The position numbers and the translations under genes are program-made. Of a DNA stretch of 64,000 bases, positions 1 to 64,000 are shown one piece after another (within the stretch, counting starts at the first letter, position 1; each line of letters begins with the position of its first letter). The DNA comes from Ahrensia marina (GTDB lineage Bacteria; Pseudomonadota; Alphaproteobacteria; Rhizobiales; Rhizobiaceae). The notes under the pieces are model-generated. The model searched no databases and was not told the origin of the DNA. It worked only from the letters and a program-made list of their open reading frames with translations. The stretch lies in NCBI RefSeq assembly GCF_001293565.1, contig NZ_JXMU01000011.1:62001-126000 (forward strand), written 5' to 3'.

Positions 1-1005
1 TCGCCGGAGCGTGAGGTTGGAGAGGTTGTTCTAAAACGTATCGCGCTGCCGGGTGCGACAGACGTCGTACAATTCGCTGATGAAAACGTCACCATGATGG
101 CGATTGAATGCCGCGAGGATTGTCCGGTTATCAATACGCCACTTAGCCAGTTGAGCGAGCTTTTTCCGGACCTAGGCGCAACAGTAACCGGTGTTTGGCG
201 TAACGATAAACTGTTTGTTGCAAAATCAAGCGACCAGCTTTTTGCCGGTGATCTTGTTTATGTGATTTCGGTCAAAGGGCAAGTTCGCAGAACGCTGGCT
301 CTGTTTGGCCATCAGGAAACACAGGCACGCCGTATTGTATTTGCCGGCGGCGGCAATATCGGGCTTTATGCGGCCGCCAAGCTTGAGCAATCGGCCATTA
401 AAGCCAATCTAAAAATTATTGAAGCAAACCGTACGAGAGCGGTTGATGTTGCTGACCAATTGATGCGCACCATCGTGTTACATGGTAGCGCCCTTGATCA
501 GCAAATTTTACGTGAGGCAGATGTGCAGGATGCCGATCTCATGGTGGCGCTCACCAATGATGATCAGGTCAATGTTCTATCATCGGTGATGGCCAAAAGA
601 TTGGGCTGTAAATCAACCATGACGTTGATAAACGACCTTTCCTATCAAAGCTTTACGTCGGCACTGGGTATTGATGCGCAAATCAACCCGCGTGCGGTCA
701 CGATTTCGCGCGTGTTGCAGCATATGCGCCGCGGACGGATTCGTCAGGTCCATTCAGTGCAAAAAGGACAGGCTGAAGTTATCGAGGCGCAAGCTTTGGA
801 AACCTCGCCGCTGGTCGGCAAACCGCTACGCGAACAAGATTTGCCGGAAGATGTGCGTATTGGCGCAATTTATCGCGAAGGTGTGGTGCTCAAGCCGGAT
901 GGCCAGACCATCGTCAAAGCAAATGACCGCGTGATCATGTTTGCGAAAACATCTGCCATTAAAAGCGTTGAGCAGCTATTCCGCGTTAGCCTTGAATTTT
1001 TCTAA
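1..1005 (+). CDS. trkA: Trk potassium uptake protein TrkA, C-terminal part (5' end outside window)
   Basis: Peripheral NAD-binding subunit that gates Trk/Ktr-type K+ uptake at the inner membrane. The reading frame is open from base 1, so about 334 residues are present against roughly 458 in the full protein. The second RCK-N Rossmann domain starts at the glycine-rich stretch FAGGGNIG (about residues 112-119 of the visible part), and an RCK-C domain occupies the last 85 or so residues. It is followed after 20 bp by dat, in the order seen downstream of ntrYX in Rhizobiales. Internal ATG codons at 94 and 97 are unlikely to be the true start because coding sequence continues upstream. Confidence 0.93.
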   Translation, partial: SPEREVGEVVLKRIALPGATDVVQFADENVTMMAIECREDCPVINTPLSQLSELFPDLGATVTGVWRNDKLFVAKSSDQLFAGDLVYVISVKGQVRRTLALFGHQETQARRIVFAGGGNIGLYAAAKLEQSAIKANLKIIEANRTRAVDVADQLMRTIVLHGSALDQQILREADVQDADLMVALTNDDQVNVLSSVMAKRLGCKSTMTLINDLSYQSFTSALGIDAQINPRAVTISRVLQHMRRGRIRQVHSVQKGQAEVIEAQALETSPLVGKPLREQDLPEDVRIGAIYREGVVLKPDGQTIVKANDRVIMFAKTSAIKSVEQLFRVSLEFF

Positions 1006-1025
1006 GCCCTTGGAAGGGAATTACC

Positions 1026-1895
1026 ATGTCGCGTATCGCTTATGTCAACGGATGTTATGTGCCGCACAATCAAGCGGCGGTGCATATTGAGGATCGCGGT
1101 TACCAATTCGCCGACGGCGTCTATGAGGTTTGTGAAATAGCCGATGGCTATATCATCGATATGACACGCCATCTTGAGCGCCTGAACCGTTCTTTGAGTG
1201 AATTGCAGATGGCGTGGCCGGTCAATAAAGAGGCTTTCGTACATATCGTTAAAGAGGTGGTGGTGCGCAACCGTGTGCGCAACGGGCTTGTCTATATTCA
1301 GGTAACGCGCGGGGTTGCCAAGCGTGATCATGTCTTTCCCGAACCGGCCACCAAATCAGCGCTTGTGATCACCGCGCGCCGGAGTGATCCGGCAATCGCG
1401 GAAATGAAATTAAAAACCGGCGTTGGTGTAATTACCGTTCCAGAAAACCGTTGGGATCGTGTCGATATCAAGACCGTTGGTTTGCTGCCCAATGTGATGG
1501 CAAAACAAAAGGCGAAAGAGCAGGGCGCTGCTGAAGCATGGTTTGTTGATGCTGATGGCATGGTCAAAGAAGGTGGCTCGACCAATGCGTGGATTGTTAC
1601 CCAAGACGGTACATTGGTCACACGCCCCGCTGATCATGGCATTTTGCGTGGTATCACCCGCGCAACCGCAATTGATGCTGCTTCAACGCTGGGCTTAAAA
1701 TTTGAAGAACGCCCGTTTTCTGTCGAAGAGGCAAAAAATGCCCGTGAAGCATTTATAACCGCTGCGACAACAATATTAATTCCGGTTATTTCGATTGACG
1801 GTGATTCTGTAGCCAATGGTCACCCTGGGTCAATAACTGAACAACTGCGCAGCCAATTTCGCCTCGAAGTGGAAAAAATATCTGTCTATAGATAG
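1026..1895 (+). CDS. dat: D-amino-acid transaminase (class IV aminotransferase)
   Basis: PLP-dependent fold-type IV aminotransferase of 289 residues that would interconvert D-alanine and D-glutamate for peptidoglycan synthesis. The predicted PLP lysine is K149, in the family context DIK-x-x-x-LLPN, and the cofactor-binding EGG-S-T-N segment follows near residues 177-184. A clear GGAAGGGA Shine-Dalgarno lies just before the ATG. It sits between trkA and hfq, its usual place in Rhizobiales. Branched-chain aminotransferase or aminodeoxychorismate lyase are related alternatives, but length and context favour Dat. Confidence 0.88.
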   Translation: MSRIAYVNGCYVPHNQAAVHIEDRGYQFADGVYEVCEIADGYIIDMTRHLERLNRSLSELQMAWPVNKEAFVHIVKEVVVRNRVRNGLVYIQVTRGVAKRDHVFPEPATKSALVITARRSDPAIAEMKLKTGVGVITVPENRWDRVDIKTVGLLPNVMAKQKAKEQGAAEAWFVDADGMVKEGGSTNAWIVTQDGTLVTRPADHGILRGITRATAIDAASTLGLKFEERPFSVEEAKNAREAFITAATTILIPVISIDGDSVANGHPGSITEQLRSQFRLEVEKISVYR

Positions 1896-2026
1896 GGCAT
1901 TTGAAGGTTTTCGCACAAAAGGTACTGCAATTGACGTTGACGTACTGGTGGGAACTGAAAATATGCTTATACATGGCAATTCAATGCTACGAGCTTTAAT
2001 CGAGGCTCAAGTTACACGGTAAGAAA

Positions 2027-2278
2027 ATGGCAGATAGATCACAAAACTTACAGGATCAGTTTTTAAACGCGGTCCGAAAGCAAAAAATTTCCCTGACAAT
2101 TTTCCTTGTAAACGGCGTCAAGTTGACAGGTGTTGTCACTTCGTTTGATAATTTCTGTGTTTTGTTGCGGCGTGACGGTCATGCGCAACTTGTTTATAAG
2201 CATGCTATTTCAACGATCATGCCAGGCCAGCCTGTGCAGATGTTTGAAAGTGAAACGGCTAATCAAGGCGACGAGTAA
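2027..2278 (+). CDS. hfq: RNA chaperone Hfq
   Basis: Hexameric Sm-like RNA chaperone, 83 residues. The Sm1 region with the FDNF segment (residues 40-43) is followed by the Sm2 motif YKHAIST (57-63), which forms the uridine-binding proximal rim. The N-terminal Q-rich segment (QNLQDQFLN) is typical. The short acidic tail matches alphaproteobacterial Hfq. The upstream 130-bp gap after dat could carry its own promoter, but no clear box is visible. The stop codon TAA overlaps the first possible codon of the hflX reading frame. Confidence 0.97.
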
Positions 2279-3669
2279 TCGGCTCCATATTTGATGATAT
2301 TGACGGCGCGGATGACGCCAAAGGTCCTCGCGGTTCGTTTGATCACGCGATCGAGCCAACACGCGCGATTGTTATTGCGCCCGACATAACCCAAACCAAT
2401 CAGGCAAAATCGACCTTTGCCAGCGGCGCAATAGAGCGGAGTGCCGCTGAAAGACTTGTTGAAGCTGAAGGCCTCGCGCTCGCCATCGATCTTGTGATTG
2501 CGTATTCGGCCGTTGTCAGTGTTGCAAAACCGCGACCCGCGACACTGCTTGGTTCGGGTAAGGTCAAAGAACTGGCTGAAATCGTAAGAGCCGAAAAAGC
2601 CAAACTCGTGGTCATCGACCATGCTCTAACACCAGTGCAGCAACGCAATCTGGAAAAAGAGCTTCATGCGAAGGTGCTTGACCGGACAGGTCTGATTCTT
2701 GAAATTTTCGGACGCCGTGCCCGCACAAAAGAAGGCACGCTGCAGGTTGAACTTGCACATTTGAATTATCAACGCGGGCGGCTGGTGCGCTCGTGGACCC
2801 ACTTGGAGCGCCAGCGCGGTGGCGCGGGCTTTCTGGGCGGCCCGGGTGAAACGCAGATTGAAGCGGACCGCAGAATTCTGCGTGATAAAATTAAAAGTCT
2901 TGAAAGTGATTTGGAGGCTGTGCGCCGCACGCGCACGCTTCACCGTTCTAAGCGCAAGAAAATCCCGCTGCCTGTCGTTGCATTTGTCGGCTATACAAAC
3001 GCCGGTAAATCAACACTTTTTAACCGAATGACCGGCGCGGATGTCCATGCCGAGGATATGCTATTTGCAACACTGGACCCGACGCTGCGCCGCGTTCAAT
3101 TGCCGAGCGGTACGTGGGTTATTCTATCCGACACAGTGGGTTTCATATCGGATTTGCCGACACATCTGGTCGCCGCCTTCCGTGCGACACTTGAAGAGGT
3201 GCAGGAGGCAAATCTTGTACTGCATGTTCATGATGCGTCAGACAGCGCTGCATCCGCGCAGGCCGATGATGTGCAACAGGTCTTAAAAGATCTTGATATT
3301 GATCCGGAAGACAAATCCCACGTTATTGAAGTTTGGAACAAGATTGATGCGTTGGAACCGGAAGATCGGGAAGCTCTGCAAAAGCGTATCGAGCCCGGTA
3401 AAGGTGAAGCGCTCAATCAGGTTGCTGTCAGCGCGCTTGACGGTTCAGGGTTGCCTGATCTTCTAGCACTTATTGAGCAGAAAATTGCCGGATCGCTTGT
3501 TTCGCGCCGTTTGGAGATTTCTCCTGCGCGGTTTTCTGATGTCGCTTGGCTTTATGAGAATGGAATTGTACGCGATCGTGAAGCGCTTGAAGACGGCACG
3601 ATTGTTGTTGAGGTCGACCTTACACCAGAAAATTCTGAAGCTTATGACCGGCGGGCAAAGAGCAGCTAA
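2278..3669 (+). CDS. hflX: Ribosome-associated GTPase HflX (non-canonical start)
   Basis: GTPase of the HflX family that binds and splits 70S/50S ribosomes under stress. From ATC at 2278 it is 463 residues. The N-terminal domain contains the family GGPGET loop (about 187-192), followed by a coiled coil and the G domain with G1 GYTNAGKST (238-246), G3 DTVGF (285-289) and G4 NKID. The frame is open from 2263, and HflX-like sequence (P-T-R-A-I-V-I-A-P) begins near 2350. There is no ATG, GTG or TTG in frame before GTG at 2494, which would delete that region. ATC at 2278 overlaps the hfq stop and has AAGG at 2265-2268. ATA or ATT codons just downstream, or a sequence error, are alternatives. The 3' end overlaps holB as TAATG. 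Confidence 0.88.
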   Translation: MGSIFDDIDGADDAKGPRGSFDHAIEPTRAIVIAPDITQTNQAKSTFASGAIERSAAERLVEAEGLALAIDLVIAYSAVVSVAKPRPATLLGSGKVKELAEIVRAEKAKLVVIDHALTPVQQRNLEKELHAKVLDRTGLILEIFGRRARTKEGTLQVELAHLNYQRGRLVRSWTHLERQRGGAGFLGGPGETQIEADRRILRDKIKSLESDLEAVRRTRTLHRSKRKKIPLPVVAFVGYTNAGKSTLFNRMTGADVHAEDMLFATLDPTLRRVQLPSGTWVILSDTVGFISDLPTHLVAAFRATLEEVQEANLVLHVHDASDSAASAQADDVQQVLKDLDIDPEDKSHVIEVWNKIDALEPEDREALQKRIEPGKGEALNQVAVSALDGSGLPDLLALIEQKIAGSLVSRRLEISPARFSDVAWLYENGIVRDREALEDGTIVVEVDLTPENSEAYDRRAKSS

Positions 3670-4718
3670 TGTCTGTGCAAGAGATAGAGTATCCTGAGTT
3701 TTTTGATAGCCTTGATGAGATTGCGCCGCCTTGTGCTGCGACATCATTGATCGGCCACGAGCCTTCAATGGAACAGATATTTTCTGCCATTTCCGGCGGG
3801 CATCATGCACTGATCCTTGATGGCGAAAGAGGGATTGGAAAGGCGACGGCTGCCTTTCTAACGGCCAATGCTGTTCTTGGTGATGTGTCTTTGACGGGCG
3901 CGCAGACGCTCTATAGTTGCGATTCAGGCTCTACAACCTACCGTCAGATTGCGCAAAATGTGCATCCGAATATGCTTTATTTGACGCGGCCGAAAAAGGA
4001 TGACGGTAAAGGGTTCAAGACAGTCATCACTGTTGATGAAGTGCGCCGCTTGCAGCGCTTTTTGGGTATGACATCATCAGCAGGCGAGAAACGTGTCATC
4101 ATCATCGACGGTCTTGGTGATATGAACCGCAATGCTGCAAACGCGGTTCTAAAATTACTTGAAGAACCACCTGTTAATACATTGTTTTTGCTGGTTTGTC
4201 ACGGATTAGGCGGCATTCTTCCAACCATCCGTTCGCGGTGCCAGGTTGTCAGATTTCAACCTTTGGATGACGCACAGGTCCGTGCCGTTTTAGATATGGC
4301 TGCGGGGTCAATCCTTGATGCGGACCAACTGCCTCAGCTTACAGCTTTGTCAGGTGGTTCTGTTCGCTATGCACTGTTGATGGCGCTGAATGGCGGGCTG
4401 GAACTTAAAGAAAATCTGGATGCTTTTTTAAATGCGGACCAGTTTGATACTGCGCGTGCACACAAACTTGCGGACGTAGCCGGAGCGCGGGGAAGTGACA
4501 CGCACAATATTTTGCTGCGTCACATGATGTTTGAAGCAATACAACAAGCCGCTATCCAAGCCGCTAATAATGGTAATATTCACCGCGCCGCACAGATTGC
4601 GCGTTTTGATGAAGAGTTTGGTGAGCGTGCACACATTGCCGACGGGTTCAATCTTGACCGCAAACAAGAGTTTCTGATTATGGCCAACAAGGTGCATTCC
4701 TTGTTGCATACGGCATAG
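3669..4718 (+). CDS. holB: DNA polymerase III delta' subunit
   Basis: AAA+ clamp-loader subunit, 349 residues. A degenerate Walker A GERGIGKAT lies at residues 52-60, and a conserved N-A-A-N-A-x-L-K-x-L-E-E-P block and an S-R-C-Q sensor-like segment follow, as in DnaX/HolB proteins. The start codon overlaps the hflX stop (TAATG), so it is probably translationally coupled. In other Rhizobiales holB follows tmk and precedes metG. Here metG follows, but tmk lies 28 kb away on the opposite strand. Confidence 0.9.
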   Translation: MSVQEIEYPEFFDSLDEIAPPCAATSLIGHEPSMEQIFSAISGGHHALILDGERGIGKATAAFLTANAVLGDVSLTGAQTLYSCDSGSTTYRQIAQNVHPNMLYLTRPKKDDGKGFKTVITVDEVRRLQRFLGMTSSAGEKRVIIIDGLGDMNRNAANAVLKLLEEPPVNTLFLLVCHGLGGILPTIRSRCQVVRFQPLDDAQVRAVLDMAAGSILDADQLPQLTALSGGSVRYALLMALNGGLELKENLDAFLNADQFDTARAHKLADVAGARGSDTHNILLRHMMFEAIQQAAIQAANNGNIHRAAQIARFDEEFGERAHIADGFNLDRKQEFLIMANKVHSLLHTA

Positions 4719-4868
4719 AAGCGAAACCTCGATTAAAGAGAAAATTCTCGGTTGGCTGACAAAGATACCGCCAAATATCTCCAAAATTTTGAGCAAGTTG
4801 CAATTTCAATTCGGGATGATTTGTTCTAAAGCACGGCTACAAATTTCAATATGACCAGATTGTAGCTT

Positions 4869-6401
4869 ATGAGCGATAAATTCTTCATCACGACACCTAT
4901 TTTCTACCCAAATGGTGTTCCGCATATCGGACATGCTTATACGGCGATTGCTACCGATGTGCTGGCACGTTTCCAGCGCCTCGACGGCAAAGATAGTTTC
5001 ATGCTGACCGGCACTGACGAGCACGGCCAGAAGATGCAGCGCACGGCCGAAGAACGTGGCATCACACCACAGCAACTGGCTGATGAAAACGCTGCCGTAT
5101 TCCAAAAGATGGTTGAGACATTTGGCTGTTCGCACCGCGAGTTTATCCGGACGACTGAAGAACGTCACGCCAAGGCTGCTCAAGCGCTTTGGAAGAAGAT
5201 GGAAGCTAATGGCGACATTTATCTTGATACTTATGGCGGCTGGTACTCTGTGCGTCAGGAAGCCTATTTTGATGAGAGTGAAACGACAATCGGTGAAGAT
5301 GGTGTGCGCCGCGAACCGCTAGGTTCCGAAGTGGAATGGGTGGAAGAGGAAAGCTACTATTTCAAGCTTTCTGCCTATGGCGAAAAGCTGATTGAATATT
5401 ACGAGCAGCACCCTGATTTTATTGCGCCACAAGAGCGCCGAAACGAAGTGTTGAGCTTTGTAAAGAGCGGTTTGCGCGACCTGTCCATATCACGCACGAC
5501 ATTTGACTGGGGCATTCCGGTGCCGGGCAATGATGATCACGTCATGTATGTCTGGGTTGATGCGCTGACCAATTATTTAACTGCGGCCGGATATCCGAAC
5601 GAGCAGGGGGCTGATTGGGGCTACTGGCCGGCGACACACATTATCGGTAAAGATATTATTCGTTTTCATGCCGTTTACTGGCCTGCTTTCTTGATGTCAG
5701 CCGGTGTGGAATTGCCGAAACGGATTTACGCGCACGGCTTTCTTTTCAACAAGGGTGAAAAGATGTCCAAATCGGTGGGCAATGTGATTGACCCGTTTGA
5801 ACTCGTGGACCTCTACGGGCTTGATAAGGTGCGTTATTTCTTCATGCGCGAAGTGCCGTTCGGCAATGACGGTTCCTATAGCCACGATGCGATTATCACA
5901 CGCACCAATGCCGACCTTGCCAACGGACTTGGCAATTTGGCCCAGCGTTCGCTCTCGATGATTGCGAAAAATCTCGACGGTGTTCTGCCCGAAGCAGGTG
6001 ATTTGCAGGCTGAAGATAAAGCACTGATTGAACTTTGTGTTCCGGCTTTGGATACTGCGCGTCAAGCAATGGACAAGCAGCAGATACACAAGGCGCTTGA
6101 GGCCATTTTTGATGTCGTGAGCGCCGGTGACCGCTATGTTGACACAATGGCGCCATGGGGACTTAAAAAGACCGATCCGGCTCGTATGGCGACAGTGCTT
6201 TACACGGTTGCAGAAACGGTGCGCCGTATCGCGATCATGTGCCAGCCGATCATGCCGGAATCGGCAGGCAAGTTGCTCGACCTTGTGGCGGTGCCAAACG
6301 ACCAGCGTCAATTTGCCAATATTGAAGATGCGCTTGTTGGTGGCACGGCGCTGCCAAAACCTGAGGGCGTGTTTCCCCGACATGTGGAGACAAAAGCTTA
6401 A
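4869..6401 (+). CDS. metG: Methionyl-tRNA synthetase
   Basis: Class I aminoacyl-tRNA synthetase charging tRNA-Met, 510 residues. The HIGH signature is at residues 19-22 and KMSKS at 298-302. The connective peptide (about 120-160) lacks the zinc-binding cysteines, and there is no C-terminal tRNA-binding EMAP domain, so it is the short form usual in alphaproteobacteria. The stop overlaps tatD as TAATG. Confidence 0.97.
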
Positions 6402-7195
6402 TGTCTGCAATTGTTGACAGTCATTGCCATTTGAATTTTCCTGATTTTGCGCCTGAACTGGATGCTGTTGTCGAGCGGGCACGCGAAGCCGGTCTCGTAC
6501 GTATGGTAACGATTTCGACGCGTGTGTACGAGTTTGATAAAATTCTGGCAATCACAGATGCTTATGATGATGTTTATTGTTCGGTTGGCACGCATCCGCA
6601 CAATGCCGATCAAGAACTCGACGTGACGACTAAAGATCTGTTGGCGCATGCCAACCATCCCAAAGTCGTGGCAATCGGCGAGGCCGGGCTTGATTATTTT
6701 TATGATAATGCGCCTGTAGATGCGCAAAAAACCGGGCTTGTTCGTCATATCGATGCGGCGCGCGAAACCGGCCTGCCATTAATTATCCATGCGCGATCAG
6801 CCGATGAAGATATGATGCAAATTCTGCGCGATGAAACAGCAAAAAACGGCGCGTTTCCGTTTGTTCTGCATTGTTTCTCGTCTGGTAAGGCGCTTGCGGA
6901 ATGCGGCATCGAGCTTGGCGGCTATGTGTCGTTTTCGGGTATTTTGACTTTCAAAAACAGTCAGGAAATCCGCGATATTGCCAAGTGTTTGCCAATGGAC
7001 AAATTGCTGGTGGAAACGGACGCGCCTTATCTCGCGCCGCCGCCGCATCGCGGTCAGCGCAATGAGCCGGCTTTTGTCGTTAATACGGCCAAAGTGTTGG
7101 CGGAAACGCTTAACGTCTCGTTTGATACTATAGCCGCGCAAACAACCGATAATTTCTACCGTCTGTTTTCCAAGGTGCCGCGTCACGATGGTTGA
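6401..7195 (+). CDS. tatD: TatD-family metal-dependent DNase
   Basis: TIM-barrel hydrolase of 264 residues with the metal-binding H8-x-H10 pair (SHCH), E in GEAGLD and the C-terminal ETDAP aspartate. Family members are 3'-5' exonucleases or D-tyrosyl-type hydrolases. The start overlaps the metG stop and the 3' end overlaps the next gene by 8 bp, so metG, tatD and the MBL gene form one translationally coupled unit. Confidence 0.93.
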   Translation: MSAIVDSHCHLNFPDFAPELDAVVERAREAGLVRMVTISTRVYEFDKILAITDAYDDVYCSVGTHPHNADQELDVTTKDLLAHANHPKVVAIGEAGLDYFYDNAPVDAQKTGLVRHIDAARETGLPLIIHARSADEDMMQILRDETAKNGAFPFVLHCFSSGKALAECGIELGGYVSFSGILTFKNSQEIRDIAKCLPMDKLLVETDAPYLAPPPHRGQRNEPAFVVNTAKVLAETLNVSFDTIAAQTTDNFYRLFSKVPRHDG

Positions 7196-7997
7196 TAGGC
7201 CCGGCAAACTACAGATGACCATTTTGGGCTGCGGTTCATCGCCAGGTGTGCCGCGTCTTAACGGTGACTGGGGCAATTGTGATCCTAACAATATAAAGAA
7301 TAAACGTCTGCGCGCTTCTGCTTTGATTGAGAGAATTGCGGACAGCGGTGAAAAAACAACCGTTTGTATTGATACCGGCCCCGATTTTCGTGCGCAGATG
7401 ATTGCCGCTAAAGTCTCGCATATGGACAGTGTCGTTTACACCCACGCGCACGCTGACCACGTGCACGGCATTGATGACTTGCGTACATTTGTGATTTCTC
7501 AAAAACAACGCATGGATATTTATGCCGATGATTTGACAATGGAACGTCTGCGTGACGGTTTTGCATATTGCTTTGAGACGCCAGTCGGCAGTTCTTATCC
7601 GCCTATTTTGCACCCTCACAAAATTGCTCACGATACGCCGTTTACAATTCATGGAGCAGGCGGCGCTTTAGAATTTATTCCGTTGGTTCAACAACATGGC
7701 AGTATTCATTCGCTCGGTTTCCGCATTGACGATTTTGCATATTGCTCTGATGTGTCTGCCTTTCCAGAGGCAACGCTCGAAAAAATGTCAGATCTAGATG
7801 TTCTGATCATTGATGCCTTGCAGTATCGCGAGCATCCAAGCCATTTCTCTCTTGAGCAAACATTGCAAGTCATTGAGCGTTTAAAGCCAAAACGCGCCTA
7901 TCTTACTCATATGCATATTCCGCTCGACTATCAGACTGTACTTGATGAAACGCCGGACCATGTGGAGCCGTGCTATGACGGTTTGGTCATAAACTAA
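7188..7997 (+). CDS. Metallo-beta-lactamase-fold hydrolase (PhnP-like)
   Basis: 269-residue MBL-fold hydrolase with the two-metal motif H86-x-H88-x-D90-H91 and a further histidine in THMH near the C-terminus. The family includes PhnP phosphodiesterases and lipoate/octanoyl-related MBL proteins; the substrate is unknown here. It overlaps tatD by 8 bp. ATG at 7215 is an alternative start that would trim nine residues. It is the last gene of the holB-metG-tatD-MBL block conserved in Rhizobiales. Confidence 0.88.
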   Translation: MVDRPGKLQMTILGCGSSPGVPRLNGDWGNCDPNNIKNKRLRASALIERIADSGEKTTVCIDTGPDFRAQMIAAKVSHMDSVVYTHAHADHVHGIDDLRTFVISQKQRMDIYADDLTMERLRDGFAYCFETPVGSSYPPILHPHKIAHDTPFTIHGAGGALEFIPLVQQHGSIHSLGFRIDDFAYCSDVSAFPEATLEKMSDLDVLIIDALQYREHPSHFSLEQTLQVIERLKPKRAYLTHMHIPLDYQTVLDETPDHVEPCYDGLVIN

Positions 7998-8032
7998 GCA
8001 GCGTTTCGTATAAGCAAAATGCACAGGCCGGT

Positions 8033-9406
8033 TTAAGCTGCCGCTTGATCTTGCAGCAAATGGTTTTGCCCGAGTTGTGTTAGAGCAATCGCAAGACTGT
8101 CTGCTTCGATCCGGCTATAAAGCGCCATCTCGTCGATAACTTTTGCACCTAGTGCATCTTCAAAAGCATCCTGATTGGAAGCAGCGCTAAAATTGGATTG
8201 ATCTTCCGCGCCCAGGTTTGACTGGAAGATGCCAGCGGCGGAGACGGGCAGGAAATCCTCGTAAATTTGTGGGTCTGCAATAAGCGCGCCGGACGCGATC
8301 AATTCAGATATATTGGCGGCTTTGTTTGCCACTTTTCTATTGCCCGCACGGTAGCTGAAGAATGCCAGTCCTTGCTGGCGCAAGGTTTCTAAATCGTCCG
8401 GCAGGGAGGAAAAAGCCGCTTTTAGCAGTGATGTATAATTTTCGCCGCCGGATTTCGCGGCCGCTTCACGGGTGTCCGTGATCGCTTTATCATAGAAAGC
8501 GCGGCCTGCCGGTGTAAGTGCAATTCCGCGTTGTTCAATTTCGCCAAAACGGGCTGTATGGCTTCCGGTCACACCTTGGAAAACCACTTCTTCATCCAGC
8601 GCTTTAAAGGATGTCTGACGCAGCAAAATATCTGTTTTACGTGAGGGCGGACCTTCAATGACTGCTTTAGGCGCAATGCCACGCTGCGGCATTTGTGTTT
8701 GTACAGTATCAATATCCAATGTCCGGGGCGTTAAATGATTAATGTGCGGGCCTTTAAAACTCACCACATCTGCTATCAGGCGATGCGCTTCAACCAGTTG
8801 TGTATAGGTTTCAGTGTCAACAGTTGCATCGCGGTGCCAGCGAAAGGTTTCCAAAGCTTCGCGGACAAAATCATTTGCTTGTTGCTGCGTCAGGCCGCCT
8901 TGTTTTTCTGCAATTTCAATCAGTTTGAATGCGCCATCTGTTACAATCTGGCGCTTGTTGAGAATATGTTCTGCCTTTTCGGCTAGCGCGCGGTTCTCTA
9001 CCAAATCGAGCCGCAAAAGCGATGTGAATACGCGGAACGGATTTCGCTGCAGCGAAGCCTGTTCGACTGGGCGGAATGCGGTTGAATGGACCGGTATTCC
9101 GGCTACAGACAAATCATAATAGCTTACCGGATACATGCCCATGACTGCGAACATGCGCCGGATTGCTTTTAATTCCTGCGCCGTTCCAAGACGGATTGCG
9201 CCGTGACGTTCCACATCAAGCCGGTCCAACTCGCCCGCCGCTCGCAGCCGCGATTTTAATGCCGGATCAGCCTGAAGTGTCGCATGGTTCACATCACGCA
9301 CAAGTTCCATAAGGGTGCCGTATTGCGGCACTTCTTTGCGATACATATCCGACATGGCTTGAGAAAAAAGCGTGCGAATTTCATCGGGGTGAATATGGGC
9401 CGTCAT
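8033..9406 (-). CDS. hglS: 2-oxoadipate dioxygenase/decarboxylase (HglS, DUF1338)
   Basis: Fe(II)-dependent enzyme converting 2-oxoadipate to D-2-hydroxyglutarate, the last step before central metabolism in bacterial lysine catabolism. The protein has 457 residues. Conserved positions of the family appear as H68 and R72 (RHGAIR), H223 (NHLTPR) and E288 (FGEIEQRG), consistent with the His-His-Glu iron site and substrate arginine known for HglS. AGGAA precedes the ATG. It is the distal gene of a four-gene operon whose upstream genes supply 2-oxoadipate from lysine, which strongly supports the assignment. Confidence 0.9.
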   Translation of the reverse strand: MTAHIHPDEIRTLFSQAMSDMYRKEVPQYGTLMELVRDVNHATLQADPALKSRLRAAGELDRLDVERHGAIRLGTAQELKAIRRMFAVMGMYPVSYYDLSVAGIPVHSTAFRPVEQASLQRNPFRVFTSLLRLDLVENRALAEKAEHILNKRQIVTDGAFKLIEIAEKQGGLTQQQANDFVREALETFRWHRDATVDTETYTQLVEAHRLIADVVSFKGPHINHLTPRTLDIDTVQTQMPQRGIAPKAVIEGPPSRKTDILLRQTSFKALDEEVVFQGVTGSHTARFGEIEQRGIALTPAGRAFYDKAITDTREAAAKSGGENYTSLLKAAFSSLPDDLETLRQQGLAFFSYRAGNRKVANKAANISELIASGALIADPQIYEDFLPVSAAGIFQSNLGAEDQSNFSAASNQDAFEDALGAKVIDEMALYSRIEADSLAIALTQLGQNHLLQDQAAA

Positions 9407-9459
9407 AGTAATTCCTGAAGGGTTGGTCTGGCATTGCTAAATGAGCCAGACCGATAGGT

Positions 9460-10959
9460 TTAAATGTCGAATGATACGCCTTGTGCGAGCGGCAGTTTAG
9501 CTGAGTAATTCACGGTAGATGTCTGGCGGCGCATATAGCCTTTCCAGGCATCCGATCCGCTCTCACGCCCGCCGCCTGTCTCTTTTTCGCCGCCAAAAGC
9601 GCCGCCAATCTCGGCGCCTGACGGGCCGATATTGACATTGGCGATACCGCAGTCTGAACCGGTTGCGGATAGGAATGTTTCCGCCTCGCGCATATTGAGA
9701 GTGAAAATACAGGATGAAAGACCCTGTGGCACATCGTTTTGCATTGCGATTGCTTCATCCAATGTGTCGTATTCCATGACATAGAGAATTGGCACAAAGG
9801 TTTCGGTTTTCACTGTATCGCTTTGGCTTGGCATTTCGACCAAAGCGGGCGCTGCGTATGCACCTGCCGGTACGCCTTGCGTTACCGGTTCGCCGCCATG
9901 AACAGTTCCACCTTCAGCTATGGCATTTTCAAGTGCATTTTGCATCGCTGACAATGCGTCCTCGTCTATCAACGGACCAACCAGCGTGTTTTTGTTTCGC
10001 GGATCGCCAACAGAAAGGCTGCTATAGGCGGCCTTCAACTTCTCCACGAGTTCCGACTTAATTGATTTGTGCACGATCAAACGGCGCAATGAAGTACAGC
10101 GCTGTCCGGCTGTGCCGACAGCAGAAAAGACTATGCCGCGCACGGCCATTTCCAGATCAGCGGACGGCGCGACAATCATCGCATTATTGCCGCCAAGCTC
10201 GAGAATGGAGCGTCCCCAGCGGGCAGCGACTTTTGGCCCGACAATGCTGCCCATACGGGTTGAACCGGTAGCTGAGACAATCGGCACATCTTTGCTTTCC
10301 ACCAATGCGGCACCAATATCAGCCCCGCCAATGAGTAATTGGTGCAGGTCATCCGGTGCATCAGCCCCAAAGCGGGCAATGGCACGCTCAAGAATTTTGG
10401 CACACGCCATAGCTGTCAGGGGTGTTTTTTCAGACGGTTTCCAAATGACCGGATTGCCGCAAATGAGGGCAAGGGCAGTGTTCCACGACCAGACGGCAAC
10501 CGGAAAGTTGAAGGCGGAAATAACGCCGCATGGTCCCATCGGATGCCATGTCTCCGACATTTTATGGCCGGGCCGCTCAGAAGCAATAGTAAGGCCGTAT
10601 AGCTGGCGTGACTGCCCCACGGCAAAGTCACAAATATCGATCATCTCCTGTACTTCGCCCAAGCCTTCAGAAGTGATTTTGCCGGCTTCCAAGGTGACCA
10701 AAGCACCAAGCGCATCTTTTGATGTGCGTAACTCTTCACCGAGCAAACGCACCAATTCACCGCGGCGGGGCGCAGGCAATGTGCGCCATGCTTTGAATGC
10801 TGCCTGGGATTTTGCGATGATCGCCGGCACGTCCGCGAGCGTAGTTTCGTGTACTTTTGCAACTTCTGCGCCATCAATGGGGGAGGTCACAACATGTGTG
10901 CCGCCTGTCAGTTCAGCGTCTGTAAAACCAAGGTTTTTCAATACTGTGGTATGATCCAT
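9460..10959 (-). CDS. amaB: L-piperidine-6-carboxylate / alpha-aminoadipate semialdehyde dehydrogenase (ALDH7 family)
   Basis: NAD(P)+-dependent aldehyde dehydrogenase, 499 residues, oxidising alpha-aminoadipic semialdehyde (P6C) to 2-aminoadipate. The general base E254 sits in ELGGNNA, typical of ALDH7 rather than the usual ELGGKN, and the catalytic cysteine is C288 in GQRCTS. A good AGGAGAG ribosome site precedes the ATG. Its place between the aminotransferase gene and hglS fits the lysine route. Confidence 0.9.
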   Translation of the reverse strand: MDHTTVLKNLGFTDAELTGGTHVVTSPIDGAEVAKVHETTLADVPAIIAKSQAAFKAWRTLPAPRRGELVRLLGEELRTSKDALGALVTLEAGKITSEGLGEVQEMIDICDFAVGQSRQLYGLTIASERPGHKMSETWHPMGPCGVISAFNFPVAVWSWNTALALICGNPVIWKPSEKTPLTAMACAKILERAIARFGADAPDDLHQLLIGGADIGAALVESKDVPIVSATGSTRMGSIVGPKVAARWGRSILELGGNNAMIVAPSADLEMAVRGIVFSAVGTAGQRCTSLRRLIVHKSIKSELVEKLKAAYSSLSVGDPRNKNTLVGPLIDEDALSAMQNALENAIAEGGTVHGGEPVTQGVPAGAYAAPALVEMPSQSDTVKTETFVPILYVMEYDTLDEAIAMQNDVPQGLSSCIFTLNMREAETFLSATGSDCGIANVNIGPSGAEIGGAFGGEKETGGGRESGSDAWKGYMRRQTSTVNYSAKLPLAQGVSFDI

Positions 10960-10986
10960 GATTACTCTCCTAGATAAGGGCGCTTG

Positions 10987-12168
10987 TCAGCGTAGTTTTT
11001 TGAGGGCGTCGGCTATGCGCGACAAACCATTGTTGAGATCGCTTTGGCTGTAAGCGAAAGAAATGCGGGCATGTCCGGCCAGCCCGAAGGCTGACCCTGG
11101 AACAATGGCGATATGTGCTTTTTCGAGCAGCCAGTTGCAGGCGTCGCTGCAGCTCTTAAAACCGCCTTTGGCCATCATTTCCTCGATGTTGGGAAAAACA
11201 TAAAATGCACCGTCAGGTTCAGGGCATGTGATGCCTGTCATAGCGTTTAATCCGGCAACCACCAATTTGCGCCGTGTATCGAAGTCTTGCAGGCGGTCTG
11301 TCAGTAATTGTCTATCGCCGGTTAGGGCAGCCAGTGCTGCCGCTTGGCTGATCGAACATGCGCCGGAGGTGACTTGCCCTTGAACGGCTGTCATGGCGCG
11401 GATCAAAGGCGCTGGCCCCACGCCCCATCCAATACGCCAGCCGGTCATGGCCCATGCTTTTGAAACACCATTGACGATCAAGGTGCGGTTTGCCAGTTCC
11501 GGTGCTGCGGCTGCAAAACTGACAAATGGCGCATAGCTTAGATGTTCGTAGATTTCATCGGCCAGCACCCAAACATGCGGATGGTTTTGCAAGACAGCGG
11601 CAAGGGCGCGAATTTCAGTTTTTGTATAAATGGCACCGGACGGATTGGACGGTGAATTGAGCATCAACCACCGCGTTTTATGTGTGATTGCCTCTTCCAA
11701 CGATGCAGGTGTTATTTTGAAGCCTTGAGCCATCGGGCAGGGCACCGTAATGGCTTTCCCGCCCGCCATTGCAACTATATCGGAATATGAGGTCCAATAG
11801 GGTGTTGGAATAATAGCTTCATCACCTTCATCCAATGTGGCAAGCATGGCATTGGCCAACACCTGCTTGGCACCGGTGGACACGATTACCTGATCGCGGG
11901 AGGCATTGTTTTGCCTTGCAATTTCATCGCGTAGTTCATTTGTTCCGGCTGTTGCCGTGTAGCCGGTTTGTCCGGCGAGAGCGGCATTATGGGCGGCTTG
12001 AATCACAAAGTCAGGCGTAGGGAAGTCCGGTGCGCCGGTTGATAAGGCAATGACATCGGTTCCGTTGCTACGCATCTGAGCGGCCGTTTCGGAGATTTGT
12101 ACAATCTGCGAAATCTCTATGCCGTTTATGCGTTTTGCGCGTTGGAACGCACTTACACTATCCAGCAT
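10987..12168 (-). CDS. Class I aminotransferase, probably 2-aminoadipate transaminase
   Basis: PLP fold-type I (AspC-like) aminotransferase of 393 residues. N-P-S-G (NSPSNPSG, 171-178) and the Schiff-base lysine K237 in VSKAWAMTGWRIG are visible, with R-I-S-F near the C-terminus as the carboxylate-binding arginine. The start overlaps the end of the upstream dehydrogenase gene by 11 bp. By sequence alone it is a general aspartate-family enzyme. Its position between P6C dehydrogenase and the 2-oxoadipate enzyme suggests that it converts 2-aminoadipate to 2-oxoadipate. Confidence 0.82.
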   Translation of the reverse strand: MLDSVSAFQRAKRINGIEISQIVQISETAAQMRSNGTDVIALSTGAPDFPTPDFVIQAAHNAALAGQTGYTATAGTNELRDEIARQNNASRDQVIVSTGAKQVLANAMLATLDEGDEAIIPTPYWTSYSDIVAMAGGKAITVPCPMAQGFKITPASLEEAITHKTRWLMLNSPSNPSGAIYTKTEIRALAAVLQNHPHVWVLADEIYEHLSYAPFVSFAAAAPELANRTLIVNGVSKAWAMTGWRIGWGVGPAPLIRAMTAVQGQVTSGACSISQAAALAALTGDRQLLTDRLQDFDTRRKLVVAGLNAMTGITCPEPDGAFYVFPNIEEMMAKGGFKSCSDACNWLLEKAHIAIVPGSAFGLAGHARISFAYSQSDLNNGLSRIADALKKLR

Positions 12169-13213
12169 AGCGCGCCCCGTTGGCTGTTTTTAAAAACGCA
12201 GCCAGCGAAATGTCTTCCTGTTTAAGAAAGCCTTGGTTCGGTAATGCGCCATCGCGCACCATTTCGATAACTGCGACCACCGATGATGCGGTTGTCCAAG
12301 CAATCGCGGTACGGTGTTTACCGGCAATCTCCAGCGGCTTTAAGCCTCGAACAAATTCACGGCGTTCCAGACGTCCTTCAATTGTGCCTTCCGCCGAAAC
12401 ATGAATATAAACGATGTCATCGCTGACCGGCGGCTTGGCATTGACGAGAATTTCACCAGCTTCCTTGCGGCGGTCGCGCATTAATAGTTCATGGAAGAAA
12501 AAGTTCATAAGGTCGACATGGCCGGGGTACCGCATGGTTTTATAATCCATGTTTGGTACTGTTTTGGCGTATGTCTCACACATCGTGCCCAGACCGCCCG
12601 AGGTGGTGAATGCCTCCAGCTCTATGCCGCCGATGACGATTTTCTCAACCCACTCCATCGGGGAAACCCACTTGGTTTCACCGTTTTCGAGCACTTCGCA
12701 ATCATTGAGATATTCATTGACGACACCTTCCGGTGACCAGTTGAAGGAATAGCCCATAAGACCCGTCGGGTTTTGCGGCAGTGCGCCGACACGCATTTTG
12801 CATGAGCGGCATTCGTCGAATTTGGCAATGAGGTCAGCGCCTACAATGCCAACAAAGCCCGGTGCGAGGCCGCATTGCGGTGCCATCAACCCTTGGGACG
12901 TTTGAGAGAGTTTCAAAATTGCTTTGGTTGTCGGCACATCTTCGGTCAGATCAAAATAATGCAAACCCAGATCATGGGCGATTTGGGCAACGCCAATATT
13001 CAGAAAATAAGGAAGGCAAGACAGAACAGCGTCCATATCGGATAGCGCATTTTTAAGCGCTTCCAAGTCAGACACATCCACGGCTTTGGTTTCAAAGGGC
13101 AGGCCCGTAATAGCGCGATTGTCGATACCTGTTACTTTAAAGCCCGTATCATGCAGCAGTTCGCCTGCCAGCGTGCCGACTTTACCCAACCCCAGAATCG
13201 CGATGTTTTGCAT
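12158..13213 (-). CDS. Lysine 6-dehydrogenase / saccharopine dehydrogenase family protein
   Basis: 351-residue NAD(P)-dependent dehydrogenase with an N-terminal Rossmann fold (GLGKVG, residues 8-13) and a saccharopine-dehydrogenase C-terminal domain (NPTGLMGYSFNWSPEGVVNEY region). Either it oxidises lysine directly to allysine/P6C (lysine 6-dehydrogenase) or it cleaves saccharopine. No lysine-ketoglutarate reductase lies nearby, and the length fits lysine 6-dehydrogenase. A longer frame starts at 13255, but the ATG at 13213 has GGAAGAG in front and gives a standard Rossmann N-terminus. It is the first gene of the operon. Confidence 0.82.
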   Translation of the reverse strand: MQNIAILGLGKVGTLAGELLHDTGFKVTGIDNRAITGLPFETKAVDVSDLEALKNALSDMDAVLSCLPYFLNIGVAQIAHDLGLHYFDLTEDVPTTKAILKLSQTSQGLMAPQCGLAPGFVGIVGADLIAKFDECRSCKMRVGALPQNPTGLMGYSFNWSPEGVVNEYLNDCEVLENGETKWVSPMEWVEKIVIGGIELEAFTTSGGLGTMCETYAKTVPNMDYKTMRYPGHVDLMNFFFHELLMRDRRKEAGEILVNAKPPVSDDIVYIHVSAEGTIEGRLERREFVRGLKPLEIAGKHRTAIAWTTASSVVAVIEMVRDGALPNQGFLKQEDISLAAFLKTANGARYAG

Positions 13214-13260
13214 GTGAACTCTTCCCTGTTTGGCAAGATCGTAAGCACAATTCACATTGC

Positions 13261-13287
13261 AATAAATATCTGCGATATGTATTTATT
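13261..13287. promoter_or_regulatory. Palindromic candidate LysR operator in the lysine-operon divergent promoter
   Basis: An AT-rich interrupted palindrome between the divergent dehydrogenase and LysR genes. The outer arms AATAAATA and TATTTATT flank the inner repeat ATATC-TGC-GATAT, whose three-base spacer keeps it symmetrical. LysR regulators usually bind such dyads in the shared intergenic region. Function is inferred from position and symmetry only. Confidence 0.45.
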
Positions 13288-13312
13288 CATTCACAAAACG
13301 AATGGGTTATTC

Positions 13313-14215
13313 ATGGCACAATCCGAGCGCCTACCGACACTTGCTGTATTGAGATGCTTTGAAGCCTCTGCCAAGCAGGAGAGTTTTACCGCTGCGGCAG
13401 AAGAGCTGGGGCTGACGCAAAGCGCGGTTAGCCGGCAGGTAAAAGAACTGGAAGATCAAATCGGCGCGCCTTTGTTTCGGCGCGAAGGCCGCGGTGTACG
13501 ATTAACCGGCGCAGGGCGGGCACTGGCTGATGCCGTGTGTGATGATTTGGAGCGGCTTCGCCGGACGGTGCGCCATGCTGTTGCCGCTGGAACTGGGCCG
13601 CAAGTTTTGGCAATTGCCGCACCGCCGACATTTGCGGCACGCTGGTTAGTGCCCCGATTGCCGGAATTTCGCAATATGCATAACGGGTTGGAAATGGTGG
13701 TGTATAGCCGTTCCGAGCCATTTGATTTACATAAAGAACAAATCGATGTTGCGGTTCATTTTGGCGGGTGGGACTGGCCGGGCGCCCAGCTTTCTCCTCT
13801 ATGTCCGGAAACACTGGTTGCTGTTGCTGCGCCTGATCTGGTTGCACGCTATGATGTGTCAGAACCGATGGATGTGCTGAACATGCCGCTTTTGCATTTA
13901 TCTTCACGGGGTCATTTGTGGGAAGAGTTTGCGCTAAGCGTGGGCGAAAACGGGTCAACACTACGCAGGGGAAGCACTTTCGATCAATTCAGTCTTGTTA
14001 TCTCTGCCGTACTTGTCGGAATGGGCGCGGCGATTTTACCAACCTATCTGATTGAACCCGAACTCAATGACGGCCAGCTAATCCAGTTGGCAGATGTGAC
14101 AACCGACACAGCGAAAAGTTATTTTGTAGCAACGCCTATGGGGCAAAATCTGCCACTTTCAGCTTCATTTACTAGCTGGCTTCGCAAGCAAGTGGTTCAA
14201 CCTCGTGCATTCTAA
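13313..14215 (+). CDS. LysR-family transcriptional regulator (GcvA-like) of the lysine operon
   Basis: 300-residue LysR-type regulator with an N-terminal winged helix (about 7-64; LTQSAVSRQVKELE recognition helix) and a periplasmic-binding-like effector domain. An upstream in-frame start at 13151 exists, but the ATG at 13313 gives the family's usual length and N-terminus. It is divergent from the lysine catabolic operon across about 100 bp containing a long dyad, so it probably controls that operon, with lysine or a pathway intermediate as effector. Confidence 0.86.
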   Translation: MAQSERLPTLAVLRCFEASAKQESFTAAAEELGLTQSAVSRQVKELEDQIGAPLFRREGRGVRLTGAGRALADAVCDDLERLRRTVRHAVAAGTGPQVLAIAAPPTFAARWLVPRLPEFRNMHNGLEMVVYSRSEPFDLHKEQIDVAVHFGGWDWPGAQLSPLCPETLVAVAAPDLVARYDVSEPMDVLNMPLLHLSSRGHLWEEFALSVGENGSTLRRGSTFDQFSLVISAVLVGMGAAILPTYLIEPELNDGQLIQLADVTTDTAKSYFVATPMGQNLPLSASFTSWLRKQVVQPRAF

Positions 14216-14256
14216 CTGCCGACTATTGAATACTAAGTGTCTGTTTTATAATGCTA

Positions 14257-14280
14257 TTGATCAATCGATGTTGTGATCAA
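14257..14280. promoter_or_regulatory. Inverted repeat upstream of the copper-type operon
   Basis: TTGATCA and TGATCAA form a perfect 7-bp inverted repeat with a 10-bp spacer, 70-90 bp before the first gene of the cysteine/histidine-rich-protein operon. It could be an operator; no T-run follows, so a terminator for the LysR gene is less likely. Confidence 0.3.
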
Positions 14281-14348
14281 ACAAATGTGTTTTCGCCTGT
14301 GACCTGATGTCTCTGGAAAACTTCAAAGGGGCGGTGTATGAGAGGAAT

Positions 14349-14678
14349 ATGCGTGGTTTTGTAGCTACATTGATGGTTCTGGTTTTAACAATGGCATTAT
14401 TGCCGTTGCAAATGCCGTTCGCCCAACACAATGAGCCTAGCCATGCTGCAACGATTCTCAGTGACGCTGGCATGCAGAATATAGAGTCTGGTTGTTGTGA
14501 TATGCCGATGAATGCTATGCATCACGCCGGTGCCCACTGCTTTTTGGATTGTCCAGTATTTGCTTATCATTCTGGCATCTATTTTGATGCTCATGCGGTC
14601 CGATATCCAAATGTCGCAAATGACCGTCTCGTTTCAGAAACGGCCTCCGCACATTTTAGACCCCCAATTTTCATTTAA
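14349..14678 (+). CDS. Small exported Cys/His/Met-rich protein
   Basis: About 109 residues. A strong signal peptide (MRGFVATLMVLVLTMALLP onward) precedes a short mature part rich in potential metal ligands, including the clusters GCCDMPM and MHHAGAHCF with DC shortly after. I do not recognise a family. The first gene of an operon with a DUF411 protein and L,D-transpeptidases, it may bind copper in the periplasm or be a regulatory small protein of CopL type. A longer frame starts at 14307; the signal peptide argues for 14349, although AGAGGA lies very close to that ATG. Confidence 0.55.
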   Translation: MRGFVATLMVLVLTMALLPLQMPFAQHNEPSHAATILSDAGMQNIESGCCDMPMNAMHHAGAHCFLDCPVFAYHSGIYFDAHAVRYPNVANDRLVSETASAHFRPPIFI

Positions 14679-14735
14679 TCAGATTTTAGCGCCGATAGCG
14701 GCGCTACATCCGATTTTTGAAATAGAGGGTAAGTC

Positions 14736-15290
14736 ATGCTTACAAGACGTTATTTATTGCTTGGTTTAACAACCATAGCATTTTCACCCGCATTGCCGAC
14801 TTGGGCACATAAGATAGTAAAGCTCAGTCGGGAATTTCACCCGCAAACCGTAGCCTTTTCAGGTTATGCGCCGGGCACGATTATTGTCGATCCGCACAAT
14901 TATTTTCTGTACCTGCAACTTCGTGGCGGTAAGGCCCGCCGCTATGGTGTGGGTGTTGGCAAGGCCGGGTTGGCTTTTCGAGGAATAGCATCCGTTGGCC
15001 GAAAAGCGAAGTGGCCACGGTGGACACCCACAAAGAACATGATTCGCCGTGAACCTTCGAAATACGCCAAGTTTGCAGGTGGCGTACCAGGCGGGCCCGG
15101 CAATCCGCTGGGCGCACGCGCGCTTTATCTTTACCGCAACAATCGCGATACGCTTTACCGTATTCATGGCACCACCGATCCTTCTTCCATTGGGCGATCA
15201 GTTTCAAACGGCTGTATTCGTATGGTCAATGAACATGTCGAAGATTTATACGAACGTGTTCCGGTGGGTACAAAGGTGGTTGTCATATGA
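14736..15290 (+). CDS. L,D-transpeptidase (YkuD domain)
   Basis: 184-residue exported peptidoglycan cross-linking enzyme forming 3-3 bonds or attaching proteins. A short N-terminal signal with twin arginines (TRRYLLLGL) is followed by the YkuD domain. The catalytic motif is H144-G-T ... S-x-G-C160-I-R-M. Its stop overlaps the next gene as ATGA. It is the first of two L,D-transpeptidases in this operon. Copper ions are known to inhibit these cysteine enzymes, which may explain the linkage with metal-related genes. Confidence 0.88.
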   Translation: MLTRRYLLLGLTTIAFSPALPTWAHKIVKLSREFHPQTVAFSGYAPGTIIVDPHNYFLYLQLRGGKARRYGVGVGKAGLAFRGIASVGRKAKWPRWTPTKNMIRREPSKYAKFAGGVPGGPGNPLGARALYLYRNNRDTLYRIHGTTDPSSIGRSVSNGCIRMVNEHVEDLYERVPVGTKVVVI

Positions 15291-15592
15291 ACGGACCCTC
15301 AGAAAACAAATTATCGCCATATAGTTCTACCAAGGATGCTTATGCGCTCAATGAAACCAATAACACGCGAGCAGTAAAACACCGTAAAGCCATGAATAAG
15401 TTGATGATTGCATGTTGTGTACCGATGATTGTCGGTGGCGCAATTGTCTTCTTTTCAATTCCCGAGGGTCAAAGCCTAGGCACAAAACTGGCTGCTTTAG
15501 CACCAATCTCAGGCTGTTTTGTGATGCATTTTATCATGCACAAATTCATGAATAGGGCATGCTGCTCAAGCGTTAAAAAGGAAGAAAAATGA
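15287..15592 (+). CDS. Small membrane protein of the copper-type operon
   Basis: 101 residues with a polar N-terminal 35 residues and two hydrophobic segments (about 39-58 and 67-85), ending in an H-F-I-M-H-x-F-M-x-x-A-C-C stretch. The layout resembles DUF2933-type small membrane proteins of copper operons, but I cannot confirm membership. It overlaps both neighbours by 4 bp (ATGA), so it is translated as part of the same unit. Confidence 0.65.
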   Translation: MNGPSENKLSPYSSTKDAYALNETNNTRAVKHRKAMNKLMIACCVPMIVGGAIVFFSIPEGQSLGTKLAALAPISGCFVMHFIMHKFMNRACCSSVKKEEK

Positions 15593-16077
15593 GAAATTCA
15601 AAGAACATCGCAATTTTGGCTTCTATGGTCATGACAACTCTGCCGTTGGGCGCCATATCGCATGCTGCCAGTGAAAATGATGACCGGACCATGACTGTCT
15701 TTAAGACACCGTGGTGTGGTTGCTGCGAAAGCTGGGTCGATGCGATGAAAGAGGCTGGTTACAAAGTTGAAGTAAATGATCTTGAGGATTTATCCCAGAT
15801 CAAGAAGCAAGCCGGTATCACAACGGATTTGGAAGCATGTCACACTGCGGTTCTTGGCGGCGAAAGGAAATATGTTCTGGAAGGGCATGTTCCGCTTGCA
15901 GCAATAGAAAAACTTCATTCTGAACGGCCGGAGATCAAAGGTATTTCAACACCGGGAATGCCGATGGGCTCTTTGGGAATGGGTGATGATGAAAATGCCC
16001 GATATACTGTGTATGCTTTCACCAACCGTTCGGGTGAGCAACCCACAGTGTTTTTTGAAGCTGGTAAGGATCAATGA
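15589..16077 (+). CDS. DUF411 periplasmic metal-binding protein
   Basis: 162 residues with a signal peptide (cleavage near 26) and a thioredoxin-like DUF411 domain starting TVFKTPWCGCCESW. Cysteines C43, C45 and C46 plus C84 (EACHTAV) are the likely metal ligands. DUF411 proteins are repeatedly encoded beside copper and silver resistance genes. The start overlaps the upstream small membrane gene and the end overlaps the second L,D-transpeptidase gene, each by ATGA. Confidence 0.88.
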   Translation: MRNSKNIAILASMVMTTLPLGAISHAASENDDRTMTVFKTPWCGCCESWVDAMKEAGYKVEVNDLEDLSQIKKQAGITTDLEACHTAVLGGERKYVLEGHVPLAAIEKLHSERPEIKGISTPGMPMGSLGMGDDENARYTVYAFTNRSGEQPTVFFEAGKDQ

Positions 16078-16763
16078 GTTATAACTTTAAACCTGTTCAA
16101 AGACGGAAATTTTTGACCGGATCGGCAAGCCTATTGGGGCTTGCCGTTACCGGATGTTCAACCATTGACACATTGAATCCGGTGCCTGAGGCGCCGAAAA
16201 CACCTTCTATCGCGCCAAGTTATGTTGCAGCTTATGGCCCTATGCCGCAAGAACGGTTTCCAGTCCCGGCCGTTGATCTGGAAAAAGTGCCACAGCAGTT
16301 CTGGCGCCGTCAGGTTGATTATACGACGCCATATCCGGTCGGTACGATCATTGTCGATACAAGTTCCTTCTTTCTTTATCTTGTTCAAGAGGGCGGCAAA
16401 GCGATGCGCTACGGCGTTGGTTTGGGCCGTGCCGGTTTTTCATGGTCAGGTGAGGGGCGAATTGCTTGGAAGCAGGAATGGCCTAAATGGACACCGCCTG
16501 CTGAAATGATTGCCCGTGAGCCGGAACTTGAAAAGTGGAGCGCGGAGAACGGCGGCATGCCGCCCGGACTAGATAATCCGCTGGGTGCTCGGGCGCTTTA
16601 TATCTTCCAGGGGAATGTGGACACACTTTACCGAATACATGGTTCTCCAGAATACTGGACAATCGGTAAGGCTGTTTCCAGTGGCTGTGTAAGGTTGATG
16701 AATCAGGATATTATTGACCTTTATTCGCGTGTGCCAAAAGGGTCGGTACTAATTGTTACCTGA
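16074..16763 (+). CDS. L,D-transpeptidase, Tat-type lipoprotein
   Basis: 229-residue YkuD-domain enzyme. The N-terminus carries a twin-arginine-like signal (QRRKFLTG) ending in a lipobox with C28 (AVTGC), so it is probably a Tat-exported lipoprotein. The catalytic centre is R-I-H-G followed by S-S-G-C205-V-R-L-M. It is a clear paralogue of the enzyme at 14736, sharing the KW/EWPKWTP and DNPLGARALY segments. It overlaps the DUF411 gene by ATGA and abuts the cytochrome gene. Confidence 0.88.
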   Translation: MSYNFKPVQRRKFLTGSASLLGLAVTGCSTIDTLNPVPEAPKTPSIAPSYVAAYGPMPQERFPVPAVDLEKVPQQFWRRQVDYTTPYPVGTIIVDTSSFFLYLVQEGGKAMRYGVGLGRAGFSWSGEGRIAWKQEWPKWTPPAEMIAREPELEKWSAENGGMPPGLDNPLGARALYIFQGNVDTLYRIHGSPEYWTIGKAVSSGCVRLMNQDIIDLYSRVPKGSVLIVT

Positions 16764-17246
16764 TTGTTTCTACCCGTGAAAAGACGACAGTTCTTGATTC
16801 TCGCGGGCAGTCTGTCGCTTCTTCTAGTGGGCATTGCAATTGTCAGGCTGCACCAACTTGAAGAGCAGCCGGTTGCTATTTTACGACCGGATGATGCTGC
16901 TTATGTTTCTGAGGGAAAAGTAGTTTACGCTGAGAATTGCACGTCATGCCACGGCGCGAAATTAGAAGGGCAGGTTGCGGATTGGAAAAGTCCGGATGCG
17001 AACGGAAGGCTGCCCGCGCCACCTCATGATGATACCGGCCATACGTGGCATCACCCAGATAAGACATTATTTGATATTACTAAATTTGGCGTCGCTAAAG
17101 CGGCGAATCTGAAGAATTATGATTCGGCTATGCCCGCTTATGAAGGCATTCTTTCGGACCAGCAAATTGTAGCGGTTCTTTCCTATATAAAAAGTACGTG
17201 GCCCGATGATATCCGGCAACGCCACGACATGTTAAACCAGCGCTGA
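16764..17246 (+). CDS. Membrane-anchored c-type cytochrome
   Basis: 160 residues with one N-terminal membrane anchor (about 9-28) and a class I cytochrome c domain. The haem site is CTSCH (59-63), and the axial methionine is probably in SAMPAYEG. Start uncertain: TTG at 16764 directly after the L,D-transpeptidase stop, or GTG at 16776. It is the last gene of the operon. A role in periplasmic copper oxidation or electron transfer is an inference from context. Confidence 0.82.
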   Translation: MFLPVKRRQFLILAGSLSLLLVGIAIVRLHQLEEQPVAILRPDDAAYVSEGKVVYAENCTSCHGAKLEGQVADWKSPDANGRLPAPPHDDTGHTWHHPDKTLFDITKFGVAKAANLKNYDSAMPAYEGILSDQQIVAVLSYIKSTWPDDIRQRHDMLNQR

Positions 17247-17305
17247 CGCGCTACACCTGTGCGAAGCGCCGCTTAGGAAATAAACGCTATCAATGCCTTA
17301 TTGGC

Positions 17306-18391
17306 TTATTCTTCCGGCGTATGCGGATCGGCCAATGCCGCCTTGGGGCGACTAACCGGTACAGATTTAACAGATGTTTTCTCTGCCAAATGTTTATGGC
17401 CTTTATTTTCAAGAATATTGCGGAAGCTGATGTGCATACCGCCATCTTCATAGGCAAGGGGAGCGGGTGCCTGTTCAGCGTCAAAAGACCCTTCCATCGA
17501 TATTGCCGCTTCCATACCGAATGTTCTCTCACTTGCAATTGCAGATACGAGACTGTCATCAGCACAGGCTGCCAAAGGTGATTTTCCTTCATAGCTAAGT
17601 GCTGCTTCACCAAACATATAACGCCCCTCACAATAACCCACATAAGGCTGCTGGCGGGTTCTTTCGAAAATATCGTAGCCATATTTTAAGTCACGCCAGA
17701 ATGCGTAATTCTCATTGCCGCGGTGGCGGGCCATATTGGCTTTGGTCATTCGGAACGGATAAGCCTGAACCTGAAAGTTTTTCTGGCCGCGTCGTAAAGC
17801 GTCACGGACAACGGCGTATACTTCAGCGACTTGTTCATCCGTGATGGCAAAACAGCCCGCAGAAGAGCAGGCACCATGAACCATCATCGCATCTCCCGTA
17901 TATCCCAAAGCTCTTTCCAATCTGTTCGGATAGCCGAGATTAAACGATAAATAGTATGCAGAGTTCGGGTTCAGCAATGCGGTTGATACGTGATAAAATC
18001 CTTCCGGCGCTTGCCGGTCACCGCTTTTTTTCTTCGGTCCAAGTTTGCCGGACCACCGGCACATTGGATAGGTTTTGAGCAACGCATATTTGCCTGTCTT
18101 ATCAACCTTCCAAAGTTCAAGCTCGCTTTCCTGTTTAAAAATTCGGATGAGAACAGGACTGCCATTTGACATGGACTTCTTGTTCATCTGTGCAATCAGC
18201 TTGGAAGGAACTTTTATTTCGCCGCGAACAGGCACGTCCAGCACGCTGCTGACGCAGCCTGAAAGCAATATGCCTGTCATAGCGAGTCCAAAAGATTTAA
18301 AAGCGAGCTTCAAAATAAATTCCAAACAAATCAGGCGTATCAAATGCCGTCGTGATGTAGCAAAATTAGTACGCGTCAAACAACCTTTCAA
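17306..18391 (-). CDS. L,D-transpeptidase-family lipoprotein (YafK-like)
   Basis: Up to 361 residues. A lipobox LLSGC places the lipidated cysteine near C46, so the true start may be nearer than the ATG used here. A YkuD domain of the YafK type follows, with catalytic H172-G-A ... S-S-A-G-C180. In E. coli, YafK-group enzymes (DpaA) detach Braun lipoprotein from peptidoglycan rather than cross-link. The C-terminal 100 residues look disordered. It converges on the cytochrome gene across 60 bp. Confidence 0.82.
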   Translation of the reverse strand: MKGCLTRTNFATSRRHLIRLICLEFILKLAFKSFGLAMTGILLSGCVSSVLDVPVRGEIKVPSKLIAQMNKKSMSNGSPVLIRIFKQESELELWKVDKTGKYALLKTYPMCRWSGKLGPKKKSGDRQAPEGFYHVSTALLNPNSAYYLSFNLGYPNRLERALGYTGDAMMVHGACSSAGCFAITDEQVAEVYAVVRDALRRGQKNFQVQAYPFRMTKANMARHRGNENYAFWRDLKYGYDIFERTRQQPYVGYCEGRYMFGEAALSYEGKSPLAACADDSLVSAIASERTFGMEAAISMEGSFDAEQAPAPLAYEDGGMHISFRNILENKGHKHLAEKTSVKSVPVSRPKAALADPHTPEE

Positions 18392-18560
18392 TAATACAAT
18401 TTATTGTGAGTTATCACAATTTAAGAAATGTTTTATTAACGAGCTAAGCTATTTTAATGCCAACCTAATTTGATGCATTACTAATAATTGCGGCAATTTC
18501 ACGATAACCACGCGCTTTAGCGTGCACAAGCGGCAAAGACTAATAGGTTGACTGCTATAA

Positions 18561-19478
18561 CTATTTTAATTCTTTCACCGCAATTTGCGCCATTTTCATG
18601 ATCGCTTCACGGGAGTCTGCGACCGCTAGAAAGCGTGCGTTGTGGCAAAATTTAGCGCCTTTCACGCCGCACGCTTCTTCCAGCGCTGCATCTGATAGCC
18701 CTGCCCAAGACGCAGGAAGGTCGGCGCGCTGGTCAAATGTATCGTTTGACAATTTTATGCCGTTCAATGTCCATTCATTCCCGCGTGGATTAACAACGAA
18801 CATGATGTGATCGGCTTTGGTTTTTTCCAGTGCTGACAGGTGTGGCATGCCGGTTGGCAACTCCAGTATTGGTGAGTCACCAGTTTCAGCAATGGCTTTT
18901 AATACGATACTTTGCGCTCTGGCTTTTGCTTTGAGCGTATGGACGAAAGCTTCAACAAATTGGCGTGCGATAGGCAGGGCAGTAAAAAACGCACCGTCAT
19001 CGGCCGTTGGTGACGGATCATCAAAAACCGGTTTCAAGCTCGTTAAAAGCGCAGGTAATGTTAAATTGGACAGCGGCCCTGCCACTGACGGTTCGATTGC
19101 GCCATTGTCCAAAAGGTCAATTGGCAGAACGAATTTGGCATCGAATTTTTCGTGAATTTGCTCAATGTCATCAGCCGGCACATCCATGGCTTCAAGATAT
19201 GCGCGTCCATAGTGCTTCCATATCAAGCCGAACGAACTGAAGGGCTGTCCATCTTCGCGTTGCGGATTTGGCCGCTGGTGATGGTCAAAGATTTGGGCTT
19301 TGGCATCGTAATCTCCGCCAACATCAAAGATGATCTTGTCGGCAGATGGCGTAATCCATTGCTGTTCGCGGCTACGGATGAGTTCTGCTTGCGGGTAAAG
19401 CTGTGTAAGCACGACAGAAGATAATAATTCATCTGCATGAAAGCCACCGGAATGGGTGACAAGATGGGTGATAATCAT
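18561..19478 (-). CDS. MYG1/UPF0160 family DHH-type hydrolase
   Basis: 305 residues. It begins with the family's metal-binding THSGGFHADE motif and carries FDHHQ near residue 75, which identify MYG1, a DHH-like phosphoesterase shown to be an RNA exonuclease in eukaryotes. The bacterial role is unclear. ATG at 19478 is preferred over the longer frame from 19517 because GGAG lies six bases upstream and the motif then starts at residue 6. Confidence 0.88.
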   Translation of the reverse strand: MIITHLVTHSGGFHADELLSSVVLTQLYPQAELIRSREQQWITPSADKIIFDVGGDYDAKAQIFDHHQRPNPQREDGQPFSSFGLIWKHYGRAYLEAMDVPADDIEQIHEKFDAKFVLPIDLLDNGAIEPSVAGPLSNLTLPALLTSLKPVFDDPSPTADDGAFFTALPIARQFVEAFVHTLKAKARAQSIVLKAIAETGDSPILELPTGMPHLSALEKTKADHIMFVVNPRGNEWTLNGIKLSNDTFDQRADLPASWAGLSDAALEEACGVKGAKFCHNARFLAVADSREAIMKMAQIAVKELK

Positions 19479-19642
19479 AGGGGGCTCCAAAACACAGCTT
19501 TTCAATCCAACCGCCATTTAAGGTGAATGGCTAAATATTCGGGCCGTATTCACAGCCAATGGCGGCAAGATCAACCATTTTATTTGATTACATCGAAACG
19601 TCACGATACCCGATGACAATGTGCTTTTCGTTAAAGTGAGAC

Positions 19643-20151
19643 GTGTGCCTTTTGATTCCTGAGATTGAGACTGATCGGTTAATTCTTCGCGGCCCAAAAC
19701 CGGCAGATTTGCCGGTTTATGAAAGTTTTTTGCCGACGAAAAGGCATCGGCAGGGTATGGCGGACCACGTAATGCCGGTCAGGCTTGGCGGAATTTGGCG
19801 CTTGATATCGGCCACTGGGCACTGAGAGGTTATGGCCGCTGGGCTGTAATCGAAAAGCAATCGTGTGAAATGGTTGGAAGTTGCGGATTATGGTGGCCGG
19901 CGGGCTATCCGCGTTCGGAATTAACTTCGTGGATTATATCATCCGCCCGCAGGAAAGGTTACGCCAAAGAGGCGTCGATTGCCGCTATTCAATACGGATA
20001 TAATGATCTTGGCTGGTCAATCGTCGAAACCCATATAAAAGATGATAACCACGCTGCAAGGCATCTGGTTGAATCGCTTGGAGGTACTGTTATCGCCAGA
20101 GAAACCTTTCCTGACGGGTTGGAAAGAAATATCTGCAAACTACCTCAGTAA
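19643..20151 (+). pseudogene. GNAT N-acetyltransferase, frameshifted
   Basis: RimJ/RimL-type acetyltransferase split between two frames. The first frame encodes IETDRLILRGPKPADLPVYESF and then runs into unrelated sequence. The second gives ASAGYGGPRNAGQAWRNL and then GHWALRGYGRWAV and the acetyl-CoA-binding RRKGYAKEA. The two join if one T is added to the six-T run at 19726-19731, which would give ESFFADEKASAGYGG. This is a single-base loss, either a real inactivation, slippage in a homopolymer, or a sequence error. Confidence 0.82.
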
Positions 20152-20238
20152 AGTCGCGGCCAACCTCTCTTCTTTCGAGTGCTTTCCGCCGTCCGGCTGG
20201 AGCATGTCCAGCGCAGACAGTCATCAGGTGCTTACTGT

Positions 20239-22098
20239 TTACGGCCCGAACCATTTTATCGGTAGCATAGTAAATTGAGGCACCAGCGTAATGAGGACGA
20301 GAATGACCAGTTGTGCTGCAACGAAGGGCAAGATTGCCTTGAAGACAGCTGTTGAGTCGGTCCGTCCCACCCGTGCGGTTGTAAATACAAGCACACCAAG
20401 TGGCGGCGTGAGCGCACCAATCACCAGATTGATAACCATAACGACACCGAAGTGAAGCGGATCCACGCCGGCAGCGATAACCACCGGTACAAGGATTGGC
20501 ACAAGAATGACCAAGGCTGCAATCATCTCGATAAACAGGCCAACAAATAAAAGGAACAGGTTTATCAGCAATAACAATAATATAGGGTCTGAACTTAATG
20601 TTCCGAGCCACGCCGCTATCTTCTGAGGCGCTTGCTCGAACGTCAAAATCCAGGCGAAGGGAGAGGCCGCAGCGATAATAACGGCAACAGCAACCGTGTC
20701 TTCTGCAGCTTCACGCAGCGCTCCGATTAGATTGGCTGCGCTCAAAGCACGGTAGATAAAAGCACCGCAAAAAAGAGCGAATAAAAACGCCATTGCACCG
20801 GCTTCTGTTGCGGTAAAAATTCCGAAGCGCACGCCGCCAACGATCAGTACCGGAAGAAGGAGCGCAGGCACTGCGAGGCCGAAGGCACGCCAGCGCTCTG
20901 CACCAGTTGAGCGTATTTGTTCACCGCCATAGCCCTTTATTGTGGAGACGATGTAAACGACGATCGACAATGCCAAAGCAACCATCAAGCCGGGTACAAT
21001 GGTTCCGACAAAGATTGCGCCAACTGAGACCGAGGCGAGGGCGGCATAAATGATCAGCCCCAAACCTGGCGGAATCATATTGGCCAGCGTCGATGCCGCC
21101 GCAGTCAACGCGCAACTGAACGGGCGGTCATAGCCATGCTTTTCCATTTGGGGGACCAGCAATTTGGCGGTTGCCGATGCGTCGGCTGTTGACGAACCGG
21201 AAACGCCGGCAAGCATGACATTGGTTGCAACGTTAGCCTGTGCGAGTCCGCCTTTGAAATGTCCCACCATATGCGATGCAAGATCAACAATACGCACGGT
21301 AATACCGCCTGCATTCATGACTGCTGCGGCCATGATAAAGAATGGAATTGCCAGCAGCGTAAAGGAATTAAGTGACCCGGACATGTTCTGCGTGATGATC
21401 ACAAGCATGGATGCGGGCTGCGTTGACATCGCCGCAAAAGAACCAAGTACCAACGCAAACATTATCGGTATCTCAAGGAAGATGAGGGCCAGACCAACAA
21501 TCATCAAAATAGAGGAGATGCTCAAGCTTCCCCACACATTGCTTCCTGTATGGCGTAAAACATAATAAAATCCGATGCCGGCCAGCAATGTTGCCAAACC
21601 TGACCACCATGATGAATCTTTTATCGGCCGTGATAAAAACACCAGCCCCATCAGGCTGCCGATTGGCACGGCCATAAACATGTATTTTAGCGGGATTTGT
21701 AACGCCGGTGTGACCTGCATTGAACGTTGTGCAAAGTCGATACCGTGTACAACCATCATGTAACAAGCAGTCGCAATAAAAATACGCAATAAAACAGCCT
21801 GAATGGCCTGAATTTTTTGCGGCAGCATTTTGACAAACAGTGAAATAGCGATATGCCGGTCGCGGTGTACTAAAACCGCCATGCCAAGAAAGATCGACCA
21901 GATGAACAGAAACTGCGCCAGCTCTTCAGGCCAGGGCAGGGAAGCGTTCAGCACATAGCGACAAAAGACCTGCAAAATGGCAATACATGTTGCCAGCAAT
22001 ATTGCCATAACCGAAAGCGCTTCCAGAATGCGGTCCAACCAAGTCAATCCAATAGACGCTATGGATTGCTTTACCGGTGCGCTGAATGTTTCCGTCAT
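20239..22098 (-). CDS. dctQM: TRAP transporter permease, fused DctQ-DctM
   Basis: 619-residue inner-membrane protein combining the small DctQ subunit (four helices, about residues 1-170) with the large DctM subunit (about 190-619, many helices, with the GVSGSSTADASAT and LTPPLG signatures). It imports an organic anion using a sodium gradient, together with the DctP protein encoded upstream. Fusions of this type are common. A strong hairpin lies between dctP and this gene and probably reduces its expression. Substrate unknown. Confidence 0.92.
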   Translation of the reverse strand: MTETFSAPVKQSIASIGLTWLDRILEALSVMAILLATCIAILQVFCRYVLNASLPWPEELAQFLFIWSIFLGMAVLVHRDRHIAISLFVKMLPQKIQAIQAVLLRIFIATACYMMVVHGIDFAQRSMQVTPALQIPLKYMFMAVPIGSLMGLVFLSRPIKDSSWWSGLATLLAGIGFYYVLRHTGSNVWGSLSISSILMIVGLALIFLEIPIMFALVLGSFAAMSTQPASMLVIITQNMSGSLNSFTLLAIPFFIMAAAVMNAGGITVRIVDLASHMVGHFKGGLAQANVATNVMLAGVSGSSTADASATAKLLVPQMEKHGYDRPFSCALTAAASTLANMIPPGLGLIIYAALASVSVGAIFVGTIVPGLMVALALSIVVYIVSTIKGYGGEQIRSTGAERWRAFGLAVPALLLPVLIVGGVRFGIFTATEAGAMAFLFALFCGAFIYRALSAANLIGALREAAEDTVAVAVIIAAASPFAWILTFEQAPQKIAAWLGTLSSDPILLLLLINLFLLFVGLFIEMIAALVILVPILVPVVIAAGVDPLHFGVVMVINLVIGALTPPLGVLVFTTARVGRTDSTAVFKAILPFVAAQLVILVLITLVPQFTMLPIKWFGP

Positions 22099-22122
22099 CT
22101 AATTCCCCATATTCAAAGTCGT

Positions 22123-22152
22123 AAAAAGCCCGCCCGACTGAGTAGGGCGGGC
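22123..22152 (-). terminator. Intercistronic hairpin between dctP and dctQM
   Basis: Read on the minus strand, GCCCGCCC and GGGCGGGC form a perfect 8-bp stem around a nine-base loop, followed by TTTTT. It has the form of an intrinsic terminator but sits inside the transporter operon, so it probably attenuates permease expression and stabilises the 3' end of the binding-protein message. Confidence 0.8.
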
Positions 22153-22164
22153 AAGTTGGGAGGA

Positions 22165-23199
22165 TTAGCCTAATGCACGAATTTTCGCGATCATTTCAGC
22201 TGTTTCAGGGCTTGCTTCGCCCATTTTCTCGAACAGGAATTCAGTTTTCTCTTCCCATTTTGCACGTTCTTCAGCCGGGAAAGGTTGAACGGTACAGCCA
22301 ACGGCCTTGAGATCTTCAAGCGCCTGGTCTGCGCCCGCACGGTTGATTGTGCGCTGCTCAGCGAACACTTCTTTGGCTGATGTACGGCACAATTCCTGCA
22401 AGTCAGCAGGCAGTGAATCAAGCCATGCAGCGTTCATACGGATCGCCTTTGGCAGGAACCAATGGTAAGTTGGCGTAATATTTGTAGCCTGCTCATGCCA
22501 TTTAAATCCGAGTACTGAGAAGTAATCAGAGTCCAAACCGTCAATAATACCGGTTGAGAGCGCTGAGTATTGTTCCGAATATGGCAGCGGTGTCGGATTG
22601 GCGCCCAGTGCTTTCCAGAATTCGACCCAGATGTTCACTTCAGGCACACGAAGCTTTACGCCCTGAAGGCTTGCAAGATCCGTAACCGGTTCTTTTGTCA
22701 AAAGGTGTCTGAAGCCAACTTCGCCATAAGCGATGAACTCGACGCCTGTTTTCTCCCGTGCAATCTTGCTGATTTCGTCACCGATATCGCCTTGCAGAAC
22801 AGCATCAACATGCGCTTCATTTTTATAAATGAAGCCTGGCGCACCAGCGGTTGCGGCAATCTCAGGCGCAATGGCTTCTTCACTGTCAGGACCGGCGGCT
22901 GTGACCTGAACGGTGCCGATGCGGCTCATTTCCAGCAATTGTGCCAAGCCACCAAGCTGGCTGGCAGGGAAATGCTGCGCATCAATGCGGCCTTCACTGC
23001 GCTCGTTGAGAATTTTTGCCCATTTATCAAAGGCATTTGTAAAAGGCGAACCAATCGCTTCTGAGTGAGCGATTTTACAAACGAATTTTTCTTGGCTGTA
23101 TGCGCTTTTTATCAGCGCAGGCATAGCCAGTGCTGCAACACCGCCACCGATTAATTGACGCCGATTTATTGAGAAACTTTTGCGCAGTTTATCCTTCAT
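22165..23199 (-). CDS. dctP: TRAP transporter substrate-binding protein DctP
   Basis: 344 residues. The N-terminus has a Tat-like signal (NRRQLIGGGVAAL) with cleavage near SAYSQ, then a DctP-fold domain with the family's LRVPEVNIWVEFWKALG carboxylate-binding region. It binds the ligand in the periplasm and delivers it to the DctQM permease. The ATG at 23199 has GGGAGG eight bases upstream, so the longer frame from 23304 is rejected. Divergent from a GntR gene over a short intergenic region containing a perfect palindrome. Confidence 0.92.
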   Translation of the reverse strand: MKDKLRKSFSINRRQLIGGGVAALAMPALIKSAYSQEKFVCKIAHSEAIGSPFTNAFDKWAKILNERSEGRIDAQHFPASQLGGLAQLLEMSRIGTVQVTAAGPDSEEAIAPEIAATAGAPGFIYKNEAHVDAVLQGDIGDEISKIAREKTGVEFIAYGEVGFRHLLTKEPVTDLASLQGVKLRVPEVNIWVEFWKALGANPTPLPYSEQYSALSTGIIDGLDSDYFSVLGFKWHEQATNITPTYHWFLPKAIRMNAAWLDSLPADLQELCRTSAKEVFAEQRTINRAGADQALEDLKAVGCTVQPFPAEERAKWEEKTEFLFEKMGEASPETAEMIAKIRALG

Positions 23200-23265
23200 G
23201 ATATTACCCTCCCTTGAGTGTTTAAACAGTTTGGCAAAGTTTTCCCTCGTGGAATTCACGTCTTC

Positions 23266-23281
23266 ACCATACCGGTATGGT
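23266..23281. promoter_or_regulatory. Perfect 16-bp palindrome, probable GntR operator
   Basis: ACCATACCGGTATGGT is a perfect palindrome centred between the divergent dctP and GntR genes, about 67 bp before dctP and 43 bp before the regulator. FCD-type GntR proteins bind short palindromes of this kind. It is the likely operator for autoregulation and transporter control. Confidence 0.72.
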
Positions 23282-23323
23282 AGTGTATAGTACGTAAAAC
23301 GCAAAATGCAAAATGGAATTTAA

Positions 23324-24046
23324 ATGATAAATCCACTACGGCTTGATCAACCCATAGCACCGCAACTGTTTTCCGAGCTGCGGCTGGCTATAATTGAAAT
23401 GCATCTCAAGCCGGGTGAGGCGTTGTCGGAAAAGGAAATTTCGCTGAAATATGGTGTTAGCCGTCAGCCGGTTCGCGAGGCATTTATCAAGCTGTCAGAA
23501 GCTGGTTTGGTGGAAATACGGCCAAGCCGCGGGACATATGTCAGTAAAATTTCAGTGCGCAGGGTTGCAGATGCGCGGCTCGTGCGTGAGGCAGTTGAAT
23601 GTTCATTGGTACGTAATGCGGCACGTCTTGCTAAAGCCAAAGATTTTGAGCTGTTGGACAAATTGCTCGACGAACAGGCTCAAGCTTTTGCCGAGGATAA
23701 TTTTGTCCGGTTTAATCGCAGTGATAACTTTTTCCATCGTGCGATCGCTAATATTGTACAGTGCGATTACGCGCTTAAAACCGTTGAAGGCGCACGCAAT
23801 GAGATTGACCGGGTCCGGTTCTTGAGCCTGGGCATAGCGACACCGATGAAACGATTGATCGAGCAACATAAGAATATTGTATCTGCCATACGTACAGGAA
23901 AAGCAGATATGGCTGATGAAGCTATGCGTGAACATTTGCGGGAAATTCTGCTGGCATTACCGCAATTGGCTGAAGCCAATCCGGATATATTTGAAGATAG
24001 ATCGCTACCGGAACACACAATCTATATTATCAATGAGATGTCTTAA
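23324..24046 (+). CDS. GntR-family regulator with FCD ligand domain
   Basis: 240 residues: an N-terminal winged helix (about 12-76; SRQPVREAFIKLSEAGLV recognition region) and an all-helical FCD domain with the metal-ligand histidines expected in FNRSDNFFHRAI and in REHLREI. It probably represses the divergent TRAP operon until its substrate or a metabolite binds. Confidence 0.9.
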   Translation: MINPLRLDQPIAPQLFSELRLAIIEMHLKPGEALSEKEISLKYGVSRQPVREAFIKLSEAGLVEIRPSRGTYVSKISVRRVADARLVREAVECSLVRNAARLAKAKDFELLDKLLDEQAQAFAEDNFVRFNRSDNFFHRAIANIVQCDYALKTVEGARNEIDRVRFLSLGIATPMKRLIEQHKNIVSAIRTGKADMADEAMREHLREILLALPQLAEANPDIFEDRSLPEHTIYIINEMS

Positions 24047-24259
24047 ACGAAGGGCTGTTACTCGAATTCCAAACCTGCACCGGTTATTAGTGACATAAAA
24101 TAGTTCCATAATCTATCTTATGCGACAATTGGATGTTGCGCCTCAATCCCGTTCACTTGTTGGGAATGCCCGAGATCTGAGCCAATGAAGTTAAGTGATT
24201 TGGTAGATTTCAAGCGATGAGAAAGCATTGAAATCTACCAAACATATTTCGGATGAACT

Positions 24260-24550
24260 TCAGTTGTTGTCTGTTAGGAAATCCAACTGGGAAATCGTCC
24301 GCTTTACATCAACGGTATGAATTTCAGCAGACACAATTCCTTGCTCGACAAACGGGTCAGCATTTACGCGCTCTTTGATAGCAGCTTCGTTCTCGTTGCT
24401 TGCAAGGATAAAACCTCCACCGGATTTTAGTGATCCAACAAGTTTGAATACGTCTTCAGCAAAGCCTTTTGCGATCCATGAATTGTGCCCTTCCATGAAA
24501 TCTGGCGCCGCAGCTTTGTTCTCGGCAAATTTTAGCAGGATTACGTGCAT
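24260..24550 (-). CDS. YciI-like protein
   Basis: 96-residue dimeric alpha-beta barrel protein of the YciI family (HVILLKFAENKAAAPDFMEGHNSWI, then DPFVEQGIVSAEI near the C-terminus). Histidine H22 and the aspartate of DPF are the usual active-site positions. Function is unknown for most members. It is divergent from an HxlR regulator, which may control it. Confidence 0.8.
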   Translation of the reverse strand: MHVILLKFAENKAAAPDFMEGHNSWIAKGFAEDVFKLVGSLKSGGGFILASNENEAAIKERVNADPFVEQGIVSAEIHTVDVKRTISQLDFLTDNN

Positions 24551-24662
24551 AGGTAGTCTCTTTCATGCTGTACAAATTTGAAGCACAGTTTCACCTTTAC
24601 ATTGATTTGCAAAGTAGGCAGTCTTTTCTTACTTAGTATCTATTTCATACTAATGAGGTATT

Positions 24663-24977
24663 ATGTCTGAAAATGAAGATATTTGTCCGGCTCCGATCAT
24701 TTTCACGATGATTGGCGGCAAGTGGAAACTTTCAATTTTGAAAGCATTGATTTTCAAGGGTACCATGCGCTTTGGCGCGCTTCGTCGGGAGATTGATGGA
24801 ATAACGCAGACTATGCTTACCCAGCAATTGAGAGCCCTAGAAGCAGATGGTTTGGTAGAACGTCAGATATTTCCGGAAGTCCCTCCCCGTGTAGAATATA
24901 GCGTGACCGACGATGGTAAAGCATTAAAGCCGGTGTTTGAAGCAATGCACAAATGGTGGCTTGAGCAGAAGCGATAA
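24663..24977 (+). CDS. HxlR-family winged-helix regulator
   Basis: 104 residues with the single HxlR domain: C-P at the N-terminus (DICPAPI), then GGKWKLSILKAL, LRREIDGITQTMLTQQL recognition helix and RVEYSVTDDGKALKPV wing. Cysteine C8 is the position that senses thiol stress in several members. Divergent from the YciI-like gene across about 110 bp. Confidence 0.87.
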   Translation: MSENEDICPAPIIFTMIGGKWKLSILKALIFKGTMRFGALRREIDGITQTMLTQQLRALEADGLVERQIFPEVPPRVEYSVTDDGKALKPVFEAMHKWWLEQKR

Positions 24978-25008
24978 ATTCGTTTATTCCATGTAAGTAA
25001 TTGATTAT

Positions 25009-25108
25009 CTATGCTTTTAGTATTAAGCTTAATGCAATCGCCCACATTATGCAGCCGACAAAAACATCCAGAATTTGCCACGCACGTGCATTTGCGAAAT
25101 ATGGTGCA
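25009..25108 (-). pseudogene. Remnant of a second LysE exporter gene (C-terminal 32 codons)
   Basis: On the minus strand this encodes APYFANARAWQILDVFVG, then CIMWAIALSL and a stop. The intact LysE gene ends almost identically (27005 onward). The stretch 25022-25108 matches 27022-27108 at about 90 percent, with most differences at third codon positions. Nothing of the rest of the gene remains upstream, so this is the tail of a deleted paralogue. The small plus-strand frames here are shadows. Confidence 0.75.
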
Positions 25109-25158
25109 TCGGGTCTTGTTTCACAAAAGCGGGGCAATACATCTGTTGGTGCTTGTCT

Positions 25159-26334
25159 TCACCGCAGTACTGCCGGCAATTTTCTCATGCCAGAGGGGGT
25201 TCTTCCTGTTTCGCGCTTGAATGCTTTGTAGAACGCTGAGCGCGAGTTAAAGCCCACGTCGTATGCTATAACCAGTATTGTCTCATCTGTCTCGTTGAGC
25301 TGCTTGATCGCATCTTTAATTCTCCAACCATTCACCAGATCGAAAAAGTTTTTATTCAATTGTGTATTCAGAGCCTGAGACACATAATGAGATGTAACCC
25401 CGATGTGCTTTGCCAAATCCCAAAGCGATAAGTTCGGGTCGCGATAAAGGCTGTCCTTGGCCATCGCTGCTTCAATCTTGCGCGCGATGTGCTCAAGGCG
25501 ATCATCATCAAGTGCAGATTTCTCATATTTTCGCGACGGTGTATCACCAGGCTCTGGCAGAACGGCAACGGGTTGACGTGTCATTCCTGGACGCTGCCGT
25601 AATCCCCAAATGCCGATGGCCCAGAAAACACCTAGCAAGGCCGCCCCGTTCAGTGTCGGCAACCAATTATTATAGGTCTCTTCATTAAAGATGCCCGACA
25701 CAACCGATGCGGTGAAAGCAATGCTTACGCAGAGATAAAATGCAATGCAGATCAAGATCACCCATATCCACGTCAGCTCCCGGTTTTCCGTACTGGCAAA
25801 CACATCCTTGAGACGCTTACGGTATGTCATGAGGCGGCGGATTGTCAGATAGACATAGACTGCAATCATTGCTTTGAATACGAAGTCTGCCAGAAGAACC
25901 ATCAACGCAATAAGGGTAAATCCCAACAAGCGCGGGTCGTCATCGTTCATCTCGGATTCGGCAAACCCGGCGGGAAGAAAAAGTAGAGACCAAAACGATA
26001 CCAAAACAAAGATCATCGGGATCAGGTGGTAGCTTAATTTCGGGATATTTTCCGTTGGCCCTTCTGTCGTGAGCGCACGGACATATGCCCAAAACAGGAA
26101 CGGAATAGTGCTTTCCAAGCCGCCGACAAGAACGCTTATATGGAAAAGAACGCCAACGCTATCAGGGTCATATGTTTCCGTCAGTGCGGCGACGCCTGTA
26201 GAGACGCCTTGAAACAGAAACAGCAAGGCAAGAGGCAAATATACGCCGATGTCCTGTCTTCTGAGCAGCAAAAGATGCGCGCAGAACAAACAAATAGCTG
26301 TTATGAATATGCTGATGGATATGTCCGAAGTCAT
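25159..26334 (-). CDS. AraC-family regulator with N-terminal membrane domain
   Basis: 391 residues. About seven hydrophobic segments occupy residues 5-240, and a double helix-turn-helix AraC domain lies at the C-terminus (about 285-385; FDLVNGWRIKDA and IAYDVGFNSRSAFYKAFKRETG signatures). Such membrane-bound AraC proteins couple an external signal to transcription; the target is unknown. The fragment of an old LysE gene lies just downstream. Confidence 0.88.
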   Translation of the reverse strand: MTSDISISIFITAICLFCAHLLLLRRQDIGVYLPLALLFLFQGVSTGVAALTETYDPDSVGVLFHISVLVGGLESTIPFLFWAYVRALTTEGPTENIPKLSYHLIPMIFVLVSFWSLLFLPAGFAESEMNDDDPRLLGFTLIALMVLLADFVFKAMIAVYVYLTIRRLMTYRKRLKDVFASTENRELTWIWVILICIAFYLCVSIAFTASVVSGIFNEETYNNWLPTLNGAALLGVFWAIGIWGLRQRPGMTRQPVAVLPEPGDTPSRKYEKSALDDDRLEHIARKIEAAMAKDSLYRDPNLSLWDLAKHIGVTSHYVSQALNTQLNKNFFDLVNGWRIKDAIKQLNETDETILVIAYDVGFNSRSAFYKAFKRETGRTPSGMRKLPAVLR

Positions 26335-26512
26335 TTGATTTTCGTTTAACTTTCTTCGTTCAATAGAGTGATATGCCGCACGCTTCAGCGTATTGCAATT
26401 TGCAGCGCGGATTTGGGCAGCGCAGACTGTCGACGCAGCTGCCCAAGCTGTGATTTGGTTGATTTATTTCTTTAGCGTGCGCATACCAGTTCTGCAGGTA
26501 GCCGCCACCTCG

Positions 26513-26710
26513 TTAAAAGCCTGCAGCCGTTGTTGCCAAGAGCTGGCCTTCTGCGGCAACCCTCTCCTGAACCGCCCTGCACGCCTCCAGGTTTCCTTTT
26601 ATACATGCGGCATCAAGCTGAGTGCGTGCCGAGCGTTCTGCGGTGGTCTCGCAAGCGGTAAGGCCGAGTACGGCGATGCCGATAACGGCGAAGATCTTTG
26701 TTCTTTTCAT
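26513..26710 (-). CDS. Small lipoprotein
   Basis: 65 residues with a lipoprotein signal ending in LTAC (C20), then a short mature part containing a second cysteine pair (AACIKGNLEACRAV). No family recognised. It is similar in size and layout to the EexN or entericidin-like small lipoproteins, without clear sequence identity. Confidence 0.6.
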   Translation of the reverse strand: MKRTKIFAVIGIAVLGLTACETTAERSARTQLDAACIKGNLEACRAVQERVAAEGQLLATTAAGF

Positions 26711-27004
26711 TGATATTTCCTATTTTGGTTTTACGTATCGTCGTAACGGAGGGCTATCGTCCGAAAGCGACGCATGTCTTGAATGTTTTTGTGATCTATG
26801 AGCGGGTTGTGGCTGCTTCTCCTGATTGATCGGTCAGGATCACCTATCAACCGCGCAGCGCTTCCTGTCGTCCGCCCCAACAGGCGAAGACACTTTTCTT
26901 AGTAATTTATGGGGTGCTAACCAGCCATGCATCGACAAACGCTCGCTTGACCTGCGAAACCAGCGTTTGCAAGTTCAATAGCGTGGCGGACTGACCGTAA
27001 TTAT
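26711..27004. other. Intergenic stretch with a possible coding remnant
   Basis: No intact gene is visible. On the minus strand, from about 27000 down to 26907, one frame reads LLNLQTLVSQVKRAFVDAWL and ends in a stop, which looks like the tail of a former protein. No start or upstream body is present. It lies immediately downstream of the LysE gene, next to the region where a LysE paralogue was lost. Confidence 0.3.
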
Positions 27005-27610
27005 TTATTGGGCTCTGAATAATAAGCTGAATGCAATCGCCCACATTACGCAGCCAACAAAAACATCCAGAATCTGCCACGCACGTGCATTGGCGAAATA
27101 TGGCGCAACTAGACGCGCGCCGTATCCTAAAGTCACAAAAAAGCTGAAAGACGCTAACGCTGCGCCGATCCAAAATATGAAAGCATCATTTGGATATTGC
27201 GCCGATACAGAGCCAATCAATACGACAGTATCCAGATACATGTGCGGATTGAGCCATGTCACCGCCAGGCACGTTAATACTGCGGATTGCCAGCTTTGTT
27301 TTATATTACCGACGGCATGTAATACGCCTGAGCCTGTCCAGGCTGAGTAGAAAGATTTTGCGCCGTAGAAGATTAGAAACGCCACACCGCCATAAAGCAG
27401 AAAGTCGGTTAATCGCGGGATTTCTGTCGTCATCCAGTTAAAGCCGGCAACGCCCACACCAATCAACAGAGCATCTGTAATCGCGCAAATGATGACGACA
27501 ATACCGACATTTTGCCGTTGAAGACCTTGTTTGAGTACAAACGCATTTTGCGCACCGATAGCAAGAATGAGAGACAGGCTGACGCTAAAGCCTGTGAAAA
27601 ATACGCTCAT
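27005..27610 (-). CDS. LysE/ArgO-type amino acid exporter
   Basis: 201-residue inner-membrane protein with six predicted helices and the family N-terminus LSLILAIGAQNAFVLKQGL, which identifies the LysE/ArgO group that exports lysine or arginine. TWLNPHMYLDTVVLIG is the second signature. It is divergent from a LysG/ArgP-type regulator gene, the classic arrangement. A truncated second copy lies 2 kb away. Confidence 0.9.
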   Translation of the reverse strand: MSVFFTGFSVSLSLILAIGAQNAFVLKQGLQRQNVGIVVIICAITDALLIGVGVAGFNWMTTEIPRLTDFLLYGGVAFLIFYGAKSFYSAWTGSGVLHAVGNIKQSWQSAVLTCLAVTWLNPHMYLDTVVLIGSVSAQYPNDAFIFWIGAALASFSFFVTLGYGARLVAPYFANARAWQILDVFVGCVMWAIAFSLLFRAQ

Positions 27611-27701
27611 TTTATTATCCAGTAATCATTTCATTGACTGGCATATCGAAGAAAGTATCCTTAGCCAAATTAAATGATATTTATTTGCATTAGGAAAATT
27701 A

Positions 27702-28571
27702 ATGTTCAAGCATCCTCAACTGGAAGCTTTAAACGCCGTGATACGCACGGGTAGCTTTGAGGCTGCCGCTGCTTATCTCTCTGTCACCCCTTCTGCTGTT
27801 TCACAGCGGGTAAAACAGTTGGAGGAACGCGTTGGCATGATTCTGATTGAGCGCTCATCGCCATGCCGGGCCACGCCCGCAGCAGCCAGAATGATCAAAC
27901 ACAGAGATCAATTGCACTTGTTGGAGCGCGAGCTTTCTGTTGATCTTGGTCTTTCAGTTGATAATTCGACACCGGTTAGAATTGCTGTCAATGCTGACAG
28001 TCTTGCCAGTTGGCTACTGGCTGGACTTGCACAGGCCGGGGGCTTCTTTTTTGACCTTGTTATTGATGATCAGGACCACTCAGAAAGCTGGCTTAAGAAC
28101 GGCGAAGTGGCCGGCGCAATCACGTCGCGCATAACCCCGTTGCAGGGTTGTGATTGTTTCCAGCTGGGCACATTGAAATATATTGCCACGGCTAGCCCCG
28201 CATTTTGCCAGCGTTATTTTTCCGACGGCATTAATGTCGATAATTTTCTGAAGGCGCCCGCTTTGACCTTCAATTCCAAAGACAGATTGCAGCGTGATTG
28301 GGTGGCAAAAGTAGTTGGCAAACCCGTCAATATACCAACTCATTACATCGCCAGCAGTCATGGCTTTGTCGATGCGGCGCTGCTTGGCATAGGTTGGGGA
28401 ATGAACCCGACTGCACTGGTTGACCAGCATATTCAAAAAGGTCGTCTCATACCGCTTGTGGCCGATCAACCGCTTGAAACACCGCTCACATGGCAAGTTA
28501 ATCGGCTCACAGCAAGAGCACTGCTTCCGGTCACAGAAGCAATTTGCAAAGCGGCTAAAGAGCTTCTTTGA
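27702..28571 (+). CDS. LysR-family regulator of the LysG/ArgP group
   Basis: 289 residues. N-terminal winged helix (about 4-62; LSVTPSAVSQRVKQLEERVG) and a LysR effector domain in the ArgP/LysG subgroup. It is divergent from the LysE exporter over about 90 bp, so it most likely activates export when lysine or arginine accumulates. Confidence 0.88.
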   Translation: MFKHPQLEALNAVIRTGSFEAAAAYLSVTPSAVSQRVKQLEERVGMILIERSSPCRATPAAARMIKHRDQLHLLERELSVDLGLSVDNSTPVRIAVNADSLASWLLAGLAQAGGFFFDLVIDDQDHSESWLKNGEVAGAITSRITPLQGCDCFQLGTLKYIATASPAFCQRYFSDGINVDNFLKAPALTFNSKDRLQRDWVAKVVGKPVNIPTHYIASSHGFVDAALLGIGWGMNPTALVDQHIQKGRLIPLVADQPLETPLTWQVNRLTARALLPVTEAICKAAKELL

Positions 28572-28612
28572 AAGATAGCAAGGTTTGCTTTGTGCAAATG
28601 CCGATATGCGCT

Positions 28613-28936
28613 TTATACCGTTGTGCTTGAGACTTTCATGAGAATTATGCCAGCCAGTATCAAAGCGCCAGCAGTTAGCCGCATTGGGCTTATGCTTTCG
28701 CCAAGCACAAAAATACCAACGGCAAAGGCCCCTATTGCGCCAATACCGGTCCATACAGTGTAAGCTGTGCCTAGTGGAAGTGAGCGCATAGCTAGCGCAA
28801 GTAAAGAAAAACTAGCAATCATTGTGATGATGGTGATGGAGCTTGGCGCCAAAAGCGTGAAGCCTTCGGATTTCTTCATGAAAAACGCCCAAACAATTTC
28901 CAGCAAACCTGCGAGTACGAGATATATCCAAGCCAT
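28613..28936 (-). CDS. gdx: SMR-family guanidinium exporter (Gdx/SugE)
   Basis: 107-residue, four-helix small multidrug resistance protein. The essential glutamate is E13, in LLEIVWA, and W16 follows as in the Gdx subgroup. Gdx proteins exchange guanidinium for protons, whereas EmrE-type proteins export bulky cations. The two-hairpin guanidine-II riboswitch directly upstream settles the assignment to Gdx. Confidence 0.92.
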   Translation of the reverse strand: MAWIYLVLAGLLEIVWAFFMKKSEGFTLLAPSSITIITMIASFSLLALAMRSLPLGTAYTVWTGIGAIGAFAVGIFVLGESISPMRLTAGALILAGIILMKVSSTTV

Positions 28937-28940
28937 TATT

Positions 28941-28996
28941 GACCCCTTTTTGGGGTCGTCCCCGAATAATTCGCTTGAGTGCAGGTCGTCCTGTAC
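28941..28996 (-). ncRNA. Guanidine-II riboswitch (mini-ykkC) upstream of gdx
   Basis: Read on the minus strand, two hairpins each have an ACGA loop: CAGG-ACGA-CCTG (28982-28993, extended by two more pairs past a mismatch) and GGGG-ACGA-CCCC (28952-28963), separated by 18 bases. Paired stem-loops with ACGR loops define the guanidine-II class. The segment GACCCC of the second hairpin can instead pair with GGGGTC, which contains the ribosome-binding site just before the gdx start. Guanidinium binding would therefore free the site and switch translation on. Confidence 0.92.
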
Positions 28997-29334
28997 TAGC
29001 TGTTACCTATGGTCAGAAATTGGAAATTTCAAGATATTTTGCCGCTGCATATTTAGGGCGGCAAACCAATGTTTTGGCAGCACTATCAGGATAGAGCTTT
29101 TTTCAAAAAGGTGTTTCTCCGCATGTTAACCCGCTGATGCAATGTGTGAGAACAGACAGACAAGAAAGTGTATTTGTCATCACGCCGTATAGCTCAAATG
29201 TGTCTATGCCGAGTGCAAAACAGCACAATTTTTATCTTTGGACGACCGTTCTGCGGTGGCTGCAATGAATTGCAATGAGACCTAAGTGCCGTTAAAGACT
29301 TGGCGGAAATTCACACATCGGAGAATGAACTTCT
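28997..29334. other. Intergenic region between gdx riboswitch and bioY
   Basis: No gene supported on either strand. It must hold the divergent promoters of gdx and bioY. A small dyad GAAATT-GGA-AATTTC lies at 29016-29030, near the expected gdx promoter. I looked for the TTATMKATAA-type BioR site before bioY and did not see one. Confidence 0.5.
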
Positions 29335-29919
29335 ATGACTCAATCAAGCACACTGAAGACAGCATCCAATCCGCTCAACCTTCAGCAAAGGTCCCTCGCC
29401 TGGCAAATCACAGCCGTCGTTCTTGGTACAATATTCCTCGCGGTTTCCTCCTATATCGAAGTGCCAATGGTACCTGTTCCAATTACGATGCAAACATTTG
29501 CTGTCGCTTTGGTTGGCGCACTTTACGGCTGGCGTTTGGGTGCAATCACAGTCACGGCATGGCTGGTTGAAGGCGCTATGGGCTTTCCTGTTCTTGCTGG
29601 CGGTGCCGGCGGTCTTGCTCATTTTGCAGGCCCAACGGGCGGTTATTTATTTGCGTTCCCGTTTGCTGCCGCTGCTGCCGGCTGGCTTATCGAAAAAGGC
29701 TGGAATGGCGATCGCCTGTTTCTGGCGTTTTTGGCAATGCTGATCAGTAATGCAATTTGTCTTGTAGTGGGGGCAACCTGGCTGTCATTCATGATCGGCG
29801 TAGAAAAAGCGATTGCTTTTGGCGTAACGCCATTCCTTTTGGGCGCAGTTTTAAAATCCGGTTTGGGCGCAGCAACGCTCAAACTCTTTAAATGGGGCGC
29901 TGAACGTCAACGTTCATGA
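29335..29919 (+). CDS. bioY: Biotin transporter BioY
   Basis: 194-residue S component of an ECF-type biotin importer with six predicted helices and the conserved VPMVPVPITMQTFAV and GGPTGGYL-like (GPTGGYLFAFP) motifs. A GGAG site lies upstream of the ATG. No bioM or bioN genes are adjacent, so it works alone or with ECF subunits encoded elsewhere. The stop overlaps the DUF1284 gene (ATGA). Confidence 0.93.
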   Translation: MTQSSTLKTASNPLNLQQRSLAWQITAVVLGTIFLAVSSYIEVPMVPVPITMQTFAVALVGALYGWRLGAITVTAWLVEGAMGFPVLAGGAGGLAHFAGPTGGYLFAFPFAAAAAGWLIEKGWNGDRLFLAFLAMLISNAICLVVGATWLSFMIGVEKAIAFGVTPFLLGAVLKSGLGAATLKLFKWGAERQRS

Positions 29920-30338
29920 CGGTTCGACTTCGTCCACACCATCTTCTTTGCCTGCTAACCTATGTGGGCAAAGGATATAGCGCTGAATTTATCGCGAATT
30001 ACGATAGGATTGCAGCGCGCCTTTCAGACGGTGAAGATATCGAGATTGTTGCGGGGCCTGATGATATCTGCGCTCCGCTTCTTGATGATGCTGAGGCACA
30101 TTGCTGGCGGGACAGTATCACCATTCGCGACAAAGCTGCCGCCGCAGCGCTCACCGAAAAGCTTCAAACATCGATTGATGCTGGCCTCAGACTTTCTCTG
30201 AGCCAATCCACTCTCAATAAAATGCGAAAATCATTTGCTGCTGGCTCAATCCGGCAGGCCTGTACCAGATGTGAATGGCACGATTTGTGTACTGACGTCG
30301 CCGCATCCGGCTATGACAATGCCAAAGTCAGCAAATAG
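29916..30338 (+). CDS. DUF1284 family protein
   Basis: 140 residues starting with the family signature VRLRPHHLLCLLTYVGKGYS. Cysteines C13, C52 and the C-terminal pair in CTRCEWHDLC could bind a metal or iron-sulfur cluster. Function unknown. Translational coupling to bioY suggests a link to biotin uptake or use. Confidence 0.82.
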   Translation: MTVRLRPHHLLCLLTYVGKGYSAEFIANYDRIAARLSDGEDIEIVAGPDDICAPLLDDAEAHCWRDSITIRDKAAAAALTEKLQTSIDAGLRLSLSQSTLNKMRKSFAAGSIRQACTRCEWHDLCTDVAASGYDNAKVSK

Positions 30339-30362
30339 AACCGCTGTGGCCCGAGTCTGAGA

Positions 30363-31238
30363 CTATGATTTGCGTGCGGCCTGTTTTAGGGCAAAGCCGA
30401 TAAAGCCGGTTGCCAGTAAAAGCGCCAGTCCGAGCAAACTCAAACTATCCGGCAATGTATCAAACACGATGACGCCCAAAATAGTCGCGGAAAGCAATTG
30501 AACATACACAAGTGGCGCCAAGCGTGAAGCGTCGGCCATTTTGGTTGCAGTCACATAAAGCAAATTGCCAATGGCTGAACAAGCGGCGCTCAAGAGTACA
30601 AGTATAGTGACATCCATATCCATTTGAGGGGCTGCAGGGATGCCCCAAGGTGCCAGAATGACAGCGCCAACAATAAGGTTTGACAAAAGAAGGCTTCGTG
30701 AATTTGACAGATGCGAAAGCCATTTTGTGGCAACCAGAAAACAGCCATAGAAAAGACCGGCACTCACCGCCCATAAATGTCCGACAGTCAGACCAAAGCC
30801 GGGTTTGACGACAAGCAAGACACCGCAGAAGCCGATAAAAAGCAAAAAAGTCCTTACGCCGGAAATCTCCTCTTTTAAAAGCCAACCGGCAAGAAAATAG
30901 GAAATGATTGGTCCAATAAAGAAGGCTGCAAATACATCTGCAATAGGCGTTGTTGAAAGCGCGGTTAATATACATATGATGGCGAGCATAATAAAAATAC
31001 CGCGCAGCCATACGCGCCAGTTGGATAGAATTTTATAATCAAACTGCCTGCCCGCATATGCTGCAATGATCAATATTGAGCCGAGTGCAAACCGGCTCCA
31101 GGCGACGAAGACCGGCGCAATAGCGCCCTGATCTGTCATGCCGGATGTCATCCATTTTCCAGCGGTATCGCCTGCTGGAATAAACATCATCCCAAGGCAC
31201 ATAATAAGTGCGGCTTTGACTAAAGTTGTTTTTTCCAT
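30363..31238 (-). CDS. DMT-superfamily permease (EamA domains)
   Basis: 291 residues, ten predicted helices as two EamA repeats, of the RhaT/YdcZ-like drug/metabolite transporter superfamily. Substrate cannot be told from sequence; relatives export amino acids or metabolites. Monocistronic, convergent with the DUF1284 gene across about 24 bp. Confidence 0.85.
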   Translation of the reverse strand: MEKTTLVKAALIMCLGMMFIPAGDTAGKWMTSGMTDQGAIAPVFVAWSRFALGSILIIAAYAGRQFDYKILSNWRVWLRGIFIMLAIICILTALSTTPIADVFAAFFIGPIISYFLAGWLLKEEISGVRTFLLFIGFCGVLLVVKPGFGLTVGHLWAVSAGLFYGCFLVATKWLSHLSNSRSLLLSNLIVGAVILAPWGIPAAPQMDMDVTILVLLSAACSAIGNLLYVTATKMADASRLAPLVYVQLLSATILGVIVFDTLPDSLSLLGLALLLATGFIGFALKQAARKS

Positions 31239-31418
31239 CTAATGGCGGATGCCCAAATTGTTTCTAAATAGCATTGTTGATACTCTAAAAAACGGATTCA
31301 CAAGGTCTGTTGGCCGCTGTTTGGTTCGGTCGTGATAGATTGCATATGAGGAAACATTGGCCTTTGGACAAAGCGTGTTTGGGCGTGACAAGTGCAATAA
31401 ATTCGTCAATCTAAAGGA

Positions 31419-32246
31419 ATGGAACCTTCAAACGATATTAAACGTCTCGTCGACATAATGGCGCGTTTGCGTGATCCGCAGAACGGTTGTGCCTGGGATG
31501 TCGAGCAAACATTCGAAACCATTATGCCTTATACAATTGAAGAGGCATATGAGGTCGCAGACGCCATTGAACGCGGCGATATGGATGATCTGGCTGACGA
31601 GCTTGGAGACCTGTTGCTGCAGGTTGTTTATCACGCGCGCATGGCTGAAGAAGCCGGTTTGTTTGCATTTGGTGATGTCGTTCATGCGGTAACAGATAAA
31701 ATGATCCGCCGTCATCCGCATGTTTTCGGTCCTGACAACACCCGCAGCATGACAATGGCTAAAGGCATGTGGGAAAAAGTCAAAGCACAAGAAAAGGCCG
31801 ATAAAGCCAAAAGGCAACTTGAAGCTGGCACAATTAGCAAACGGCCCTCTTTGTTGGATGATGTGCCACGCGCGCAGCCATCGCTTATGCGTTCGCTAAA
31901 ACTGCAAAAGAAAGCAGCCACTGTTGGCTTTGACTGGTCTGAAGCGGAGCCGATTCTTGATAAAATACATGAGGAAATCGGCGAATTGAGCGAAGCGATG
32001 CAAAGCGGCGATGAAAAACATATTACAGAAGAATATGGTGATCTTCTCTTTGTGATGGTCAATCTGGGGCGGCATTTGGGCATCGAGGCCGAAGCTGCAC
32101 TTGCCGGAACCAATTTAAAGTTCAGCCGGCGCTTTGCATTTATAGAGGAAAAGCTGGATCAGGCCGGAAAGTCGATCAAAGATGCAAGTTTGGATGAAAT
32201 GGAAGCGCTGTGGCAATTGGCCAAGACAGAGTTGAAGCCTTTATGA
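31419..32246 (+). CDS. mazG: Nucleoside triphosphate pyrophosphohydrolase MazG
   Basis: 275 residues with two MazG domains. The metal-binding E-E-x-x-E/D pattern is seen in IEEAYEV with DELGDLL (about 41-70) and again in [10 protein letters not shown] with EEYGDLLF. It hydrolyses NTPs to NMPs and PPi, cleaning abnormal nucleotides. In related genomes it lies next to hflX. Here it is 28 kb away, and its 3' end overlaps tmk on the other strand by 6 bp. Confidence 0.93.
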
Positions 32247-32963
32247 ATGGTGGACTTTTTCGTCGCTACGGTTGAATTCGAAACCGGCATTGCCGAGTGC
32301 TTCTTGAACAACGGTCCAAATCTCGTCAGCAATCTCCTCAATCGTTCCTGATGCGTCGACAACTTTACAACGATCCGGCTCGGCCGCTGCAATTTCCAGA
32401 AAAGCTGCCCTGCGCGCCTGATGTTTTGCCAGTGTTTCGCGCTCAAACCGGTCAACGTCCACATCCGCCCCCCGCCGCTCGGCAGCGCGGTCCAGACCAA
32501 TCTTAGGATCCATGTCCAAAATGAGCGTGAGATCGGGGCTTGTCTCATGAATTGCGACCCGCTCCAGCGTGCGCAGGAAATCACTGTCCAGATCGTTCGA
32601 CGCACCCTGATACACACGAGTCGAGTCCATAAAACGGTCAATAATCACCACATTGCCGCGCTTTAATGCCGGTTTGATGACGTTTTCGACATGATCGAGC
32701 CGAGCCGCCGCAAAAAGAAGAGCTTCCATTTGTGGACCGAACGGTTCCGCCGCCGCTTTGTCCAGCACGACATGGCGTACAGCCTCCGCACCGGCTGTCC
32801 CGCCCGGTTCCCGCGATATCGTTGGTGAGAAATCCAGTTCAGCCAATCGTTCGGCGAGTTTGCGAATCTGCGTGCTTTTGCCGACGCCCTCTCCGCCTTC
32901 GAAGCTGATGAAAAAGCCCGGCCCCTTACGAATTGATTTAGTCGTGCTCAATTCTTGATCCAA
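32241..32963 (-). CDS. tmk: Thymidylate kinase
   Basis: 240 residues phosphorylating dTMP to dTDP. P-loop GGEGVGKST at residues 23-31, DR-(Y/F) segment in [15 protein letters not shown] and the lid region follow. The start overlaps the dacA stop by 16 bp. The last 12-15 residues, including [12 protein letters not shown], extend past the usual end and overlap mazG, possibly a new tail from a rearrangement at this junction. Confidence 0.94.
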
Positions 32964-34156
32964 CCGATCGCTAGTTCAGTAATGGCATCAAGTGCTTGCC
33001 TATGGATTGGTCCTTTTGCAATGGACGCAGCAGTAAGCAATGGCGCCTGCTGTGCAAGTTGATCGCCGATATAGACATTCAGCGTCGCAATTTCCTGACC
33101 CTCTTTCACCGGAGACGCAATCGGACCCTCATAAGTAATCCGTGCCTTTAGTTTATCGCGATTGGTGAGCGGCACCAGAATTGTCACTCGATCCTTGGTT
33201 TTTAGTGGGACATGAAGATATGCGCCGCCATATAAACGCGCCTGCCCTACCACTTCATCTTTGTCGAACAATGTAAATGGCTCGAATGCGCGCAAACCCC
33301 ACTGAAGCATTCTTCGGGACTCTTCGGCTCGTTCCCGTTCGCTTTCAAGACCGCTCATAGCAACAACCAAACGACGCCCGTCCTGTTTAATGGATCCGAC
33401 AATTGCGTAGCCTGATGCTTCGGTATAGCCGGTTTTCAAGCCGTCAGCGCCGATGTCCATGCCAATTAACGGATTGCGGTTTCGCTGACGTATCTTGTTC
33501 CAGGTAAATTCGGTTTCAGAATAATATTTGTAATAGTCCGGATATTCCCTTTGCAGGTGAAGCGTTAATGTCACCAAATCACGGATTGAGACTTTCTGCT
33601 CCGGATGCGGCAGGCCGGTCGAATTGTAAAAAATGGAATCCTGCAGGCCGATTTGTCTGGCGCGATCATTCATAAGCCCCGCAAAGGTCGCCTCAGAACC
33701 TGCCATCCCCTCTGCAATGATGATGCAGCCATCATTGGCCGATTGCACGATGACTCCTCTTATCAAGTCCTCAAGAGGAATCGAAGACTTGAGCTCTGCA
33801 AACATCGTCGATGTGCCCGAAGGCGCGCCGCCTGTCCGCCAAGCGTTTTCACTGACATAAAACTCGTCCGTCAAAGTAAGACGGCCTGTTTTCAGCGCAT
33901 TGAACACAACTTCCATTGTCATCAATTTGGCTAGCGATGCGGGTGGTATTTGCTCGGATTCCTGCTTTGAAAACAAAATAGAGCCGGTTCCGACATCCAC
34001 CAGCATTGCCTGTTTGGCGCGTGTTTCAAACAGTTGCGCTTGGGCAGCACAAGTCATTGCAAAAAGTGTGAAAACAACGATCGACAGTATCGCAGCCACT
34101 TTTTGCAGCGGAAACGCCGGATTTTGAAAACTGGACTTAACTGAAATGGTAATCAT
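32948..34156 (-). CDS. dacA: D-alanyl-D-alanine carboxypeptidase (PBP5/6 family)
   Basis: 402 residues. Signal peptide to about residue 41, then the serine peptidase S11 domain with SLAK (S74-K77), SAN (139-141) and KTG (241-243), and a C-terminal PBP5-type beta domain. It trims the terminal D-alanine of peptidoglycan stem peptides. ATG at 34156 is chosen; a TTG one codon upstream is possible. In the rlpA-dacA-tmk block of Rhizobiales. Confidence 0.93.
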
Positions 34157-34260
34157 CAATCAGGAACACTTTGAAACACAAGGAGCTTTCCTTGTAGCGC
34201 GTGCCAGATCAGCAATGCAAATGTCAATTTAAGATTGTATTATGCCAATGGCCGTTGGTA

Positions 34261-35124
34261 TTAGTCGCGGCTGTTCATGCGTTTCCACAAAAGGCTGGTT
34301 TTTTCGGTTTTATAAACGTCAAAAGCCGCATTCACCCGCTGTGATGCATAAGCCGAAACAGGCACGTGTGGTCTTGGTGCGGTGATATCCGAGCCAGATG
34401 CTGTTAGAATATTTGCATCAACTCCGGGCAATGGCATTGCCGGGTTGCCGCTATGTCCTTGTACAGACGCCATCAAATATGCATCGTCCTGCCCGTGCAA
34501 TGGCGCAGGGCCAACATATTCTACTCTCACTTCGGCTGTACCGAGCAAGGTATAGTCCAGAATTTCAGCAGCGCGCTTTGACAGGTCTATGACGCGATCA
34601 TTGGAAAACGGACCACGGTCATTGACGCGAACAATGACGGAATGGCCATTTTTCACGTTCGTTACACGCGCATAGCTTGGCAGCGGCATTGTTTTGTGCG
34701 CTGCCGTTAAATGGTTCATGTCATAGACTTCGCCATTGGCGGTTTTGCGACCGTGAAATGCCTTGCCATACCAGGAAGCGCGGCCAAACTGGACCGGCTT
34801 TGGTGTGTTCGTCGGGTGGTAGCGGCGTCCTTTTACAACATAGGATGAGCCGACTTTGGCATAACCACCACCGCGTGGCAGCTTGGTACCTGTCGCGACA
34901 ATCGGGCTTGCCGAAACGCCATAGGCGCTTTCTGTGAAGTTTTCCGCACCGGATGTCGCGCCGTTATCCAACGGGCCTGGCGCGGCGAAATTCATTTTAG
35001 CGCGTGGCGTACCGGATTCGGTGCCAATTTTCGACGTGGAAGATGAACATGCAGAAAGCATAGCGCTGCCTATGAAAAGGCATGCCAAAACTTTGATTCT
35101 GTTTTTGTATAGATTGTCCACCAT
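34261..35124 (-). CDS. rlpA: RlpA-family septal ring lytic transglycosylase lipoprotein
   Basis: 287 residues. Lipobox LSAC places the lipidated cysteine at C26. The double-psi beta-barrel domain begins at GRASWYGKAFHGRKTANG and contains the RVNDRGPF catalytic-aspartate segment. No SPOR domain is present at the C-terminus, unlike E. coli RlpA. It cleaves denuded glycan strands. First gene of rlpA-dacA-tmk, with a gap of about 100 bp before dacA. Confidence 0.9.
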   Translation of the reverse strand: MVDNLYKNRIKVLACLFIGSAMLSACSSSTSKIGTESGTPRAKMNFAAPGPLDNGATSGAENFTESAYGVSASPIVATGTKLPRGGGYAKVGSSYVVKGRRYHPTNTPKPVQFGRASWYGKAFHGRKTANGEVYDMNHLTAAHKTMPLPSYARVTNVKNGHSVIVRVNDRGPFSNDRVIDLSKRAAEILDYTLLGTAEVRVEYVGPAPLHGQDDAYLMASVQGHSGNPAMPLPGVDANILTASGSDITAPRPHVPVSAYASQRVNAAFDVYKTEKTSLLWKRMNSRD

Positions 35125-35216
35125 CGCTAGGTGACATACACAAAAGTCTTTTTATAGCCAAGTTAAAAACACGGCAGGTCAAATCACGTTTTCTAACAAG
35201 GTTATTCAGTTCTTAA

Positions 35217-35609
35217 TCAGCCGCTAATGCGTGCTGTGCCTGAATAGCCATCATCACGGGTCCAGTTCAATGTGGTTTGCCCTGTTTTCTCAATGGTAAA
35301 GCAGGATACTCTACCCTTGTACCAGGTCGGAAATTGCTGGCAGAGCTTCTCGCCGTCCACAAACCATTTGCCGGTTTCCTTGGGCGCAAAATATTTACCA
35401 AGGCCGGTTTTGGTTCCGTCTCCTGTCACTTGGCCGTTGGAACGGTACTCAAGTGGAAACTCGCCGCCTAAACGTATTTTCAAATATACACGCTTGCCGG
35501 AAACAAAGTTCTTCAGTTCGGCGCCGCTCAATTGTTCACCGGCATTTACATAATTGGATGTCAAAGTGATTCCCAAAATGCCGACAATCGCTGCAATCCG
35601 GTTCCGCAT
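35217..35609 (-). CDS. Exported protein of unknown function
   Basis: 130 residues. Signal peptide MRNRIAAIVGILGITL with cleavage near NYVNA, then a small beta-rich domain with two cysteines (LCQQFPTWYKGRVSCFTIEK). I do not recognise the family with confidence; similar small secreted proteins occur in many Rhizobiales. Start set at 35609, because GGAGAG lies five bases before that ATG. Confidence 0.7.
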   Translation of the reverse strand: MRNRIAAIVGILGITLTSNYVNAGEQLSGAELKNFVSGKRVYLKIRLGGEFPLEYRSNGQVTGDGTKTGLGKYFAPKETGKWFVDGEKLCQQFPTWYKGRVSCFTIEKTGQTTLNWTRDDGYSGTARISG

Positions 35610-35755
35610 TATTCTCTCCATTTGTTTTTTTAATGATATTTACGGGTGGAGAACGGTTCGGATCATTTGAAACTGAAGAAAATCAAAAAAAAATTACATC
35701 AATGCGGGATTGATCTTGCGGTCATCGAATTGTCATGCCATTAGGAGCGCGGTTT

Positions 35756-35845
35756 GGAGGGGTGGCCGAGTGGTTTAAGGCACCGGTCTTGAAAACCGGC
35801 GTGCGTGAGAGCGTACCGTGGGTTCGAATCCCACCCCCTCTGCCA
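35756..35845 (+). tRNA. tRNA-Ser (anticodon UGA)
   Basis: A complete 90-nt class II tRNA. Acceptor stem GGAGGGG pairs with CCCCTCT before discriminator G and encoded CCA. The anticodon loop CTTGAAA carries TGA at 35790-35792. A long variable arm (GTGCGTGAGAGCGTAC) and GGTTCGAATCC T arm are present. Its last 14 bases form the left attachment site of the adjacent element. Confidence 0.97.
35832..35845. repeat. attL core: 14-bp direct repeat at the tRNA-Ser 3' end
   Basis: CACCCCCTCTGCCA, the last 14 bases of tRNA-Ser, is repeated exactly at 48856-48869 beyond the integrase. Direct repeats of a tRNA 3' end on either side of an integrase-bearing segment mark the attachment core of a tyrosine-recombinase element. 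Confidence 0.9.
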
Positions 35846-35858
35846 CTTATCTTAATTA

Positions 35859-35883
35859 AGCCACTGATTTCAGTGGCTTTTTT
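35859..35883 (+). terminator. Terminator after tRNA-Ser, carried by the element
   Basis: AGCCACTG and CAGTGGCT form a perfect 8-bp stem with loop ATTT, followed by a T run to 35883. It lies inside the att repeats, so the element seems to bring its own terminator for the tRNA, while the original one appears at the other end (48892). Confidence 0.85.
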
Positions 35884-35977
35884 GTTATTTATTGTGCGGT
35901 GTCCTAATGCGTTACCGAATTCCTAAACTAAGAGTTTTATCCTAATCTCAGCAATGTTGGAGGGCTCTGCTTAGAAT

Positions 35978-36541
35978 ATGTCGATTCTAGATGATTGGAT
36001 TGAGCGCGCAGAAACTCCCAAAACACTTGGGGACTGGCCAGCATGGGAGGCTATTGCTCCTCGTGGTCGAGACGCTAAGCACGGTCCTGAAACGCGGCTC
36101 GCCTCGATGCGTTGCGAAAAATATGAGTTCGTGGTGCCATTGGCTACGGCGTCCAGCCTCTTGATCCAAGGTTTAAGGCTCCGAATGTTAGCTCCAAGTC
36201 AAAGAAAAAATGAAGATTTAGTTGCAAATTTGGAATCTCTGTATCAAGGCAAGTTTCGATGTATTGCTCGAATCGAATTCTGGCCGGAATCGCCACATTT
36301 CAATAAGCATTGGAAAAGGCTTGGAATACAAGCAAATGTGCAGGGTTCTCATGTGCATTCTACTCGGCTCAACTCAAGGCTGGGTGAAGATGCGTTTCTC
36401 CCTTTTGAGAACCTGCCTTGCGCAGAACCTATTGATGAGCCCACCTCCTTCAGAGAGGCTGTTAATAAAATTGAGACGATCTATAATATATCAGGTTTAA
36501 AAGAAATCGAGGCGCCGCCATGGAACGATCAGCTCTTTTGA
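35978..36541 (+). CDS. DUF6978-like protein
   Basis: 187 residues. The central part (FRCIARIEFWPESPHFNKHW, then SHVHSTRLNSRLGEDAFLPF) resembles the family now called DUF6978, which is found mostly in mobile elements next to DUF1828 genes. No catalytic motif is obvious, but the S-H-V-H pair could be functional. It overlaps the next gene by 22 bp, indicating co-translation. Position at the attL edge, in the opposite orientation to the phage genes, marks it as cargo. Confidence 0.6.
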   Translation: MSILDDWIERAETPKTLGDWPAWEAIAPRGRDAKHGPETRLASMRCEKYEFVVPLATASSLLIQGLRLRMLAPSQRKNEDLVANLESLYQGKFRCIARIEFWPESPHFNKHWKRLGIQANVQGSHVHSTRLNSRLGEDAFLPFENLPCAEPIDEPTSFREAVNKIETIYNISGLKEIEAPPWNDQLF

Positions 36542-37278
36542 ATAGCAGAGAAGACATCCGCTCCGTCGCTAAAGAATTAGCGAGTTCACTCGCATTCACA
36601 CAGGAGCGTGCTGGACGAGTCAGCGTTGTCACGCCGGTCATTTATCCCGGCGGGGCTAGAGTCGTGCTGACAATCGAACCTTCTCCAGGTGGGTATTTTG
36701 TCAGCGACCTAGGGTCGGCATTCAGGGAAGCTGACATAATGAATGGAGCGTCAATTTTCACTCGGATTGCTCGGCAAACAGCCGCGAAGTTTGACATACG
36801 CTTTGATTCGGAAATGTTTTTTGAGCTAGAAATCCCTGAGGATTCACTCGTTGCTGCAGCTCTCGCCGTTTCCAATGCTTCGCGACATGCTGTAGAGCAG
36901 GTCGCGGAAAGTTTGTCTGAAAAACGTGCTGATCAACAACGTGACGTGCTTTGGCAGAAGCTTGAACGAGCTTTTCGTCCCGAAAGAGTCGAAAAAGATG
37001 TCGAGTATAGAGGCGCGAGTGCTAATTGGAAGTTTGATGCTTTGGTATCATTAGATGGTGGGCGGCGAGGACTGTTTGAACTCGTTCAGCCAAGCCCAGT
37101 TTCAGTAAACTCAGCTATCAGTAAATTTCTTGACGTTTCCGATTTAGACGATCGCAACACTCAACTAAATGCAGTTGTTACTGATCGAGATAAAACTGCT
37201 CATTTGACTTTATTGGGAAGTAGAGCAAACGTTATTCCAATCAATGCAGCGACGGAGCTTTATCTGACTGCGGCTTAG
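36520..37278 (+). CDS. DUF1828-domain protein
   Basis: 252 residues. The N-terminal 95 residues fit DUF1828 (TPVIYPGGARVVLTIEPSPG, then FVSDLGSAFREADIMNGA); the C-terminal half contains EYRGASANWKFDALVSLDGG and GLFELVQPSPVSVNSAI, which recall the restriction-endonuclease-like DUF1829 fold. A D...E-x-V/Q arrangement (D173 in KFDALV, E186 in LFELVQ) would suit a PD-(D/E)XK-type site, but this is inference. Overlaps the DUF6978-like gene. Possible anti-phage or exclusion cargo. Confidence 0.6.
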   Translation: MERSALLNSREDIRSVAKELASSLAFTQERAGRVSVVTPVIYPGGARVVLTIEPSPGGYFVSDLGSAFREADIMNGASIFTRIARQTAAKFDIRFDSEMFFELEIPEDSLVAAALAVSNASRHAVEQVAESLSEKRADQQRDVLWQKLERAFRPERVEKDVEYRGASANWKFDALVSLDGGRRGLFELVQPSPVSVNSAISKFLDVSDLDDRNTQLNAVVTDRDKTAHLTLLGSRANVIPINAATELYLTAA

Positions 37279-37720
37279 TTTTTTGTCTGACAATTAGTTA
37301 TCTGTAAAATAATAGATGCAGATATTTAACAATCCCAAGCAATTGGTCGAGGGTTTCGACCTCAACTTGTCGCTCAATGCCGACAAACGACAAGGACAAA
37401 GTCCACTGCCCTGTCCGAGGCGGTTTTTTGAATAACCCGAGCAAGGCACTGATTGCCATAATTATGCATCGATCATAGTGTGGTATCCGGTCGGCCGATG
37501 ATAAAACTTTCTCTGATAACCGGATTGAACGCCATAGCTGGCGACGAGTCGGGGCTTGGGTGGCATTCGTAATCTCCTTAACTGTCGAATCCACCTGATA
37601 GGAAGTTATTCTCTATGGCTGGATTTCGTCAATTGCGAAGTTCGAGTTTCATTTTCTATTTGACGCGCTTGAAGAGCCAGCGCACACTCCGGCAGAAGTT
37701 CTTTATCGAAGGGAATGAAC
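37279..37720. other. Mostly non-coding stretch in the element
   Basis: A minus-strand frame at 37298-37594 could encode 98 residues (GQWTLSLSFVGIERQVEVET followed by LDQLLGI near its C-terminus). It has no clear ribosome site or recognised family, so I do not call it as a gene. The rest shows no strong structure. It separates the cargo pair from the minus-strand phage genes. Confidence 0.35.
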
Positions 37721-37840
37721 ATGTCCGGCTACGATAAAAATAAGGACTACGGCGGCCCTGCCCCGACATGGTGGGGATCAGCTTTGCTGATACTGGCGAT
37801 CGTGGGCTCTGCAGCGCTGGCGCTGATGTATACGCACTAG
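37721..37840 (+). CDS. 39-residue single-span membrane protein
   Basis: Polar N-terminus (SGYDKNKDYGGPAPTWW) followed by one hydrophobic helix (about 18-36; ALLILAIVGSAALALMY). GAAGGG lies seven bases before the ATG at 37721, an ideal spacing. It reads towards and ends 9 bp short of the nuclease gene. Too short to assign a family. It could be a holin-like, toxin or small regulatory membrane peptide. Confidence 0.55.
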   Translation: MSGYDKNKDYGGPAPTWWGSALLILAIVGSAALALMYTH

Positions 37841-37848
37841 CGCGATAA

Positions 37849-38268
37849 TCAATTGCCGCACCACACCCGCGGCGGGTGCGGCCAGCGAACAGCCAGACGC
37901 TCTGCCAACAACACGTCGCCGGCCATCCGCCCATTGCGCAGCTTTATGCTAACGAGGTCGCGGTTCATACCACCCTTCTCGCCGTGCCAAATGATTGAAT
38001 AACCACCTGACATCAATTGCTGCAGGCGCGCCGTTGCTCGGGCTGCAATCGCGGGCTCTCTCGCGCACTCGGCATGACCGGCATACTCGGGCGTATCCCA
38101 GCCCTTGGCGCGCCATTTGACGCCATTTTGCCAGCCGGTATCACCGTCCACCAAGCAAGTAACCTTGCGGGCTGCGCGATTGCCGCCTTCGCAGAGCGGA
38201 ATCGCAAACGCTGACGACATGACCAAAGTTGGAACAAAGAAAAGAAGAGCAAGAATCAGTTTTTTCAT
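37849..38268 (-). CDS. Secreted micrococcal-nuclease-like protein
   Basis: 139 residues. Signal peptide MKKLILALLFFVPTLVMSS with cleavage near SAFA, then a thermonuclease-like fold: CLVDGDTGW, RAKGWDTPEYAG, A-R-A-T-A-R-L and MNRDLVSIKLRNGRMAGDVL. The catalytic Arg/Glu/Arg set is only partly recognisable, so activity is uncertain. ATG at 38268 overlaps the stop of the SH3 gene as TGATG. Export suggests action in the periplasm or outside. Confidence 0.72.
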   Translation of the reverse strand: MKKLILALLFFVPTLVMSSAFAIPLCEGGNRAARKVTCLVDGDTGWQNGVKWRAKGWDTPEYAGHAECAREPAIAARATARLQQLMSGGYSIIWHGEKGGMNRDLVSIKLRNGRMAGDVLLAERLAVRWPHPPRVWCGN

Positions 38269-38900
38269 CAATTGAAACATATCGGCGATCGGCCGCCTGG
38301 TCGAGACCAAGCACTCCGCCCTCCACAGCGTGCGCCGTTACGCATTCTATCGTACGGGCAATCGCAAGAGCCTGTCCTCGGACTCCTTACGGGTGTACCT
38401 GCCCCACTTCGCGCCACCTTTGCCTTGGGCCTTGGTGTAGAAATAAGGGATTGTGGTTTGGGTACGCCGAGGGCTCGTTCAGTAAGATAATCACCGTGAA
38501 CCCATGCGTTTCGAAAGTTTGAAGGCATTTGAATTTGTCGCCACGCTCCATCGCGTGATGCAACAAGGATCCGCGTTCCCGCCGCAAGTTTACCAACAAT
38601 TTTTGAATCTGTGGTTGGCCTGCTTCTCACATTCAAAGTTGTTGTAACCGACAACGATTGAGAGGGCTCAACCGATACTTTAGGCACTGGCACAGACCGC
38701 TTGGTATCCGGCGTAGGCGCCTGTCTATTTGGTATGGATTTTGGAACTGGATAGCTGACCGTTTCCTGAATCTGTGGGGCTTGCGTAACAGGCGCTCTGT
38801 TTGCTGGCGATTCAGTCGCATCATCACCGTCGCCAATTAAGTAGCCGACTATAAGTGCGCCGATCACAAACCAGCCTGTTTTGCTGCTCGCTTTGCCCAT
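38268..38900 (-). CDS. Membrane-anchored SH3-domain protein with Cys-rich tail
   Basis: 210 residues. One N-terminal transmembrane helix (about 9-23), a proline-rich linker, a bacterial SH3 domain (about 86-142; TLNVRSRPTTDSKIVGKL ... WVHGDYL) and a tail CDCPYDRMRNGARCGGRSAW followed by SRPGG. This tail is often found on or beside secreted SNase-like nucleases. It is coupled to the nuclease gene by TGATG, so the two probably act together at the cell surface. Confidence 0.78.
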   Translation of the reverse strand: MGKASSKTGWFVIGALIVGYLIGDGDDATESPANRAPVTQAPQIQETVSYPVPKSIPNRQAPTPDTKRSVPVPKVSVEPSQSLSVTTTLNVRSRPTTDSKIVGKLAAGTRILVASRDGAWRQIQMPSNFRNAWVHGDYLTERALGVPKPQSLISTPRPKAKVARSGAGTPVRSPRTGSCDCPYDRMRNGARCGGRSAWSRPGGRSPICFN

Positions 38901-38983
38901 ATAGCCATCCCCCGCAGAAAGCTAACACGGAAGCTGATTAGCACAATAGGCTATTTAATTTCGATGCCACATGGATGAAGTCG

Positions 38984-39472
38984 TCAGGTTATTTGGATAT
39001 TCTTTGCTATGAGACCGTTGGCGATCGCTCTGGCGGCAAAGTGCGATCTGTTGCGCAGTTGGCGCTCTGTTATGCACTGAAAGCGTGCGACACACTTGAC
39101 AGGCATTTCCTTTGCTTTGGCAAGCGAGCGGGCGCACAGCGCCCTCGCCTCGGCACTGTAACCGCGCAGGAATTGGATTGGCCATGCCAAGACAATTTCC
39201 ATTTGAGCTATTTCGGCGGGTGTTGGGCGCGGTCGATAGATGATGCGCTTCTCGGGCTGCTCACTGTCAACCTGCGCCACAAGGTCTTCAAAAGTCGCCG
39301 CATATTCAGGCCACGCATTGGCGTGTCCGCGAGGTCCTGTGCGCTCGCGTGGTAGCGCGAGCAGTGTCATGTAGGCTTCGATCATCAGACGTTCGACGTG
39401 TTCTGGCGTCCACTCTGGCGGCGTGTAGACCTCGTCAAGATCGTCCCGAAAGGGATGCGCGGGAAAGCCCAT
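38984..39472 (-). CDS. Phage-type hypothetical protein (DUF6362-like)
   Basis: 162 residues, with W-T-P-E-H-V-E-R-L-M near the start and a possible helix-turn-helix in the C-terminal third (VKCVARFQCITERQLRNRS). The pattern recalls DUF6362 proteins of alphaproteobacterial prophages. A strong GGAGG site precedes the ATG. Role unknown. Confidence 0.55.
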   Translation of the reverse strand: MGFPAHPFRDDLDEVYTPPEWTPEHVERLMIEAYMTLLALPRERTGPRGHANAWPEYAATFEDLVAQVDSEQPEKRIIYRPRPTPAEIAQMEIVLAWPIQFLRGYSAEARALCARSLAKAKEMPVKCVARFQCITERQLRNRSHFAARAIANGLIAKNIQIT

Positions 39473-39494
39473 TTATTGTCCTCCAAGAACTTGT

Positions 39495-39854
39495 TTAGTC
39501 GATCATGTCATTCAGCGCCGAGACAACGATCGCTTCCATCAATTTGATTTCGCGCGCATCTTCATCACCGTCTGGCACAAAGAAGGCGAAAGCAGCCGCC
39601 TTGGCTTTAATCTGCTTCGTTTCTTGCGATTTAGCGGGGATACGCGCCATGAGTCCGCATAAATCGTATAAATCATCTGAGATGGTTTTGATCCTTGCCC
39701 AGCGGTCTTTGGTGCTGTTTTTGAAGGCTTTGTCTGTCGCCTTGTCCATTTTTTTGCTCAACCGCTCGAAGTCACGACCATAACTTTTGAGTAACAGCTC
39801 GCTCGTGGTGTTCGATTTCGGCTGGGCGGCAGTTCGTGGGTTTTCGATCAACAT
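39495..39854 (-). CDS. Phage-type hypothetical protein
   Basis: 119 residues, mostly helical and charged (LLLKSYGRDFERLSKKMDKA). Family not recognised. Start placed at 39854, where GGAA lies six bases upstream, rather than 39875. Lies between the DUF6362-like gene and the decoration-protein gene, where a lambda-like phage would have its major capsid gene. It is far too short to be a capsid protein. Confidence 0.6.
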   Translation of the reverse strand: MLIENPRTAAQPKSNTTSELLLKSYGRDFERLSKKMDKATDKAFKNSTKDRWARIKTISDDLYDLCGLMARIPAKSQETKQIKAKAAAFAFFVPDGDEDAREIKLMEAIVVSALNDMID

Positions 39855-40074
39855 TTTGGTTTCCTTACATTGCATATTGATGATGAGAACATGCTGCCAA
39901 GTGTCTGAAAAACAGTCAATTTACGGGATTTGCTAATATTTCACGGCTGGGCTGTGCGGATATTGTTGCAAATGCTGGATTGACTGGCATTGGCCTTAAT
40001 AAATGATGCTAATCTTAAATTAGCGAACCTTGCTAACCGAAACGGCTGGCAAGACTCGCTGATTCTGTATGCAG

Positions 40075-40446
40075 CTATCTCGGAATGATCCCGATGTTTA
40101 TTAGCTGTAGCTGCGCGGTCGTTTTTAGTTCGTCAGTGGTGAAGCCAGCGCCGAATATTAGCACTGGCTTCTTGACCTCTGCGTCACGCACCAGCGCGAC
40201 CGCTTTTGCAGAATTCACGCTTGCGTCAGTTCGGTATAGAAGAACAGCAGCCGCAACCTCACTGCCGTCTACTGCGTCCGGGTCGGCGGGCACATATTCT
40301 TTGGAACTGCTGACTTGTCCGAGAACAGTTCCAGCATCTAAGTCACCTGCCCCAGCGGCGATTGTGATTGTGTCACGCGAGCGATAGCCGTTGGCCTCAG
40401 AGAGAACAACTTCAAGGTCGCGAGCGCGTTCAGTCATTGTAGACAT
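40075..40446 (-). CDS. Head decoration protein (lambda gpD-like)
   Basis: 123 residues matching the head-decoration family: SEANGYRSRDTITIAAGAGD near the start, then DLDAGTVLGQV and VAAAVLLYRTDAS and the C-terminal L-x-L-I-N-I-G-I-I-P-R. Trimers of such proteins cement the expanded capsid at its three-fold sites. GGAA lies seven bases before the ATG. The scaffold-like gene is directly upstream, as Nu3 and D are in lambda, but no major capsid gene follows. Confidence 0.82.
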   Translation of the reverse strand: MSTMTERARDLEVVLSEANGYRSRDTITIAAGAGDLDAGTVLGQVSSSKEYVPADPDAVDGSEVAAAVLLYRTDASVNSAKAVALVRDAEVKKPVLIFGAGFTTDELKTTAQLQLINIGIIPR

Positions 40447-40464
40447 GGGAGTTTCCTTTATCTT

Positions 40465-40911
40465 TTATCGCTGCCCGTCGAACGGTTCGGCCTTCGCCTT
40501 TCTTCGGCTTGCAAACACTTCTGAGGCATTCGGCAATGTGTTGGCTGTTTCAGACGCTTGAGACTGCTGTCCGCTTGATAACAGCTCACCCAGCGCGTCT
40601 GTGCCATTGAGACGATTTTGCAGGCTGGCGGGATTGTTCGCCGGTGCTTCTGCGTTGCCGGTCTTGAGAGCAAATTCGATCACCTTGTCCGCCGACATAT
40701 CAGGCGCGTCAGCTGCAAGCGTTAGCGCTGCTTTGAAGGCAGACGCATTTTCAGCCAGCTTGTTGGAGTTGGCGATCGATAGGATGCGGGCGCGTTCGGC
40801 ATTGGCACCCACTTTTTGACCGTCAGCATGACTGGCGGCGATCGCATCGTCTGCGTCTGCCTTCATGGCGACTTGGCCGCCGGCATCGGAAGAATAGAAA
40901 TAATCTAGCAT
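40465..40911 (-). CDS. Nu3-like scaffold (C-terminal part of a phage S49 protease-scaffold)
   Basis: 148 residues. GANAERARILSIANSNKLAE and the following A-L-T-L-A-A-D-A-P-D-M-S segment match the scaffold portion at the end of phage S49 prohead proteases. The protease domain with its Ser-Lys dyad is absent. AGGA six bases before the ATG shows independent translation, as for lambda Nu3, which starts inside gene C. Here the upstream protease sequence is simply not present. Confidence 0.72.
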   Translation of the reverse strand: MLDYFYSSDAGGQVAMKADADDAIAASHADGQKVGANAERARILSIANSNKLAENASAFKAALTLAADAPDMSADKVIEFALKTGNAEAPANNPASLQNRLNGTDALGELLSSGQQSQASETANTLPNASEVFASRRKAKAEPFDGQR

Positions 40912-40982
40912 TTTAAAGTCCTTCTCAGTTGGTTTTCTTGGAGGGGGAATCAGGCACGCTGCGCTCGGCTACAATCTCATCA

Positions 40983-41234
40983 TCAGACATACGGGTTCAC
41001 GACTTGTTCAAGAATTTCTATGATTGAATCGTCGGTCTTAGGTAAAGCAACGTGCAGTTCACGTGCTAACTTGGACAGATATTCGTCCAGCGCGAGCAGC
41101 GATGCTATAATGTTTGCTTCTTCCTGTTTTGGCGAAGTATCTGATGCTGGGAGCAGTTCTGAATAGAGCTGCGCAGTGTTTTCGAGGTTATTCTTTAAAA
41201 GAATAATGCTCTCGTTTATAGATTTCGAGCTCAT
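40983..41234 (-). CDS. Small helical phage protein
   Basis: 83 residues, helical and acidic (SKSINESIILLKNNLENTAQ at the start, then EANIIASLLALDEYLSKLAR). Start at 41234 has GGAG nine bases upstream; the longer frame from 41276 would overlap the tape measure gene. No family recognised. Confidence 0.6.
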   Translation of the reverse strand: MSSKSINESIILLKNNLENTAQLYSELLPASDTSPKQEEANIIASLLALDEYLSKLARELHVALPKTDDSIIEILEQVVNPYV

Positions 41235-41260
41235 TGGTTTTATCTCCATTTTGCGCTTTT

Positions 41261-43726
41261 TTAAGCAACACTCCATTCTTGGTCGAATTGACCGCCTGCC
41301 AGCGCATCAGCCTGCATCTCACCAAGCTTTTGATTAATGCGTTCTGCCAGCGCCTCAGCGCTTTCGCCGGGCTGTTGGTAGATGGCGATCGTCACACCGC
41401 CCATATTGACCACAGCTCCACCGCCGGCCATTTTCGCTGTATTGGCAGCGTTGTGGACATAACCGTTTTTATTAGCAGTAATCAGTTCAGGGCCGCGCTC
41501 ACCGGTCAGGTATGTGCTGCCGCGGTAAATTGGCCCGCCGCTCGCGCGTGCGCCTGCAATCCCGCTCTGCGGGCCGCGAACAGTTACACCGGGCAACGAA
41601 CGCATTCCCTGCGCAGCTTTGGATAATTTCAAATTAAAAGAATCAAGGCTCGAGCTGTCGATATTCGGCCTAACCGACAGTTCGTTGAAAGACCGGATTT
41701 GATCTTCTAATTGAGCGGCTTTTTGCTGCAAAGGACGCACAAGGTTTTCGGCGTGTTCTGGCAGTTTTGATGTCTCTCGAATCTGCTGAATTTTGGCATA
41801 CACCGCATCAAGCTCTGATTTCATATTATCAACAGCTGCCTGATCTTCAGGCGTGTAATACTTGCCGCCTATAACACCGCCCAGCGCATCGGCGCCTTCG
41901 CCGGCTTTCGATCCAAGCCATGCACCAGCGCCAGCCGCACCCGCCCAACGCAGCAACCAGCCATATTTTGCCAACCCCGCAAACGGACCGCCGCGCGCAG
42001 CACCTTTTCCCGCACCGCCGGTTGCAACGCCGCCGCCTGCAACGGCAGCACCGCCACCCAATGCCTGCAATACTCTCAGGCCACCCTTCAAGATACTGAA
42101 CGCCGCAGATACACCGGTGATGAAGGCTAAGCCTCGCCCCAGTTTCATCAAAGCCGATGCCATGATTGACACACCAAGAGCCGAAGCCGTTAGCGTAAGT
42201 CCATAACCGCCAAGCTGTCCGAGCGACTCGGCGACACTTCCTGGTTTCAGTCCAATAAAACGTTCTGCTTTTGCAGTGAACTCACCAGCAGCCTCTCCAA
42301 AATTTTTCAGAGTATCTCCGAAAGTCTGAAAGTCCGCCGCAATGGCAGACAAGCTTGTTTGCTTCTCACGGCGGAACATTTCCGAAATCCAGATATCGCC
42401 GGTGTCAGGCACATCCTTGCCAAACACGAAGTCATGGAGTGATTTTAGACCGCTATTGAGCGCGTCAACGCCAGCCGCCGCATCATCAAAGCCTAAGCCC
42501 GCAGCAAAGCCGTCCATGCCGGCACCGATCTTGTCAAACAGTGTCGTACGATCGCTCAATGTGGCGAGTGTGTTAACAATTTTGTCTGAAAACGCGACAA
42601 TCGGCGGCAGCAATTTAGAGCCAAACATTGCGCCGATATTGGATATATTGTTGCCGAGAACTTTGAGCTTTTGCTCTGTGGTATTGGCGAACAACTCAAA
42701 GGTTTTGTTGACCGAACCTGCCGCGTTTTTGGCATCGGATAGCTTATCCAAACGGCCAACAATCGTATCTATGTTCTCCGTAATTGCAGCCGCATCGTCG
42801 CCATATTCAAGGCCAAACATGTCGAGGAAAAGACCGGCGCGGGATTCCGCATCCATCTTTTTCGCCATCTTAAACAGGTCTTTCATGGCCTCGACAGGCG
42901 TGTCGTAGAATTTCTTTTGGAGTTTGAGCGAGTATCCCTTGCCGCCGACCTTATCGAGCGCCTCACGTGCTTTCTTGTTTTTAGAGATCGTGCCCATTTT
43001 GGTCATCATGGCATTCATGCCGGTACCGGCCTTAGACGATTCAATACCGATCTCGTTCAAGCTCGCACCAAAGGCAGCAAGTTGATCGGCCGTCACGCCG
43101 AATGTTTTGCCCGTCGCCGCAGTGCGGATGAGAAAATCAATGACTTTTTGTTCGGATGTTCCCGCGCTGTCGGCCGTATAGTTGATTGTATCGGCAAGGC
43201 CGCGCAACTGCGCCATATCAAGCCCGAACGCGTTCTTGAGCTGCGACAAGCTGTTTGCGGTGTCTTCTGGCATCATATCGAAGGCGACCGCTGCCTTGGC
43301 ACCGAGCAATGCAAACTCTTCGAGGTCTTTGTTGGCAATGCCGAACTGAGCTGCTTGAGCAACCAGCGTTGCGATCTCGGTACGTGCCAGTGGCATCGAG
43401 TTGGACAGCTCTGTAATCCGGCGTTCCATCACACCCAGCTCACGTGCGCTGAGTGTCGATTTCTTAGCAACGTCAGCCATTGCGGTTTCGAACTTCATTG
43501 CATTGCGGATTGAACCGCCAATGCCGACACCGACGCCGATATATCCCGCACCAAGTAGCGCGAGATTCCTGATTTGACTACCAACCATTGCGCCCGTCGC
43601 GGCCTGCGATCGGGCAAAGCCTGATGATTGCCGGCGCAACGACCCCAACGAACGGCCAATCCCACGCGCTTTAGCACTAACTCCGTCCCGCATCGAGAGC
43701 ACTAATTCTGATCTCAAGCTTGCCAT
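41261..43726 (-). CDS. Phage tail tape measure protein
   Basis: 821 residues. The tape-measure core (about 75-330: FETAMADVAKKSTLSARELG, FGIANKDLEEFALLGAKAAV, TADSAGTSEQKVIDFLIRTA, IGIESSKAGTGMNAMMTKMG) fixes tail length in siphophages and contractile phages. A hydrophobic Gly/Ala-rich region follows (about 500-600), and a C-terminal GERGPELI segment is common at the end of these proteins. AGAGGA precedes the ATG. No tail tube, chaperone or baseplate genes accompany it. Confidence 0.92.
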   Translation of the reverse strand: MASLRSELVLSMRDGVSAKARGIGRSLGSLRRQSSGFARSQAATGAMVGSQIRNLALLGAGYIGVGVGIGGSIRNAMKFETAMADVAKKSTLSARELGVMERRITELSNSMPLARTEIATLVAQAAQFGIANKDLEEFALLGAKAAVAFDMMPEDTANSLSQLKNAFGLDMAQLRGLADTINYTADSAGTSEQKVIDFLIRTAATGKTFGVTADQLAAFGASLNEIGIESSKAGTGMNAMMTKMGTISKNKKAREALDKVGGKGYSLKLQKKFYDTPVEAMKDLFKMAKKMDAESRAGLFLDMFGLEYGDDAAAITENIDTIVGRLDKLSDAKNAAGSVNKTFELFANTTEQKLKVLGNNISNIGAMFGSKLLPPIVAFSDKIVNTLATLSDRTTLFDKIGAGMDGFAAGLGFDDAAAGVDALNSGLKSLHDFVFGKDVPDTGDIWISEMFRREKQTSLSAIAADFQTFGDTLKNFGEAAGEFTAKAERFIGLKPGSVAESLGQLGGYGLTLTASALGVSIMASALMKLGRGLAFITGVSAAFSILKGGLRVLQALGGGAAVAGGGVATGGAGKGAARGGPFAGLAKYGWLLRWAGAAGAGAWLGSKAGEGADALGGVIGGKYYTPEDQAAVDNMKSELDAVYAKIQQIRETSKLPEHAENLVRPLQQKAAQLEDQIRSFNELSVRPNIDSSSLDSFNLKLSKAAQGMRSLPGVTVRGPQSGIAGARASGGPIYRGSTYLTGERGPELITANKNGYVHNAANTAKMAGGGAVVNMGGVTIAIYQQPGESAEALAERINQKLGEMQADALAGGQFDQEWSVA

Positions 43727-43996
43727 TTAATGGTCCTCTTCAAGAAAATGTGAATCTGGGTGCGACGCGGACATTTTCATTTTTCGCTATGTCGCACTTT
43801 TTGATTCAAAATCCTTATTTTACTCAGTATCTGGTCTGAAAATCGGGACCGGACTCGCAAAAACCCAAATCTGAAAAACACGCGATATTCGGGCCGCAGC
43901 GCCCCCGCGTCTCTTCCTTTTTGCTCAAAAGGGACCCAGCCGGGGGGTGGGCAGGCAGCTGGAGACTTCCAAGAACAGCCGCCTGCCCGCTGCGCG
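43727..43996. other. Non-coding GC-rich region of the element, with inverted repeats
   Basis: Between the tape measure and coiled-coil genes. It contains GTGCGAC ... GTCGCAC (43760-43766 and 43791-43797), a dyad GGTC-TGAAAATCGG-GACC (43833-43850) similar to the iteron-like units at 45852-45945, and GC-rich runs around 43880-43960. An 85-codon minus-strand frame here looks spurious. The region could be a packaging (cos) site or control region; this is inference. Confidence 0.4.
43760..43797. repeat. 7-bp inverted repeat
   Basis: GTGCGAC and GTCGCAC are perfect complements 24 bases apart, immediately upstream of the tape measure gene. It could be an operator or an RNA hairpin in the late transcript. 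Confidence 0.5.
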
Positions 43997-45010
43997 TCAG
44001 GACGTTGGAGTAAGTTCGCGCGCATTTGATTCATCCAGTGCTATGTCTGCCGGGCTGCGGCCGTCGTCGTGGATGATCTCCACGCCCAGCAGTGCTTCGA
44101 TGCTAACCTCCGGTCGGTGTTCAAATTGATTTGGATTATTTTGAATCAATTCGCATTCGACGCGTTCGAGCTTAAGTCGCTCTTCTGCGAGAGCTGTCAG
44201 CTTCGCTTCACGCTCGGCCGGATCCAGTGCGTTTTCATCGTCAGCCAGCTCATTTATCTCGGCTTCGATCTTTGCGATCATCGCATCTTTATGAAGCCAG
44301 GCCATTTGGCATGTCCTAAGGTCCGCGCCCACGAGGCTCAACTCATCAGCCGCACCAAGAAAGCTGAATTTGAAGGGCTCGCCTGTATCAATGCAGTGCA
44401 GCATATCTGGGGCGCCTGCCGCCGCCATGCGTTCAATCTTTGCTCGGGACGCTTGCTTAGCCATTGAAGCCGGATATGGTGCGCTTTGAACTTGATGCAT
44501 ATCTGCCGTGAGCTCTGCGATCTGCTGTCTTAGTTTTGAGATGTCGCTGCCCTTGGGCAAATCAACATTGCACGGCTGCAAGAAATCATCCCGATCGATC
44601 TTTTTCAGCCAGTTTAAAGCCCGGTCAGCAAGGGCTGCGATTTTTTGAAACTGATCTTCTTTTGAGTGAACTTTCTTTTGAAGTTCTGCGATTTCATCAT
44701 CCAGATTCGCAATTTCTTGACGAATTGCCGCGATTTTTTTGACATTAGACCCGAGCTGGAATTGATTGTAATTATCATCTTCAAGCTGTCCGATTTGGGG
44801 AACAAGAGCGTCGCGTTCTTTTGCAAGCACTTTGAGCTTATCCATTGCAACCATTACGACTGCATGGGCTGCCTCGCGCGCTTCGAACAAAGATTCAAGA
44901 ATTAATTCAGCGTTCGCTGGCAGTTCAATGCCAAGAGCTTTCGAAATTTTGCTCGAGTTTTTAATTCTTTGTGCGTCACTAGCGAATGTAGTTACGATGG
45001 ACTTTGACAT
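43997..45010 (-). CDS. Coiled-coil phage-type protein of unknown function
   Basis: 337 residues. Two long heptad-rich coiled coils (about 55-125 with KLKVLAKERDALVPQIGQLE and IAALRQEIANLDDEIAEL-like repeats, and 250-305) flank a small globular centre (DMLHCIDTGEPFKFSFLG). ATG at 45010 has GGAG six bases upstream, so the longer frame to 45067 is rejected. No family recognised. Confidence 0.7.
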   Translation of the reverse strand: MSKSIVTTFASDAQRIKNSSKISKALGIELPANAELILESLFEAREAAHAVVMVAMDKLKVLAKERDALVPQIGQLEDDNYNQFQLGSNVKKIAAIRQEIANLDDEIAELQKKVHSKEDQFQKIAALADRALNWLKKIDRDDFLQPCNVDLPKGSDISKLRQQIAELTADMHQVQSAPYPASMAKQASRAKIERMAAAGAPDMLHCIDTGEPFKFSFLGAADELSLVGADLRTCQMAWLHKDAMIAKIEAEINELADDENALDPAEREAKLTALAEERLKLERVECELIQNNPNQFEHRPEVSIEALLGVEIIHDDGRSPADIALDESNARELTPTS

Positions 45011-45073
45011 TTGAGGCTCCTTAGTCCAGCCAGCATCCACAGAAGCTTTTGAACTTAAAAGGCCCATCTAATT

Positions 45074-45496
45074 TCAGAGAACATTCAATATCTGACGGGT
45101 TGTAAGCCCGGCGTCGCGTGCCTTGAGTACGAGCCAACAGAGTTCATCTTTACGGTTTGTGTGTCGGCATGTTTGATCGGTTCGCGTCCGTGGCCATACT
45201 GTTGAGCGGTATCGATCCAAGAGCTGGCTTATTTCTTCGGCTGCTTTGTTTGTTGTGCGATTGCCGAAGACTTCTTTGCGCAGCGCTCGGATAAGTTCGT
45301 TGCGATTATTCAAGGCGACACTAAGTGCCAACGAGTTTTCGCCGCGTTTAGTAAGATAGCCAATTTCGCGACCAAACGGTTCAACGTTACCCAGCAGCGC
45401 TGATTCCGCGAGATTTGCGAGCCGATCACCATTTGGATGCATGCGCAATGAATCTCTTATCAGGCGCAAGTTTGCTATTGATGGCTGTACTGTCAC
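45074..45496 (-). CDS. Phage-type hypothetical protein
   Basis: 140 residues, basic and helical, ending in a helix-turn-helix-like segment (LVLKARDAGLTTRQILNVL). It starts with GTG overlapping the stop of the upstream gene as GTGA, so the two are coupled. No family recognised. A regulatory or DNA-binding role is possible. Confidence 0.6.
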   Translation of the reverse strand: MTVQPSIANLRLIRDSLRMHPNGDRLANLAESALLGNVEPFGREIGYLTKRGENSLALSVALNNRNELIRALRKEVFGNRTTNKAAEEISQLLDRYRSTVWPRTRTDQTCRHTNRKDELCWLVLKARDAGLTTRQILNVL

Positions 45497-45774
45497 TTGC
45501 GCAGCATCCCGCGCGCTTCGATCAAAGCAATCTCGCGCTCAACAGCCTCACGAAACTCGTCAAGAGAAGCACGCGCTGCAAATTCACTAATTCCAACATT
45601 TGTTTGAGCCGCTACATAGTCGTCAGCAATTCTGTACCAGTAGCTACGACGTTGTTTGGCCGTCTTGCTTAGATAGAGCTTTGCGACTTGGCGGGCCTTG
45701 CCTGTGCGGCGGCCGCCTGGAAACGGAATCACCTTTGCAGTTGGTCGCCAGTTGAAGAGTGGGAGATCGGTCAT
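45493..45774 (-). CDS. DUF6074-like small phage protein
   Basis: 93 residues. The pattern LFNWRPTAKVIPFPGGRRTG followed by K-A-R-Q-V-A and RRSYWYRIADDYVAA is typical of a small family (DUF6074) common in rhizobial prophages and integrative elements. Function unknown. Confidence 0.65.
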   Translation of the reverse strand: MTDLPLFNWRPTAKVIPFPGGRRTGKARQVAKLYLSKTAKQRRSYWYRIADDYVAAQTNVGISEFAARASLDEFREAVEREIALIEARGMLRK

Positions 45775-45829
45775 CGCAGACCCCCATCGTATGGTATAGA
45801 TAAAGATAACCTAGAAATCAGGACGGTTT

Positions 45830-46432
45830 TCATCGCACACCCCCATCATTCGTCCCTGTTTTCTGGACAGGCCATCCTAGTTTTCGGGATAGGGATTCCA
45901 ATTCCGTCCCAGTTTTAGGGATGGGACCGTCCTTGTTTTCGGGATGGGATATTTTTTTACCGTTGCGTCCATTCGGGTTGTTTGGATTTGCTTTGACGAT
46001 GTTGTAATCATTGTTTTCCGACCAGTGTAGGTACAGCTTTCGGGGCTGCAACGGCCGACCAGCGTTGTCTTTGCCAGGCATTGCCAGTTCAGTAATTTCA
46101 TACTCTGGCGACTTTCCCTCGCCATCGATACCAAGCCTTCCTGGTTCTTTCACGACTATGAACCCCTTGGCCTGAAGGCACTGAAAGGCTTTGGCCGTTG
46201 TATCGGTCGACCCTACTCCCATTGCTTCAGCAGCTTGGCGGACGCTGAGTTTAATTTTGCCGTTATTATTGTGCTCAGTACCGCGCCACTGGAATTTTAT
46301 CCAAGGATAAAGAGCCTGCGCGCTGGAACTCAAAGCTCGCCAAGCCGGTGTCTCGCAGGTTGGCCTCAGAACCTTAGTGTAGTGTTCGTAACCCTTTTCA
46401 TTTGCTCTGTGCTTCTGGGCTCGTTTACTCAT
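45830..46432 (-). CDS. Winged-helix phage protein, possible replication initiator
   Basis: 200 residues. A winged-helix-like domain (about 25-110; SVRQAAEAMGVGSTDTTAKA then FQCLQAKGFIVVKE) is followed by a low-complexity tail. The tail is encoded by DNA holding four 17-bp repeats. ATG at 46432 overlaps the stop of the upstream gene by 8 bp; the 46501 start is rejected. Initiator genes of lambda O type also contain their own origin repeats, which suggests replication initiation, but no homology proves it. Confidence 0.62.
   Translation of the reverse strand: MSKRAQKHRANEKGYEHYTKVLRPTCETPAWRALSSSAQALYPWIKFQWRGTEHNNNGKIKLSVRQAAEAMGVGSTDTTAKAFQCLQAKGFIVVKEPGRLGIDGEGKSPEYEITELAMPGKDNAGRPLQPRKLYLHWSENNDYNIVKANPNNPNGRNGKKISHPENKDGPIPKTGTELESLSRKLGWPVQKTGTNDGGVR
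45852..45945. repeat. Four 17-bp iteron-like repeats inside the winged-helix gene
   Basis: Units start at 45852 (GTCCCTGTTTTCTGGAC), 45874 (ATCCTAGTTTTCGGGAT), 45906 (GTCCCAGTTTTAGGGAT) and 45929 (GTCCTTGTTTTCGGGAT). All lie in the same orientation, each a weak dyad, with start-to-start distances of 22, 32 and 23 bp, near two, three and two helical turns. They fall in all three codon phases of the host gene, so it is the DNA, not the peptide, that is conserved. An AT-rich run follows at 45949-45960. Confidence 0.8.
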
Positions 46433-46613
46433 ACCCGGCCTCCGCGCGCGCTTCACGCGCCGCGACGATTGCTTCGCAGCTTTCCCGCGGTGAGAGCCCA
46501 AAATTCTCTTTCAGTAGGCTGATTATCGATCGTTCGTCTCGATCGGCCAGCTTTCGGCGCTGGTGGAGATAATCAAGTATCTGGGCGCGGTCTGGGTGAT
46601 CGAACGTTGCCAT
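46425..46613 (-). CDS. Small phage-type protein
   Basis: 62 residues (ATFDHPDRAQILDYLHQRRK, then SIISLLKENFGLSPRESCEA), a short helical protein. Start at 46613 overlaps the AlpA-like gene's stop (TAATG), and its stop overlaps the winged-helix gene. It may assist regulation or replication. Family not recognised. Confidence 0.65.
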   Translation of the reverse strand: MATFDHPDRAQILDYLHQRRKLADRDERSIISLLKENFGLSPRESCEAIVAAREARAEAGYE

Positions 46614-46813
46614 TACGCGGCCTCCCCGTCGCGGGACGCGATACGCGCGTTGATCCAAGCATCGATTTCCGATGCAACGAATGTAACGCGCTTTTGACCG
46701 AGAATTACTGCTTTAGGAAAATCGCCCGCAGATCGATGGCGATTGATTGCGGTTCGACTTAGCGATGTGCGCGCGCATACATCTTTTATACTGATGAGTT
46801 TTGGCTGGTCCAT
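46613..46813 (-). CDS. AlpA-like excisionase/regulator
   Basis: 66 residues: a MerR/Xis-type winged helix starting ISIKDVCARTSLSRTAINRH and ending in SEIDAWINARIA, the AlpA pattern. Such proteins direct integrase towards excision or activate satellite and P4-type genes. GGAG precedes the ATG. First gene of the early operon. Confidence 0.85.
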   Translation of the reverse strand: MDQPKLISIKDVCARTSLSRTAINRHRSAGDFPKAVILGQKRVTFVASEIDAWINARIASRDGEAA

Positions 46814-46913
46814 TTTGCCACTCCGTTTTTGTTGAACGTGGTGGCAACTTGCAAAATCCAGTGCTGGGTGTGCTATTGTGGAAACGTGTTTTCGTCTACC
46901 AATTTTGACATGT

Positions 46914-47468
46914 TTATCTCGGCGGTGAGTTCTTTAAGAATTCGTCTTTCCAACGCCGCGCCACACTGCTGAATCGATCAGCACTAAGCATCGCAATGTC
47001 CAATTTCAGGAAAACGGGATCGACCAATGTCGCTGTCCATAAATAATCTTTATTCGTGTCGGCGGGATAAACGGCTCCGTCTTGATGGGCGCCATAAGCA
47101 GAATTGAACCGAATTTGCCAAATAGAAACGATGAATTCGGCTTCCATTTGTTTGCAACTCACCCATCGCTGCGAAGTCGATACCTTGATCGCGTCTTTTA
47201 GCTGTGCCGCCGTTTCCGTACTGTATTCTGTTTCGCCCCTTGCACTCAATTGAGCAAGAGCAGTTTGAGCTGCTTTCAGGGTATCTGTTCGCTTCTTTTT
47301 AAAAGTGCTAAATTTGCGCTCATTTCCAAATTGCGAATTTTCAATCCAACTGTAAAGAAATCGTCGTGCGAAGTGATTCAAGACGTTTTCCAAATGATCG
47401 CTGAAATCACCTGCAAATAGTGGCCTTGCTTCGGCGATGACTTTGGCATCGTAAGAATACTCAACCAT
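46914..47468 (-). CDS. Hypothetical protein coupled to integrase
   Basis: 184 residues, no signal peptide or membrane segment, rich in aromatic residues (FSDHLENVLNHFARRFLYSW; SQRWVSCKQMEAEFIVSIWQ). Overlaps the 3' end of the integrase gene by 8 bp. No family recognised; position suggests a role linked to integration or superinfection control, but this is inference. Confidence 0.6.
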   Translation of the reverse strand: MVEYSYDAKVIAEARPLFAGDFSDHLENVLNHFARRFLYSWIENSQFGNERKFSTFKKKRTDTLKAAQTALAQLSARGETEYSTETAAQLKDAIKVSTSQRWVSCKQMEAEFIVSIWQIRFNSAYGAHQDGAVYPADTNKDYLWTATLVDPVFLKLDIAMLSADRFSSVARRWKDEFLKNSPPR

Positions 47469-48687
47469 GTAGCTTTACCACGCCGTCGACAGCAGGATTG
47501 AGATATGCCGCCCACGCTTCCATTAGTTTGCGCCGCTTATTGAGCGCTGTGTCTCGTCGATAAGCCAATTCGGTCTTGTCGCCAAAAACGTGTGCAAGGC
47601 TCATTTCTATAATGTCGCGCGGCTGACTGGTTTCATTTCCTGCCCAATCTCTAAATGCCGACCTAAAGCCGTGGACTGTGAAATCTGGTTCTAAGGTCTT
47701 GAGCAATTTAAGCATCGTCATATTGCTCACGGGCTTTCGGGGGTCTCGCCCTGGAAATACCCAATTCGACAGTTGCCGGTCCGCCATAAAACGAAAAACT
47801 TGAACGGCATCCGCCGTTAATGGGATCACATGCTCTCGCTCCGCCTTCATTTTGATGGCTGGGATCGTCCACGTCGCATTTTCAAAATCAACATCTGACC
47901 ATTCAGCGCCGATTGTTTCGTTGGTGCGTGTTGCGCAGAGGATTGTAAGCTCAAGCGCTTTGGCTGCCATGCTATCGTTGATGCGAAGGCGTTCGACAAG
48001 CGCTGGCACTGCAGCGTAAGGCATTGCCGCAAAATGCTCTACTTTGTCTGTGCGCTTACCCAGCAGATGATCGAGATGCCCCTTCAGACGTGCCGGATTG
48101 TCTCCAAAACGGAGCTTGAGGGCCGTTGCATAGTCTAGCGTCTTTTCGATGCGGCCGCGCACGCGGTTCGCAGTCTCTCCTTTTTCGCGCCATATTGGTT
48201 TCAGTACGCTTACGATATGGTCTGTGTCGACTTCGCCGATCGGCATCTTGAGCAAAGGCTTGGCATACGTCTCTACGCTAGTGCGCCACTGGATAGCATG
48301 CTTCGGGTTCTTGAATGTTGGCAGCAGTGTTTCATGAACTGCGATGAGACAGTCGCCAAAACTACGTTGCGGCACGGCCGCTTTGCGGTATGCCATTTCC
48401 TTGCGTGGGTCGCCGCCGTGCTTGAGAATATCGCGAGCCTCGTCTGCGCGTGCCCGCGCCTCTTTTAGCGACAGCTTGCCTGCAACATTGCCGAATGCGC
48501 CAAAGCCCATTTCATGCCGGCGGCCGTTCCGGATCCATATAAATACCCAGCTCTTATTATGAGGAGCACCCGGATTCTTTGATCTCGAAGGTTTGACATG
48601 CAGCCAAAGGCCGTCACCGTCGCCATACTTGCCCGGTTCAAGGCTCGCGCTGTTCAGCTGCGTTACGGTGAGTTTATGCCTGCTCAA
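47461..48687 (-). CDS. P4-type tyrosine recombinase integrase
   Basis: 408 residues. An N-terminal arm-binding DUF4102 domain (YGDGDGLWLHVKPS) is followed by a core-binding domain and the catalytic domain with R254 (TRTNE), H339-x-x-R342 (HGFRSAF), H366 (AHVFG) and nucleophile Y376. It recombines the 14-bp core in tRNA-Ser. The start at 48687 is a TTG with no clear ribosome site, so the N-terminus is uncertain. It sits at the end distal to the tRNA. Confidence 0.93.
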   Translation of the reverse strand: MSRHKLTVTQLNSASLEPGKYGDGDGLWLHVKPSRSKNPGAPHNKSWVFIWIRNGRRHEMGFGAFGNVAGKLSLKEARARADEARDILKHGGDPRKEMAYRKAAVPQRSFGDCLIAVHETLLPTFKNPKHAIQWRTSVETYAKPLLKMPIGEVDTDHIVSVLKPIWREKGETANRVRGRIEKTLDYATALKLRFGDNPARLKGHLDHLLGKRTDKVEHFAAMPYAAVPALVERLRINDSMAAKALELTILCATRTNETIGAEWSDVDFENATWTIPAIKMKAEREHVIPLTADAVQVFRFMADRQLSNWVFPGRDPRKPVSNMTMLKLLKTLEPDFTVHGFRSAFRDWAGNETSQPRDIIEMSLAHVFGDKTELAYRRDTALNKRRKLMEAWAAYLNPAVDGVVKLHG

Positions 48688-48855
48688 AAAAGTCTCTGCC
48701 TAACTCGCGTTGCGATCTGGTTCCTAATGCGACACCCCATATTGAGGCGTTGCAGCATGGACGCAGTGTGGCGAAGTGTGCAAAAAATGCAACTATTTTG
48801 ATGATTTAGGGCGCTTTTTGGTCAACATGGACAGCAAGTTTATGGCAGACGGTGA

Positions 48856-48869
48856 CACCCCCTCTGCCA
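48856..48869. repeat. attR core: second copy of the 14-bp direct repeat
   Basis: Exact copy of the tRNA-Ser 3' end CACCCCCTCTGCCA. Flanking bases differ from those at the tRNA, so the shared core is 14 bp. Confidence 0.9.
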
Positions 48870-48891
48870 TTTTATGGCGAACCAAAATTAA

Positions 48892-48915
48892 AGCGTCCCT
48901 CGGGACGCTTTTTTT
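48892..48915 (+). terminator. Probable original tRNA-Ser terminator
   Basis: AGCGTCC-CTCG-GGACGCT followed by seven T. It lies 23 bp beyond attR. In the uninterrupted chromosome it would directly follow the tRNA-Ser gene, so insertion probably separated the tRNA from it. Confidence 0.8.
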
Positions 48916-49009
48916 GTTTCATCACACAACGTTGTAAACGACTGTTTACGCCCCGTAAAAGTCTAGCTGTTAAAGCTCTTGTCATTGTTGAAACGGGCAG
49001 GAACAGAAC

Positions 49010-50200
49010 ATGCTGAGCAGCATTAAGTCTGGCGATTGGATTAATAAGGCCCGCCTTTCTGTTTATCCGGTGAACATTGTCGTTTTGACTGTGGCTTCAC
49101 TTAGCTATGTTCTTATATCCAATGGCGGCTTCTTGCCGAATGGATCGCCTTTCGGTTCGGACTTCATCAGTTTTTGGACTGCCGCGCGTGAGGCTGTTTC
49201 AGGCAATGCGCACACGCCTTATGAACGTTTATTATTCGAGCCGGTGCAGTCTTCATTGTTTCCTGAAAGCAAATATTACGCGTTTTTCTATCCACCGCAT
49301 TATTTGATCTATTTACTGCCGCTTGGCCTCTTGCCTTACTACGCCGCGTTGGCGCTGTGGATGGTTGCCACTTTCGCGCTGGCTTACTTGGTGCTGATAC
49401 AAATTATCAGTTGCAAAAAAGTGGTTTTCTTTCTCGCCCTTGCGTTTCCGGCAACATTTCTCACTGTGTCGCATGGTCAAAACGCTTTTTTATCCGCTGC
49501 TCTTTTTGGCGGCGGTTTATTAATGCTGGACCGCCGTCCGCTGATCGCGGGTGTATGTTTTGGATTGCTGACTTTCAAACCGCAACTGGGTTTGCTTATT
49601 CCGCTTGTTTTGCTGGCGGGTGGCTATTGGCGCGTCATTTTTACGGCTGGATTTACAATGTTCTTTCTCATTGTTCTTTCTGCGGCAATGTTTGGCATTG
49701 ATGTCTGGGCCGTGTTTTTTGCCCAAAGTGATTATGCGGTCGAAACAATGCGTGAAGGGCTGGTTAGCTGGCAGAAAATGATTTCATTGTATGCCGGATT
49801 GCGTGTTTTAGGACTGACTTACGAGCTCGCCGCAATAATACACTGGACTATTGCGGCAGGTGTTGGAGCCATTACAGTTTGGGCATGGCTACCACACAAC
49901 AGATTTGATGGCGAATTGAAGAACGCATTGGTGCTCACTGCTGCGTTAGTTGTGACGCCCTTCGGGCTGAATTACGACATGTTTTTGCTTGCGCCGACAA
50001 TCGCATTTATTGCCGCACATGGCATGAAAAAAGGCCTTCTGCCCTATGAGAAGTCCGTGCTTGCGCTTGCCTATTTCTCGCCCGTGTTCGTGTTGCTGTC
50101 TATGGCGCAAGGTTTTTCTTTAGCGCCTGCATTCACCGTAATGATGTTTTATTTGATTATAAGACGCCTGCGCCACGGCATATACAGTAAAGCCGCATAG
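49010..50200 (+). CDS. Glycosyltransferase family 87 (DUF2029) membrane protein
   Basis: 396 residues with about ten hydrophobic segments. FGSDFISFWTAAREAVSGNA near residue 48 and FFYPPHYLIYLLPLGLLPYY match the GT87/DUF2029 family, membrane mannosyl- or arabinosyl-type transferases using polyprenyl-phosphate sugars. The acidic D in the first loop is the likely catalytic residue. AGGAAC precedes the ATG. Substrate unknown. Confidence 0.82.
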   Translation: MLSSIKSGDWINKARLSVYPVNIVVLTVASLSYVLISNGGFLPNGSPFGSDFISFWTAAREAVSGNAHTPYERLLFEPVQSSLFPESKYYAFFYPPHYLIYLLPLGLLPYYAALALWMVATFALAYLVLIQIISCKKVVFFLALAFPATFLTVSHGQNAFLSAALFGGGLLMLDRRPLIAGVCFGLLTFKPQLGLLIPLVLLAGGYWRVIFTAGFTMFFLIVLSAAMFGIDVWAVFFAQSDYAVETMREGLVSWQKMISLYAGLRVLGLTYELAAIIHWTIAAGVGAITVWAWLPHNRFDGELKNALVLTAALVVTPFGLNYDMFLLAPTIAFIAAHGMKKGLLPYEKSVLALAYFSPVFVLLSMAQGFSLAPAFTVMMFYLIIRRLRHGIYSKAA

Positions 50201-50220
50201 GCAATTTATTTGGCGCAAAC

Positions 50221-50246
50221 AAAAAAGGCGCCGCAATCGCGACGCC
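50221..50246 (-). terminator. Terminator of the BMP ABC transporter operon
   Basis: Read on the minus strand, GGCGTCGC-GATT-GCGGCGCC forms an eight-pair stem (one G-T pair) followed by TTTTTT. It lies 24 bp past the stop of the binding-protein gene. Confidence 0.85.
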
Positions 50247-50269
50247 TGATCTGTATTCTAAACTGTAGA

Positions 50270-51340
50270 TTATTGTGGAAGTTTATCGTCCACGCCTTCA
50301 ACATAGAAGTTCATGCCGAGCATTGTGCCGTTATCTGCTTTTTCGCCTTCGGCAAGCCAGTCAGAACCATCTTGTTTCTTGATCGGACCTGTGAACGGCT
50401 CAAGTTCGCCGGACTTGATCTTCTCTTCTGTTTCTTTGGCCATAGCGGCAACATCATCAGGCATGTTTGAATATTCTGCCATTGCAACATTGCCTTCCGC
50501 CAGGCCGTGCCAGACATCATGTGATTCCCATGTACCATCGAGTACAGCGCCTACACGCTCTACGTAGTATGGTGCCCAGTCATCAATGATCGCTGTAAGC
50601 TGCGTTTTTTTACCGAATTCAATCATGTCAGACGCCTGACCGAAAGCCTTGATGCCACGCTCTTCTGCGACCTGCATTGGTGCTGTGGAATCAGTGTGCT
50701 GTGTTAGAATATCAACGCCTTGGTCGATCAATGATTTTGCAGCATCGGCTTCTTTACCCGGGTCAAACCAAGTGTTGGCCCAGACCACTTTGACTTTGAA
50801 ATCTGGGTTTATAGATTGTGCGCCGAGCATGAATGAGTTGATGCCGCGAACAACTTCCGGAATCGGGAATGAAGCGATGTAACCGGCAACGCCTTTTTCA
50901 GACATTTTTGCAGCAATCTGACCCTGAATATAACGGCCCTGATAGAATTTTGACGAATATGTAGCAACATTTTCGCTTTCACGCTTATAGCCTGTAGCGT
51001 GCTCGAATTTCACATCCGGAAATTTCGCGGCGACTTTGTTGGTCGGGTCCATATAACCGAATGATGTTGTGAAAATGATGTTACAGCCTGAGCGGGCGAA
51101 ACGTTCGATGGCGCGTTCAGCATCCGCGCCTTCCGGCACGCTTTCAAGATACGCTGTCTCAACCTTATCGCCATATGCTTCCTCTACAGCCAGAAGTCCC
51201 TGATGGTGCTGGTAGCTCCAGCCGAAATCGCCGATTGGTCCAACATAGATAAAGCAGGCTTTGGCATCAGCGGCCATCGCGCTTCCTGCAAGCAGCGAAA
51301 ACGCTGCTGCGCCGAGAATTGTTTTTGTGAATTTTTTCAT
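50270..51340 (-). CDS. BMP-family ABC transporter substrate-binding protein
   Basis: 356 residues. Signal peptide with cleavage near SAMAAD, then a periplasmic-binding fold of the BMP/PnrA family (YVGPIGDFGWSYQHHQG, IIFTTSFGYMDP, HTDSTAPMQVAEERG). These proteins bind purine nucleosides, and the permease and ATPase genes upstream fit a NupABC-like importer. Last gene of the operon, followed by a strong terminator. Confidence 0.9.
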   Translation of the reverse strand: MKKFTKTILGAAAFSLLAGSAMAADAKACFIYVGPIGDFGWSYQHHQGLLAVEEAYGDKVETAYLESVPEGADAERAIERFARSGCNIIFTTSFGYMDPTNKVAAKFPDVKFEHATGYKRESENVATYSSKFYQGRYIQGQIAAKMSEKGVAGYIASFPIPEVVRGINSFMLGAQSINPDFKVKVVWANTWFDPGKEADAAKSLIDQGVDILTQHTDSTAPMQVAEERGIKAFGQASDMIEFGKKTQLTAIIDDWAPYYVERVGAVLDGTWESHDVWHGLAEGNVAMAEYSNMPDDVAAMAKETEEKIKSGELEPFTGPIKKQDGSDWLAEGEKADNGTMLGMNFYVEGVDDKLPQ

Positions 51341-51417
51341 TTCAAACCCCTGTGGTATTATTTCGTTTGTTTATCAATGCCTTCTGGTGGCGGCTTTTGC
51401 CTTGCCCCGCTTATATC

Positions 51418-52344
51418 CTACCTGTCAGGCACAAATGGTTTGCCCAGCGATGCTGGAGTGTTTTTCATCGTCATGCGCTTGTTCGTTGAAATCAAGACCA
51501 GAACGATAATTGTTGCGATATATGGCAAGGATGAGAGCAATTGTGAAGGAATTGCAACACCTTGCGCCTGCGCGTGGAACTGCGCAATCGTGACCGCGCC
51601 AAACAAATAAGCCCCGGCAACAATGCGGAGCGGGCGCCATGAGGCGAACACGACGAGGGCCAGCGCAATCCAGCCGCGCCCCGCGGTCATGTTCTCTGTC
51701 CATTGCGGTGTGTAAACGAGTGACAAATGCGCACCGGCAAGTCCGGCACATGCGCCGCCAAACATGACCGCCAAATAGCGTACTTTTAAAACGTTGATAC
51801 CCAGCGCGTGCGCAGAGGTATGGTTGTCGCCAACCGACCTTAATGTCAGCCCTGCCCGCGTTCTGAACACGAAATACCAAATGGCAATGGTGAGCAGGAT
51901 AGAAATATAGAAAATCAGATCCTGCGAAAACAGCACTTTACCGATTACTGGAATATCGGACAGAAGCGGAATCTCTATGGCTTTTAGTTTAACGCCCGGC
52001 AGCCCGATAAAATTTTCACCGATCATGCCTGATGCGCCAAGCCCCAGCAATGTAAGTGACAGGCCTGTTGCAACCTGATTGGTTGCCAGCGACAAGGTTA
52101 GGATGCCAAACAGCAGAGAAAAAAGCGCGCCGCATATGATTGCAGCGACGATGCCGAGATAGGCGGAGCCGGTAATCTGCGCTGCGCCAAAGCCGGTCAC
52201 CGCGCCCATGACCATCATACCCTCAACCCCAAGATTGAGGACGCCGGAGCGTTCGACAACGAGTTCACCAAGCGCGGCGATCAAAAGCGGGGTTGCCGCT
52301 GTTGCGATTGTTAGAAAAATGGCTGTCGCGATTTCAGGGGTCAT
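51418..52344 (-). CDS. BMP-type ABC transporter permease (NupC/YufQ-like)
   Basis: 308 residues with about nine helices and the family motif LGELVVERSGVLNLGVEGMM at the N-terminus. Forms the membrane channel with the second permease. Overlaps the upstream permease gene by ATGA. Confidence 0.9.
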   Translation of the reverse strand: MTPEIATAIFLTIATAATPLLIAALGELVVERSGVLNLGVEGMMVMGAVTGFGAAQITGSAYLGIVAAIICGALFSLLFGILTLSLATNQVATGLSLTLLGLGASGMIGENFIGLPGVKLKAIEIPLLSDIPVIGKVLFSQDLIFYISILLTIAIWYFVFRTRAGLTLRSVGDNHTSAHALGINVLKVRYLAVMFGGACAGLAGAHLSLVYTPQWTENMTAGRGWIALALVVFASWRPLRIVAGAYLFGAVTIAQFHAQAQGVAIPSQLLSSLPYIATIIVLVLISTNKRMTMKNTPASLGKPFVPDR

Positions 52345-53429
52345 AATGCCGCCTTTCCGCGAGCGCTTTTAACAACTTTGATGCTGTAATGGATGAGTGT
52401 GTCACAAGCCAGAACTGAAAAGAGTAATAGCCCTTGGAATACCGCAGATACTTTGTTCGATACGCCAATCGAGATTTGCGCGGCTTCTCCGCCAAGATAG
52501 GACAGAGCAAGAATAAGCCCTGCTGCGATAATGCCGAGCGGATTGAGCCTACCTAAAAAGGCAACAATGATTGCTGTAAAACCGTAGCCGGGAGAGATAA
52601 CAGGCCGCAATTGGCCAATAGCGCCGGATACCTCGCTGATGCCGGCCAAACCGGCAAGGCCACCTGCAATGATAAAGGCCGTGAAAATCATTTTATTGCT
52701 TGAAAATCCGGCAAATCGCCCTGCCCGCGGGCTTAAACCAAGGACGCGAACTTCAAAACCTTTGAGTGTTTTGTTCAAGACAAACCACATTAAAACTGCG
52801 ATCAAAATGGCAAAGACAAATCCCCAATGGGCACGGCCGGACGCAAACCATATTTCCGGTAAAACCGCATCGGCATGAAATGTTCTTGATTCCGGGAAAT
52901 TATAGCCTTCCGGATTGCGCCACGGACCGCGCACCAGCCAGTCAAGAAACAATTGGGCAACATATACGAGCATAAGGCTCGACAGGATTTCATTGGTGCT
53001 GAAACGTGCCTTTAGAAATGCCGGTATTGTTGCGTAAGCAGCGCCGCCGACTATGCCCATCAAGAGCATCAATGGAAGCACCATCGGGCCGGTGAACTCC
53101 GGATACATTATTGGCAAGGCAGAGCCGAAAATGCCGCCCAATATGAACTGCCCTTCAGCGCCAATATTCCAATTATTGGATAAAAAACAAACAGATAGGC
53201 CTGTGGCGATTAAAATCAGCGGTGCTGCTTTAATCATCAGCTCATGGATTGACCACATTTCGGTCAATGGTTCTATGAAATAGGAGTAAAGCGCTGCCGT
53301 CGGCGATTTGCCAAGCATCAGGAACATGATCGCGCCAAGCACAGCTGTGATAACAAGCGCTATCAAGGGTGATGTGAGGCTGAAGATAGCCGAGTGCTGA
53401 GCCCGCTTTTCAAGTTCAATACGGATCAT
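52341..53429 (-). CDS. BMP-type ABC transporter permease (NupB/YufP-like)
   Basis: 362 residues, ten predicted helices, with NWNIGAEGQFILGGIFGSAL and FSTNEILSSLMLVYVAQLFL signatures of the branched-chain/nucleoside permease family. Overlaps the ATPase gene by 4 bp (ATGA) and the second permease gene by 4 bp. Confidence 0.9.
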   Translation of the reverse strand: MIRIELEKRAQHSAIFSLTSPLIALVITAVLGAIMFLMLGKSPTAALYSYFIEPLTEMWSIHELMIKAAPLILIATGLSVCFLSNNWNIGAEGQFILGGIFGSALPIMYPEFTGPMVLPLMLLMGIVGGAAYATIPAFLKARFSTNEILSSLMLVYVAQLFLDWLVRGPWRNPEGYNFPESRTFHADAVLPEIWFASGRAHWGFVFAILIAVLMWFVLNKTLKGFEVRVLGLSPRAGRFAGFSSNKMIFTAFIIAGGLAGLAGISEVSGAIGQLRPVISPGYGFTAIIVAFLGRLNPLGIIAAGLILALSYLGGEAAQISIGVSNKVSAVFQGLLLFSVLACDTLIHYSIKVVKSARGKAAL

Positions 53430-54985
53430 GCTGCCTGCCCCGCATTTGCGCCGCCCATCAAAAGCCCCAATGTTTCGCGCGTCACAGTGGACGCTTGCTG
53501 CGGCTCAGACATTTCGCCTTCCGACATCACCGCAATACGGTCACACATCTCCAGTAATTCGTCCAGATCCTGGCTGATAACCACCACTGCAGAACCTGAC
53601 TTTGACAAATCAATCAACGACTGCCGGATGCGAGCTGCAGCGCCTGCATCAACGCCCCATGTTGGCTGGTCAACAATCAACAATGATGGTTGCCGGTCAA
53701 ACTCCCGTCCGAGAATAAGCTTTTGCAAATTGCCGCCTGACAATGTGCCTGCATCCGGATTATCGCCGGATTTGCGGACATCCATCGTCTTAACAATGCG
53801 CGCGAGAGTTGATTTTAGAGCACTTGGTTTGGCAATTCTTAAAAGACCGCCTGACAAATAGGCTTTGGCGTCGCTGGCATGACGCGACAACAAAACATTA
53901 TCGGCCAGCGACAAGGTGGCTACAGCGGCATGGCCGAAACGTTCTTCAGGCGAAAAAGCAGCACCGGCCATTCTTCGCTCATTGATTGTTTTGTTGCCGA
54001 TTGCTTCACCGCGCAGCAAAATCATGGATGCATCTTTTTGCAGACGTTCGCCGGACAGAGCTTCAAAAAGCTCAAACTGTCCATTGCCTGCAACACCGGC
54101 AATGCCAAAAACCTCACCTGCCGGAACATCAAATGTGATGTCTTTCAATGCTGTTGAAAACGGACCGGTCGGCGGCTGGGAGAGCTTATTGACCGAAAAG
54201 ACTGTTTCACGCGCACCAGCCGCTTCATCGGCAACTTTCCGTATTGTGTGAATGTTTTCGCCCACCATCATTGCCGCAAGGCTTGAGGGTGTTTCTTCCG
54301 AAGGAATGCAATGCCCCACCACTTTTCCGTGCCGTAAAACTGTCGCGCGGTCACAAAGGCGTTTCACCTCATCAAGCTTGTGCGAAATATAAAGGATGGA
54401 TTTTCCCTCACGGCGCAATAATTCCAAAGTTTCGAAAAGCCGTTCTGATTCCTGCGGTGTTAGTACCGATGTCGGCTCATCCAGAATAATCAGATCAGGC
54501 TGCTGCAAAAGGCATCGGATAATTTCGACGCGCTGGCGCTCACCCACCGAAAGATCGCCAACCATTGCTTCCGCATTGATCGAAAGGCCATATTTGTCCG
54601 CGACACGTTCCGCTTCAGCTGAAACTTTTGAAAGCGGTGTTGCTGCATCAAGCGATAAAGCAATATTTTCGGCAACACTAAGTGAGTCAAACAACGAAAA
54701 GTGTTGGAAAACCATGCCGATACCAAGTTGTCTGGCAAAAGAGGGCTTGGTAATAATTTGAGGGTTGCCGCGCCATAGGATTTGACCGCCATCGGGTTGC
54801 AGCGTGCCGAAAAGCATTTTGACGAGTGTCGATTTACCGGCGCCGTTTTCACCTAAGAGTGCGTGAATTTCACCTTCGTCAATATCAAAATCAACGCCGT
54901 CATTCGCCTTTAGTGTGCCAAAAACCTTTGTCAGGCTTTCAACTGCCAAGAGTTGTTTTCTTTGCGCAATTTCTGATGCGGCCAC
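53426..54985 (-). CDS. BMP-type ABC transporter ATP-binding protein (two ATPase domains)
   Basis: 519 residues. Domain 1 has Walker A GENGAGKST (about 45-53), signature LSVGERQ and Walker B LIILDEPTSV. Domain 2 has a degenerate Walker A (GVAGNGQFE), signature LSGGNLQKLIL and LLIVDQPTWG. This sugar/nucleoside-type double ATPase powers the two permeases. GTG at 54985 is chosen for its GGGAG site; a TTG at 55021 would add 12 residues. First gene of the operon, divergent from the monooxygenase gene. Confidence 0.9.
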   Translation of the reverse strand: MAASEIAQRKQLLAVESLTKVFGTLKANDGVDFDIDEGEIHALLGENGAGKSTLVKMLFGTLQPDGGQILWRGNPQIITKPSFARQLGIGMVFQHFSLFDSLSVAENIALSLDAATPLSKVSAEAERVADKYGLSINAEAMVGDLSVGERQRVEIIRCLLQQPDLIILDEPTSVLTPQESERLFETLELLRREGKSILYISHKLDEVKRLCDRATVLRHGKVVGHCIPSEETPSSLAAMMVGENIHTIRKVADEAAGARETVFSVNKLSQPPTGPFSTALKDITFDVPAGEVFGIAGVAGNGQFELFEALSGERLQKDASMILLRGEAIGNKTINERRMAGAAFSPEERFGHAAVATLSLADNVLLSRHASDAKAYLSGGLLRIAKPSALKSTLARIVKTMDVRKSGDNPDAGTLSGGNLQKLILGREFDRQPSLLIVDQPTWGVDAGAAARIRQSLIDLSKSGSAVVVISQDLDELLEMCDRIAVMSEGEMSEPQQASTVTRETLGLLMGGANAGQAA

Positions 54986-55179
54986 ACTTTTACTCCCTAA
55001 ACCCCGCTTCACTTTACCCAAGTCTTTCGCGGGTGCAATATGCTTATGTACTCAATTGGTTTTATCCAAAGCTCGATTTTATCTATTAAGAGTTCTCATG
55101 TGCGGCATCATGCCGGTGGACATAGCGCCGGGTGTGCACCATCTTGAGTTATAGCCAAATAATGATGGAAGTTGAATTT

Positions 55180-56409
55180 ATGTCCGGTTCAGATGCAGAT
55201 ATCGTTGTTGTCGGCGGTGGTCCTACAGGGCTTGCTGCCGCGCTTGAATGTGCCAGCTATGGACGCAGCGTCATACTTCTTGCACCGAGCGGATCACATG
55301 TAGACACCGATGCCCGTACAACAGCGCTCATGGTGCCAAGCATCAATCTGATCAAAACTATGGGCGTGTGGGATGACTGTGCTGCGCATGCTGCGCCGCT
55401 GCGCACCTTGCGTATTGTCGATGATACCGGCCGCCTGCTTCATGCGCCGACGACCGATTTTCAGGCGGAGGAAATAAGCGAGAGTGAATTTGGCTATAAT
55501 ATTCCGAACCGGATTTTAAATGCCGCCTTGCAAAAGGCGATTGATGGCACGCCGACTATACGCCAAATAGATGTGCAGCTTAGCGCTGTAAAATATGGTG
55601 CTGATCATGCCGAATTGACATTGTCAAATGGCGAACAGATTACAGCGCAGCTTGTTGTCGGTGCAGACGGCGCGCAATCCATTGTGCGCCAGTCAGCCAA
55701 TATTGATGTGCGGCGCTGGGATTACCCGCAAACCGCATGTGTGATGGCTTTTGATCATGCCCGAAACCATAATTTCGTTTCGGCTGAATTTCATACGGTT
55801 GAAGGTCCATTCACGCAGGTTCCCCTGCCCGGCAAACGTTCAAGTCTGGTCTGGGTCCGCAAACCTGAAGCAATTCAAGCACTCCTTGCTGTGGATGAAG
55901 ATGCGTTATGTCTTGCGGTTGAAAAGCAGATGCACTCGATGCTTGGAAAGATCAGCAACCCGACGAAAATTCAGACATGGCCACTATCGGGTTCGCTGGC
56001 GCACCAGTTTGCAAAGCACCGCTGCGTTCTCGTTGGTCAGGCCGCTCATGCTTTCCCGCCGATTGGCGCTCAAGGGTTAAATCTTGGCTTCCGCGATGTT
56101 GAAGATTTAGGTGCGGCTTTGGCAAAAGCATCTGAAGATGCGGGCGCAAGTACTGTTTCAAACACTTATGACCGCAAACGCCGCGCAGACATCTATTTGC
56201 GCACGGGTGCTGTCGATCTGCTCAACCGATCATTGCTCAGCGGCTTTGTTCCGCTTCATATGGCTCGCGCATTAGGGATGGGCGCGTTGAAATATGGCGG
56301 GCCGCTTCGCAGCATCTTTATGCGGGAGGGAATTAAGCCGGGCAGTAGTTTCTCAAACTTGTTCAGCCGTTTGACCGATAAGCGAAAAGCGGCCACCAGT
56401 TCCAGCTAG
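55180..56409 (+). CDS. UbiH/UbiF-type FAD-dependent monooxygenase
   Basis: 409 residues. FAD-binding GGGPTG near residues 12-17, the DGAQS motif (about 160-165) and VLVGQAAHAFPPIGAQGLNL, the second FAD motif of aromatic-ring hydroxylases in ubiquinone synthesis. Most alphaproteobacteria have one or two such enzymes (UbiL/UbiH); which ring position it hydroxylates cannot be told here. ATG at 55180 follows GGAAG; longer starts from 55132 are less likely. Its stop abuts that of the convergent AEC gene. Confidence 0.87.
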   Translation: MSGSDADIVVVGGGPTGLAAALECASYGRSVILLAPSGSHVDTDARTTALMVPSINLIKTMGVWDDCAAHAAPLRTLRIVDDTGRLLHAPTTDFQAEEISESEFGYNIPNRILNAALQKAIDGTPTIRQIDVQLSAVKYGADHAELTLSNGEQITAQLVVGADGAQSIVRQSANIDVRRWDYPQTACVMAFDHARNHNFVSAEFHTVEGPFTQVPLPGKRSSLVWVRKPEAIQALLAVDEDALCLAVEKQMHSMLGKISNPTKIQTWPLSGSLAHQFAKHRCVLVGQAAHAFPPIGAQGLNLGFRDVEDLGAALAKASEDAGASTVSNTYDRKRRADIYLRTGAVDLLNRSLLSGFVPLHMARALGMGALKYGGPLRSIFMREGIKPGSSFSNLFSRLTDKRKAATSSS

Positions 56410-57366
56410 TTACAAAGGTATCAGGTCGTTTTTCGCCAGATAAAGCAGCGCTGTGACGGTGAAAACGGACAAGACAGTGGTGATAAGAACCATTGCGGAA
56501 GCGCGTTCCACCCAGACATTATATTGCTGCGCGATCACGAAAACATTGGTTGCGCTTGGCAATGCTGCCAGTAGCATTGCGCAATAGACCCAAATTGGCG
56601 GAAAATCACCAATTGCCGTTACAAGCAGATATGCAATTGCCGGTTGTATGATCAGTTTCATCGGAGCTATGAATACCGCTTCTTGCGGCACACGCTTTAA
56701 CGGTCTCAGCGCCAATGAAACGCCCATGGCGAATAATGCGCAAGGTGCGGCAGCATTGGCCAGATAGTCGATTAATGTGCCTATCGCCTTGGGCGGTTGC
56801 ACTTCAAATATCGCTGCCAACACGCCAACAATTGTTGCCAGAATAAACGGGTGCAATAGAATTCGTTTTGCCACCTGCCCCGCGAGCTGCAGTTTGGAGA
56901 CGTTCTGATCTCCATTGCCGGACAGTGCCATTAGCAATGGGGCCATAACAAAATGCAGGGTGTTATCGAAACAAAAGATCAATGCGACCGGCACAACGGC
57001 CGCTTCGCCAAATGCAAGCAACGCCAGTCCCGGTGCCATGTAACCGATATTGCCATAGGCTCCGGCAAAACCCATGATGGCGCTTTCGGCCACATTGCCT
57101 TTGCTGCGCCATATGCCGAGCGCAAAAATCACCGAAAAAGCAATATAGGTGGAAAATGTTGTCGCCAGAATATAACGCCACTGCGTCAATTCTTCGATCG
57201 GCGTTTGGGACAACAGTTTGAAAAAGAGTGCCGGCAGCGCAATATATATGATAAAGGTGTTCATCCACCCAAGCGCTTCAAGCGGCTGCTTGGTAATGCG
57301 TGCTGCCCCAAAACCCAGCGCTATCAGGCCAAAAAACGGCAGTACAAGCGCGATAATGCCTGCCAT
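56410..57366 (-). CDS. AEC-family (auxin efflux carrier-type) permease
   Basis: 318 residues with about ten helices. N- and C-terminal halves show the Mem_trans family pattern (FGAYGNIGYMAPGLAL-like GAYGNIGYM near residue 106, PSATNVFVIAQQY near 275). Members carry malonate, malate or other carboxylates. AGGAGA precedes the ATG. Confidence 0.87.
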   Translation of the reverse strand: MAGIIALVLPFFGLIALGFGAARITKQPLEALGWMNTFIIYIALPALFFKLLSQTPIEELTQWRYILATTFSTYIAFSVIFALGIWRSKGNVAESAIMGFAGAYGNIGYMAPGLALLAFGEAAVVPVALIFCFDNTLHFVMAPLLMALSGNGDQNVSKLQLAGQVAKRILLHPFILATIVGVLAAIFEVQPPKAIGTLIDYLANAAAPCALFAMGVSLALRPLKRVPQEAVFIAPMKLIIQPAIAYLLVTAIGDFPPIWVYCAMLLAALPSATNVFVIAQQYNVWVERASAMVLITTVLSVFTVTALLYLAKNDLIPL

Positions 57367-57472
57367 TTTCTCTCCTCACACAAGGGCAAATTAGCATGAT
57401 AAAGGCTTAAAACGCCCACACTTTGATGGTCAAGCCCTTGAAATGCCCTATTGAACGCGTCATTTAATCTAT

Positions 57473-57820
57473 ATGCAGAAAAGAAGTACAAAAATTGTTG
57501 AAACACGTTTCGGTATCGGACAAGTCGTCAAGCACAGACTGTTTCCGTTCCGCGGCGTTGTGTTCGATATTGATCCGGAATTCGATAATACTGACGAATG
57601 GTACGAAGCCATTCCCGAAGATGTACGTCCTGCAAAAGAGCAGCCTTACTATCATTTGCTCGCCGAGAACGATGATACGGAATATGTTGCCTATGTATCA
57701 GAGCAAAATCTTTTGCTGGATGATTCAGGCAAACCGGTTCGGCACCCGCAGGTTGAAGAGATATTTGACTGGAATTCGGAAAACCGCAGTTACACAACGC
57801 GTGACAATTTCGGGCATTAA
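57473..57820 (+). CDS. hspQ: Heat shock protein HspQ
   Basis: 115 residues with the HspQ/YccV domain: FGIGQVVKHRLFPFRGVVFD at the N-terminus and QPYYHLLAENDD then YVAYVSEQNLL. HspQ is a small beta-rich protein that enhances Lon protease and reduces mutant DnaA in E. coli. No clear ribosome site. Confidence 0.93.
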   Translation: MQKRSTKIVETRFGIGQVVKHRLFPFRGVVFDIDPEFDNTDEWYEAIPEDVRPAKEQPYYHLLAENDDTEYVAYVSEQNLLLDDSGKPVRHPQVEEIFDWNSENRSYTTRDNFGH

Positions 57821-57836
57821 TCTAGGTAGAGGGCTT

Positions 57837-58502
57837 TTATAGCCCCTCACCGTTTGCAATCTTGCCAATGGCCATTGCCAAGGTTTCAGGAGCCTGCGCG
57901 CCTGATACGCCATATTTTCCATCAAAAATGAAGCACGGTACGCCATTCACACCGATCTGGTGCGCGTGGTCAACAGCTTGCCGCGTTTCAATCAGACCGT
58001 CGTCAGATTTCAACCTGCCTGAAACCTGTTGTGCATCCATTCCGCCCTCCGCAGCGATTTTGGCCAGCACAGCATGATCGCCGATGTTTTTGCCGTCCTG
58101 AAAATAGGCTTTAAACAGCAACTCGACGATACGATCCTGCTGTTCGTCTCCCTGTTGCCCTGCCCACGCAATCAGCCGGTGGGCGTCCATCGTATTGGGT
58201 GAGACCTCAATCGCGTCAAAATCGAAATCGATACCTTCATCGTCGCCAGCCTGCTTGATCGTCTGGTAGAATTTTTCAGCATTTTCTTTCCCGCCGAACT
58301 TTTCAGACAGATAAAGCTGACGGTCCTTGCCTTCGGGCGGCAAAGTGGCGTCAAGCTGGAATGGTAACCATTTTATCTCAACATCAATTTCCTGATCGAT
58401 GTTTTTGAGCGCTTTTTCCAAGCGCCTTTTCCCGACAAAGCACCACGGGCACATGACGTCGGAGACGATGTCCAGTTTTACTTTCTTTTCGGCTGTACTC
58501 AT
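57837..58502 (-). CDS. DsbA-family oxidoreductase (FrnE-like)
   Basis: 221 residues without a signal peptide. Thioredoxin-fold active site C18-P-W-C21 and the cis-proline region NGVPCFIFDGKYGVSGAQ. FrnE-type proteins act as cytoplasmic disulfide isomerases or oxidoreductases. ATG at 58502 overlaps the stop of the upstream binding-protein gene (ATGA). Confidence 0.9.
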   Translation of the reverse strand: MSTAEKKVKLDIVSDVMCPWCFVGKRRLEKALKNIDQEIDVEIKWLPFQLDATLPPEGKDRQLYLSEKFGGKENAEKFYQTIKQAGDDEGIDFDFDAIEVSPNTMDAHRLIAWAGQQGDEQQDRIVELLFKAYFQDGKNIGDHAVLAKIAAEGGMDAQQVSGRLKSDDGLIETRQAVDHAHQIGVNGVPCFIFDGKYGVSGAQAPETLAMAIGKIANGEGL

Positions 58503-60328
58503 TCTTCGATCCACCATGTTGGTAGCTGATAACCATATAGAGGGCTGTAATCGGGCTGTTTTATTCGTGCTCTATGGGCCACGCGTTTTTCACTTAAGTG
58601 ATAAAGCGGTACGATATAATGACCTGAGATGAGAAGACGGTCATAAGCGCGAACTGCTGCGGCAAAATCCTCGCGGTCGCGCGCATTCACCAAGGCATCA
58701 ATCATAGCATCAATGGCTTCAGATGAACCGCCGGAATAATTAAATGTTCCTTCCGGCTCGACCGATTCTGAACCCCAGCGCCAGATTTGTTCTGCGCCCG
58801 GAGATAAAGATGCCGATAAACTACCGGCAACCATGTCGTAGTCCCATGTTTGCCGGCGTTTTTGAAATTGTGCGTCATCGACAGCGCGGATTCCGATGTC
58901 AACGCCGATTGCCTCAGCAGTGCGCTTATAGGCAAGTACCATGCGCTCTATTTCGCTTTGTGATGCGCCGATAACGCCGCCGATGAGCACTTCAAATGAC
59001 AATTGCTTGCCATCTTTCATCATTTTGCCGCCGTCAATTTTATATCCGGCTTCGCCCAGTTTTTTAACGGCATCACGCAGTACTTTGCGGTCCCGTCCCG
59101 ACCCGTCCGTTTTGGCAGGTGCATAAGTTCCATCCATAACTTCGGGAAGAACGTCGTCCATATAAGGCGCAAGCAGCTCTTTTTCCTTATCAGTCGCAGG
59201 CTTTCCAAGCGCCGAAAGCTCTTCAGAATTTTGCCAATAGGAACCGGTACGTGTGAAACGATCATTAAACAGATTCTTATTGACCCATTCAAAGTCAAAC
59301 AACATGGCAAGCGCTTCGCGCACCTTACGGTCCTTGAAAACGTCACGGCGCGTATTGAAGAAAAATCCGATCATGCGTTCAGGCTCGCCGGAGGTGAATG
59401 TGGATTTGACCACTTCTCCTTCTGTTACAGCAGGAAAATCATATGAATTTTCCCACTTGCCCGGATCGCTTTCAGGATAAATATCGAAAACACCTTTTTT
59501 GAATGCTTCGAATTGAGCCGTTGCATCGCGGAAATATTCGATTTTTATTTCGTCATAATTATCAAAACCGACTTTCGACGGGAAATCTTTTCCCCAATAA
59601 TCCGGATTGCGCTTATATGTAATGCTGGTGCCCGGATTTACATCTTCGACCAAATACGGGCCGCTGCCGACCGGCGCTTCTAGCGTAGACTGATCAAAGG
59701 TTTCAGGATCAATTGCGTGTTTTGGCAATACGGGTGTCAGGCCAATAATCAACGGATATTCACGGTTGGATTTATCATTGAATGTGAATTTGACTTTACG
59801 GTCGCCGGTTTTCTCGATTTTTTCAATGCGCGCCATTCTGCCATTATAAGGCGGACGGCCTTTTTCCGTGAGAAGCTCATAGGTGAAGATGACATCTTCC
59901 GGTGTGACGGCAACGCCATCCGACCATTTGGCATCGCTATTCAGCGTAAATTCAATCCAGGTACGTTCGTCGTCGGTTTCAACCTTTTCAGCCAGTAAGC
60001 CGTACATTGTAAACGGCTCATCGCGATTTCGTTGCAGGAGCGATTCATAAACGAGATTGCCAAACTCGGGATCCCATATTCCCCGTGCGGTTGTACGCAT
60101 ACTTTTCAAAACGAATGGGTTGAGGCTGTCGAATGTGCCGACGACGCCATAGGCCATTGATCCGCCTTTCGGCGCATCGGGATTAACATATTGAAAATGC
60201 GTGTAATCGGCAGGCAATTGTGGCTCGCCATGCATCGCGATGCCGTGTTTTGGCTCCGCCGATACCAATGTTGTTGTAACCAGCAACAAGGTGCCAGCCG
60301 CCAGGCAGCTTTGAAATTTCGTAAGCAA
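58499..60328 (-). CDS. Extracellular solute-binding protein, family 5 (YejA-like)
   Basis: 609 residues. Signal peptide ending near LVSAEP, then a large family-5 oligopeptide-binding domain (HFQYVNPDAPKGGSMAYGVV, YGLLAEKVETDDERTWIEFT), closest in pattern to YejA, which binds peptides such as microcin C for the YejBEF transporter. TTG start at 60328 with GGGAGAG six bases before it. The usual yejBEF genes are not adjacent. Confidence 0.9.
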   Translation of the reverse strand: MLTKFQSCLAAGTLLLVTTTLVSAEPKHGIAMHGEPQLPADYTHFQYVNPDAPKGGSMAYGVVGTFDSLNPFVLKSMRTTARGIWDPEFGNLVYESLLQRNRDEPFTMYGLLAEKVETDDERTWIEFTLNSDAKWSDGVAVTPEDVIFTYELLTEKGRPPYNGRMARIEKIEKTGDRKVKFTFNDKSNREYPLIIGLTPVLPKHAIDPETFDQSTLEAPVGSGPYLVEDVNPGTSITYKRNPDYWGKDFPSKVGFDNYDEIKIEYFRDATAQFEAFKKGVFDIYPESDPGKWENSYDFPAVTEGEVVKSTFTSGEPERMIGFFFNTRRDVFKDRKVREALAMLFDFEWVNKNLFNDRFTRTGSYWQNSEELSALGKPATDKEKELLAPYMDDVLPEVMDGTYAPAKTDGSGRDRKVLRDAVKKLGEAGYKIDGGKMMKDGKQLSFEVLIGGVIGASQSEIERMVLAYKRTAEAIGVDIGIRAVDDAQFQKRRQTWDYDMVAGSLSASLSPGAEQIWRWGSESVEPEGTFNYSGGSSEAIDAMIDALVNARDREDFAAAVRAYDRLLISGHYIVPLYHLSEKRVAHRARIKQPDYSPLYGYQLPTWWIEE

Positions 60329-60546
60329 TACGTCTCTCCCAAGGCAGATATTAATGAGTCGTCACACTACCATGCGCAACGCTGCCGTCCAATCAAACTG
60401 ATAAATTCTCTCAAGTCAGCTTGTGGGGCTGGCAATCCCGCCTTTATTTATGCTAGTGCGCATGCCAATTGACATTTTGCGGCCTTATTTCAAGCCCAGA
60501 GCGTCGGCAAATAGAATTTGAAGTATCTAAAAGGACAAGCTCGCTT

Positions 60547-61167
60547 ATGCGTTCACTTATGAATAAAACAGTTTTCGGTTTTGCTGCCCTCGCAGCTACT
60601 TCCATTTTTACGCCTGCGTCTGCACAGCAAGCCGCCGGTCAACAGCAACCGCAAGGTTGGTTTAAAGTTTGTACGCAGCAGGGTGAAAACAACATCTGTA
60701 ATGTGCAAAACATCCGTCAGGCCAATACAGGCCAGCTTTTGACAGCAGTGAACCTGATCCAGATCAGCGGCAAAACAAACCGCGCCCTCTTTCAGGTAGC
60801 AGTACCAACAGGCCGTGTTATTCCTGCCGGTGTTGGCATGCAGATCGATGGCGGCTCAGCTAAAAAGATTAACTATTCGATCTGCTTGCCGGATCGCTGT
60901 GTTGCTGAAGCGCCGCTGACACCGGAGCTGGTGTCATCATTGAAGCGTGGCGGTGAACTGACTTTGACAACAGTCAATTTCCAAAATCAGCCAAACCCGA
61001 TCAAGGTAACTCTTGAAGGCTTTACTGCTGCATTTGACGGTGAACCACTCAAACAGTCTGAACTTCAGGACCGTCAGGAAGAGCTTCAGGCCGAAATTCA
61101 AAAACGTCGTGAAGAATTTCAGAAGAAGCTTAAAGAAGAACAGGAAAAGGCGAAGACCGCTCAATAA
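60547..61167 (+). CDS. Invasion-associated locus B (IalB) family protein
   Basis: 206 residues. Signal peptide (MNKTVFGFAALAATSIF with cleavage near ASAQ), an IalB domain with the cysteine pairs in WFKVCTQQGENNICN and YSICLPDRCVAE, and a charged helical tail (EELQAEIQKRREEFQKKLKE). IalB proteins are periplasmic and widespread in Rhizobiales; the function outside Bartonella is unclear. ATG at 60547 chosen; 60559 is an alternative. Confidence 0.88.
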   Translation: MRSLMNKTVFGFAALAATSIFTPASAQQAAGQQQPQGWFKVCTQQGENNICNVQNIRQANTGQLLTAVNLIQISGKTNRALFQVAVPTGRVIPAGVGMQIDGGSAKKINYSICLPDRCVAEAPLTPELVSSLKRGGELTLTTVNFQNQPNPIKVTLEGFTAAFDGEPLKQSELQDRQEELQAEIQKRREEFQKKLKEEQEKAKTAQ

Positions 61168-61194
61168 ACCCGTTCTATCTTACTCAAAGAATAA

Positions 61195-61223
61195 AGCCGC
61201 TGGATTTTCCGGCGGCTTTTTTT
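61195..61223 (+). terminator. Terminator between ialB and mfd
   Basis: AGCCGCTGG-ATTT-CCGGCGGCT forms a nine-pair stem (one G-T) followed by a T run. It ends seven bases before the stop of the convergent mfd gene. Confidence 0.9.
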
Positions 61224-61229
61224 ATGTGG

Positions 61230-64000
61230 TTAGTTTTTGGAAGCTTCGGCAATTTTGGCCAGCTTATTGATAATAACCGCCGAGCCTTTGAGACGCTTTT
61301 CCGCACTTGGCCAATCACGTGCAAAGACGATGGATTGATCAGGCCGTATACGGGCCAAAGTACCCTGCTCGCCAATCCATTTTACAAGCCCTGCCGGATC
61401 AGCAAAAGTCTTGTCACGGAAGGAAACAACCGCTCCTTTCGGACCGGCGTCAATTTTCTCGACATTGGCCTTGCGGCAGAGCGCTTTGATATAGACAATT
61501 TTGAGCAGATGCTCGACTTCACTTGGGAGCGGACCAAAGCGGTCAACCATTTCCGCGCCAAATGCATCAATTTCCTGCAATTCTTCAAAGTCACCAAGGC
61601 GTCTGTATAGCGACAGTCGAAGTGAAAGATCGGCTACATAGCTTTCTGGTATCATGACAGGTGTGCCGATTGTAATTTGCGGCGACCATTCAGATGTTTG
61701 AGCGCTGTTATCGCCTTTAAGTTCGGCAACAGCCTCTTCCAGCATTTGCTGGTATAGTTCAAAACCGACTTCCTTGATATGGCCGGATTGTTCATCGCCA
61801 AGCAGATTGCCCGCACCGCGAATATCCAGATCGTGGCTCGCCAATTGAAAGCCTGCGCCAAGCGTATCGAGTGATTGCAGAACTTTGAGGCGGCGCTCGG
61901 CGTTTTTCGTCAGTGTTTTATTGACCGGCAATGTAAACAGCGCATGGGCGCGCAATTTGGAACGACCGACACGGCCGCGAAGCTGATACAATTGAGCCAA
62001 ACCAAACATATCAGCACGGTGAACGATCAGCGTGTTTGCTGATGGAATATCCAGCCCCGATTCGACAATAGTTGTCGCCAAAAGCACATCATAAGAGCCG
62101 TCATAAAACGCGTTCATGACATCTTCCAATTCGCCTGAAGCCATTTGTCCATGGGCAATAGCAACCTTTAATTCCGGCACATCGCTGTCGAGAAATGCTT
62201 TGACATCAGCAATATCTGACACACGCGGACAGACATAGAAGCTTTGCCCGCCGCGGTATTTTTCGCGCAATAATGTTTCACGGATAATCAGGGAATCAAA
62301 CGGCGACACGAAGGTTCGCACAGCCAACCGGTCGACGGGAGCAGTTGTAATCAGCGACAGTTCACGTACACCGGTTAGCGCAAGCTGCATGGTGCGCGGT
62401 ATCGGCGTTGCTGATAGCGTAAGCACATGAATATCGGATTTCAGCTCTTTAAGACGTTCTTTGTGCTTCACGCCAAAGCGTTGTTCTTCATCAATGATAA
62501 GAACGCCAAGATTTTTAAAACTGATGCTTTTTGCCAATAGTGCGTGGGTTCCAACCACAATATCGACGGTTCCATCGGCAATGCCTTTTTTGGCATCTGA
62601 TAAAGCTTTGGAGCCTGCTAAGCGCGATGCGTGTGCAACATTGATCGGCAGGCCCGCGAAACGCTCGGAGATTGCTTTGTAGTGCTGGCGGGCAAGCAGC
62701 GTCGTCGGCACTACCACCGCGACCTGAACGCCGTTCATCGCGCCGAGGAATGCCGCGCGCTGCGCAACTTCTGTTTTGCCGAAGCCCACATCGCCGCACA
62801 CAAGGCGATCCATTGGCTTGCCAGCGCTTAGATCATCAATAACCGCATCAATGGCATTTTGCTGATCTTCTGTTTCATCATACGGAAAGCGCGCTGCGAA
62901 TTCGTCATAAAGGCCTTCAGGTGAGCGCAATATCGGCGCGTCACGCATCTGGCGCTCGGCAGCAATGGCAATAAGATCGCCTGCCATTTCAAGTAGTTGT
63001 TTTTTAAGCTTGGCTTTTCGCGATTGCCACGCGCCGCCGCCAAGACGGTCAAGCTGCGCTTCAGCGCTGTCAGAGCCATAACGCGATAATAGCTCAATAT
63101 TTTCAACGGGTAAAAACAGCCTGTCATCGCCGTGATAGCGAATTTCCAGACAGTCATGCGGTGCGCCGGTTACATCAATGGTTTTAAGGCCCGCAAAGCG
63201 GCCAATGCCGTGGTCGACATGCACAACGAGATCATCGACATTAAGCGAGGCAACTTCGGAGATAAAATCAGAAGCCCGTTTCTTGCGTCGTCTGCGCACC
63301 AGCCGGTCGCCCAGAATATCCTGTTCGGCCAGTACAACCGTGCTTGGCGTTTCAAAGCCGTGCTCGATATTCAGTACGGCAATGGCCGTCACGCCATTGG
63401 GTACCTTTGCAATATCCGCACTTTGCTCAACGGGTTGAAAACCGCCCAGACCATGCTCCTCCAAAATCTGGCGCAGGCGACCGAGCGACCCTTCCGACCA
63501 GCCGGTCAGCAATGTGCGCTTATTGTCCGCGCGGCGGTCTGCGATATATCGTGCGGCAATTTCAAAGACGTTCAGATTGGGTGTTGCACGTTCTGCAGAG
63601 AAGTTGCGGCCTGTTTTCGATGCCAGTGATACAATTGACCGCGTGTCACTTTCCGGTTCATCAAATGGCGTTATGTTGATGCGGGTGCGCGCGGTAAGGC
63701 TGGCTTCAAATTCACTTTTGCCGATGTAAAGCAGATCAGGGGCGAGCGGTTTATAGGGTGTACCCTGCCCATTTTTCGCATTTTCAAGCGATGTTCTGCG
63801 CGAATCATAATGATCTTCGATTTGCGCGCGCCGCTCAGCAATGGAGTCCTTGGCCAAATGCTCAAAGATAATGGGTGCGCCTTCTAAAATGAGTAACGGC
63901 TCATCCAACTCTTCATAAAACAGCGGTAACCAGTGTTCCATGCCGGCAAAGCGGCTTTGTGAGGTAATGGCCTCATAAAGTGCGTCACCGCGCTGTGTCG
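61230..64000 (-). CDS. mfd: Transcription-repair coupling factor Mfd (N-terminus outside window)
   Basis: The frame is open to the right edge, so at least 923 C-terminal residues are present of about 1150-1170. Visible are the end of the UvrB-homology module (MEHWLPLFYE), the RNA-polymerase-interacting domain (VDHGIGRFAGLK), the helicase motor with Walker A CGDVGFGKTEVA, the DEEQ box and QLRGRVGRS motif VI, and the C-terminal TRCF domain. It displaces stalled RNA polymerase and recruits UvrA. Confidence 0.97.
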   Translation of the reverse strand, partial: TQRGDALYEAITSQSRFAGMEHWLPLFYEELDEPLLILEGAPIIFEHLAKDSIAERRAQIEDHYDSRRTSLENAKNGQGTPYKPLAPDLLYIGKSEFEASLTARTRINITPFDEPESDTRSIVSLASKTGRNFSAERATPNLNVFEIAARYIADRRADNKRTLLTGWSEGSLGRLRQILEEHGLGGFQPVEQSADIAKVPNGVTAIAVLNIEHGFETPSTVVLAEQDILGDRLVRRRRKKRASDFISEVASLNVDDLVVHVDHGIGRFAGLKTIDVTGAPHDCLEIRYHGDDRLFLPVENIELLSRYGSDSAEAQLDRLGGGAWQSRKAKLKKQLLEMAGDLIAIAAERQMRDAPILRSPEGLYDEFAARFPYDETEDQQNAIDAVIDDLSAGKPMDRLVCGDVGFGKTEVAQRAAFLGAMNGVQVAVVVPTTLLARQHYKAISERFAGLPINVAHASRLAGSKALSDAKKGIADGTVDIVVGTHALLAKSISFKNLGVLIIDEEQRFGVKHKERLKELKSDIHVLTLSATPIPRTMQLALTGVRELSLITTAPVDRLAVRTFVSPFDSLIIRETLLREKYRGGQSFYVCPRVSDIADVKAFLDSDVPELKVAIAHGQMASGELEDVMNAFYDGSYDVLLATTIVESGLDIPSANTLIVHRADMFGLAQLYQLRGRVGRSKLRAHALFTLPVNKTLTKNAERRLKVLQSLDTLGAGFQLASHDLDIRGAGNLLGDEQSGHIKEVGFELYQQMLEEAVAELKGDNSAQTSEWSPQITIGTPVMIPESYVADLSLRLSLYRRLGDFEELQEIDAFGAEMVDRFGPLPSEVEHLLKIVYIKALCRKANVEKIDAGPKGAVVSFRDKTFADPAGLVKWIGEQGTLARIRPDQSIVFARDWPSAEKRLKGSAVIINKLAKIAEASKN

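Follow-up and report, generated by a model that had tools for sequence, protein, structure and literature searches.

I propose that a 13.0-kb unit at a tRNA-Ser gene of Ahrensia marina, with an integrase, an AlpA-type regulator and a putative Rep, is probably a helper-dependent phage satellite that substitutes some of its helper's parts, and that it belongs to a family residing mainly in Hyphomicrobiales. It lies in the window, by which I mean the whole stretch of 64,000 nucleotides that was analysed, and carries genes for a scaffold-like protein, a gpD-like head decoration protein and a tail tape measure protein (TMP). Judged from sequence, these three could serve to alter head and tail, and an element with its own head-shaping and tail-length parts may give rise to hybrid particles.

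The element spans 13,024 bp (window positions 35,849-48,872) and is inserted at the 3' end of tRNA-Ser(UGA). Its features are:

35756-35845: tRNA-Ser(UGA)
35832-35848, + strand: attL repeat at the 3' end of tRNA-Ser(UGA), 17 nt, 16/17 identical to 48856-48872
35978-37278, + strand: two accessory genes at the tRNA end
37849-38900, - strand: secreted SNase-like ORF (recognised by eye) and SH3 protein, accessory
38984-39472, - strand: DUF6362/phrog_6836 protein (family scans), with a distant relative after TerS in L069 (8e-4)
39495-39875, - strand: 126-aa protein, no assignment by family scans
40075-40446, - strand: gpD-like head decoration protein (PF02924, 1.3e-33, whole model covered)
40465-40911, - strand: stand-alone capsid scaffold-like protein, 148 aa (S49 C-terminus profile, E=3.5e-6)
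40983-41276, - strand: 97-aa protein overlapping the TMP end, no assignment by family scans
41261-43726, - strand: TMP, 821 aa (PF10145, 3e-32; phrog_28, 1.8e-53 over residues 24-808; TIGR01760, 2.4e-49; tree)
43997-45067, - strand: coiled-coil protein, 356 aa, family marker (16-row alignment)
45074-45496, - strand: 140-aa protein upstream of the coiled-coil gene, with a relative at the same place in L089
45493-45774, - strand: DUF6074 protein, 93 aa (PF19551, 6.1e-14)
45830-46501, - strand: putative replication initiator (Rep), 223 aa (weak match to phrog_186, DnaD-like helicase loader, 0.014)
45850-45949, no strand: four iteron-like repeats of ~22 nt within rep, candidate origin
46613-46813, - strand: AlpA-type regulator/excisionase (PF05930, 3.9e-12; phrog_66, 6.8e-11)
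46914-47468, - strand: 184-aa protein after int, no family match
47461-48687, - strand: tyrosine integrase, 408 aa (PF00589, 1.6e-13; PF22022, 1.1e-22; PF13356, 6.9e-14)
48856-48872, + strand: attR repeat, 17 nt, pairing with attL at 16/17 identity

A genome of the same genus (G777) has the junction uninterrupted, the DNA that here follows attR standing directly after tRNA-Ser (65-bp match, 90.8%). Family scans and queries for portal, TerL, MCP, tube, sheath, baseplate, U and D genes found none in the element. Lacking, as far as was found, any gene for portal, terminase, capsid, tube, sheath or baseplate, it resembles a helper-dependent satellite. No TerS was recognised in it, and to see one in the DUF6362 protein would be a guess. 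Queries for chaperone and hub, of P2 type rather than PLE's own proteins, had no match in the element, nor did family scans. The same scans matched no primase family, the match of Rep being weak and DnaD-like, and a homologue of Rep was not detectable in the other 17 element stretches described below. A tblastn search of 50,697 phage records with the DUF6362 protein found nothing, and the AlphaFold model of that protein (2 rows, pLDDT 45.5) was too poor for fold searches. Ten element genes scanned against a defence library gave one weak match. The SH3 protein (38268-38900) matches PF08239 at 1.2e-10, and its match to a PHROG called 'amidase' is confined to the SH3 part.

A sequence-only reading of this DNA had singled out the scaffold, gpD-like and TMP genes, and all three are intact at the coordinates it gave. 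The range in which it placed them, 38984-43726, also contains three further genes (38984-39472, the DUF6362 protein; 39495-39875; 40983-41276). The same reading took 40465-40911 for a scaffold with no protease domain, and none was found in the protein. Its scaffold call, left to a profile search to decide, held for one type of protease and not for the other. A profile built from 60 distinct C-termini of S49 type finds the protein with 25.7 bits at the E-value listed above (6,110 ORFs searched), the next matches being L050 at 0.0011 and an ORF with no known relation at 0.0073; hhalign against the S49-type C-termini gives 88% (E 2.8e-6, residues 31-108). The counterpart built from 68 C-termini of ClpP-type proteases does not match it, leaving a ClpP-type assignment unsupported and the S49 type supported instead, and a merged profile of protease C-termini (132 rows) reaches only 0.0049. 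Compared as a single sequence with sister scaffolds, the protein gives a suggestive E of about 0.06, and hhalign with a satellite-only profile gives 6.6%. It has no match in Pfam (E<=1), in NCBIfam (E<=0.01) or, by tblastn, in 50,697 phage records, and one chance-level PHROG match (0.083).

Similarity to the C-terminus of a head protease, with the protease domain lacking, is the mark of the S49/Nu3-type group of capsid scaffolds, and this protein bears it. The results support the prediction that 40465-40911 encodes a stand-alone capsid scaffold of the S49-protease C-terminus type. Its gene lies 18 bp upstream of gpD; at IMG/VR loci a gpD homologue follows the protease gene by <=400 bp in 63/79 S49-type and 59/74 ClpP-type cases. 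The gpD-like protein itself matches gpD of Aurantimonas phage AmM-1 (50% over 89%), and the host genome yielded no second PF02924 gpD.

Nor was a second PF10145-type TMP found in that genome. In a tree of TMPs, the window TMP is sister to the TMP of a P2-like tail cluster (100/100). One might suppose that it and the two head genes are passengers in a decaying lambda/P2-like prophage whose other late genes are lost: phage homologues exist for all three, gpD is absent from every other element stretch, and late-gene sets vary among relatives. The order of the genes is a difficulty for this view. The window TMP lies upstream of scaffold-gpD, whereas L059 has protease and gpD before TMP and a prophage of Roseibium has portal and capsid before TMP. 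The opposite order in the phages compared also makes it doubtful that the genes were kept from a late region, as had been claimed. Further, the window ORFs are intact, related elements repeat the plan of int and coiled-coil gene with other single late genes, and TMP copies in one satellite-bearing genome (G238, not that of the window) show purifying selection (dN/dS 0.12-0.15). On the tree, satellite TMPs are scattered over three or more positions between those of prophages, as judged by at least three label changes on starred branches, gains and losses not being distinguishable; the tree was built without the TMPs of L069, L090, L091 and L105, and it was the analyst who labelled sequences as satellite. 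These places, together with a gene order unlike that of a phage late operon, make simple decay quite improbable. A simple prophage remnant was rejected as first choice because the gene order, the signs of selection and the recurrence within the family speak against it.

The satellite reading gains from the relatives of the element, which are marked by the coiled-coil gene and reside mostly in Hyphomicrobiales. The profile of the coiled-coil protein finds it in 11/397 genomes of the order and 5/385 of a sample of the class, own genome included; scans of genome contigs gave one relative for the coiled-coil protein and none for TMP. Members share only 19-30% identity with the window protein (16-row alignment), so a divergent phage copy could have been missed by tblastn, which gave no match in 50,697 phage records. 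The AlphaFold model (3 rows, pLDDT 54.7) was too poor for fold searches, and the role of the protein is therefore a guess from position: a candidate assembly-redirecting factor.

Eighteen element stretches were compared, excluding G171 (31-aa match), G403 (3.4-kb contig, coiled-coil gene confirmed), G761/L108 (unconfirmed), L109/L110 (short match; L109 unconfirmed) and L118 (shares its contig with L069). Contig ends truncate L050 and L089, and borders are approximate in L055, L069, L090, L092, L093, L105 and L107. An integrase is present in 17/18. Of 11 loci tested, 8 show att repeats at the 3' end of a tRNA, and these delimit elements of 7.1-14.9 kb. TMP occurs in nine stretches and a scaffold or head protease in eight, the borderline scaffold of L050 (0.0011) noted and a scaffold-like gene in L088 (E=1.1) left out. 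The searches, which may miss divergent proteins and covered the relatives' ORFs in Pfam or PHROGs in part only, found no TMP in nine stretches and no late gene in L094, L095 and L107. Random variation of late genes among relatives had been named as grounds for dropping the idea. The sets do differ (TMP, scaffold, S49 or ClpP protease, TerS, capsid, TerL), and both gpD and the scaffold-gpD-TMP trio are found in the window only; yet 15/18 stretches carry at least one late gene, 6/18 combine TMP with scaffold or protease, and the G238 TMPs are under purifying selection.

A lone gene for capsid or packaging turns up in some relatives (gpE capsid in L069 and L093, TerL in L096, a protease in each of L050, L090 and L092), as if left from a capsid-forming PICI (cf-PICI) whose full capsid and packaging set was mostly lost. 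I consider such degeneration very improbable: a lambda-type portal, the only type searched for, was found in 0/18 stretches, each stretch has at most a fraction of the set, and the TMPs come from several families and tree places.

The helper-dependent satellite proposed here may be set beside known ones. Like the window element, PLE of Vibrio cholerae encodes both a TMP and a scaffold of its own; the TMP gives chimeric contractile tails, the scaffold, TcaP, small capsids (PMC12987554, PMC10945586). No satellite family before it was known, according to a 2026 report, to make chimeric tails with its own TMP (PMC12987554). As described in these sources, PLE differs in also having TAC and a baseplate hub and in that TcaP is an external scaffold; the window element, compared by description only, differs in its protease C-terminus-type scaffold, gpD and other host class. 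Putative RepA_N satellites of E. coli (224 elements, 2023) carry capsid, decoration, TMP and baseplate hub genes (PMC10448857). They too lie next to tRNAs, with a tyrosine integrase, a decoration protein and a TMP without most tail genes, but they are described as encoding a major capsid protein and a component of the baseplate hub and as having no alpA, whereas the window element, again compared by description only, has AlpA and a scaffold, and no gene for a capsid was found in it.

Gram-negative PICIs such as EcCICFT073 share with the element the 12-15 kb class, int, an AlpA regulator and the lack of a complete virion gene set (PMC6092414); they also have a replication module, for which the element offers a candidate in the putative Rep with its weak DnaD-like match and iteron-like repeats. 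The element has the defined attachment site and size (tRNA-Ser att repeats, 13,024 bp) and the integrase with AlpA/MerR-type regulator expected of a PICI, but the stated definition also calls for the absence of phage structural genes, and here there are scaffold, gpD and TMP. Like the element, cf-PICIs have captured head genes; their own capsid, portal, protease, connectors and terminases (PMC10690885, PMC12409344) were not found in it. P4 redirects its helper's capsid with its own external scaffold, Sid (PMC10690885, PMC10945586), a role predicted for the window scaffold, although no scanned window ORF matched the Sid or Psu families. AH14b of Pseudomonas shares Int and an AlpA-like regulator and also has a primase and a tail-assembly homologue; the available part of its account reports no AH14b-encoded protein in virions and no scaffold, gpD or TMP (PMC4936722). 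The claim that no described satellite has this combination stands for the trio, none having been met in the literature searched; its parts have precedents in PLE and the putative E. coli satellites.

Hitherto, TMP in chimeric tails was known from PLE, and TMP genes had been predicted in E. coli satellites and some cf-PICIs (PMC12987554, Extended Data Fig. 10 legend). More tentatively, I suggest an undescribed, coiled-coil-marked satellite family, centred on Alphaproteobacteria, in which single captured late genes (scaffold, protease, decoration, capsid, TerS, TerL, TMP) may be swapped into helper particles, making both head and tail chimeric, with TMPs captured repeatedly and independently of PLE. 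If this is true, then an unrelated family in another bacterial class, with repeated uptake of TMP and a stand-alone scaffold, would make combined substitution of head and tail a general satellite strategy. A genome with several copies, and different late genes beside the same coiled-coil gene, provide natural replicates for testing each part.

The model supposes a temperate helper similar to Aurantimonas phage AmM-1: a phage whose head is of lambda type (protease/scaffold-gpD-gpE), whose contractile tail is P2-like, and which would induce the element and provide most of the particle. The protease-less scaffold would compete with the helper's protease-scaffold, biasing capsid assembly towards particles fit for a 13-kb genome, gpD would stabilise the heads so formed, and the satellite TMP would take the place of the helper's, giving a chimeric tail as in PLE. 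The coiled-coil protein may be the element's own redirecting factor, and the family as a whole would put its own TMP and scaffold into helper particles. An alternative view is that these proteins protect the host as decoys: they would poison the assembly of an invading phage's head and tail and not enter transferred particles. A scaffold with no protease could be dominant negative, and PICI-borne Tai and PLE Rta are described as blocking tail assembly; Rta, however, is an 80-aa protein and no TMP, PLE TMPs are reported to be incorporated in virions and needed for efficient transduction, and a full-length TMP under purifying selection suits assembly better than poisoning. I think the decoy role unlikely as the explanation. 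Poisoning and particle assembly can coexist.

Neither gpE capsid nor PF05136 portal was found in the element's own genome, so that no helper of the kind supposed by the satellite model is resident there, which counts against the model. In Roseibium aggregatum IAM 12614 a prophage of the predicted helper type is co-resident with a relative of the element (L050), and its TMP is 39.5% identical to the satellite's.

The three phage late genes named in the sequence-only reading, for a tail tape measure protein (TMP), a scaffold and the head decoration protein gpD, are indeed present and intact, and all lie on the minus strand within an element integrated at a tRNA-Ser gene. The element is likely a satellite. 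The genome is a 3.44-Mb draft, and the borders in it are marked by a 17-nt repeat (16/17 identical), one copy at the 3' end of tRNA-Ser(UGA) (35832-35848), the other at 48856-48872. In G777, a genome of the same genus, tRNA-Ser is joined directly to a sequence starting at window position 48856 (65 bp, 90.8%), and so the 13,024 bp between the repeats are an insertion. At the tRNA itself G777 shows no interruption; slightly beyond, it has other DNA and is not identical to the window. That stretch (G777:C1:640500-658000) has about 2.2 kb extra between the sequence downstream of tRNA-Ser and the match to the window's right flank, and repeats part of the junction sequence a second time. From right to left, the element contains:

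integrase
184-aa protein
AlpA
77-aa ORF
putative Rep
DUF6074 protein
140-aa protein
43997-45067, 356-aa coiled-coil protein
41261-43726, minus strand, TMP
97-aa protein
40465-40911, minus strand, scaffold-like protein
40075-40446, minus strand, gpD
126-aa protein
38984-39472, DUF6362 protein
SH3 and nuclease-like genes
35978-37278, plus strand, two accessory genes nearest the tRNA, of which the second weakly matches phrog_1960 and PDC-M24B

None of the 18 ORFs scanned matched portal, terminase, capsid, tube, sheath or baseplate families, bar a weak TerS match of the DNA-binding part of AlpA (phrog_57, 0.0026). No lysis gene was recognised in the element; the resemblance of the SH3 protein to a PHROG amidase profile is confined to its SH3 part. 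The DUF6362 protein, which might act in packaging or in late regulation, has a distant relative directly behind TerS in the IMG/VR locus L069 (12461-12934). Towards its 3' end the putative rep gene contains four repeats of 22 nt. Repeats of 22-24 nt occur in or beside putative rep genes in three elements (window 45850-45949, L089 7879-8048, L069 8281-8385), which suggests that a replication origin lies inside the gene; these genes were paired by position and by eye, and a profile of the window's Rep does not find the other two.

Identification of the scaffold required local profiles. Scans of Pfam, PHROGs and NCBIfam were uninformative. The protein is also missed by a profile built from 68 ClpP-type head-protease C-termini, which does match the stand-alone scaffolds of G238, a genome with five element copies (2e-9 to 7e-7). 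Run against 6,110 ORFs, a profile made from 60 distinct C-termini of S49 type gave E-values of 3.5e-6 for the window protein and 2e-16 to 6e-15 for the G238 scaffolds. Weaker matches were a Roseibium protein in element L050 (0.0011), locus L088 (1.1, weak) and an ORF without any known relationship (0.0073). With a merged profile the window protein scored only 0.0049. The scaffold call thus survives the profile check with S49-type C-termini, not with ClpP-type ones. The gene lies 18 bp before gpD; in IMG/VR loci a gpD homologue follows the head protease gene in 59/74 and 63/79 cases. I conclude from these sequence comparisons that 40465-40911 encodes a scaffold domain without its protease, with a predicted role in assembly.

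The coiled-coil gene is the best marker for the element's family. When 397 genomes of the order were searched with a four-row profile, 11 had it, at 16 places in all; a 16-row profile found it in 5 of 385 genomes of a class sample, the window's own among them and one unconfirmed on inspection. IMG/VR gave one contig, that of L069. Three further scans with single members gave no new confirmed member, and one more met the L069 contig again. A comparison with 50,697 phage records gave no match to the window protein, and among three genomes of the genus searched the window's is the sole carrier. Removing short or unconfirmed places left 18 element stretches. Integrase is in 17 (the exception, L050, stops at a contig edge), an AlpA-type gene in 11 by iterated profile. 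Of 11 loci with a nearby tRNA, eight have a 15- to 55-bp tRNA 3'-end repeat bracketing the element, whose size then comes to 7.1 to 14.9 kb; no such repeat turned up for L050 or L092, and for L069 just a 12-nt match lying within it. The family may prove to be a new group of satellites.

TMP occurs in nine of the 18 stretches (window, L050, L055, L056, L087, L069, L090, L091, L105) and a stand-alone scaffold in six (window, L055, L056, L086, L087 and, borderline, L050). An S49 or ClpP head protease is in L050, L090 and L092; scaffold or protease is in eight, six of them with TMP as well. By local profile, seven carry a TerS-like gene (the L055 copy confirmed against PHROGs, 1.2e-23). The gpE capsid gene is in L069 and L093, TerL in L096 (phrog_2, 3e-25). 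These counts are lower bounds, for local profiles miss divergent TMPs, as L091 and L105 show. Three G238 copies have scaffold, TerS and TMP, one scaffold without TMP, one TerS without TMP. Late cargo therefore varies. The sequence-only reading had asked whether the late genes differ at random between relatives; gpD is indeed confined to the window, but at least one late gene is in 15/18, with none found in L094, L095 and L107. A full set of head or of tail genes was seen in no stretch. Queries for TerL and portal (lambda/AmM-1 type) and for baseplate, sheath, tube, U and D (P2 type) drew no match in the 18, while each detected 2 to 7 control ORFs, its own sequence included.

L069 (10505-17102), beside tRNA-Ser(UGA), has gpE capsid, TerS, DUF6362, tail chaperone, TMP and tail-fibre-like genes, with neither lambda-type portal nor TerL found. 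Two elements of G387 have gpE capsid (L093 8600-10601) and Clp protease (L092 9272-11159) genes, both adjoining the coiled-coil gene.

Could the element be a plain prophage remnant? Gene order argues that it is not. In prophage L059, protease (16777) and gpD (16380) precede TMP (8521), all on the minus strand, and in the Roseibium prophage portal and capsid precede TMP; the window has the reverse, TMP ahead of scaffold-gpD. In a 32-row TMP tree, satellite TMPs require at least three label changes on starred branches. The window TMP is sister (100/100) to that of G206, which sits among the sheath, tube and chaperone genes of a tail cluster; the Roseibium satellite TMP is sister to G135's, and the G238 copies group with two others. 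Most simply the changes would be three captures, gain and loss being inseparable on the tree. Among G238 copies, dN/dS is 0.12-0.15 for TMP, 0.07-0.35 for TerS, 0.15-0.37 for scaffold and 0.19-0.44 for the coiled-coil gene.

The claim that no described satellite has this combination holds for the trio within the literature searched, though its parts have precedents. That literature yielded neither a satellite with the trio nor one from Hyphomicrobiales, in a search mostly at title and abstract level with most subscription journals outside it. However, a 2023 account of putative E. coli satellites, 224 in number, gives them capsid and decoration genes, a putative TMP and a baseplate component, and neither alpA nor terminase (PMC10448857); the window differs from these in having scaffold and AlpA and no capsid gene.

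The genome has no second PF02924 gpD, no gpE capsid and no PF05136 portal, and therefore no resident helper of lambda-head type. The window gpD shares 50% identity with its counterpart in Aurantimonas phage AmM-1; in that phage the genes run terminase, portal, Clp protease, gpD, capsid, with baseplate genes following. In Roseibium aggregatum a family element shares the genome with a prophage that has genes for TerL, portal, gpE capsid, baseplate and a TMP of 788 aa, 39.5% identical to the satellite's over 759 aa: a plausible satellite-helper pair, judged by sequence.

I propose that a helper of the AmM-1 or Roseibium-prophage type would supply terminase, portal, capsid, tube, sheath and baseplate, and that the satellite would put its own scaffold, gpD and TMP in place of the helper's, the function I infer for them. 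PLE satellites, as described in PMC12987554, offer direct precedent for the TMP step: they encode TMP and TAC (PLE11 also a baseplate hub), PLE11 TMP takes the place of phage TMP in PLE11 virions, whose tails are about 10 nm shorter, and in three PLEs transduction falls by 96 to 99.9% when tmp is deleted. TcaP and Sid are precedents for the scaffold step, though of another kind, being external scaffolds (PMC10945586).

Near-identical integrase-TMP pairs, without the coiled-coil gene, lie in opposite orientation at two contig ends of G108:C5 (L048 1973-5696, L049 14264-18026), possibly another TMP-bearing element.
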